IMG/VR virus record: IMGVR_UViG_3300050343_000298
Coordinates: 1-33,701 of that record
DNA from: a virus
DNA length: 33,701 bases
Strand: one strand, 5' to 3'
In this document: piece after piece, positions 1 through 33,701 of the stretch
Layout: each line of letters starts with the position of its first letter
Position numbering within the stretch: the first letter of the stretch is position 1
Notes under the pieces: generated by a model
Told to the model about the DNA's origin: nothing
Seen by the model: only the letters and a program-made list of their open reading frames with translations
Databases searched by the model: none
Position numbers and translations under genes: made by a program

Positions 1-96
1 TCAACTCACCCCATCTTCAATATACTGAACCATATAACCGTTAGGAGCGACCTCAACGCCCCCAACAATAACCAAAGATAATAAAAAAGAACACAT
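1..96 (-). CDS. small hypothetical cyanophage protein (31 aa)
   Basis: ATG at 96-94 to TGA at 3-1 encodes 31 residues: a hydrophobic N-terminal stretch (CSFLLSLVIVGG) followed by VEVAPNGYMVQYIEDGVS. It begins six bases after the thyX stop. The hydrophobic start followed by a VAPNGYM-type core resembles tiny conserved proteins I associate with marine cyanophages, but that is memory, not a search. It could be a short exported or membrane-anchored peptide; no function can be assigned. The stop codon is the first bases of the window, so downstream context is unseen. Confidence 0.5.
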   Translation of the reverse strand: MCSFLLSLVIVGGVEVAPNGYMVQYIEDGVS

Positions 97-101
97 AGTA
101 G

Positions 102-659
102 TTACATCCACATAGCTTCATAAACATCAGGCATATTATCATTAATCAACATCTTACATCCTTCAGCAATCCTACGATGCTCTAATTGGGTCTCAGGAGA
201 GGCTCTAAGGTCAATGTAATGCAACCAAGACCGGATTGTACCATTCATGTACAAAGTCGTGTCTGAGCCGATTGGAAGGACCTCTCGTGCACACTCCTTA
301 GCAATGCCTTGTTTAAGCATCCGTTGGTAGACATCTTGACTCTTCTGATAGAGTTCATCAATCTCATTCTGCCAGTAGAGTTTAGTATGAACATCAAGAT
401 CATCAATACTGTTCTGTCTGTTCTTAGTATCCTGTCTTCTTAGGTAAGGAGGAGAGGGAATAGATTCTACTTCTGCATACCGTTGAGAGAACTCTTGGAA
501 TGAGAAGGATCTATGTCTAAGGATTTGAGCTGCAATAGCTCTGCTGGTTTTAATCTCTACCACCATGTTAGCCATCTCAAAGGGAGACCAATGCCGGTGT
601 TTAATTAGATACTTAAGGAGACGTGATGCTGTTTGTGTGTTGTTCTGATTAGCAGGGTT
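102..659 (-). CDS. thyX: flavin-dependent thymidylate synthase ThyX, N-terminus missing
   Basis: ThyX converts dUMP to dTMP using FAD and methylenetetrahydrofolate, giving the phage its own dTMP supply. The family signature RHRxxSxxxxSxRY is present as RHRSFSFQEFSQRY, and the C-terminal substrate-binding region is present as RSWLHYIDLRA. The first ATG is at 575, but clear ThyX sequence (NPANQNN, KHRHWSPFEMA) continues in frame upstream to about 659 with no start codon. There it runs straight into the end of the large terminase coding sequence. About 25 to 30 residues of the usual N-terminus are therefore absent. Either the junction is a deletion or assembly collapse, or the protein starts late at 575 and is probably inactive. 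Its family identity is secure; its integrity is not. Confidence 0.9.
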   Translation of the reverse strand, partial: NPANQNNTQTASRLLKYLIKHRHWSPFEMANMVVEIKTSRAIAAQILRHRSFSFQEFSQRYAEVESIPSPPYLRRQDTKNRQNSIDDLDVHTKLYWQNEIDELYQKSQDVYQRMLKQGIAKECAREVLPIGSDTTLYMNGTIRSWLHYIDLRASPETQLEHRRIAEGCKMLINDNMPDVYEAMWM

Positions 660-2130
660 GCAGAGATAGACATAGCATCTGTGTAATATTTAACACCTTG
701 AGCTAAGACAGTCTAATCTGTCATCATGTTTAACTGCACCTTTTTCACTACACATACTAGACATTTGATAGAAGAGCATGTAGAGGAGACGTTCTTCTGG
801 AGCAGCATCAGGATTAGATTTAAAGTCCCATTCAATAACTTTACGGTCTACAAACGGTGTTGATTAAGAACAGGTTCTAGGGCATCAATGATACGGTCTT
901 CTTTACGGACATTAGCTCGTACTTCTTCAACATCTATAGCTTGTTTAGTTTGTTGGAGGTGTTTTTTAAATAGTTCACCGACCATACCATCACCAAAGTT
1001 AGTTTCAATAAGTAGTTTAGTAACGTTGTATTTTTTACAACCTTTTAGAATATCAAGTAGTGTTTTGTCAGAGTACCCGTCTCTGTAAGCACGCATTTCG
1101 TGCAAGTACAGGAAACCATTTCGTTGGGAGATAAAGCTGCTGCTGTTTCATCCGAGCCACGACCCGACGGATCAATAGAGCAGATTGTTTCTGTGTAAGG
1201 AGATCCCAGTCTCCTTGGACTGCATTGGAGAGTAGAAATAATCTCCAGGTAAGACCAACAGTGGGGAGGTCTTTGATAACGTTTTGGGGATCTGAGCACC
1301 AGACGATGGAGTCGGGAGCAGTAGTAGGGATTAACACTAGTGACAATAAGGTCAGCAGCATTTTAAGGGGGAACTTTTCAGCATCACTAAGGGAAGTATC
1401 GAGCATGAACTGCAACATGAAGTTGCTTCTGCCCATTGAGCTTCACGTTCAATAAGGTCATCATCATCAAATCGATCAGGGTCAGTTGGTTCCCAGGCTT
1501 CTGCACCTTTTTCTATATCTTCTTGCAGCCAGGGCGCGAGCAGACCTTCGTATTAGAAATCCTTTTAGGATAACGTGCTGGCCATACGAAGGGACTTGTA
1601 GTTACTCTCAGCGAGCTTACGATAGACGGTAAAGGTAGTCTGTGGAGTACCTAGGAACATAATACGGGAATCTTCTTTAGGAGTAAGGATAGATTCAGCT
1701 TCAGTACAGAGTTGTAGTAGTTTCTCTCTCATGAGTTCAGTCATTGAGTTACCAGGAACTTCAATGTCATCAAGGATCATTAGGTCAGCACGGAACCGGT
1801 CAGTTGACCTGTAATACCAACTGATTTAACGGAAGGTGCTTGGTGAGGTGGACAGTTAATATCAAAGGAGATACGAGACCAACGAGAGTTATCATCTGAT
1901 TTAGGTTGCATATGAGATAACCAAGGTGTTTCAATGATTAGCTTCTGTAAGAAGATAGACATGTTGTCTGCACGTTCTTTAGAAGCAGAGATAATCATGA
2001 TTTTCTTTTCAGAGTTATTAAATAGAGTCCAAAGAACAAAGGCACCAGTAATCCAAGATTTACCAACACCACGGAAAGCTTGTATCTGTAGACGTTTAGG
2101 ACCGTGTTGAAGATAGTCTGCGATTAGGGG
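659..2130 (-). CDS. terL: terminase large subunit (gp19-like), many frame breaks
   Basis: DNA-packaging ATPase and nuclease of the T7 gp19 family. The reading frame is broken many times, but family landmarks appear in the right order: IADYLQHGPKR near 2124, Walker A FRGVGKSW near 2055-2080, GITGQLTGS near 1800, Walker B MILDDIEVPGNS near 1745-1780, TPTDPDRF-type segment near 1470, NFMLQFMLDTSLSDAEKFP near 1400, nuclease SIDPSGRGSDET near 1147-1178, RDGYSDKTL near 1065, ESNFGDG-like ETNFGDGMVGEL near 980, NQHR/FVDRKVIEWD near 850, and KHDDRLD near 711-732. At least seven indels are needed, for example a lost C near 1797 (GGTTCCGTGC) and a lost T near 860. About 40 N-terminal residues before IADYLQ are missing and replaced by the upstream basic gene. 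The C-terminus stops at DAMSISA where ThyX sequence begins. Probably intact in the living phage. Confidence 0.9.
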
Positions 2131-2875
2131 ATCCTTTTCCTGTACCTTCACCTGGCGGAATGTTAGACATACCCCTTTTTTTAGGTGTAGTAGGAGTCTT
2201 AGCTTTTGGCACAGCTCCCACACGACGACCACGGCTATTAGTTTTAGCACCAGTTGTTTTATTCTTACCAGTACCTTTGACTAATCTTTTTACCATACCA
2301 GGAATACGTGCGTAACCTTCACCACGATCAAGGCTATCTTTTAAGTCCTTACCTGTTTGATAAGCAGAAATAGGAAGAACAATCCTTCCAGCAACCTTAC
2401 CAGTTGTTGACAAAGCTTTAGAAGCAGTACTAGCAGAGCGGATAGTGCCTTTAGGAAGCCTTAGTTGTGGTTTAGCAGATCCTCTAGTACCCATTTGAGT
2501 CCCTTTAGACGGGTTACGGTTAATGTTTCTGCGACGTGCACCTTTTGTTGTAGCTAAAGCTCCGCCTTTTTTACCAGGAGGTAAAGCTTTTTGTTTTGAG
2601 GAAACTTTTGTAGAAGTGGAAAACTCTGGTTTTGGAGCTGACCTGCGTACTGCTGTGCGTTTGCGTGTACCTTGTAAGCCGTTAGTGCGCTGACTAGGGC
2701 CATGCTTTGAAGGATCACGTGGACCTTGAGCACCACGTTTAGCTGGATTAGAATCAGGAGTAGACGTGACTTTAGTCTGTGCTGCCTTACGTGCCCGCTG
2801 TTCGCGAAGGAGGCGTTGTTGACGCTGCCTCATTGTCTCTTCAGGTTTTTTGCCTTTTGAATACTTACGTGCCAT
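2096..2875 (-). CDS. lysine/arginine-rich protein upstream of large terminase
   Basis: A 259-residue open frame starting MARKYSKGKKPEE, extremely rich in Lys, Arg, Gly, Pro, Ser and Thr, with one mildly hydrophobic segment (GKVAGRIVLPISAYQ, about residues 158-172). No catalytic motif is recognisable. Such basic, low-complexity proteins are common beside terminase genes in marine cyanophages; binding to DNA or a structural role is inference. The last ten or so residues (after GTGKGSP) overlap the large terminase in another frame and probably come from a collapsed junction near 2125-2135, so the true C-terminus is uncertain. It follows the HNH gene by eight bases. Confidence 0.6.
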   Translation of the reverse strand: MARKYSKGKKPEETMRQRQQRLLREQRARKAAQTKVTSTPDSNPAKRGAQGPRDPSKHGPSQRTNGLQGTRKRTAVRRSAPKPEFSTSTKVSSKQKALPPGKKGGALATTKGARRRNINRNPSKGTQMGTRGSAKPQLRLPKGTIRSASTASKALSTTGKVAGRIVLPISAYQTGKDLKDSLDRGEGYARIPGMVKRLVKGTGKNKTTGAKTNSRGRRVGAVPKAKTPTTPKKRGMSNIPPGEGTGKGSPNRRLSSTRS

Positions 2876-2883
2876 AGTGATAA

Positions 2884-3213
2884 TTAATTAATATGTTGAA
2901 GAATTTGTTGTTCACGAGTAGGATGAAACCCGTATTTTTGTCTCATCCATTCTAGCCAGTTGTTACTTCCTTTATCCTGATTACAGCGGGTACACGCGGG
3001 TACAAGGTTACTTGTAAGATCTTCTCCACCCATAGAACGAGGGTGAACGTGGTCAAGAGTGAGTTCATGTAATTCATAAGTTTCTCCACAATAAACGCAG
3101 TGACAGTTAAAATGCTCTTTGATAGCACGTCTCCATAGACGCTTTGCTTCGGGCGATGTCATGGTTATTAGGTTGTAAAGGTAGTGGTCAGGAGTAGGAA
3201 GTAATGGAGTCAT
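2884..3213 (-). CDS. HNH endonuclease
   Basis: A 109-residue protein with a complete HNH fold signature. A first Cys pair lies in CHCVYCGE (about residue 40), the catalytic core is LTLDHVHPRSMGGED (about 52-66), the Asn is in LTSNLVPAC, and a second Cys pair lies in CTRC, followed by NQDKGSNNW. The two CxxC pairs bind a structural zinc; the DH His is the metal-binding or general-base residue of the family. The start ATG at 3213 overlaps the reconstructed stop of the preceding basic gene by ATGA. HNH genes beside terminases take part in packaging in several phages, whereas others are freestanding homing enzymes. Position between small and large terminase genes favours packaging, as inference. 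Confidence 0.88.
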   Translation of the reverse strand: MTPLLPTPDHYLYNLITMTSPEAKRLWRRAIKEHFNCHCVYCGETYELHELTLDHVHPRSMGGEDLTSNLVPACTRCNQDKGSNNWLEWMRQKYGFHPTREQQILQHIN

Positions 3214-3492
3214 CGCTTAATGGTTAGTTTACCGCGATTTCTGGCTCTGTTTTTTGACGGGTCTTCGCGGACGAACGTGCCCTTCGTGGTTTTGGAGAAG
3301 TCTTTTCCGCCTTTACCGTAGGCGTTAGCTTCTCTACGGCTTTAGTGTGTTCGACACGGTAGGCGGTTGCAGATTCTGATTTACCATCTTGGACAGCCTT
3401 TTTGTTTTTATGTCGCCTAGCGGCTGCATTGTCGCGGTAATTTTTCGCACTTTTTTTTAAGCTGGTTGTAGGGTTTTTTTACGGGGAGCCAT
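3210..3492 (-). CDS. basic conserved cyanophage protein, frameshifted
   Basis: Starts MAPRKK at 3492, three bases after the reconstructed small terminase stop. As given it stops after eleven codons, but coding continues in other frames: SLKKSAKNYRDNAAARRHKN between about 3465 and 3400, then RREANAYGKGGKDFSKTT and FVREDPSKNRARNRGK down to TGA at 3212-3210, which overlaps the HNH start as ATGA. Two indels are required, one among the A-runs near 3460-3480 and one near 3335. The repaired product is about 93 residues, strongly basic, with no catalytic motif. Its C-terminal NRARNRG tail resembles proteins I associate with cyanophages at this site. Function unknown; nucleic-acid binding is plausible from charge alone. 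Confidence 0.55.
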
Positions 3493-3494
3493 GT

Positions 3495-3735
3495 TTAACG
3501 TCTGATTGCTCGTTGAACTTCATCAAAATTAATTTCAGGCATAATATCAGCAAGGCCGCTGAGAGCAGAACCCCTCAACGACCACGCCGGTTATGTCATT
3601 TTTAGTCAGCCAATCACAGGCTGCTTTTAAGTCTTGTGTGGTAGCTTCACCAGTTTTAATACGAGCTAGGAACTCTTTAGTAACAAGTTGGTGTAATTCA
3701 TTAAACTGATCCTCAGTAGCTTTTTTATTTGCCAT
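3495..3735 (-). CDS. terS: terminase small subunit (gp18-like), frameshifted C-terminus
   Basis: The small terminase recognises the phage DNA end and hands it to the large subunit. The frame starts MANKKATEDQFNELHQLV and runs through KAACDWLTKNDITGV, a helical pattern and position matching the T7-like cyanophage gp18 analogue. As given it ends at 3547 with FCSQRPC. Removing one G from the GGGG run near 3571-3574 instead yields GSALSGLADIMPEINFDEVQ to TAA at 3497-3495, the expected C-terminal helix and a 79-residue product, very close to the usual family length. The start overlaps the preceding coiled-coil gene by 11 bases. Assignment rests on position and remembered family pattern; the motif content is low. 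Confidence 0.7.
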
Positions 3736-3979
3736 TTCTTAGCACGATTTGATCTAATTTGTTTTCAATACGAATCATATGGTCCTCCATACGTTGAACC
3801 ATTACTGACAGGTCAGCTTTAGATACGTAGTCTTGCGCTACATTTAATTCAATAGCGTCAATACGTCTGTCAAGACCACTAATACGGTCATGTACGTTAT
3901 TTATTCGGTTGTGTAATCTATTATTTAAGGCTGCTCCACCACCAATTAAAGCGATAAGAGCAGTCACAGCTGCTTCCAT
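3725..3979 (-). CDS. small membrane/coiled-coil protein, conserved in cyanophages
   Basis: Eighty-four residues: a short hydrophobic N-terminus (AAVTALIALIGGGAAL, residues 3-18), then a long amphipathic heptad-like helix with RINNVHDRISGLDRRID and RMEDHMIRIENKLDQIVL. One transmembrane or membrane-inserted helix plus a coiled coil suggests an anchored oligomer; candidates are a holin-like or spanin-like lysis protein or a virion component. Nothing decides between them. Start ATG at 3979 abuts the stop of the exported-protein gene (bases shared), and its end overlaps the small terminase start, so it is translated in a tightly coupled chain. In T7 the corresponding interval holds lysis genes 17.5 and 18.5, the only contextual support for lysis. 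Confidence 0.6.
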   Translation of the reverse strand: MEAAVTALIALIGGGAALNNRLHNRINNVHDRISGLDRRIDAIELNVAQDYVSKADLSVMVQRMEDHMIRIENKLDQIVLRNGK

Positions 3980-4443
3980 TATTTAAGAGAGACAATAGGT
4001 ACAACGTCATGACACAGCACTTCTACGCGACTGCCAGGACGAAAGGTAAAACCAGCTTTCATGATTTCTGTACATTTAAGAGCACGTACTAGCTCATAAT
4101 CCAACCGCATCTTTTGTTCATGTCTACGTGCTATCTGTTTGCATGTTTCAACCATGCCACCGTCTAGCGGTACAGAAAAGCCAACCTGTACTCCAAAGTT
4201 TTGGGTACGTTGATACGAATTTGTGTGTACATCACCACCCGTATAAAATGGTTGAAATGTCATTGTTGTTCCGTTGCAGGAGTTAGTTCCAGCAAATACT
4301 TGCCTAGAAGGTGCTCCGTTGTTTTGGAACTGCACAGCTTGATTAGTCACGTTACCCGTAGCAGCCGCTACAGGGTTTGCACTATTTGAAACTGTTGGTT
4401 CTTCTGCGTAAGCTGGGATTACTGCGAAAAGACTGACAAGGAT
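3979..4443 (-). CDS. exported cyanophage protein with signal peptide, start unclear
   Basis: The frame carries a convincing signal peptide (ILVSLFAVIPAYA then EEP, cleavage after AYA), a Ser/Asn/Gln-rich part (VTNQAVQFQNNGAPSRQVF), a Cys-containing middle (TNSCNGTTMTFQPF) and a C-terminal region with CKQIARRHEQKMRLDYELV and two further Cys. No ATG, GTG or TTG lies immediately before the signal peptide in this frame; the nearest in-frame ATG is at 4611, which would put 55 unlikely residues before it and overlap the previous gene by 193 bases. The start given here is the ATC before LVSLF. A lost start codon or indel is likely. The protein is presumably exported to the periplasm or outer membrane; function unknown. 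Resembles conserved exported proteins of marine cyanophages. Confidence 0.6.
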   Translation of the reverse strand: MLVSLFAVIPAYAEEPTVSNSANPVAAATGNVTNQAVQFQNNGAPSRQVFAGTNSCNGTTMTFQPFYTGGDVHTNSYQRTQNFGVQVGFSVPLDGGMVETCKQIARRHEQKMRLDYELVRALKCTEIMKAGFTFRPGSRVEVLCHDVVPIVSLK

Positions 4444-4757
4444 GTAGTAGTAGAGGTTTGTTGAATAGATTCGGTAATGTCGATTGTTTCGATTACCCCT
4501 GCACTCCTGTCTACAATTTCCAGCTGAAATGCGTCGCCAGCAGTAGTTATTGAAAATGTTGTGGATCCATCTTCGATTGGACCACTTGGTGTTATGTTGG
4601 TTCCAGACCATCCTTTATAATCTCCACCGTACTTTTCTGTTGCAATAGTACGGTTAATATCAGTAGTTGTAGTTGTGGTAGATTGCATACTACCGTTTGT
4701 AAAATTCTGAGCCGATACTGGTGTAGCCAGCAATAACAATAGAAATAGTCGTTTCAT
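4419..4757 (-). CDS. secreted Thr/Ser-rich protein with signal peptide
   Basis: A 112-residue protein starting MKRLFLLLLLATPVSAQ, a textbook signal peptide cleaved after VSA. The mature part is Thr/Ser-rich (SMQSTTTTTTDINRTI) and contains KYGGDYKGWSGTNITPSGP and a C-terminal run ending LSVFSQ. The ATG overlaps the stop of the small membrane gene upstream as ATGA, indicating translational coupling. It is paired with the next exported protein, whose reading frame begins inside its 3' end. Homologous pairs occur, to my recollection, in several cyanophages, but no activity is known to me. An export-dependent role during lysis or in altering the host envelope is inference. Confidence 0.65.
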   Translation of the reverse strand: MKRLFLLLLLATPVSAQNFTNGSMQSTTTTTTDINRTIATEKYGGDYKGWSGTNITPSGPIEDGSTTFSITTAGDAFQLEIVDRSAGVIETIDITESIQQTSTTTSLSVFSQ

Positions 4758-4930
4758 TTGTTTTTTTCCCTAGAGATTGAAAATGTTGCTAAAGTTCCAC
4801 TTAATATTGAAGCTACATAAGTTGGGTCCATCTTTTCCATCCAGCCTGCATAACTAGCAGTTAAGAGTCCGGCGGACCAGACGAGGACGACAAACTTGAT
4901 AACCCCCCCTTTTTTGTCATCTTGTTCCAT
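4754..4930 (-). CDS. 58-residue one- or two-helix membrane protein, holin candidate
   Basis: ATG at 4930-4928 to TGA at 4756-4754 gives 58 residues: a charged N-terminus (MEQDDKKGG), a transmembrane helix (VIKFVVLVWSAGLLTASYAGW), a short linker with MDPTYV, a second weaker hydrophobic stretch (ASILSGTLATFSI) and a basic tail SREKNK. This size and topology fit a small phage holin, which would permeabilise the host membrane at lysis; that is inference from architecture and position in the lysis/packaging interval. It overlaps the next gene by ATGA. Its 5' end lies inside the 3' end of the preceding proline-rich gene in a different frame, across an A6G7 run, so a sequencing error at that run would affect both. 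Confidence 0.62.
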   Translation of the reverse strand: MEQDDKKGGVIKFVVLVWSAGLLTASYAGWMEKMDPTYVASILSGTLATFSISREKNK

Positions 4931-5154
4931 GCTTGTTTAATTATAGGTTTAAATAAACTTACTAAATGTTTAAACAAAGAAGTAGCCGCTAATGTCGCAG
5001 CTACTGATACAACCGCAGTCGAAGCGGCAGTAACTACAATTTCACTACTTGGGACAGGTACTTTGATATCAGTACCCGGCACCATAAAATTTTGTACTTC
5101 TGGTGGAGTTGGTGGTGGAAGTTGTGGTGGTTTAGGCTTCTCTTGGTGGATCAT
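4861..5154 (-). CDS. proline-rich protein with central membrane segment
   Basis: Ninety-seven residues: a Pro-rich head (KPPQLPPPTPPEVQNFMVPG), a conserved-looking IKVPVPSSEIVVTAAS, a hydrophobic helix (STAVVSVAATLAATSLF, about residues 45-61) and a basic amphipathic helix (KHLVSLFKPIIKQAWNKMTKK). The last 17 residues (GGLSSLSSSS...) overlap the next gene in another frame after an A6G7 homopolymer and may be an error product; the natural protein may end close to MTKK. It starts two bases after the stop of the small proline-rich gene. The layout (Pro-rich, one membrane helix, basic end) resembles small conserved cyanophage proteins of unknown role. Confidence 0.6.
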   Translation of the reverse strand: MIHQEKPKPPQLPPPTPPEVQNFMVPGTDIKVPVPSSEIVVTAASTAVVSVAATLAATSLFKHLVSLFKPIIKQAWNKMTKKGGLSSLSSSSGPPDS

Positions 5155-5156
5155 CT

Positions 5157-5324
5157 TTAGCAGATAGCCTTTACGCCTGGTGGTGGTCTAAGGTCGCTAG
5201 GAGGTGCCACTAATGGCGTGTAAGACGGTATATCTGCCTTTGGTATGTCTAATACTGGTACAGGTAATTGAAGCGGTTCAGGGAGCGTTATAGAGGGGAA
5301 CAGTGGCGGCTCGCCTAAGTTCAT
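5157..5324 (-). CDS. proline-rich 55-residue protein
   Basis: ATG at 5324-5322 to TAA at 5159-5157 encodes 55 residues, about a quarter proline, with pieces such as LGEPPLFPSITLPEPLQLP and PPSDLRPPPGVKAIC. No transmembrane segment or known domain is visible. It begins at a TAATG overlap with the repaired stop of the previous gene and ends two bases before the next start, exactly as expected for a gene in this coupled chain. The similarity in composition to the following gene's Pro-rich head suggests related or interacting products, as inference. Function unknown. Confidence 0.5.
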   Translation of the reverse strand: MNLGEPPLFPSITLPEPLQLPVPVLDIPKADIPSYTPLVAPPSDLRPPPGVKAIC

Positions 5325-5486
5325 TATTTAGACGGAAATAAACCGTTACGAACAAATTCGACTGCTTTGTCGTCGATGTCATTATCAGTTGTCTTCAGCA
5401 AGTTTTTCTAACATTTCTACAATTAAAAGTTTGACACGATTAGATTGTAGAAAGGAAAAAAGAATAGGACGGATAAGGGTAATCAT
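5324..5486 (-). CDS. small conserved protein, frameshifted
   Basis: ATG at 5486 opens MITLIRPILFSFLQSNRVK and LIVEMLEKLAEDN, then hits TGA at 5387-5385 (33 residues). Past a one-base shift near 5390 the coding continues as TDNDIDDKAVEFVRNGLFPS to TAA at 5326-5324, which overlaps the next start as TAATG. The repaired product is about 53 residues: an N-terminal hydrophobic helix followed by an acidic amphipathic C-terminus. The full pattern matches a small protein I associate with this place in T7-like and T4-like cyanophages. It could be a membrane-associated factor; no function is known to me. Confidence 0.5.
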
Positions 5487-5492
5487 AATAAA

Positions 5493-5732
5493 TCATTCGA
5501 TAGGGAGTAAAGCACGGCCAGCTGTAATAGCAGCGTTAAAAGGTGCTAGTTCTTCATCAGTCCAGTACGTTGATTGAACTGTGTTCTCTAAATGCTTAAC
5601 ATTACGCTTTAAACGGTCAGTCAAATAGTCAGTAAGTGTTTCAGCTAAAACAATACTATTAACTAAATTTGCACAATTTTGAGCGCCTTTATACATTTTT
5701 ACAAGTTCTTCAGTTGTAGGTTCTTCCATCAT
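5493..5732 (-). CDS. conserved hypothetical protein (79 aa)
   Basis: Seventy-nine residues from ATG at 5732, one base after the preceding stop (5734). An in-frame ATG at 5750 would overlap the previous gene and is less likely. All-alpha by appearance: EELVKMYKGAQNCANLVNSI, then LTDRLKRNVKHLENTVQS and a C-terminal YWTDEELAPFNAAITAGRAL. The motif of a Trp-Thr followed by DAAI/NAAITAGRA near the C-terminus is shared by small proteins I recall from marine cyanophages; no enzymatic motif is present. It lies in a run of coupled late genes after the tail adhesin. Function unknown. Confidence 0.6.
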   Translation of the reverse strand: MMEEPTTEELVKMYKGAQNCANLVNSIVLAETLTDYLTDRLKRNVKHLENTVQSTYWTDEELAPFNAAITAGRALLPIE

Positions 5733-5733
5733 T

Positions 5734-5961
5734 TTATTCGATAAGGTCAATTAAATCATCTTCCTCTTCTTCAGGAGGTTCAAATTCGTAAGTTGGGTCA
5801 ATTTCTAGGACTCTAGCTTTAGCTTCTTCTTCAGTATCAAACACTTCTATATTTGGTTGTACTGAACCTAATGCTGTTCCTGCTTGTAAATCACTAAAAA
5901 AAAGTAAAAATGTTTCGTGGCCATGACCTACGACCCATTTGTCTTCTGTAAATGGTCCCAT
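5734..5961 (-). CDS. conserved acidic protein (75 aa)
   Basis: Starts MGPFTEDKWVVGHGHETFL at 5961, two bases after the adhesin stop. Body: LQAGTALGSVQPNIEVFDTEEEAKARVLEIDPTYEF split over about residues 26-60, then a strongly acidic tail (PPEEEEDDLIDLIE). The VGHGHE and GSVQPNIEVF elements recall a small protein family found widely in cyanophages. The EVFDTEEEA..R..EIDP pattern looks like a compact alpha/beta fold in which an input value or ligand is handled, but I cannot name a domain. Possibly a tail-fibre-associated or chaperone-like acidic protein by position; that is a guess. Confidence 0.62.
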   Translation of the reverse strand: MGPFTEDKWVVGHGHETFLLFFSDLQAGTALGSVQPNIEVFDTEEEAKARVLEIDPTYEFEPPEEEEDDLIDLIE

Positions 5962-5963
5962 AA

Positions 5964-7578
5964 TTATGTGTTGTAATAAATATTTGTTCCTTTTGTAATC
6001 AGACTGTTATAAGCTGCTATAGCAGTAGATGACCACGTTGAATAAGCAGCATTAGTACCTCCGTTTACATAGATATTAGGCACAACATTAGTGTTAGTAT
6101 TAAAAGATACAAGTATATTTTCAATAGATTGTGCAGTTAAAGCACAGCCATTAAACTGATATCGGTGTTGATAACTTAAACTACTTAAAGCGCCAGTATC
6201 AAACACACCAGCTGGGAAATTAGCCAAACTGGTACAACCATTAAACATTTCGTCAGTAATTGAAATAGAACCCCAAGTAATACCTGAAGGAACTGTTACT
6301 AATGAATTACACTGTTCAAACATTTCTTCCGCATCTGTTGCGGATGAAAAATCTAAAGTTGAAGGCAATGTTGTTAAATTATAGCATTGTTGAAACATAC
6401 TTTCTGTGGTTGTAATGTTTGAAAAATCCCAATTAGGAGCAGTAGTTATGCTAGTATTTTGGAAAAAAACCTTGTAAACTGGGAATAATAGAAAGGTTTA
6501 AGTTAAGCGTACTTGTGCTCGGCATATTAGAATCTGTCAAACCTGTGGCATTTGAAACATAGAATTCACATTCATTAAGTTAGAATAGTCCCAATTTGGT
6601 ACAGTAAAGTTTTGACTTAGGTATCGAAATAGGTATTGAGCAATAGTGCAATTTGAAATATCTAAATACGGAAAAGTAGTAAACTGTGTAAGCCCCTGAC
6701 ATAAACCCGATATGTTAGTTATGTTGGACGGTAGTGAAGTAAGCGGGAATGAAGTAAGGCTAGTACAGTTAGCAAAGAGAAAACTTATATTGTTTGTGTT
6801 ACTAAAATCTAATGTTGGTATTGATGTTAAGTTGGTACAATACATAAACAAACCGGTGATGCCTGTTGGCGCAAAATTAGTTAAAGTTGGAGCCGTTGTT
6901 ATGTTAGAACAGTTCCTAAACATATAAGAGGCATTAACTAAATTTGGGCAGTTATATGTCGGCAAATTGGTAGAAGTAATACTAGAACACCTATAAAACA
7001 TATAGGTTGTATTCTCTGCACTATCTAATTTAATATCTGGAAATTGCGTAAGTGCCGAACAGTCTCGAAAAACATAAAAAAAATCAGTTACATTTCTTGT
7101 ATCGTAAGCAGGGACAGGTAGTAATATTATCTACATCATAAAATGCATACATCATATCAGTAACATGTTCTGTATTAACGTCTGGCATACCATCCGTTGT
7201 TGTTTCAGTCATGTCATAAAACGCACGGGCCCAGTTGCGCCCTCTTTGTTTTGTTGAACCAGTTATAGAAAGAGTACGTGTGTCAAAATGTGTGTTATTG
7301 CTACAATAAAGTGAGAACGAGGCGTTGCGTTCAGTTGAAATTCTTACAACGTAAGTTCCTGATGTTGAGTAAGTATGTTGATACTCTTTATAAATAGAAC
7401 TGTCATTTGTAGAGCAATCTAAGCCAGTTTCAATATTACCGTCACCCCAGTCAATAGTTACAGTTCCGCCATAAGCTCTTACCTGTGGGTGATATGTGGA
7501 AGTGTCAGATGTTGTTGTAAATTCGTAATAACGATCTTCAAATTTTTGTGATGCTAATAGGCTTTGTGCTAATAACAT
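5964..7578 (-). CDS. PKD-like plus BspA/DUF285 leucine-rich-repeat adhesin, frameshifted
   Basis: Coding starts at a TAATG overlap with the tail-fibre stop (ATG 7578) and ends at TAA 5966-5964. The first part has a PKD-like beta-sandwich (VTIDWGDGN and HTYSTSGTYVVRIS). The rest is a series of BspA-like repeats with the pattern MFxxCxxLTxxPxxDFSxxT, for example MFYRCSSITSTNLPTYN, LFMYCTNLTSIPTLDFSN and MFQQCYNLTTLPSTLDFSS. Three small indels break it: near 7101 (CCC), near 6545 (A-run) and near 6467 (T7 run, one T too many). Repair gives one protein of about 537 residues. BspA-like repeats mediate surface binding in bacteria, and its place directly after the tail fibre suggests a virion receptor-binding or decoration protein, as inference. 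Confidence 0.78.
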
Positions 7579-10500
7579 TACGAAGCATCTCCACCATAAG
7601 AACCGAATAAAGTTGTGCCTGCTTTCCAGACAGTGATAATTGCATATGCTGTTGATCCTGTAGGCAAGATAGGTTGTGACCCACCAACCCATTTAATAGT
7701 TGGCCAAGTAATGCTATGATTTACACTACTTCTACTAACCATTATTGTAACACTTTCGCCACTATCCATATCATCAGTATAAGTACGATTAGCAGTAATT
7801 TGATCAATTAGCATCGTCCCGTTATCGGGGTTAATCGCAAAGTTAGTGTTAAGGCTTGTTGTGTCAACAGTCGCCGCTCCACCACTACCGCCAGAAGCAT
7901 CAGCCCAATAACCTTCACCGTTACTGTCAGCGGTTAAGACTTGGCCTGTTGATGGCAGTGAAGCGTTATCTTTAAGGATAAAATTTATGCCCGGAACACG
8001 AAACTTGTCAATACTTGTGTTTCCTATAGTAATTTCGTCATTAACAGTAGTAGTACTTGCTTGAGCCTCGTTACCAATAATAATGTTATTTTCCCCTGTA
8101 CTACCAGCCGCACCAACAAGCTGATCTCCTGCGTTGTAACCTATAAATGTATTATTATCACCCTGGGCTAAAAGACCTGAATTAGCGCCAACAGCAGTGT
8201 TGGAATCCCCAGAAGTGTTTCCGAAAAGACTTTTAGACCCTATAGCTGTGTTAGAGCTAGTAGCTGTTGCTGCCTCAAGAGCCTTTGTGCCTACTGCTGT
8301 GCAGAAGTTAGATCCTGTACTACTGAGAAGAGAGTACGCTCCAATTGCCGTAGAATAGATATTGTTATGACCTGTCGAGGGGGCAGTACTACCCATTCCA
8401 GACAAAGCTCTGTAACCAAAACTTGTGGAATTGGTTCCAGAATCATACTGTCCTGCATAAGATCCAACATGAGTAACAGCACCGGGTTGTCCAGTTGTTC
8501 CACTTAATCTTCCTGCCGAGAATCCAATATAGCAATTACCAAAAATACCACCACCAGTACTTAAAAAGCTGTAACCAGCATTAGAACCAATAGCAATAGA
8601 ACCAAAAGAACTAATATTTGAAGTAACCATGCTCTTAAAAGCATCTAAACCAATAGCAATATTTCCATGTCCAGCAGTAAGCTCTGTTAAAGCATTAGCA
8701 CCAATAGCAATATTATGACCACCCGTCGTTGTTTCTGCATCTAGTGCTGTTGAAGACCCAATACCTATACTGGTAGAATTACCGCTACTATCTGTAATTC
8801 CTCCAGATGATGACCAACTTAAATTACCAGAACCATCAGTTGTAAGTAACTGATTAGAGGTTCCCGTATCATCAGGTAGGGTTAAAGTATAACTAGCAGC
8901 CGCACTATGTGGAGGTGATTTAATCTTTACACCATGAGTATTTTGCTCACAATTGAGCTGAATAGCAGCATCATTACCTGTATTACCTTTAATTTCAACA
9001 ACGCCAGTACCATCTGGAGTTAGCTTGATATTACCGTTAGTAGTGCTAGTATTAATTTCTTGTGCTTGTACATCTAAAGGACCACCAAGCTGTGGTGCTG
9101 TATCTTCAACGACGTTAGCAATTGCTCCAGTTGCAATACCTGCAAGCTTTGCTGCTTCACCTGCTGTTGTAAATTTGTTAGTTGTTGATGTATCTGAAAT
9201 ATCATCAGCATCAAGCACTACTACTCCGGTCTGGGTATTAACGCTATCAACTGCACCACCACCACCACCGGATTGTGCAACCCAGTCGTAATCGGATCCA
9301 GTCCAACTAAGGACTTCATTACTAGAAGCAGTAGAGGTATTTAGGTGGGTGTCAACCGAGCTATCTGTATAAGCAGCTGGGATGGTGGGTTTATTAAGAA
9401 TCTCTGAATCACCACTGGATGAATTCCAGTCAGCATTTACATTAACTTCTGCGCCTGCGGCAACACCGCTTAATTTGGTCTGTTCGGCATCTGTAAATGC
9501 ATTGGTATCAGCATTGTTTTCGTAAGCAGTCTTAATCTCAGCGTCCGTTTGATCTGCAGTAGCTCCCGTTTCAATACCATCTAGTTTTGTACCATCAGTT
9601 GCAATATCACGTCCATCAACAGTACCAGTAACAGTAATATTACCAGTTACAGTAGTATCTTTGAGGTCTACAGTTTCAGAAACTTGGTCAACTACAAGTG
9701 TAGTACCAGCTTTAAATTTGCCAATGTGATCAGTACTGGACAGCCAGACTTTTCCTCCATTAAGCTCAATAGCTTGGTTAGCTTCAATAGCTTTTCCACC
9801 TTTGTCAGGGTGATCACCATAGTTAGTACCAACTCCAACATATTCAAACGTATGCCCACCGGTACTGATATAAGAACGTAGCGAAAAAGAAGTTGATGTA
9901 TTACTTATGTTTTGGGATAGTGCTGGAGTAATAGTTACATCCCATCCACTTCCATTTGCTGTACTACTTACAACACCATAATCATTACCATCAATGGTGA
10001 TCATCATGTGGTCTAGAGGTTCTGTAGCTGTTACATGGTGACCAGCTGTAGTGGTCAGAGCACTAACAGTTACTACAGTTGCTCCAGTACTCGCTGCACT
10101 TGCAGTAGCTGTGGCAAATGTGTCCCCATGGCCATCAGCAATTAAGCCATATCTTCCAAAGTCACTTACACAATTGCTTAGGTTGACTTGACCACCATTC
10201 TTAGCTTTTGCGTGATAATGGGAAAAGGTGCCAAAAAAGGAAACTAACTGTGCATAACCGTTGTTAGTAACAAGGATACCAGGACCATCAAGCGTGATTT
10301 GAGTAAAGGCGTCCACCACCATGCTTCTAATAGGGCTAGCTGACGAACATGCGCTGCCATCCACCAACAAACCGCCTGCAGAAGGCGCGGAGGTTTGGTC
10401 TCCTGCTACAGCACTGTAAGTCTGAGAATCAGTTGACGGAAAACTATTTGGGTCAAAGTTTGCAATGTCTAAATGAGCATCGCTGAAGTGGGTGCAGTTC

Positions 10501-12122
10501 TGAATATATGGGCTTTTTAGAAGCGTTGGGGTTATATCAGTACGGAATCGTACAGACCAGTTTTGACCAGTAGGTAGTCCATAGGTTGCGTCGTTATCTA
10601 AAGAATAGTTCCTTGCACCATCTCGTGTACTTGGGTTAATTTTCAGCCCCAGTAGCGTCATAAATGCAATGTAAGAGCCACTGTCTACATGGAACATATC
10701 CTTGTAAGATTCAGTGTCATTTTTAGGCATGACAAAGCAGCTACGCATTGACCTACCAATAATCGAGACATTCTGCTTCTTAATAACAAGCGGAAGATTT
10801 TCTTTGTAAACACCAGAATCAACAAAGATAATTGTACCATCACCAGTACTATCGTTATTGACAAGATCTAAAGCCTTCTCAATAGTCTTCAGGGGTTTAT
10901 GTGGTAGGTAGCCTGGGTTGGGTTCAAGGCTAGTACCGTCAAAGCCGTTTACTGCGTCTACATATCTAATAATTGTAAGGCTAGTTGGTGAAAAAGGTTC
11001 CCCTACAGGTGATACAGTACGCCACTGATCCCCATCCCAAACTTTTAAATTTCTCTCACCTGCAACGTCGTGATAATAAAATTTTCCTGGTTGATATGCG
11101 CCAGAACTTGGCGGAGCTGGATTAATTCCAGTATTATTAACAATAACATCGTTACGTCTAGATAACGCTGCGCCTGTAAGTAGCTCAGTATCAGTTAAAG
11201 CGGTGTTAGTGCTAGCTTTAAGATCCTGCTCTGATTCAGTTACGATATCAACGTCTTTGAGTTTAGCAAAGTCAATAGTGTTGTCAGCAATGCCAATTTC
11301 GACTTCACCGTCAGCTGTGTAATTGACGTCAACTGGGTTTCCGTTAGCGCCATTATCCTGCTCTTGAATGCGTACGACACCCTGCTGGCTAGAAGTACTC
11401 TTATCAGCTGAAATAACAGCATCACCACTGGTATAAGTTACCCCAATAGCATGTGCCTCATTAATACTTACAGCACCTTTGTTAGTCTTGGAGCTATCCT
11501 CAACAGAGATAGTGACCTGTTTGTTAGAGTTAGTGCCGCCAGTAACATCAGTAAGGTCAATGGCTTCGCCTTCTAGCAAGTCATCAGTAATGACCTTACC
11601 AAGTTGTGCTCTGTTGACAGCATCATCATCACTATCTGCATCAGCAAGATCCTCAATCTTGTAACCTTGTGCAGTATAGGAGTTATCACGCTCCCGTGAC
11701 TCAATGACGTTACGGTTAGCAGTGTTAACCGCCTCCTCAGCCAGGAAACGGATCTGATCAAATGAATCGTTTAAGTCTTTTGCTCTGATTGTAGAACCAG
11801 AAACAAACGTAGCAGTAGACGTAGTGTCTGTAGTACGTTCAATTACAATGTAATCCCCTGCTGTAAGGACTGCATTGAATGTAATTGTACCGTTATTTAT
11901 TGCTACAGTGTAGTTAGTCAGAGCAGTGCCCTGAGTAATCTCCCCAGAGATAACCTGGGGATGTGTAGCGTCGGCAGTAGAAGTAGTATTTTGTTGTAGT
12001 TGAAGGACTGAATTAACATAAACATCAATGTCAGTCGGTTCAATGACCACGAATGGTACAGTGTATTGAGTCTGTGTTCCTGCTGGTGTGGGTTGGGTAT
12101 AGTCTTGTCTTGTAACTGCCAT
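7578..12122 (-). CDS. tail fibre (gp17-like) with beta-helix and YadA-like head repeats
   Basis: A 1514-residue intact frame. The N-terminal 150 residues (MAVTRQDYTQPTP, FVSGSTIRAKDLNDSFDQIR) match the T7 tail-fibre N-terminal domain that docks onto the tail. About residues 385-510 form a right-handed beta-helix-like unit (YVDAVNGFDGTSLEPNPGY, then GTIIFVDSGVYKENLPLVI). About 830-900 have the repeat type KLDGIETGATADQTDAEIK found in cyanophage fibres. About 1110-1375 consist of YadA/trimeric-autotransporter head repeats (NIAIGANALTELTAGHGNIA, NTAIGSKSLFGN, NTAVGANSG, NTFIGYNAG). The last 140 residues are a distinct receptor-side domain ending FGSYGGDAS. It binds the host surface. The modular make-up indicates assembly by domain exchange. 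Confidence 0.92.
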   Translation of the reverse strand: MAVTRQDYTQPTPAGTQTQYTVPFVVIEPTDIDVYVNSVLQLQQNTTSTADATHPQVISGEITQGTALTNYTVAINNGTITFNAVLTAGDYIVIERTTDTTSTATFVSGSTIRAKDLNDSFDQIRFLAEEAVNTANRNVIESRERDNSYTAQGYKIEDLADADSDDDAVNRAQLGKVITDDLLEGEAIDLTDVTGGTNSNKQVTISVEDSSKTNKGAVSINEAHAIGVTYTSGDAVISADKSTSSQQGVVRIQEQDNGANGNPVDVNYTADGEVEIGIADNTIDFAKLKDVDIVTESEQDLKASTNTALTDTELLTGAALSRRNDVIVNNTGINPAPPSSGAYQPGKFYYHDVAGERNLKVWDGDQWRTVSPVGEPFSPTSLTIIRYVDAVNGFDGTSLEPNPGYLPHKPLKTIEKALDLVNNDSTGDGTIIFVDSGVYKENLPLVIKKQNVSIIGRSMRSCFVMPKNDTESYKDMFHVDSGSYIAFMTLLGLKINPSTRDGARNYSLDNDATYGLPTGQNWSVRFRTDITPTLLKSPYIQNCTHFSDAHLDIANFDPNSFPSTDSQTYSAVAGDQTSAPSAGGLLVDGSACSSASPIRSMVVDAFTQITLDGPGILVTNNGYAQLVSFFGTFSHYHAKAKNGGQVNLSNCVSDFGRYGLIADGHGDTFATATASAASTGATVVTVSALTTTAGHHVTATEPLDHMMITIDGNDYGVVSSTANGSGWDVTITPALSQNISNTSTSFSLRSYISTGGHTFEYVGVGTNYGDHPDKGGKAIEANQAIELNGGKVWLSSTDHIGKFKAGTTLVVDQVSETVDLKDTTVTGNITVTGTVDGRDIATDGTKLDGIETGATADQTDAEIKTAYENNADTNAFTDAEQTKLSGVAAGAEVNVNADWNSSSGDSEILNKPTIPAAYTDSSVDTHLNTSTASSNEVLSWTGSDYDWVAQSGGGGGAVDSVNTQTGVVVLDADDISDTSTTNKFTTAGEAAKLAGIATGAIANVVEDTAPQLGGPLDVQAQEINTSTTNGNIKLTPDGTGVVEIKGNTGNDAAIQLNCEQNTHGVKIKSPPHSAAASYTLTLPDDTGTSNQLLTTDGSGNLSWSSSGGITDSSGNSTSIGIGSSTALDAETTTGGHNIAIGANALTELTAGHGNIAIGLDAFKSMVTSNISSFGSIAIGSNAGYSFLSTGGGIFGNCYIGFSAGRLSGTTGQPGAVTHVGSYAGQYDSGTNSTSFGYRALSGMGSTAPSTGHNNIYSTAIGAYSLLSSTGSNFCTAVGTKALEAATATSSNTAIGSKSLFGNTSGDSNTAVGANSGLLAQGDNNTFIGYNAGDQLVGAAGSTGENNIIIGNEAQASTTTVNDEITIGNTSIDKFRVPGINFILKDNASLPSTGQVLTADSNGEGYWADASGGSGGAATVDTTSLNTNFAINPDNGTMLIDQITANRTYTDDMDSGESVTIMVSRSSVNHSITWPTIKWVGGSQPILPTGSTAYAIITVWKAGTTLFGSYGGDAS

Positions 12123-12148
12123 TGTTTAGGGTAGTTTAATGGGTATGG

Positions 12149-15100
12149 TTAGCGTAGAAACTCGGCTCTTCCTTGAGGCGTGCTAAGCCTTTGCATAAGT
12201 TGTTGATTACCTGCTTTGCTTGCAGATGTTATAACTTCTCTTAATTCAATACGTTTGTTAAGGTCTTTGTTCTCTTGACGTAGTTTGATCATTGCTAAGT
12301 CTTTAGCTGCTCTAAATTCTTGATCAACTAATTGATAAAACTCTTGCTGGTAAAGCTTGTAGCCTGTCTGAATGGTAAGGTTTTTCTCTTTGTAAAAGTC
12401 AAGACCTTTCTTCCAGGTCGAATCAGTAACCATGACTTTTTGTAGCCTACGCCTTAAGTCACCCATTGACATGTACTTACTTAGTTCAGACTGCTCTTGC
12501 GCGTTAAGAGGTTCACCTTTGTATTGAGACATCATTTCAGGTAAATTATACCTCATCTCAACCAAGCCTTGTCGGATAGGATCATCTTTTGCTTCAACAA
12601 TAGCAACAGGAGAGAAAGCATTAAACAGTCGTAGCAAGGGGTTTACTGCTCCGAATTGAAGAGGCTTGCCTGAACGGTCTTCATTTAAGATATCATACTT
12701 AGGTGGTAAGGAGCTTTTAGCAAAAGCGTCACGACGTATAAGTATCTCGGTAAACTCTTCCGCTTCTTTACGGTTAGCGTCCATAACGTCCCCTACCTGT
12801 CCTAAGAGACCAGCATAAGGTAGGTGTGCTCGTGCCATCTTTGCTCCAGTCCTCATGAGTGCATCTTCTGAAGTATCAGAACTCATAACGTCAGCAAGGC
12901 TTTCAATACCAGAGAGCATTGACTTATCAACAAGAACAGCAGCTGTCATAAATGTCAGCTTCTTGATCATGTTATCAGTCATTTTTTCCCCTAAAATATC
13001 AGAGTTCTGGACCACGTTAGCAGTCATAGAGAGGAGTGTGTTGAACGGCTCAATGTTCTGATAAGACACATACTTATCGCCTAGCTTGAAGGAGTAAGGT
13101 TGGATGCCTGCTGCTTGCCACGCATCTCTATCTTCTTTGGTATAAGGATAGTCGCCTGTCATATTACCAGCCATAGCTGCAATAGTAGCCATGCCCATAA
13201 TACTAGAGCCCATTGCTATCCTACCTTCCATCAAAGCCTGAGCTTGAGGGAGATCTTCAGGACGAATGCCATACTTAGTAAGGTTCTTTCCATTCATAAT
13301 GTCTTGATACCTATCACGGAACACCACTAAGGGGGTGTGCTGGAAGGTGAGATCAAGGGCATTAAAGCCTGTACGTACAAAGGGAAAGAACGCTTTCATA
13401 CCAGGAATATTAGAGATAAGCTCAAAGCCTTTGAAGTTTTCTTCTAATGCTCGTGTCATGGCAGCTTCATCACCCGCCATCCTAGCAGCTTTATCTTTAA
13501 CAACAAAGCGGTTGTTCTTGTCTTTTTTAAAGATCTGTGATCTAAACTCTTCCTCAGTACTACGTGCAAACTTCTTAATATTTGAAGGATCAACACCTTT
13601 ATCCAATGCTGTACGAGCTGCTCGCATACGCATCTCCATACGACCAATAATCGTACGAGCTAAGGCGTCACCAGCTCCCATAGCATTTTGGCTGTATTTA
13701 AACCAAGGATTGGTATTCATCTTGACAATACGGTCAAGAGTTTCATAGCCAACTTTCTCAGCTGCAGTACCATACTTATCATAGTACTGGCTTAAGCCCT
13801 GCCATTCAGCTAGATCAGCTTCAAGATCAAACTTACCTTCATAGCTTAAGGTCTTACGGTTAAGACCAAGGTCCCAATTGTACTTAAACATGCGGAATCC
13901 TTCTGCATACGCAGAGCCAAGGGCATCAATCTGAGCAGATGCAAGAGCCATCTCTTTTTTATTGAAGCGCATAGAGGCTCCCAGAAGAGCTTGGAATGGA
14001 CGTAAAGTTGCTACAAGGTTAGTACCAAACACAGCTTTAACAATAGTTCTCGGACCACTCAGCACAGAATTATAGAACGTGCTTTGTAGTTCTTGACGTA
14101 AGCGTCCTTTAATAGCCTTACCATCAATCTTACCACCTACCAGTTGTTTGCGTAGATAGTCATGGATGTGCTCCATTGTACGGATGTTACCGTTTGTCAG
14201 AGCATTAAGTTCTAATAGGTCTTTGATTTCTTGCTTACGGCCTTGCTTGCCTAGCTCCTTCAGGGCATTCCTGAACTCTTTCATCTCAACATCAACTTGC
14301 CTCAACCCAGCCTTAGCTGCCTCAGAAGCTTCTTTAGGTACAGAACCTAGTTGCTGTAGTTGACCGTCAAGACCCCACATGTAGCCCATCTTCTTATGCT
14401 CAGTCAATGCTACAGTCATAGCATCGATTGTCATGTCGTACTGACGATTGATGGGAACATTGTCTGCAATAAACATAGTACCATTAGCAATAGCAGAAGC
14501 TCTATGAGCTAAAGAATTGATAACGATATTAAGAGCAGCCTTTTCAGTAGGAGATCCAGTAACAATCTCTACACCATCGTTTAAGTAAACACGAGCATTC
14601 TTCGAACGACCTTGAAAGTACTTACTAAAGTTTGCAGCAATGTCACCACCTTCATCAATCATGGAGGTCATGTCAACAGCTTGCTTCAGGTAAACCTTAA
14701 CAAGATCTTTGTAGTCAAGACTACCAATACCTTCTAAATCACCACCCTTTTGGAATGCTTTTTCAGCAAGGTCTTCAGCTGTCTTAACAACAATAGCACG
14801 TAAATTCTTATCACCACGAGTCATAGTATGAAGCTCTGAGTCTGTCACTATTTGTGTATAGGTGTGACCAGGACCACCAGCTTTCATATCATTGATAGTT
14901 TCAGCAGCTGCTTCTCTAGCACTACCTGCAGGAATCACAGGATTCTCTGTCATGTCGTACTTAGCAGGATTGGTATAACCATCAAGGCGTCTACCAAGGT
15001 TTTCTTCAGGATCAGTTCCTCTGATACCTTTACCTTCTTTGTAGTTTTGATCTCCTACTTCTTTGACTGTAGCGTTTTCTTTGCTACTGCCTTCAGCAAG

Positions 15101-15985
15101 CTCGTCACGCATTGCCTGGTTACCAATTGCTTCCGATTCGTCTACAGACTTACCTGCCTTACGTGCTCGGTGAGCAGCCCAGCTACCTTTAGCAAATGCA
15201 CTGACACCATGAGCTACAAGGTTAAACCCTGCACCAGAGCCCACAGTCTTGATCCTAGCAAGCCAGGGATTGTCTTCAGGCTCTACAGCAAGGGCATTCA
15301 TAACCCAGGGTGCCATCCAAGGGGTGTGTTCTTGAGCAAGGTTAGCAAGGTTTTCAGCTTCAGAGCTACTTGATACTAGATCAGCAATAGCACCTTCACT
15401 TGCAATCTTAGCTCCTCTTTGTAAGAACCTGATTTGTCTCACTCCTTTAGCACCAATGCCAGCAGAACGAGCAAAAGCAAGACCACGTACCCCAAGACGG
15501 AGACCGCCAACAGTAGCCCCGCCAACACCACCAGTAGCAGCAGTAAGGAGACCGAACTCAACCATGCCACGGGCAAACTTACCCAGGCCAGTCTTGTTTT
15601 CAGGCACCATTTCATCGGGGATGTCAAGCCATCCTGCGTCGTTGGCTTCATATGCTGAGCTAAAGGGGTTCTGAGAATCATCAACAGGGCGTCCAAACAA
15701 AGTATTAAATCCTGTTTTAAACGTATCACCTGTGAGTTCAGCAAAACCACCTACGCTCTCTACGGCCTGTGCAGCACCTCCAGCGAGGGCTGCGCCTGTT
15801 TCTGATGCTACGAGACCTAAGCCACCTTGTTCCGGCTCTGAAGGCTCCTCAGGGGCCTCTGAGGTCTGTTGTTGCTGTTCTTCGATCTGTTGAGGAATTT
15901 TTTCGGCTTCATTAATAGCATTAGTGTACCATTGATTAGCCTCTTCGGTTAGGCCAAAGCCTTCCCTGTTATTTTCATTTTCCAT
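12149..15985 (-). CDS. internal virion protein D (gp16-like)
   Basis: An intact 1278-residue protein between the gp15 analogue (TAATG overlap at 15985) and the tail fibre, the T7 position of gp16. In T7-like phages this core protein is ejected into the cell envelope to form the DNA translocation channel. The N-terminal 60 residues are Gln/Glu-rich (EKIPQQIEEQQQQTSEAPEE). Next come Gly/Ala-rich segments that may insert in membranes (GLLTAATGGVGGATVGGLRL, about 140-160), then long helical regions with GRIEMGSS-like and NMTGDYPYTKEDRDAWQAAG pieces. I see no lysozyme motif at the N-terminus, where T7 gp16 carries its transglycosylase. The enzyme domain sits in the preceding gene instead. Identification rests on size and order. 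Confidence 0.88.
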   Translation of the reverse strand: MENENNREGFGLTEEANQWYTNAINEAEKIPQQIEEQQQQTSEAPEEPSEPEQGGLGLVASETGAALAGGAAQAVESVGGFAELTGDTFKTGFNTLFGRPVDDSQNPFSSAYEANDAGWLDIPDEMVPENKTGLGKFARGMVEFGLLTAATGGVGGATVGGLRLGVRGLAFARSAGIGAKGVRQIRFLQRGAKIASEGAIADLVSSSSEAENLANLAQEHTPWMAPWVMNALAVEPEDNPWLARIKTVGSGAGFNLVAHGVSAFAKGSWAAHRARKAGKSVDESEAIGNQAMRDELAEGSSKENATVKEVGDQNYKEGKGIRGTDPEENLGRRLDGYTNPAKYDMTENPVIPAGSAREAAAETINDMKAGGPGHTYTQIVTDSELHTMTRGDKNLRAIVVKTAEDLAEKAFQKGGDLEGIGSLDYKDLVKVYLKQAVDMTSMIDEGGDIAANFSKYFQGRSKNARVYLNDGVEIVTGSPTEKAALNIVINSLAHRASAIANGTMFIADNVPINRQYDMTIDAMTVALTEHKKMGYMWGLDGQLQQLGSVPKEASEAAKAGLRQVDVEMKEFRNALKELGKQGRKQEIKDLLELNALTNGNIRTMEHIHDYLRKQLVGGKIDGKAIKGRLRQELQSTFYNSVLSGPRTIVKAVFGTNLVATLRPFQALLGASMRFNKKEMALASAQIDALGSAYAEGFRMFKYNWDLGLNRKTLSYEGKFDLEADLAEWQGLSQYYDKYGTAAEKVGYETLDRIVKMNTNPWFKYSQNAMGAGDALARTIIGRMEMRMRAARTALDKGVDPSNIKKFARSTEEEFRSQIFKKDKNNRFVVKDKAARMAGDEAAMTRALEENFKGFELISNIPGMKAFFPFVRTGFNALDLTFQHTPLVVFRDRYQDIMNGKNLTKYGIRPEDLPQAQALMEGRIAMGSSIMGMATIAAMAGNMTGDYPYTKEDRDAWQAAGIQPYSFKLGDKYVSYQNIEPFNTLLSMTANVVQNSDILGEKMTDNMIKKLTFMTAAVLVDKSMLSGIESLADVMSSDTSEDALMRTGAKMARAHLPYAGLLGQVGDVMDANRKEAEEFTEILIRRDAFAKSSLPPKYDILNEDRSGKPLQFGAVNPLLRLFNAFSPVAIVEAKDDPIRQGLVEMRYNLPEMMSQYKGEPLNAQEQSELSKYMSMGDLRRRLQKVMVTDSTWKKGLDFYKEKNLTIQTGYKLYQQEFYQLVDQEFRAAKDLAMIKLRQENKDLNKRIELREVITSASKAGNQQLMQRLSTPQGRAEFLR

Positions 15986-18558
15986 TAGACGCCTCTCTTG
16001 TAATGACCTAGAACCTTAAGAGTGTAGTCTCGTATGCTAGGCCCATGTGGTTCAGGTTTAGTGTTTTCATATGAATCCATGTCACCGCTATACCAAGCTG
16101 AAGCAGCCATACGAATAGCAATATCAGGATCATCAGTCTTAGCACTAGCCTGTCTAACGTAATCAGAGAACTTCCACTGAGCAAGCTTCTCTTGATATGC
16201 AGGGTTGTTCTTAAAGTCCTCCTTAGTACCAGGATGTGGCATACCTGCTGCCCTAGACCACCCAAGTACGTTTTCCCAAAGGATCTGATACTTACCTAAA
16301 GCTGGGTTAGAAGGGCCATATGAAGCAGGATTATCAGCTTTATAGTTTCCTCCTGATTCTTGGAAACCAAGTGCTCTCATAAGACCACGGACATCTACTC
16401 CACCAACCTGCTCAATACCGCGACCAACTCTGTTAGTACTTTGATCAGTGATGAACAAGCTTCTAAGGTCAGGGTACTGTCTTAGAATAGCATCCACTTT
16501 AGCAGCATCTTCGGGAAGAGGGACCGGAGCTAAGTTTTGTTTTGCACGTTGTGCATTCAAAATCTCATACGCCGTATGCTTTCCATCCTTCTTCGCTAGG
16601 GAAAAAAATACTTGCTGTGGCTTGCCGTCGGCAGTAAGCTCAAGCTCAGGAGCAGAGATCCCAAGGTCAGCTTGGATAGCAGGGTTGTCATATGCTCTAG
16701 CTTTAGTGTCATAGTTTTTAATAATTGTGTTATGTTTAACCATAGCTTCAGTTTCATTAGCAGGCTTAACCTCAAAGTTCCTAAAACCTTTACCAGCGTA
16801 GGCGTAATAAGTTAGGTCTTTTGGATTTTTACTAACTTCACCAGTAACAGGGTCAGTTCCTACTGCCTCAAGCTTAATCTTTTCAGCAATCTCTTTTGAG
16901 GCTTGGAGAATAGCTTCCCTTTCAGTAAGCCCTTCTCCTCCAGCATAAAGCTGTTTTGCTCTGTCAAGTATTTGCTCCTTTGCTCTGATTCCCGCTTGAA
17001 TACCACTATAGCCAGTAAGAGCGTCAGTTGTTGCTCCTTCTAAAGCTTTTTTAATTTCCTGATCAACCATCTGATGGCCAAGTTTAATGGCCTCCTTAGA
17101 GTCAGTACCAAAGCGTTTCTCAACAATTCTGTCTTGGTATTGTGCACGAACAGAACTGTCTAGGTTTTCAGCTTCTTCTTCAGTGATATCACCAAAAGTG
17201 CTGAGTAAACTCTCAACCTTTGCCTCGGACTGTTCTACGCCAAGATATGCAGGCTCATGCTCTCGTAAAGTTTTAGATATAATAGGATGATCAGCTCCGT
17301 ACTTTCTATGAAACTGTTGGAGAGCTACCTGACGCTGTGTACCACTAAGACCTTCATCAATAGATTTACGCAACGCTTTTGCAGCAGTCTGAGCTTCTAT
17401 TTGCGTGCTCTTCCTTCTATCCTCGTAGATCTTATGACGTCCCTTAAGAGCAGTAGCCCGCAGATCTGCTACGCTAAACTCAGTGGGATACAAACTAAAA
17501 AGGCTTTTAGCTCCAGAAGGGTGTCCTGTTATGGTAGCCTGGTTAAGAGACCCAATGATACTCTCTACCTCCTGAGGATTTTGTTCAATCCTACTGGTGA
17601 TTTGCTCTAGCAAGTCTTTACGTGCTGCAACAAAAGGTGACCCTTGAATACCTAATTTCCTATAAGCACTCTCTGCTTTTTTCAAAAAGGCAGGGATGAC
17701 AGTAGAAGCATTTGGGAAGCCTGCTGTTTTGCTCAAAGACTGGTCTAGATCACGATGGGCTTCATTGATAACTTCATAAGCTTGTTCAACCCTTTGACCA
17801 CTGTAGTAGTTTCTTTGATGGATTGAGGTTGATTTGAAAACCTCAGGCATCAGTACAGTATTGACTACCTTTGCACTAAGTCCAGCGGGGTTATTGTTTT
17901 TAATAAACTCACTTTGAACATAGCTGACAGCAGCCTCATACTGACTAGCACCTTCATAGGCATTAAGCTGAAAGTTTTCTCCAGTCTCTGGGTCAACGAT
18001 AGAAGTAGTGTTAGAATCTAGTTCAGTAATTAGATGGTTACCAAACTTCTGACCTGACTGCTTAATAGCAGCAAGGTTCCATCCATGCTGTCTCCACCTT
18101 GACAAGCTTCTGACTCGATCAGCTGCTTCTGTAGTAGGAGCTTTATCAGCAAGAGTATTTAGCTCAGAGTCAACCTCTTGGCTACGGTTACCTGCTGCAT
18201 TAACTTCATCTAGTTGTTGTTGGTATTCAGGTCCTTGTTCTGCGTACAGACGTTTGCCTTCTTCAATCTCTCCTGAGATCCGATCCTTTTCAAGATCAAG
18301 GACTTCATTCTGGAGAAGATTATTAATAGAATTACTAAATTTTGAAAGAGCACGTAGCTCGTAGTCTGTGTTAGATGCTTGAATGTCACTAACACGTTGT
18401 GTTTCTTTGGTTCGCTGTGAAGCTTGCTCCTTCATTCCTTGGATTCGTTCTCGTCCCTGCTCTTTAATTTGAGCAGCCTCTTGACGCATACGCTTAGAGG
18501 GGTCAATGACGTTACGGTTACGAAATCCAACGGACTGTGCGCTACCTTGATATGGCAT
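15985..18558 (-). CDS. internal virion protein C (gp15-like) with C-terminal lysozyme-like domain
   Basis: An intact 857-residue protein in the gp15 position. Residues 1 to about 700 are helical and rich in Glu, Gln, Lys and Arg, as expected for an internal core protein. The last 135 residues resemble a lytic transglycosylase/lysozyme fold: LMRALGFQESGGNY with the likely catalytic Glu at about 733, then NPALGKYQILWENVLGW (the G-KYQI motif) and a helical end with AIRMAASAWYSGD. This would cut peptidoglycan during DNA entry. Start is seven bases after the gp14 analogue stop. T7 carries this activity at the N-terminus of gp16, so the domain has a different host protein here. Confidence 0.88.
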   Translation of the reverse strand: MPYQGSAQSVGFRNRNVIDPSKRMRQEAAQIKEQGRERIQGMKEQASQRTKETQRVSDIQASNTDYELRALSKFSNSINNLLQNEVLDLEKDRISGEIEEGKRLYAEQGPEYQQQLDEVNAAGNRSQEVDSELNTLADKAPTTEAADRVRSLSRWRQHGWNLAAIKQSGQKFGNHLITELDSNTTSIVDPETGENFQLNAYEGASQYEAAVSYVQSEFIKNNNPAGLSAKVVNTVLMPEVFKSTSIHQRNYYSGQRVEQAYEVINEAHRDLDQSLSKTAGFPNASTVIPAFLKKAESAYRKLGIQGSPFVAARKDLLEQITSRIEQNPQEVESIIGSLNQATITGHPSGAKSLFSLYPTEFSVADLRATALKGRHKIYEDRRKSTQIEAQTAAKALRKSIDEGLSGTQRQVALQQFHRKYGADHPIISKTLREHEPAYLGVEQSEAKVESLLSTFGDITEEEAENLDSSVRAQYQDRIVEKRFGTDSKEAIKLGHQMVDQEIKKALEGATTDALTGYSGIQAGIRAKEQILDRAKQLYAGGEGLTEREAILQASKEIAEKIKLEAVGTDPVTGEVSKNPKDLTYYAYAGKGFRNFEVKPANETEAMVKHNTIIKNYDTKARAYDNPAIQADLGISAPELELTADGKPQQVFFSLAKKDGKHTAYEILNAQRAKQNLAPVPLPEDAAKVDAILRQYPDLRSLFITDQSTNRVGRGIEQVGGVDVRGLMRALGFQESGGNYKADNPASYGPSNPALGKYQILWENVLGWSRAAGMPHPGTKEDFKNNPAYQEKLAQWKFSDYVRQASAKTDDPDIAIRMAASAWYSGDMDSYENTKPEPHGPSIRDYTLKVLGHYKRGV

Positions 18559-18565
18559 GATTAGT

Positions 18566-19276
18566 TTATCCTAAGTCGTTGATTGTACTATAAGTGCTAA
18601 GTCCGGTTCCTGTTGCACTAGCAGCACTTGATACAAGGCCACCAGCCAGTGCAAGACCAGAAGGTCCTTGTGCTTTAATTGGTTTGATTGGTGCAAACGA
18701 GGCCATTGGTGACAGCGGATCAGCAGGTAGATTGTTCCAAGCACCTACGTTAGCAGACTGTTGATCCAAGAGAATACCTTCTGCTTCTATACCAGAAGCA
18801 CGCCTTGAATCATACAAGGACTGCTCAATCTGAGCTATCTCAAAGCCAAGATCACGCTCAGCTTGCATAGCATTAAGTAAGAAGGATTGACCAGACTTAC
18901 CTGTGGCAAGCATCTCACCTTGTGCCTGGATAGAGTTAGCAATCTGACCCTGCATGTTAAACTTAGCAGCAGTCCTGCGTTCCTCCATTTTATTTTGCAA
19001 TGACATAGAAGCTCTTGTGGCTTCCGCCTGGTTTGCTTCTAATTGTCTGTAGTATGCATTCTTTGCTGCAGTTGTTGATTTTAGCTCTGCTTGATACACA
19101 CGACCTTTTTCCTGATCTTGTGCAGCAGCAATCTGCATTTGTTGTTGGTACTGTTGTCTGGCAATAGCATTTGATCTAGCTACTGCTGCTTGTTGTTGTT
19201 GATGTTGTCCAATGGATGAGGCGGCTGATCCCGCAAAGGATGCAACTGCCAGTCCAATACTTATCGGTTCGCACAT
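18566..19276 (-). CDS. internal virion protein B (gp14-like)
   Basis: A 236-residue protein whose start (MCEPISIGLAVASFAGSAAS) overlaps the end of the gp13-like gene by 16 bases. The hydrophobic Ala/Gly-rich N-terminus is followed by a long Gln/Ala-rich helix (QHQQQQAAVARSNAIARQQY and on to EERRTAAKFNMQGQ), then a C-terminal Gly/Ala/Ser segment (ALAGGLVSSAASATGTG). T7 gp14 has a similar size, a membrane-active nature and forms the outer-membrane pore at ejection. Assignment uses gene order 11-12-13-14-15-16-17, size and composition; no enzymatic motif is expected. Confidence 0.85.
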   Translation of the reverse strand: MCEPISIGLAVASFAGSAASSIGQHQQQQAAVARSNAIARQQYQQQMQIAAAQDQEKGRVYQAELKSTTAAKNAYYRQLEANQAEATRASMSLQNKMEERRTAAKFNMQGQIANSIQAQGEMLATGKSGQSFLLNAMQAERDLGFEIAQIEQSLYDSRRASGIEAEGILLDQQSANVGAWNNLPADPLSPMASFAPIKPIKAQGPSGLALAGGLVSSAASATGTGLSTYSTINDLG

Positions 19277-19722
19277 AATTTCATAAATTCAATAAGAGGG
19301 ACACCGTTAGTAACATAATATCTGAGAAATTTAAAGCCTAAAAGCTTAAGAAGTTTAATGTGACTCTCATTCCTCATGTCAGCATGATTCCAGAGATATT
19401 CATAAGGGAGACTCTTTAACCAGCGTCTCGCTTCTCTCACAAATGTATGAGGATATTCTTCACTAGCTTCTGTGCATAACATCCAGATACGGTTATCTGG
19501 TGTTACACCGGCCACACCGGCAGTCTTGCCGTTGGGCACCTTAAAGAATACAGAATAAGAAGAACGGTAGTAAGACTCAAGAACTGCAGCCGTAGCACAC
19601 AGTCCTGTTGTCTCTTCTACCTCTCTCTTATCCTCCCAACGTAGGTTTTCACCTACCTCAAAAGCTAGTTGTGCGGTGCATGATTCAATGTACTTACCGA
19701 CGTACATGGCGTCTGTTGTCAT
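19261..19722 (-). CDS. gp13-like internal virion protein A / GNAT-like fold
   Basis: Start chosen at MTTDAMYVGKYIE (19722), giving 153 residues; the earlier in-frame ATG at 19761 would overlap the tail tube B gene by 68 bases. The C-terminal half, ARRWLKSLPYEYLWNHADM followed by SHIKLLKLLGFKFLRYYV, aligns by eye with T7 gp13 (tail-end pattern W-N-x-V/A, SHI-x-FLK-x-G-x-xF). The pattern also resembles an N-acetyltransferase fold often reported for gp13 homologues. T7 gp13 is needed to make infective particles and internal-core assembly. The gene lies exactly between tail tube B and the gp14 analogue. The product's catalytic activity, if any, is unknown. Confidence 0.82.
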   Translation of the reverse strand: MTTDAMYVGKYIESCTAQLAFEVGENLRWEDKREVEETTGLCATAAVLESYYRSSYSVFFKVPNGKTAGVAGVTPDNRIWMLCTEASEEYPHTFVREARRWLKSLPYEYLWNHADMRNESHIKLLKLLGFKFLRYYVTNGVPLIEFMKLCANR

Positions 19723-22453
19723 ATCGTCCGTCCCAGCTGGCTGAGACAATAGTGGAAACAAAGGGGTCAGGGATTTTAATTGTTAAGGTGTACTTCTCAT
19801 TCTTTTTGTAGACGGGAACCTTAACTGATTTGTAGAATTTAGTGGGTGTGGTATTAGCACTGGTAATATCAGGACTAAGACCTGTTTCATACTGGATATA
19901 GGTATCAGTCTGCGGAGCTTCAAGATGGAACTCAATAGGACCTGAGATACCAAGCTCAAAGTTTAGACGATTGATCCGTAGATCAGCATCAACATCATAC
20001 TGATTACTACCAACTGAAACATAGTAGTTAGGTAACTGAATCTCTGCAGTGTACTTATAACCTACAGCAACGTTAACAGCAGTGACATCCACATTGTTAA
20101 AGGTTGCATCTGTGCCTGACACACTGTCAGGACTAGCTACATAACCAGACTCATCACCAGACAGAACAACCATGACAAGATCATTGCCACTATTCTGAAT
20201 AGTATAGGGTAGAGTAATCGTGGTGTTACCGTCTGTCACAGACTTGTCACCTGATGCAGGTACAAACATGTTGTCCAGAGACGCCTCAAAGCGCCTGGTA
20301 ACGGCCAAAGGAGACCCAAAGGTGCCAGTACCTACTTGATAGCTACGGGCTGTTGTAGTGTCAGGAGTAAGCTCATAACGAAGCAGTACAGTCTCTGTGC
20401 CTTGACGTGATACGGTAAAGAAATCACCCTCAGTGTAAAGACTATGCTTGAACTGACCCTCAATGGTCCAAGTAAACCAAGCAGACTGTGCCCGTTCTTT
20501 ACCTGTGTTATAATACTTATAGAAGTAAAGTGTGCTGTCGTTCTTCTTAGCGTAAGTAACTAGACCATTCTGAGCAGAGTTACTGACAACACTGACATCA
20601 TTTGGAATCAACTCAGGGATGACTCTTGTCTGTTCAAGGATTACAGGAGGAGCACTCTCATCTTCAATAGCCATCTCAAACGCTCTGGTGTGTGATGTAT
20701 TGTCTGTAGTAAACATGAGTGATGTACCCAAGTCTACAGGAGTAATAGCCGCACTACACTCGTATGAAGATAGCTTTCTAAGCTGAGCAGTCTTAGCAGA
20801 GAACTCAACAGCATCGCTAAACAGCATGAACTGTGAGTTCTCACTAAACAGTACCACACCTTTCTGTAAAGGCACAGCATGGTTTAGGAAAGCAGGCTTA
20901 ACATCAGAAGCTGCAATATCAATAGGGTCAGCAGCACTGATTGTGATAGCAGAATTAACAAAGAAATTAAAGTAAGCAGCAGGCTGACTAAGAACGGTGT
21001 TCTCGTTAGTAATTAAACCAAGTCTGTTGTTAAAGAAGAAGATGTCATTAATAGTCTGACCAACAAAGGTTGGCATAGGGTTAGTTGTGGCATCTCCAGC
21101 TACTCGATCCTTCCAAAAATTTTCGGTAGAACTTTGGCTGATATTATCTAACTGAGTAAAGGTGAATGTGCCATTACGGTTATTAATCAATGCATGAGGC
21201 ATGGAGCTATAGTCAAACCCTGCAGTAATGCCAGGTTTAACCGTCTCTTCCCATACACCTGAACCTGACGTACCAGACTCAGCAATAAACTTAACGTAAT
21301 AGTTATCAGCTTCTGACTCTTCAGTGTTAGAGATTTCACAAATGTAACCATCCTTACACATGGAAGGGAGCTTACTGATATTCTGTGCAGTAGAGGTGAT
21401 AACTGAAAGAGCAGTGTTTGTAGTACCTGCACGGACAGTAACGTTCAAACTGGAGGAAGATTGAATGAACAAACCATTACCAATAACCTCAACAGTCAGT
21501 CCAGGGTACTTAGCAAGAAGCGAGTCTCTAAGACCACCAAGCACAGAGTTTACACTAATAATCCCGTCATCAGGACCCTTAGGCGTACGATAGAATGCAG
21601 CGTTAGCATCAGCATAAGACTGATAAGATTGAGTGCTACTGATGCTTACTGTATAGTTTAGACCAGCAATAGAGATACTTTGACTGCCAGAAGACGGAGC
21701 ATCGAGCCCTCCATCTTGTAACACGACATTAGCGTTGTATCGCATGTCGTAATCAGCTTCGCTATCACTGTTGTAGGATTGTACAAACGACTGACCATTA
21801 ACAGTCACTGCATACTTAACTCCACCCCAAGCAGTGTTGAAAAACTCTGCCTTACCGACACGTTTTGCTTCTCCATCACTGTCGTGAAAGTTATCAGGAC
21901 TTATACTGAGAGACTTAACAATACGTTTAGTACTTGAAGTTATGCTGGAGTTGTTAATCCCAATAACATACTCAGTATTATAAGCAATAGCATCAACGGT
22001 AACAAAAGCATAGTTACTACCAAAGGTGTTAGTTGTGGTTCTAGCCGTAGCTACAGTTTTATTTGGGTTGGTAATTAGTGTATAATCACCAATACTTTGA
22101 ACACCATAACGAGCAGGGGATCCGCTAGTCAGGTAGTTATAGTCAGAAGTAGTAGAACTTAAATTAACAGTCTGCTCAACTCCTGTTGCTAAGTCCCAGA
22201 CACGGACACCTGATGCCTGAATCTGAACAATATATTTCTCATCATTATCCCGAAGGATTTCAAACCAGTTACCATCAGCAGTTGCATTAGCAAGTACACT
22301 GACAAACTCACCAGGAGCACGCTTAGATAATCCAAACGTAACATCAGGGTAAGCATTGTTACATGTCCTAACTTGACCTGCAAACTTAATGAAATCTGGT
22401 TGCTGTGATATACCTCCCAGAAAGTTAGGGATACGTTGATTAACTGCTGGCAT
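19694..22453 (-). CDS. tail tubular protein B (gp12-like nozzle)
   Basis: A 919-residue intact protein beginning MPAVNQRIPNFLGGISQQPD, the hallmark N-terminus of T7 gp12 homologues (NQRIPN.LGGISQQP). Further family features are FAGQVRTCNNAYPDVTFGLS, GLSKRAPGE, and central NFFVNSAITISAADPIDIAA with LQKGVVLFSENSQFMLF. It forms the hexameric nozzle of the short tail. The start overlaps the gp11 stop as TAATG. Length is somewhat above the 794 residues of T7 gp12, as usual for cyanophages. Confidence 0.95.
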   Translation of the reverse strand: MPAVNQRIPNFLGGISQQPDFIKFAGQVRTCNNAYPDVTFGLSKRAPGEFVSVLANATADGNWFEILRDNDEKYIVQIQASGVRVWDLATGVEQTVNLSSTTSDYNYLTSGSPARYGVQSIGDYTLITNPNKTVATARTTTNTFGSNYAFVTVDAIAYNTEYVIGINNSSITSSTKRIVKSLSISPDNFHDSDGEAKRVGKAEFFNTAWGGVKYAVTVNGQSFVQSYNSDSEADYDMRYNANVVLQDGGLDAPSSGSQSISIAGLNYTVSISSTQSYQSYADANAAFYRTPKGPDDGIISVNSVLGGLRDSLLAKYPGLTVEVIGNGLFIQSSSSLNVTVRAGTTNTALSVITSTAQNISKLPSMCKDGYICEISNTEESEADNYYVKFIAESGTSGSGVWEETVKPGITAGFDYSSMPHALINNRNGTFTFTQLDNISQSSTENFWKDRVAGDATTNPMPTFVGQTINDIFFFNNRLGLITNENTVLSQPAAYFNFFVNSAITISAADPIDIAASDVKPAFLNHAVPLQKGVVLFSENSQFMLFSDAVEFSAKTAQLRKLSSYECSAAITPVDLGTSLMFTTDNTSHTRAFEMAIEDESAPPVILEQTRVIPELIPNDVSVVSNSAQNGLVTYAKKNDSTLYFYKYYNTGKERAQSAWFTWTIEGQFKHSLYTEGDFFTVSRQGTETVLLRYELTPDTTTARSYQVGTGTFGSPLAVTRRFEASLDNMFVPASGDKSVTDGNTTITLPYTIQNSGNDLVMVVLSGDESGYVASPDSVSGTDATFNNVDVTAVNVAVGYKYTAEIQLPNYYVSVGSNQYDVDADLRINRLNFELGISGPIEFHLEAPQTDTYIQYETGLSPDITSANTTPTKFYKSVKVPVYKKNEKYTLTIKIPDPFVSTIVSASWDGRYDNRRHVRR

Positions 22454-23073
22454 TAGCGACTCAGGGCTTGGAATGGTTTGTAGCTGGTGTAGGGGTTCCT
22501 AAGGTCACTAGCGTTGAAAACGTTGTAATCAGCTTGGCTGGTATCAAACTCAATAGCTAAAGCCCTTAGAAGGCTTTCTTCAGCCTGAAGGATCTTTATG
22601 CTAGTCTCATCGTTTACCATGCGCCCAGAAGCGACTCTAGACGCCTTAGCGGTGATGTAGTCACGGAATGTCTGAGGTATATCCTCAAACTCATAGAACC
22701 ATACTACGTCAACAAAGATGGTATCAATACCAGTGAACTTAAAACTATGGGAATAGCGATCATACAGCTTACCGTCACGGCGAGTAACGTCATAACTATC
22801 TCCGTGTTTGTAGCGGTTAACATCAAGTCGTAAAGCTGTTGGTGGAACAACAATTTCTTTGTCATTGTTCAGTACAAAAGGGAACTCATACTCAGTGTTG
22901 TAGCCCCAGCCTTCGGCTTGGACTTCTCGGCAAACCTGCCGGAGGGTGCTCTGAGCAATAGCTACTTCTGGACTTTGCACATCAAGTGTATTGACCGGAG
23001 TTTCTCCGACACTCATTAAAATAGAGTTAACAGCATCCAGTTCGGTGGACGTTGCATAAGAAGGGGTTGCCAT
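22453..23073 (-). CDS. tail tubular protein A (gp11-like)
   Basis: Best start is ATG at 23073 (MATPSYATSTELDAVNSIL), giving 206 residues; the frame is open upstream, but those codons read through the terminator hairpin. Family pattern: TELDAVNSILMSVGETPVNT, then REVQAEGWGYNTEYEFPF, PPTALRLDVNR, LYDRYSHSFKFTG and RDYITAKASRVA. T7 gp11 forms the dodecameric adaptor ring between portal and nozzle. No Shine-Dalgarno is possible in the usual place, because the terminator's T-run (minus strand) touches the ATG. Expression must come from read-through or from a promoter or processing inside the terminator zone. Confidence 0.94.
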   Translation of the reverse strand: MATPSYATSTELDAVNSILMSVGETPVNTLDVQSPEVAIAQSTLRQVCREVQAEGWGYNTEYEFPFVLNNDKEIVVPPTALRLDVNRYKHGDSYDVTRRDGKLYDRYSHSFKFTGIDTIFVDVVWFYEFEDIPQTFRDYITAKASRVASGRMVNDETSIKILQAEESLLRALAIEFDTSQADYNVFNASDLRNPYTSYKPFQALSR

Positions 23074-23100
23074 AAAAAAAGAGGGTCCCGAAGGACCCCC
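23074..23100 (-). terminator. Rho-independent terminator after capsid gene
   Basis: On the minus strand: GGGGGTCC, loop TTCG, GGACCCTC, then seven T. The core stem GGGTCC/GGACCC is six perfect GC-rich pairs with a stable UUCG tetraloop. It lies between the capsid stop (23119) and the tail tube A start (23073). T7 has its main phage terminator (T-phi) at exactly this place, just after gene 10, which lowers expression of tail genes relative to capsid. The last T is directly followed by the gp11 ATG. Confidence 0.9.
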
Positions 23101-23118
23101 AGTATAGTACAAAAAAAA

Positions 23119-24213
23119 TCAGAATGCAGGACCAGCAGTATCGGTAGCGTGCAGTTCAACACAAGCAGCAGGGTTAAGATAATCTGTACCCATGCTCAAG
23201 CGTCCCAAGATTACGTCGCCCTGATAAATCACGGATACGTCTCCACTGGTAACTTGAACCTGTGGTCCAATTGTCTCAACAACACCTGCGGCTTCTTTCT
23301 GGAAGATAATTCCACAGGAAGTATCGAAGTCAGAAGCACCACCATAGGGGTTGTTCTCGCCGGTAGCAGTAGCTTCGACATCAACACCCACGAAGGAGCC
23401 AGCGTTATCGATGGTAGATGCCGTACCGTACTTGCCTTGGAAAGGCAGGTTCATGGAACGGTAGATCTTGATGCCAGCGATTGACATGATACCTTGACCA
23501 GACTGAAGGCCAGTACCTACTTCGTCACGGTTGATCAGAGCGTTAGAAACAACGTTCTCGACCAACGAGTAGTATTGACGGGGTGAAAGTACGGCGACCC
23601 TGCCGTCCTGACTGACACCTTTCTCGTCAAGAACAGCAGCAGCTTCAAAGAAGGCTGCAACAATCTTGGTAGAGTCAAGAGCATCAGAAGCAGCGCCAGT
23701 ACCAGATCCAACCTGGATCTGTGTACCACCTGGCTCAACCTTGCCTGTTGCAGACACAGGGTGAGCAGCACGGGCACCACGTACAATAGCACGGAAGATG
23801 CGACGGTCATAGTGCTCAGCAAGAGCATAGCCGATCTTACGCGAGATCTCGCCTCGAAGCTCATAGTGAGCCAGAGTTTCATCGAGATCATAAACGAAAG
23901 CAGAGCTGACGAGAAGGTCATCAACAATGATTGTCTTCTCAGCCACTGGTGGATCACCAGAACCGAGGATTGGAGTTCCAGGCGTATGGAAGCCTGCATC
24001 CATGCGACCAGTATAGATGAACTGGAGTGACTTACCGGACTTAAGTGTCCGCTTCATCACAAGGTCACGAGCGATTGTGTTATGCTGGAAGCCTTTGAAC
24101 ATCTCTCCACTGAAGAGCTTCAAATACAATGCATACTTATCGGTCGCTCCATCATAGCCAGTACCGGTACTTAGATTAGACCGGCCCAGCGCAGTTTGAG
24201 TAGCGTTAGCCAT
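23119..24213 (-). CDS. major capsid protein (gp10-like)
   Basis: An intact 364-residue protein (MANATQTALGRSNLSTGTGY) with the T7 gp10/HK97-type pattern: YLKLFSGEMFKGFQHNTIAR, the extended-loop region RTLKSGKSLQFIYTGRMDAG, YDLDETLAHYELRGEISRKI, SPRQYYSLVENVVSNALINR and a C-terminal GDVSVIYQGDVILGRLSMG. It builds the icosahedral head. The 20 bases before the ATG are almost only A and T (ATTATCTTTTTTAACA) with no Shine-Dalgarno, striking for what should be the most expressed late gene. The homing endonuclease gene ends 25 bases upstream. No second frame comparable to T7's 10B readthrough is evident after the stop. Confidence 0.96.
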   Translation of the reverse strand: MANATQTALGRSNLSTGTGYDGATDKYALYLKLFSGEMFKGFQHNTIARDLVMKRTLKSGKSLQFIYTGRMDAGFHTPGTPILGSGDPPVAEKTIIVDDLLVSSAFVYDLDETLAHYELRGEISRKIGYALAEHYDRRIFRAIVRGARAAHPVSATGKVEPGGTQIQVGSGTGAASDALDSTKIVAAFFEAAAVLDEKGVSQDGRVAVLSPRQYYSLVENVVSNALINRDEVGTGLQSGQGIMSIAGIKIYRSMNLPFQGKYGTASTIDNAGSFVGVDVEATATGENNPYGGASDFDTSCGIIFQKEAAGVVETIGPQVQVTSGDVSVIYQGDVILGRLSMGTDYLNPAACVELHATDTAGPAF

Positions 24214-24238
24214 TGTTAAAAAAGATAATTAAAAAATA

Positions 24239-24559
24239 TTAAACCAGCTCTATACTATCTAGAATGTTAAGAGCTTTGTGACCCCGACGGCTTCCGAAGT
24301 AGGGCAACATAAGACTTAGACAATTAACTACATCACGTTTATTACCAACCCTCCATCGCCAAGTAGGCTTGACATCAGGACGTTCTCTGTAATAAACATT
24401 TCCGCAATTCATTATCTCCCAGAATTTGTAGATGACATCTTTATCAGTCATCTCAATTTCTAGTTGCCGTCTTACACAACCTTCACCTTCAAATAAGCCA
24501 GCGGCCCACGCAATTTGTAAAGGATCCATAAATGTTTTTGAGAGCTTAGGGTGTCTCAT
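24239..24559 (-). CDS. LAGLIDADG homing endonuclease, single motif
   Basis: From the ATG at 24559 (MRHPKLSKTFMDPLQ) the product has 106 residues; an in-frame GTG at 24565 adds two. The motif AWAAGLFEGEGCV is a LAGLIDADG block with the acidic catalytic residue in FEGEG. Downstream are IEMTDKDVIYKFWEIMNCGN, the typical IxxTDKDVxxxxxxI helix of single-motif phage enzymes, and WRWRVGNKRDVVNCLSLMLPYF. Such enzymes work as homodimers that cut an uninterrupted allele and spread by repair. It sits between the DUF4278-like gene and the capsid gene, where cyanopodoviruses often carry photosynthesis genes. No intron is evident around it, so it looks freestanding. Confidence 0.9.
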   Translation of the reverse strand: MRHPKLSKTFMDPLQIAWAAGLFEGEGCVRRQLEIEMTDKDVIYKFWEIMNCGNVYYRERPDVKPTWRWRVGNKRDVVNCLSLMLPYFGSRRGHKALNILDSIELV

Positions 24560-24731
24560 TACCACAGCTGCGGCAAAGGGTGTCGGACGTATCCGGCCAA
24601 TGCCAATAACAGTAGAGTCCTACACTGAGGTGCTCTACTGCCAAGCCCTAGGTTTTTCCAGTCCTAGGTCCGTAACCGTTCCTTGGAGTTAACAAGGAAA
24701 AATCAGATATTATAAGCCTCTGAGGTGGCTG
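24560..24731 (-). other. structured non-coding stretch upstream of the homing endonuclease
   Basis: About 170 bases without a credible gene but with several inverted repeats: TTCCTTG/CAAGGAA (24679-24699, 7 bp, 7-base loop), a perfect 8-bp stem CAGTAGAG/CTCTACTG (24610-24640, 15-base loop), CGGA/TCCG (24584-24595) and two CCTAGG palindromes at 24647-24652 and 24663-24668. A TATAAT hexamer on the minus strand lies at 24714-24709 without a good -35 box. It may be the untranslated leader of the endonuclease, part of its mobile cassette, or a degenerate ribozyme. I do not see group I core elements, and no tRNA fits. Confidence 0.4.
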
Positions 24732-24827
24732 TTATTTTGTGTATGCAATGCCACGATACTTGAGCTTGGTCTCCTTAACAGCTTGCTGCTGCTCACGGAC
24801 ACGTTGCTTTAGTTCAAGATTCGTCAT
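24732..24827 (-). CDS. 31-residue protein with DUF4278-like C-terminus
   Basis: ATG at 24827-24825 to TAA at 24734-24732 encodes MTNLELKQRVREQQQAVKE followed by TKLKYRGIAYTK. The L-x-YRG-x-xY end is the core of DUF4278, a short motif widespread in cyanobacteria and cyanophages. The start has the strongest ribosome binding site in the region: GGAGGT seven to eight bases before the ATG. It is preceded by a highly folded leader, so its translation may be controlled. The head is a charged helix. Function unknown. It lies where the transcript heading into the capsid gene begins, and its conservation with that place suggests a role in early head-gene control or host interaction, as inference. Confidence 0.7.
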   Translation of the reverse strand: MTNLELKQRVREQQQAVKETKLKYRGIAYTK

Positions 24828-25009
24828 GGTGTTTACCTCCGAAGAGATCTAGCAGTCCCGTTCCATACTGCTAGTAACATGCGTCCTTTCGGATGAACGG
24901 AAGGATATACTCTGTGGTTCTTTGTGATGTAAATACATCCGATGCTTTACCTCTATAAATACTAGCAGCAATGCTAGCAGAGATAAAGTCCACTTGAGTT
25001 CAGTCAATA
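24828..25009 (-). promoter_or_regulatory. structured leader with repeated hairpin arms and possible promoter
   Basis: This 182-base non-coding stretch separates the basic gene cassette from the DUF4278-like gene. It holds a TTGACT -35-like box (minus strand, 25007-25002) right after a stop codon, with only a weak TTATCT/TATCTC -10 15-16 bases on. It then holds hairpin CTAGCA-TTGC-TGCTAG (24977-24962), hairpin TCCTTCC/GAAAGGA (24905-24884) and hairpin CTAGCAG/CTGCTAG (24874-24849, 12-base loop). The first and third hairpins share the same arm sequence, so arms could also pair with each other. The third ends about 20 bases before the start codon, next to the GGAGGT site. A promoter, RNA processing site or translational switch are all possible. 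Confidence 0.4.
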
Positions 25010-25180
25010 TTAAGAAGCGTACTTACGTTTCTTTACAGGCTTAGCAGTCTTTGCAGATGCTACAAAGTTAGCTTTTGTAGGAGCACCAGAAGCACCAGGC
25101 TTTCTCATCTTCTCACCACTGCCAGCAGCAATGCGTTTTCTTTTAGCGTGAATGTTTGCGTAGAGTCCAGGTTTAGCCAT
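25010..25180 (-). CDS. small basic conserved cyanophage protein (MAKPGLYANI type)
   Basis: Start ATG at 25180 (MAKPGLYANIHAKRKRIAAG), overlapping the preceding stop by eight bases; an upstream start in the same frame at 25207 is less likely. Fifty-six residues, net strongly positive, with GSGEKMRKPGASGAPTKANF and a KKRKYAS tail. The block MAKPGLYANIxAKRKRIxAGSGEKMRKPG is, to my recollection, a conserved small protein of cyanophages and some other aquatic phages. No catalytic residues are visible. It may bind nucleic acid. It is the last gene of a cassette of four adjacent Lys-rich genes and lies directly upstream of the structured leader. Confidence 0.7.
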   Translation of the reverse strand: MAKPGLYANIHAKRKRIAAGSGEKMRKPGASGAPTKANFVASAKTAKPVKKRKYAS

Positions 25181-25379
25181 AACGTTTCTTGGATTTTTTC
25201 TTAGCAAGAGGTAATTGTGGACCAGCTTTTTTTAAAAAGGTATCTCTTTCATTAGGGTTAGTTGTTCCTTTACCCTTATCGTAGATCTTTTTACCTTTCA
25301 TAGCGCCTTTATGACCAGGACCAATTTCAAAAGAAGCAGAAATGGTCAGGTCTTTACGTGATTTCTTCTTCTTAGCCAC
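25173..25379 (-). CDS. small basic hypothetical protein
   Basis: Sixty-eight residues starting at a GTG at 25379 that overlaps the previous gene's stop (VAKKKKSRKDLTISASFEI). Lysine-rich at both ends (AKKKKSRKD and AKKKSKKRYG), with a middle containing GPGHKGAMKGKKIYDKGKG and NPNERDTFLKKAGPQLP. No known domain can be named. Strong positive charge and the tight overlaps on both sides point to a real gene co-translated with its neighbours. Nucleic-acid binding is a reasonable but unproven role. Confidence 0.58.
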   Translation of the reverse strand: MAKKKKSRKDLTISASFEIGPGHKGAMKGKKIYDKGKGTTNPNERDTFLKKAGPQLPLAKKKSKKRYG

Positions 25380-25608
25380 ATTTCCATTTGCGAAGAGCGA
25401 GTGCTTTGCGGGTCGGACGACCCTTGCTGTCTTTCATTGGTCCTTTTACTCCGCCCATGCGAGCACAAAAGGATCTCTTACGACCAGCAGCTTTTTTTGT
25501 TTTAGGGTTTGGTGCAGGTGGCTTAAGATCAGCACCTTCTTTGTTTTTGAAGTACTTTCTACCTTTGGCTGTCAAGCCTCCAGTAGAACTTTTGTGTTCT
25601 TTACGCAT
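25372..25608 (-). CDS. basic protein resembling DUF6321
   Basis: Seventy-eight residues with the conserved block GRKRSFCARMGGVKGPMKD and then SKGRPTRKALALRKWKC, as in DUF6321-type proteins of marine phages, preceded by a Lys/Pro-rich linker (GLTAKGRKYFKNKEGADLKP). Two Cys (in SFCARM and KWKC) and many Lys/Arg could bind metal or nucleic acid. The start at 25608 is five bases after the upstream stop; the end overlaps the next gene. Function is not known to me; the family label is from memory of the motif. Confidence 0.72.
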   Translation of the reverse strand: MRKEHKSSTGGLTAKGRKYFKNKEGADLKPPAPNPKTKKAAGRKRSFCARMGGVKGPMKDSKGRPTRKALALRKWKCG

Positions 25609-25613
25609 GAGAT

Positions 25614-25964
25614 TTAGAAGGAGTATTTTACACCAGCTTTGGTGCCATAGCTATTGACATCATCAAAGGCAGCTGACAGCTCACCATAGATAGATACATT
25701 TTCACTAGCGTTGACAGAGCCAAAGATCTTACCAGTAAGTTTGGTTTCTTGCTCACCAGCATCAGGAACGTACAAGGTAGGACCAGCTTGAAGACCCCAG
25801 CTACCTACATCACCGCTACCTTCGTAGCCAACGTGGAAGTCTGTAGCATGGCCTTGGAAGTCAGAGCCAGTAAAACCAGCATTGTTCTCAATGTTAGCAT
25901 AGGGACCTGCGATTGCAGGAGCAGCAGCAAAGAGTAGTGCGGAGGAAATAGCGATTGTTTTCAT
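25614..25964 (-). CDS. exported outer-membrane beta-barrel-like protein
   Basis: 116 residues: signal peptide MKTIAISSALLFAAAPAIA cleaved before GPYANIENN, then alternating beta-strand-like segments (ATDFHVGYEGSG, SWGLQAGPTLYVP, KLTGKIFGSVNASENVSIYG, ELSAAFDDVNSYGTKAGV) ending in KYSF. A C-terminal Phe on an amphipathic strand is the usual signal for insertion by the outer-membrane assembly machinery. This looks like a small porin-type barrel or barrel fragment placed in the host outer membrane late in infection. Similar proteins occur, as I recall, in cyanophages. The ATG overlaps the previous stop as ATGA. Superinfection exclusion or altered permeability are possible roles, both inference. 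Confidence 0.72.
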   Translation of the reverse strand: MKTIAISSALLFAAAPAIAGPYANIENNAGFTGSDFQGHATDFHVGYEGSGDVGSWGLQAGPTLYVPDAGEQETKLTGKIFGSVNASENVSIYGELSAAFDDVNSYGTKAGVKYSF

Positions 25965-26095
25965 GGTTTTGTTTTTGTTTTGGGTTTTTTGCGGATGATC
26001 GCGAGATCAGATCGTGTGATTTCTTTGTAAGGCTTGCTCACAGCAGCCAGTTTCTTTTGCTTACGAGAGTAAGCTCCGTAGTTACCTTTAGGCAC
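25961..26095 (-). CDS. 44-residue basic protein (MPKGNYG type)
   Basis: GTG start at 26095 overlaps the hli stop (TAGTG), and the TGA at 25963-25961 overlaps the next start as ATGA. Sequence pieces: PKGNYGAYSRKQKKLAAVSK then PYKEITRSDLAIIRKKPKTK. It is very basic and probably partly helical. Small proteins beginning MPKGNYG with a QKKLAAV centre are, from memory, conserved in cyanophages next to hli or capsid genes. Function unknown. The coupled start and stop on both sides support that it is translated. Confidence 0.62.
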   Translation of the reverse strand: MPKGNYGAYSRKQKKLAAVSKPYKEITRSDLAIIRKKPKTKTKP

Positions 26096-26214
26096 TACCA
26101 GATACCAGGGATTACTTGGCCAGTTAAGACATAGGCTCCTACAGCTGCAACGAAGCCTAGCATAGCCAAGCGTCCGTTGAGTATTTCAGCCTTTTCACTT
26201 TGTGTTCGATACAT
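26095..26214 (-). CDS. hli: high-light-inducible protein (Hli)
   Basis: ATG at 26214-26212 to TAG at 26097-26095 gives 39 residues. The core AEILNGRLAMLGFVAAVGAY is the chlorophyll-binding ExxNGRxAMxGF motif of the Hli/LHC family, followed by the diagnostic tail LTGQVIPGIW. Hli proteins are single-helix thylakoid proteins that bind chlorophyll and protect photosystem II, and phage copies help keep the host photosynthetic during infection. It begins eight bases after the scaffold gene stop. psbA, a frequent partner in cyanophages, is not found beside it. Confidence 0.95.
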   Translation of the reverse strand: MYRTQSEKAEILNGRLAMLGFVAAVGAYVLTGQVIPGIW

Positions 26215-26222
26215 GTTGTTGA

Positions 26223-27104
26223 TTAAACTTTAATGTTAGAGCGTTCAAGTTTACGCATCACATCCATGCGATACGCATCATCATTGTCATAGCGAGGATC
26301 ATTCATGTCACGAACAACCTCTGCCATACTACGATATGCTTGGCCAGTTGAAGACTGTTTACCAGTCACTAGCTCAGGAGTACGTCCTACTGCATCTTCA
26401 TACTGACCGACTAATGCCTTAACAGCAAAGCGGACAGCAGCTTGATTAGCAGTATTAATTACTTCATCAAATGCTAGTACATCTTCTTCAGGGAGATTCT
26501 CTGAAGCCCACTGAACTACTTCAGCGTAGCCTTGATCACCACCAGCAATATCTTTGATGTCACTAATCTCTGATTCAGACAGAACACTAGCAGCATCATC
26601 ATATCCTAGTTCATTACGAAGACCACCAAGGTAAGCATCAATGGTTTCATCAGAGAAGCCAGCTCCGTTGAGCTGGTCATACATCTCCTCAGTAATAGTA
26701 CCATCATTTTCATAGAAGTGGTCATTCATTTCCCAAGGGTCAATGTTTGCTTCAGCAAAAGCTGCTGCAAGACCATCGCCATAAGCTTCAGCTACAGCAT
26801 CTTGATTGACATAACCTTCATCATCATAGCGTTCAAAGTCTCCTTCTACTTGCTCTGTGTCTCCTTCTTCTGCTTCATATTCTCCACTATCATCATCATC
26901 ATCTTCCTCACCTCGACCCTGCATACGTTGCAGTTCAAGGTAAGCTTTCTCAAGTTCTTCAGCGTTTTTATATTTACCAGCAAGTAAGTCTTGCTGATCT
27001 TGGATCATCTTCTCGCCTACTTCAAGGCTGTCAGCCTCTTCGGCTTCCCTAGCTGCAATAGCTTCGGGATCATCAGATGGATCGTATGCAATGTTAATAG
27101 CCAT
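26223..27104 (-). CDS. capsid assembly scaffold protein (gp9-like)
   Basis: A 293-residue, highly acidic protein (MAINIAYDPSDDPEAIAARE; EEDDDDDSGEYEAEEGDTEQ) with a central alpha-helical part and a basic C-terminal end (DVMRKLERSNIKV). Acidic body plus basic capsid-binding tail is the hallmark of T7-type scaffolds, which direct procapsid assembly and leave before packaging. It lies directly after the portal and before the capsid-proximal genes, as in T7. Strong assignment from order and composition. Confidence 0.92.
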   Translation of the reverse strand: MAINIAYDPSDDPEAIAAREAEEADSLEVGEKMIQDQQDLLAGKYKNAEELEKAYLELQRMQGRGEEDDDDDSGEYEAEEGDTEQVEGDFERYDDEGYVNQDAVAEAYGDGLAAAFAEANIDPWEMNDHFYENDGTITEEMYDQLNGAGFSDETIDAYLGGLRNELGYDDAASVLSESEISDIKDIAGGDQGYAEVVQWASENLPEEDVLAFDEVINTANQAAVRFAVKALVGQYEDAVGRTPELVTGKQSSTGQAYRSMAEVVRDMNDPRYDNDDAYRMDVMRKLERSNIKV

Positions 27105-27118
27105 AGGTGCTAGTTAAA

Positions 27119-28751
27119 TTAACCAGGGGGAGGAGTAGCAGGTCCAGGTGGTTGTTGCTGTTGCTGTCCACCACCAAGGAGTCCTTGAGTAGCAGACGTG
27201 ACAGCTTCAATAGCCTGTGGGTTTTTAGATGGATCCATGAGCGGTGTGCCCATAAGTTGTCCAGTTTGATTAACGATAGAAGCCTGCATCTGTTGCTGCA
27301 TAGCTTCCTGTTTATCGGCTTGTATTTGTTCCATACCTTTGACAAGGTTAAGAATATCGATACCTTGAGCAGCAGCAAGACGCTTGATAGCTTCGTCAGG
27401 GTTGAGGTACTGAGCCAATGCTTGTGGTCCCATTGTTTGAGCAATGGTAGTAACAAATTGAATCAAAGACTCACGATCCTGACCACGGCCAAGAGCATTG
27501 ATACCTGCAACAATCGTAGGATGAACAAGACCTTTAGGTAAAGCAGGGATCTGCTTTGCTTTAGTAAGGTCCAGCATCTTACGACTTAGATAAGGAATTA
27601 GGAACTCGCTAGTCAGCAAGGAGAATAAGCCTCCAAGCTGCTGCTCTAGTTCCATCTGTGTCATCCTAACTTCTTCAGCTGTGGTTCGCTCACTCTGTCT
27701 TACATTAAGAATGAGGAATGCTTCAGAGATACGCTTCTCTAACACACCAGCCAAGTCAAAGGCAGTACGGAAGTCAGCTTGTTTCTGAACCTGAACCACA
27801 CCAATGTCATCAGGACGCCCTTGGATGATAGCACCATTACCAGCATTAGCCAAGGACTGAGGTTTAGTTGTAGAGCTAGGTGATACAGTAAAGACCACCT
27901 TAGCTGCTGCAGCAGAGCCCTCTACAAGCGCCTGCATTAGGGCTTCAAGAGAGCGTAGGTCTCCTAGGAACTCTTCAACACGAGAGCGTCCGTAGTCCTC
28001 TCCATCAACTGTTACGAAGCGGAGTGGTAGCCAAGGGCTCTTGTCTTTTGGAGCTTTACCATAGGTGTTAGGTAGGATCTTATCATCAGCTTCCTGATAC
28101 CAAGTCCAACCCTTCTTAGTTAGTTTAACACAAGTAAATACATCTACATCCTTCTCAAACTTACTACCCACACTACTGTCTACAGCACTTTGCATAGACT
28201 TAGGGGCTTCAAACTCAGCACCAAGCATCTTACGATTGACCCTTTCACGAGTTACAATCTCAGTTACATTACCGTTGCCGTCCCTCTCTACCACATAACG
28301 GTTGAGAGGATACATCTTCATACCATCCTTGTGCATGTAGAGCAAGGCATTACCAGTAACCACAAGGTGTTTGATAGCTGAAAAGATTTGAACACGATCA
28401 GTAGAAGCAGCAATGCTTTCCATAATCATGCGCTCAATCTTAGCAAAGCTTAAATCCAACTCACTCTTTGCTTCAGCAGGAATCTCAACTCCTAACTTGG
28501 AGTCATCCAGCTGTAGCTTAAAGAATGAAGTAGAAGGAGGTAGCAACCCTAACATCAGTTTAGATGATAGAGTCACTACCCCCCTTTGCTCCTACTGATT
28601 GCCAAGGAGTTTTAAACCGAGTGTAATCGGTTGTAGTCTCCTCATGCATCAGCAGGGTTGGGATTGTAAGCTTAGCACAATCAAGTGCAATGTCAAGAAA
28701 TGCAGTACGGCCACTCGTTAATTCGTGATAGCGTTGCCGTGCACTTTTCAT
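27119..28751 (-). CDS. portal / head-tail connector (gp8-like), one frameshift
   Basis: Starts MKSARQRYHELTSGRTAF at 28751 (TAATG with the previous stop). As given the first part stops after TPWQSVGAKGGSDSII at 28560. Deleting one G of the G6 run at 28579-28584 joins it to VVTLSSKLMLGLLPPSTSFF, giving one protein of about 543 residues. Family features: YTRFKTPWQSVGAKG, LPPSTSFFKLQ, KHLVVTGNALLYM, PLNRYVVERD, GRSRVEEFLGDLRSLEALMQ, SERTTAEEVRMTQMELEQQL and a Gln/Pro-rich tail. The dodecamer forms the DNA entry ring of the head. The break is most likely a sequence error. Confidence 0.94.
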
Positions 28752-28999
28752 TAGTTACCTTGTCCGATGTTCAAACCTTGACCAGGAGCAGTCTGTAAGG
28801 ATGCAGTGCCAGTACGAATACGTTCACGCTTCTTAGCAGTAGGTGTCTTGGTCTTCACCTTAGTCTCTTCTTTTTTAATAACCTCTGCCGGTGGTGTAGG
28901 CTTAGGCATAGGTGTATCAATTTTCTGAACAGGCGCTGGCGGTGGTGGTGCCTGTGGTGTAGGTGCTGATGGACGGGATCCTCCTCCTCCAAAACACAT
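28751..28999 (-). CDS. gp7.3-like small protein before the portal gene
   Basis: Best start MCFGGGGSRPSAPTPQ at 28999, five bases after the nrdB stop (TAA), giving 82 residues. A Gly-rich N-terminus, a proline-rich stretch (PTPQAPPPPAPVQ), a basic central part (KTPTAKKRERIRTG) and an end LQTAPGQGLNIGQGN. T7 gp7.3 is a small basic protein immediately upstream of gene 8 that ends in a Ser/Gly-Gly-x-INI motif, so position and C-terminal feel agree. T7 gp7.3 is a virion protein needed for adsorption. Similarity is weak outside the tail, so this is a moderately confident analogy. Confidence 0.62.
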   Translation of the reverse strand: MCFGGGGSRPSAPTPQAPPPPAPVQKIDTPMPKPTPPAEVIKKEETKVKTKTPTAKKRERIRTGTASLQTAPGQGLNIGQGN

Positions 29000-29003
29000 A
29001 GTC

Positions 29004-29801
29004 TTAATCCTCAATGAATTTTTCTTTTAAGTATCTGATGACAGAAACCTGACCAGCTCTATAACAAATCTCTTTATCAGAGAGCAGGTAGTCAGGATAT
29101 TTGTCTGGGAATAACTGATGTTCAAAGAACGCTGGCATCCGAGCTGATCGTGTGTCAGAAAGTTCAGGTGCTTTGCCTTGATACATTAACGATCACTAGA
29201 ATCTAGCCAAAATTTTTTATCTAAATTTTATCGGTAGTATTAATACCTAGTGGTTGCATTACCCAATTAATAGTTGCCTTCCTCAGTTTATCAAGAGAAG
29301 GAGAGGCACTAAGGCCCAGCTCCTTGCAGACAATTGAGTTGGCACGCAACGTGGATTTGTTCATCTCTGCTAATGTCGGCCGACTTACTGTTCGCATTCC
29401 AGCGTCACCATGAGCGCGAAGGAAGGGTAAAAGAACGAAGAAAATTGCACGCTCGGCAACCATCGCTTTGAGGATCGTGTGATCAGGATGCGAAGTCCAA
29501 GCTTCTCGGAGCCAACGCTTCCTCTCAGCTTTCTCATCAACGCCGTAAGCATTGGCGATGTAAGACAAAGCCAAGTCGTGGTTTTCTTCGTCTTTGACGT
29601 TGGATAGGAGTAACTCCCGTGCCAAGTCTGGAACGTCATTGGCCAATGCATCAGTAATAAAATCTCCCACAGGTAGTTCCATATGTCGCATTGCAAGGAC
29701 TCACGGAATAGGTCTCCTTGTTCCTTGTTTGCTGTACCAGCTGTTGTCTGTACTGGTGTCCATTTTCTTTTTCTTGATAGTAGTTTTTGATAAGGGTTCA
29801 T
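29004..29801 (-). CDS. nrdB: ribonucleotide reductase beta subunit (NrdB), frameshifted
   Basis: ATG at 29801 overlaps the repaired nrdA stop as ATGA; end at TAA 29006-29004. The sequence NPYQKLLSRKRKWTP, DLFRESL, then ELPVGDFITDALANDVPDLA, the first ExxH in VKDEENHDLAL, AERAIFFVLLPFLRAHGDAG and a C-terminal KAPELSDTRSARMPAFFE outline a ferritin-like R2 of about 265 residues. The second metal motif ADISRDEQIHV lies near 29375-29345 in a different frame, hidden by two compensating indels; further breaks occur near 29690, 29218 and 29174. At the position four residues after the first metal-binding His, where class Ia enzymes have the radical Tyr, this protein has Leu. That suggests a Tyr-free cofactor. 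It supplies the radical to NrdA. Confidence 0.82.
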
Positions 29802-31176
29802 TCTTGACAATCACATTGAGGTTCTAAGAACTGTTGTTAAACAGGTCAGCAAGATAGTCATCAACGTCTTGCTTCATCTAGTGCAGCATAAGCATCTGTT
29901 TTATCTTGTGTATCTCCCATTACTTGGAGTGAGTAATATAGGGAGGTCTGCGGGGACCGTAGCCACTCTTTGACAAATTCATTGTCATAGGTAACTTATC
30001 ACTCCAAGAGTTGATGAATAGCCGTGAAGAAGCCCTGTAGATTGATACATAGTCATGTCATGATGCCATCGGCAACTCGTTTATAATTTTCCCAACCTAC
30101 TTTGATGCAATTTCTACATCACCGTAGTTGTAAGTTTGTACTCCGAAAGTACCTGAGTCGCGATCGACTGTCTGCGAGATAGGTGGAGCGATTTCTGGTG
30201 TGCAAGTATAGCCATCCAAATCCACGCTTCGATAACTGCAAGAGGCGGTTGGAGCGATAGCAAAGGCTCGAACCATATTATTAGCCCGAGCGATTGAGGC
30301 TGCTTGTTCAATTCCTGAAGCAATTTGAGAGACAAGTTCATAAGATGCAGAGCGGATAATTTCACCAGAGTTGTATTGTTCTAATGCCCTACCAAATTGT
30401 TCGTATGTTACTCCGTACCTCCGAAGGAGATTAGCGAGTCCCAGTACTCCGAGACCGACTTGTCTATCAACTTCTGAAGGTAAGTACTCCCCTGTTTCTC
30501 CAACACCAGTTTTAGAATGGAGACTGCACAATTCGGACATACCTTCAACGTAAGCTCGTGGAATGTCATCGAACTCACAGGCACCGAGGTTAATATGTTG
30601 GAGCAGACAGGTTCCTCTTGAAGGTAGATACACTTCGAGGCAGACATTCCCGAAAATTCTTTGTCCATTGTCGTCATACCTTACTTTGTTGAGCCAGATG
30701 TCGCCTGATTTGATTCCGTGTAGTAGATCGTCTTTAAACGTACAACTCTCCCACCAGGTCTCGGTGACATTGATGCATCTCTTGACCCAGGGGAGTTCGG
30801 ATCTAGGAGTATTGATAAACTCCCTAGCATCGCTATGGCATAAATCCAGATGCAGGACAATCGCACCGTTCTTATAAATCCCGCCCCGTCGTAATATTTC
30901 ATTTAAGTGCTGAATAAATTTTACCAAAAGAAACGGGACCAGATGCAACTACACCTGACTCCCTGACATAACCCTTAGGGTCAAGTTTAGATAGGTGGAT
31001 AGCACAACCTGCTCCATACCTAAGGGCATGACTAGCAAACCTCCAGCTGGCTTCGATACCATTAGGACCTTCCATTTCATTTTCAACTACAAACACGTAC
31101 AGCTGACAGGTAGACGTCCTGTAGGATCATCCATCCAAGATTGAACCCGTCCAGTGCGGGAGATTAAATTAGTCAT
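29798..31176 (-). CDS. nrdA: ribonucleotide reductase alpha subunit (NrdA, short cyanophage type), frameshifted
   Basis: Makes dNTP precursors from ribonucleotides. The start MTNLISRTGRVQSWMDDPTG is at 31176, one base after the upstream stop. Key residues: first redox Cys in PVSCT, KDPKG-like KLDPKGYVRESGVVASGPVS, NEILRRGG, the N-x-C-x-E radical motif in GNVCLEVYLPSRGTC, LGAC (second redox Cys), and SYRSVDLDGYTCTPEIAPPI. The C-terminus is rebuilt from other frames: VGWENYKRVADGIMT, YSFNSWSD, EWLRSPQTSLYYSLQV and a final QCDCQE, whose Cys pair is the expected re-reducing tail. Frame breaks occur near 31096, 30902 (one extra A), 30100, 30055 (ATGAC repeated), 30020, 29990, 29870 and 29825. The repaired length, about 452, matches short cyanophage NrdA, once called class II. 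Confidence 0.88.
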
Positions 31177-31177
31177 T

Positions 31178-31720
31178 TTAAATTAAGTCGTTGAATACTG
31201 CTTTCTTAAAGTTTGGTCCCTTTAGAACCTTCCCATCACCTCTGTAGATAGGCTTACCGTCTTCTCCTAGCTTTGACATGTTCGCTCGGTGAACACGTCT
31301 CATAGCCTCGTCTAGGTCCCAATCCTGGGATGCTGCATACTGAAAGCATACATAGACAAGATCAGCTAGTTCATTTAGTTGGTTCTCTTCTGGTTCGTGG
31401 TGATATGCTTCGTGGAATTCACTCCACTCTTCATCGATCAAACATTTCTGGGTCTGTCGTCCACTCTTCCCAGTCGCAGCAAATTGTAGGCTGTTCGGAA
31501 TTCCTCCGCTTGGTCCAGTAAGCTCTGATTCATATATTGTTTGTTCAAGTTCATGTTGTAGGTAGTGGATTGCTTTGGTTAAGTCTTTTATTTTGTCGCC
31601 TTTGAATTCACATCGGCAGATGTATTTGACTGCATTAGCTTGAAAGAAACTTAGGTTCTGTTCAACTATGAAGTCTCCTACTTTCCAGTTGTTTCCGTAG
31701 TGTTCGGGTGAGAAGGCCAT
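31178..31720 (-). CDS. DUF3310 domain fused to MazG-like NTP pyrophosphohydrolase
   Basis: An intact 180-residue protein with two parts. Residues 1-60 (HYGNNWKVGDFIVEQNLSFF, NAVKYICRCEFKGDK, DLTKAIHYLQHELE) match DUF3310, a small helical domain common in phages. Residues 85-160 match the MazG/PRA-PH all-alpha pyrophosphohydrolase fold: CLIDEEWSEFHEAY and NELADLVYVCFQYA provide the EExxE and ExxD metal ligands, followed by DLDEAMRRVHRANMSKL. Such enzymes remove pyrophosphate from NTPs, or may lower ppGpp, changing host nucleotide pools. It stands just before nrdAB, so a nucleotide role fits. The N-terminus overlaps the possible extension of the NblA-like gene. Confidence 0.85.
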   Translation of the reverse strand: MAFSPEHYGNNWKVGDFIVEQNLSFFQANAVKYICRCEFKGDKIKDLTKAIHYLQHELEQTIYESELTGPSGGIPNSLQFAATGKSGRQTQKCLIDEEWSEFHEAYHHEPEENQLNELADLVYVCFQYAASQDWDLDEAMRRVHRANMSKLGEDGKPIYRGDGKVLKGPNFKKAVFNDLI

Positions 31721-31727
31721 TGTTTTA

Positions 31728-31862
31728 CTAGTTGGGATACGTTGTTCCTAATACATAACACTGTTCTTGTAGTGCCATGAATAAGGTAATGATGTCAGCT
31801 TTATCTGCTTTAGGCAGTAAGTCTTCAAGTCTTCTCATCTTGAATTCTTGTTCCATTGTCAT
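31728..31862 (-). CDS. NblA-like phycobilisome proteolysis adaptor, C-terminus frameshifted
   Basis: ATG at 31862-31860 overlaps the exonuclease stop as ATGA. The given frame is 44 residues: MTMEQEFKMRRLEDLLPKAD, then KADIITLFMALQEQCYVLGT and TYPN. The pattern L/M-EQEF-x-x-R-x-x-E, a middle acidic/Lys turn, then a second helix fits the two-helix NblA family, whose members bring phycobilisomes to the Clp protease. Inserting one base near 31741 replaces TYPN by TVSQLVKQWPS, giving the L-x-x-QW end expected for NblA-like proteins and about 60 residues ending at 31678 inside the MazG-fusion gene. Phage NblA proteins are known from freshwater and marine cyanophages. The family call is by eye and needs a profile search. 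Confidence 0.62.
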   Translation of the reverse strand: MTMEQEFKMRRLEDLLPKADKADIITLFMALQEQCYVLGTTYPN

Positions 31863-32200
31863 CTTAGCGAATCATCAGCTTCAAGACCCTTACGAGTTAC
31901 TGTGCTGTAATTCTTTTCACACCAGTTTACCAGGCGTTTGTAACCCAAAGGCTTGCGCCGGTTACGGTGACCCTTATAATCTGGATAGATTTTTTTCCTA
32001 AAGTTTTCAGAGCTTGAGAAATAAAGGACAATATCATTATCCAGCATATCAGTCTGTATTTTTTGCAGCTCACGCTCAAAGATCCGTAGAACTTGGCTGA
32101 AGTTGGATTGAGAAACGATGACATCATCACCGAAATCAATACCTTCTTCACACGCTTGAGCTGCTTTATAAGCAATGTAGTCGGTGTCTAGTAGAAGCAT
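31859..32200 (-). CDS. 5'-3' exonuclease (gp6-like), C-terminal half missing
   Basis: Starts MLLLDTDYIAYKAAQAC at 32200, sharing bases with the polymerase stop (TAATG). The 113 residues match the N-terminal half of T7 gp6: first acidic site LLDTDYIAY, then DNDIVLYFSSSENFRKKIYP, DYKGHRNRRKPLGYKR, TRKGLEADD (second acidic cluster). It then stops with SLR. The rest of the FEN-type fold, including the third acidic cluster (DKDF in T7) and the C-terminal DNA-binding helices, is absent in all frames here; the next gene starts at the same ATGA. T7 gp6 is about 300 residues. Either the gene is truncated, or a segment was lost, for example between two GATGAT/Asp-Asp repeats. Confidence 0.85.
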   Translation of the reverse strand: MLLLDTDYIAYKAAQACEEGIDFGDDVIVSQSNFSQVLRIFERELQKIQTDMLDNDIVLYFSSSENFRKKIYPDYKGHRNRRKPLGYKRLVNWCEKNYSTVTRKGLEADDSLR

Positions 32201-33701
32201 TAGTGTACTTGAGCCCAGTTCTCCCCAATCTTTGCGTCTGCATCGATAGGAATCCTGAGCTTATAATAATCGCCAGCCATAGCAGCTGACGTGGTGCAGA
32301 TTGATGCAACCTGATCGGCTACATCGGGTGGACAGCCAAGGGCTTGCTCATCATGTACAAAGGCGTACCTTTCATGCTTGATGCCTTGAAGTCTATCATG
32401 AGTGATTAGTAGCCAACGCTTTGCCAGAACCCCAGCCGATGACTGGAGCAAGAAGTTCAGCGCCTTGTGGGGCGAGTCAACAAGGATCTTACGCTTGTCA
32501 ATAGATAAGATAAACTCTTCTTTCTTCGCCTTCCCCCTGACCGCCTCAACGAGTTTTTCCAAACCCGGAATGGCGTCAAGGTATGCACGACGGATCGCCG
32601 CACCTTTCTTACGAGCCTGATCTTCAGTAAGCTGGGGGTCGTAGCTTGTGCCAATTTTAACATCGGATGCCCCATAAAGAAACGCGTATGTGATCGTCTT
32701 GACAGCCCTACGGCTGATGCCGATCTTGTCAGCATTGACTTGATGGATGTCGCCATTAAGAAGGATGTCCGCATAGCGTCCTTTGTCAAACGGTGCTAGA
32801 TAATGTGCAAATATTCGTAACTCGATGCCAGCTAAGTCACTGTCCACCAGCTTCCAGCCAGGACGTGTGATGAATAGTGAGCGACAATCAGGGTCACTTG
32901 AAACCTGGGCCAAGTTGGGACGTGCATGGGCCATACGATGAGTAGCAGCTCCAATAAAGCAAGAGTGGTGAAGCCTGTCATTCTTGACCAACTTCAACCA
33001 CGCATTGTTGCCTTGCGACAGCATTCCTAGCTTCTTCTGTGTTACTAAGATTTCTAAGAATAACAATGCTTCCTCTAGTCCAATCTCTTTTAAGACAACC
33101 TCATCAATGACAGGTTTTTGTGTCTCTGTGAGCTTCTTAAACTCATAACCGTGGTGCCACTTAAAATAGTGAGCAATGTGATCACGGCTGCTTGGATTGA
33201 ACTCCTTAACACGGGTCATGCTAGCCCCTTCAATGTAGCCATGAGTCTTGTTATCACGCTTTGGTGTAAACTCATTACCAGGCACAGCCCAGCAAAGCTT
33301 CTGAGCGGTCTCTCTGAGGCGCTCTAAGCGTGTTAGAAGAGTGTTCTCTAGCTCTTGGGCAGCACGAACATCAAAGGGCCACCCTACGGCCTCCTGAGAG
33401 GCCATAAGCTGAGCAATCTGATGCTCTAAGAAGACGGATTCAGGTATGTTTGGAAGTGGTTCCATAGTTTAACGAGGACAGTAACATCTTGGACACAGTA
33501 AGCTTGCATCTCTGGAGACCATTGTCCCCAGTCAGCTTGCTTACCAAACTCATCTTTATGACACTTGAGACGATAGCCCCAAGCCTCTAGGCTATGAGAG
33601 CCATAGAGTTTAGCAGGCATCATAGTGTATTTCTTCTTTAAGTCCACCTCGCGGAGGTTGGTACAGAAGAACCTACTCAAGATGAGTGTGTCTATTTGAT
33701 G
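32200..33701 (-). CDS. T7-type DNA polymerase (gp5-like), 5' end outside window, one frameshift
   Basis: Family A replicative polymerase. The window holds the last part of the 3'-5' exonuclease domain (LYGSHSLEAWGYRL, YCVQDVTVLVKLW) and the whole polymerase domain. Motif A is DSDLAGIELRIFAHY, motif B is RRAVKTITYAFLYGASD and motif C is YAFVHDEQALG with the catalytic Asp; the C-terminus IGENWAQVH matches T7 (GPNWAICH). The frame shifts by one base between about 33430 and 33465, where KLWNHFQTYLNPSS ends in one frame and PESVFLEHQIAQLMA continues in another. An intein or split gene is not indicated because no residues are missing beyond the shift. It replicates the phage genome with host-like thioredoxin as possible partner. 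Confidence 0.95.

Follow-up and report, generated by a model that had tools for sequence, protein, structure and literature searches.

An nblA-like gene interrupted within a foreign segment of a mosaic cyanophage contig

The minus-strand open reading frame (ORF) at positions 31728-31862 is best explained as an ordinary cyanopodovirus nblA lying in a mis-assembled stretch of low accuracy, a reading to which we assign a probability of roughly 0.85. The window, i.e. the whole stretch of DNA analysed, comprises 33,701 nucleotides of the IMG/VR virus record IMGVR_UViG_3300050343_000298. The ORF has 44 codons and its translation is MTMEQEFKMRRLEDLLPKADKADIITLFMALQEQCYVLGTTYPN; an intact gene would encode a protein of about 60-80 residues with a helix-loop-helix fold.

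The nblA-like ORF and its relatives

The sole Pfam match of the 44-codon ORF was PF04485 (NblA), with 20.7 bits and an E-value of 0.00056. The preliminary description had recognised an NblA-like pattern from the letters of the sequence alone, and the profile search returned the same family, but at a score below the Pfam gathering cut-off of 25 bits, a value that the nearest intact relative (IMG/VR contig 3300046754_000300, referred to as G002 or L097) does not reach either (23.9 bits). The ORF also matched phrog_27006, a family of unknown function, with an E-value of 2e-13. A tblastn search with the ORF matched 29 phage records, 28 of them at a query cover of at least 80%, and these 28 records were all from cyanophages or uncultured marine phages. 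Because of the phrog_27006 and tblastn matches, we regard the ORF as a genuine coding sequence and not as a chance frame. NCBIfam profiles gave no match for the ORF and only weak matches for its family, which remained far from the NCBIfam NblA model, and the surroundings of the ORF yielded neither a sigma-70-like promoter nor a terminator.

In its relatives, the nblA-like frame is situated between the genes for a 5'-3' exonuclease and for DUF3310/MazG-like proteins. Strong relatives at this same locus were detected in 28 cyanophage records and at more than 100 IMG/VR loci, and the nblA-like frame was open in 157 related loci, some of which are overlapping records. Most of these proteins have 60-80 residues, and they have T-x-EQ, ALQxQ and a C-terminal L-x-x-x-W segment in common. 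The pN/pS ratio, calculated from 120 distinct nucleotide sequences, was 0.13 in the nblA-like frame, whereas the two alternative frames of that strand gave 1.2 and 4.5. This difference between the frames indicates that the nblA-like protein is under purifying selection. In phage 9515-10a, the annotated exonuclease directly overlaps the next gene, leaving no room for an nblA-like frame.

PF04485 was matched by 11 of the 14 family members (best E-value, 6e-7). Three relatives were above the cut-off (L002, 30.2 bits; L022, 29.3 bits; L018, 26.5 bits), L097 and the Synechococcus phage S-TIP37 (24.4 bits) were narrowly below it, and the other members scored lower. When the profile of the phage family was compared by hhalign with the sequences of solved NblA structures (3cs5 and parts of 1ojh and 2q8v), a gap-free local match with a probability of 93 was obtained; the Synechococcus elongatus NblA used as a query is identical in sequence to 3cs5. 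The phage family shares with cyanobacterial NblA (PF04485; 3cs5, 1ojh, 2q8v) the EQ-x-F motif, the helix-loop-helix arrangement, a length of about 60 residues and a profile alignment free of gaps, and differs from it in a conserved ALQxQ block and in a W that follows the C-terminal L-x-K/Q region. The N-terminal motif is also present in the window ORF (MTMEQEF), and its E, Q and F are invariant in the alignment with S. elongatus NblA. For the 61-residue intact form of the relatives, AlphaFold2 predicted a helix-loop-helix with helices at residues 3-15 and 21-48 (mean pLDDT 78.5, pTM 0.42). Foldseek with the predicted model retrieved no NblA among the solved structures and VIA-align retrieved none either, but a two-helix model of 61 residues is a poor query, and we regard both outcomes as uninformative at such a length. 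No matches were obtained when the phage profile was searched against the sequences of solved structures.

A different interpretation would be that the family comprises small helix-loop-helix proteins that share the N-terminal motif with NblA but do not function as NblA and have another target in the host or the phage. The identity to S. elongatus NblA is just 16-24%, several members are below the Pfam cut-off, and one member (L016:2001-2222, 39% identity over the window ORF) is found in NATL1A-7, a phage of Prochlorococcus, a host without typical phycobilisomes. Against this interpretation stand the gap-free, full-length profile match to solved NblA, the members that pass the curated cut-off and published work, predictive as well as functional, on NblA of marine viruses. 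We therefore consider it improbable. The NblA-like reading of 31728-31862 holds, as the family is related to NblA by PF04485 and by the profile comparison with solved NblA, and the phage protein is probably a functional NblA.

Mosaic structure of the window

The ORF lies in a foreign, gap-rich segment of the window. According to segment alignment and sliding identity, the flanks at 27033-29117 and 31866-33604 share, for the most part, about 96% identity with contig G003, whereas the segment between them (29118-31865, 2748 bp) is 93.6% identical to G002/L097. The sliding identity to G003 was 94-98% over most of 27033-28800 and over 31866-33604, and the sliding identity to G002 was mostly 94-100% at 30200-31865. 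As 29118-30200 is just 80-89% like G002, the donor of the segment, judged from this comparison, was not exactly G002. The segment has 18 gaps relative to G002, and every one of them breaks a reading frame. In contrast, no gaps relative to G003 were present in two coding stretches of the flanks (1739 and 1458 bp), and the comparison of L098 with L097, which are 94% identical, revealed a single gap in the same segment.

The gaps affect nblA, the DUF3310/MazG genes and both ribonucleotide reductase genes, all on the minus strand. The apparent 180-residue 'MazG fusion' at 31178-31720, which had been described as a neighbor of the nblA-like gene, turned out to be a DUF3310 protein and a MazG-like pyrophosphohydrolase that a frame break near 31481 has made into one ORF; in L097, they are encoded by two separate, overlapping ORFs. 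The gene for the large subunit of ribonucleotide reductase (29801-31176) has several frame-breaking gaps and corresponds to a single ORF of 458 residues in L097. The gene for the R2-like subunit (gp34, 29118-29801) likewise contains several frame breaks in comparison with its relatives, and its 3' end is absent at the left joint (29117|29118), where the relatives have approximately 76 more bases. The nucleotidyl transferase region of the T7-like DNA polymerase (32200-33465, minus strand), located in the G003-like flank, is intact (96.3% identity to G003, no gaps over 31866-33604).

At the right joint (31866|31865), the G002-like segment (31865 and below) meets the G003-like flank (31866 and above) with no homology shared across the joint, and 398 bases that separate the two sides in G003 are absent from the window. 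The 5'-3' exonuclease gene (31859-32200, minus strand) is consequently reduced at this point to its N-terminal part, which covers positions 3-109 of the 164 positions of PF02739; its 3' half is missing, and the product has 113 residues, compared to 257 in G003 and 262 in L097. The 44-codon ORF has its ATG only four bases beyond the joint, and the joint itself has therefore created the 'ATGA' overlap between this ORF and the exonuclease gene. That the 44-codon gene with an ATGA start is a natural arrangement is not supported: the exonuclease of the relatives is full-length and its end is overlapped by their nblA-like frame, and the residue corresponding to the initial Met of the window ORF is Leu in most of them.

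Three further observations concern the left part of the window. The region of the terminase large subunit (659-2250) is split over several frames relative to contig G001, and because of this split a second error-rich stretch is probably present near the left end. At 5964-7692, there are three adjacent minus-strand ORFs, two of which match DUF285 repeats, one of them above the Pfam cut-off; they are possibly a single repeat protein in pieces. The thymidylate synthase ThyX at 102-575 (PF02511, 3e-32) has its best match from profile position 56 onwards, so that the N-terminal part is either absent or encoded in a different frame.

Loss of the C-terminal end and origin of the frame breaks

The window ORF ends with TYPN, whereas its relatives go on with NNVSQLVKQW or a similar sequence, so that the C-terminal part of the second helix is absent. 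In the nearest relative, L097, the first 115 bases differ from the window ORF at 2 positions, and one extra base at approximately 31747 keeps the frame open. Its protein has 61 residues from the same start, ending with NNVSQLVKQWPSHPNTTETTGK. In the window, the same ending, followed by a stop, is encoded in another frame at 31678-31746 (minus strand), and this continuation is the C-terminal end that the 44-codon ORF lacks. A missing base near 31741 and a restored ending TVSQLVKQWPS had been suggested earlier. The window does have one base fewer than L097, at approximately 31747 and hence only a few bases from the suggested position, which supports the missing base; the ending of L097 differs from the one suggested. 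The intact form of the gene was found in three IMG/VR contigs, and the short form was found nowhere else in IMG/VR, in a search from which records very near the window may be left out. A programmed frameshift was considered and rejected, since the relatives have the gene in one frame and no gene of the segment is free of frame breaks.

These features would be explained if a 2.75-kb low-accuracy stretch of a G002-like phage had been placed, probably by the assembler, between two G003-like stretches. In the process, the exonuclease gene would have lost a part at the right joint and the R2 gene its end at the left joint, and every gene of the low-accuracy stretch, nblA among them, would have acquired frame breaks. 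A single low-accuracy foreign stretch would then be the source of the short form of the gene, of its ATGA overlap and of the MazG fusion in the window, and none of these should be taken as biology.

The mosaic could also belong to a real recombinant phage, in which illegitimate recombination brought a G002-like stretch into a G003-like phage and the genes gained in this way, including nblA, are decaying. Mosaicism is natural to cyanophage genomes, and the segment comes from a related phage and is in the syntenic place and orientation. However, all 18 gaps are frame-breaking and no gene of the segment is spared, whereas the flanks are free of gaps; the exonuclease is halved, although its T7 counterpart, gp6, is needed for growth; sequence has been lost at both joints; and neither the joint nor the short nblA is present in any other IMG/VR contig, the right joint (31866|31865) having been searched with a degenerate pattern under the same reservation about records very near the window. 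This makes a real recombinant unlikely. Slightly less probable still is its extension to a recombinant cyanopodovirus line that is losing antenna dismantling, with a replaced segment of replication genes carrying a degenerating nblA and a halved exonuclease. A genuine 44-residue NblA that works without its C-terminal end, e.g. as a decoy or a ClpC binder, is very improbable: although the ORF is delimited by an ATG and a stop codon and its product retains the first helix as well as the N-terminal EQ-x-F motif, all of the more than 100 relatives listed extend further with the conserved L-x-x-x-W segment, with the exception of one whose frame passes into the following one. Moreover, the tail can still be read in the window in a different frame, and phycobiliprotein binding is reported for the C-terminal motif (PMC4103541).

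The damaged ordinary nblA thus remains the preferred reading. Cyanobacterial NblA is bound by ClpC near its N terminus and by phycobiliproteins near its C terminus (PMC4103541), and it hands phycobilisome proteins to the Clp protease (PMC7966870). By analogy, the EQ-x-F motif of an intact phage NblA would bind ClpC and its C-terminal end would bind phycobiliproteins; phycobilisomes sent to the Clp protease in this way would free amino acids and lower light capture during infection. By the same analogy, the 44-residue form, lacking the C-terminal end, has probably lost phycobiliprotein binding.

Viral NblA in other cyanophages and its pairing with hli

NblA of phages, including cyanopodoviruses, is already known, and the locus in the window is therefore known in kind. 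In PMC9602691, nblA is reported for freshwater cyanophages and marine viral metagenomes and predicted in 14 cyanopodovirus isolates, and viral NblA is described as inducing phycobilisome loss. According to papers that cite Nadel et al. 2025 (Nature 648:434-442), viral NblA degrades light-harvesting complexes and harms host photosynthesis. The NblA published for marine cyanophages (Nadel et al. 2019; Nadel et al. 2025; PMC9602691) belongs to the same family in cyanopodoviruses, and an exact match of the loci is likely. As viral NblA is known and globally discussed, one further member adds little. The nblA-like frame between the exonuclease and DUF3310/MazG-like genes is, however, often left unannotated in finished cyanophage genomes, such as S-TIP37, S-RIP2 and S-SBP1, which affects annotation-based counts of the gene. 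The gene was therefore rightly called 'hidden' as far as many records are concerned, but not with respect to its family, which has been published.

Comparison with intact loci illustrates what the window has lost. In the T7-like Synechococcus phage S-TIP37 (MH540083), an unannotated frame at about 12524-12706 is 68% identical to the window ORF over 44 residues and, as in the window, is located between the exonuclease and DUF3310/MazG-like ORFs. Unlike in the window, this frame is intact and includes the C-terminal end, the exonuclease has 257 residues, and the DUF3310 and MazG-like ORFs are separate. Similarly, G002/L097, to which the window segment 29118-31865 is 93.6% identical, differs from the window in that its nblA-like frame runs unbroken over 80-82 residues, or 61 when counted from the shared MTMEQ, all neighboring genes are intact, and the exonuclease has its full 262 residues.

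An intact hli gene for a high-light-inducible protein is present at 26095-26214 (minus strand) in the same record as the nblA-like ORF. The combination of the two genes had been taken to suggest that the phage both dismantles light antennae and protects photosystem II. The hli gene, however, is outside the foreign segment that bears nblA, so this idea cannot rest on the window contig, which by itself cannot show that the two genes belong to one genome. The pairing is nevertheless real in the isolate S-TIP37, whose genome combines the nblA-like frame with hli and psbA, and the antenna-plus-photosystem idea is supported independently by this phage. Near hli, at 25614-25964, the window encodes an intact beta-barrel resembling a cyanophage outer membrane protein (PF24653, 2e-37).
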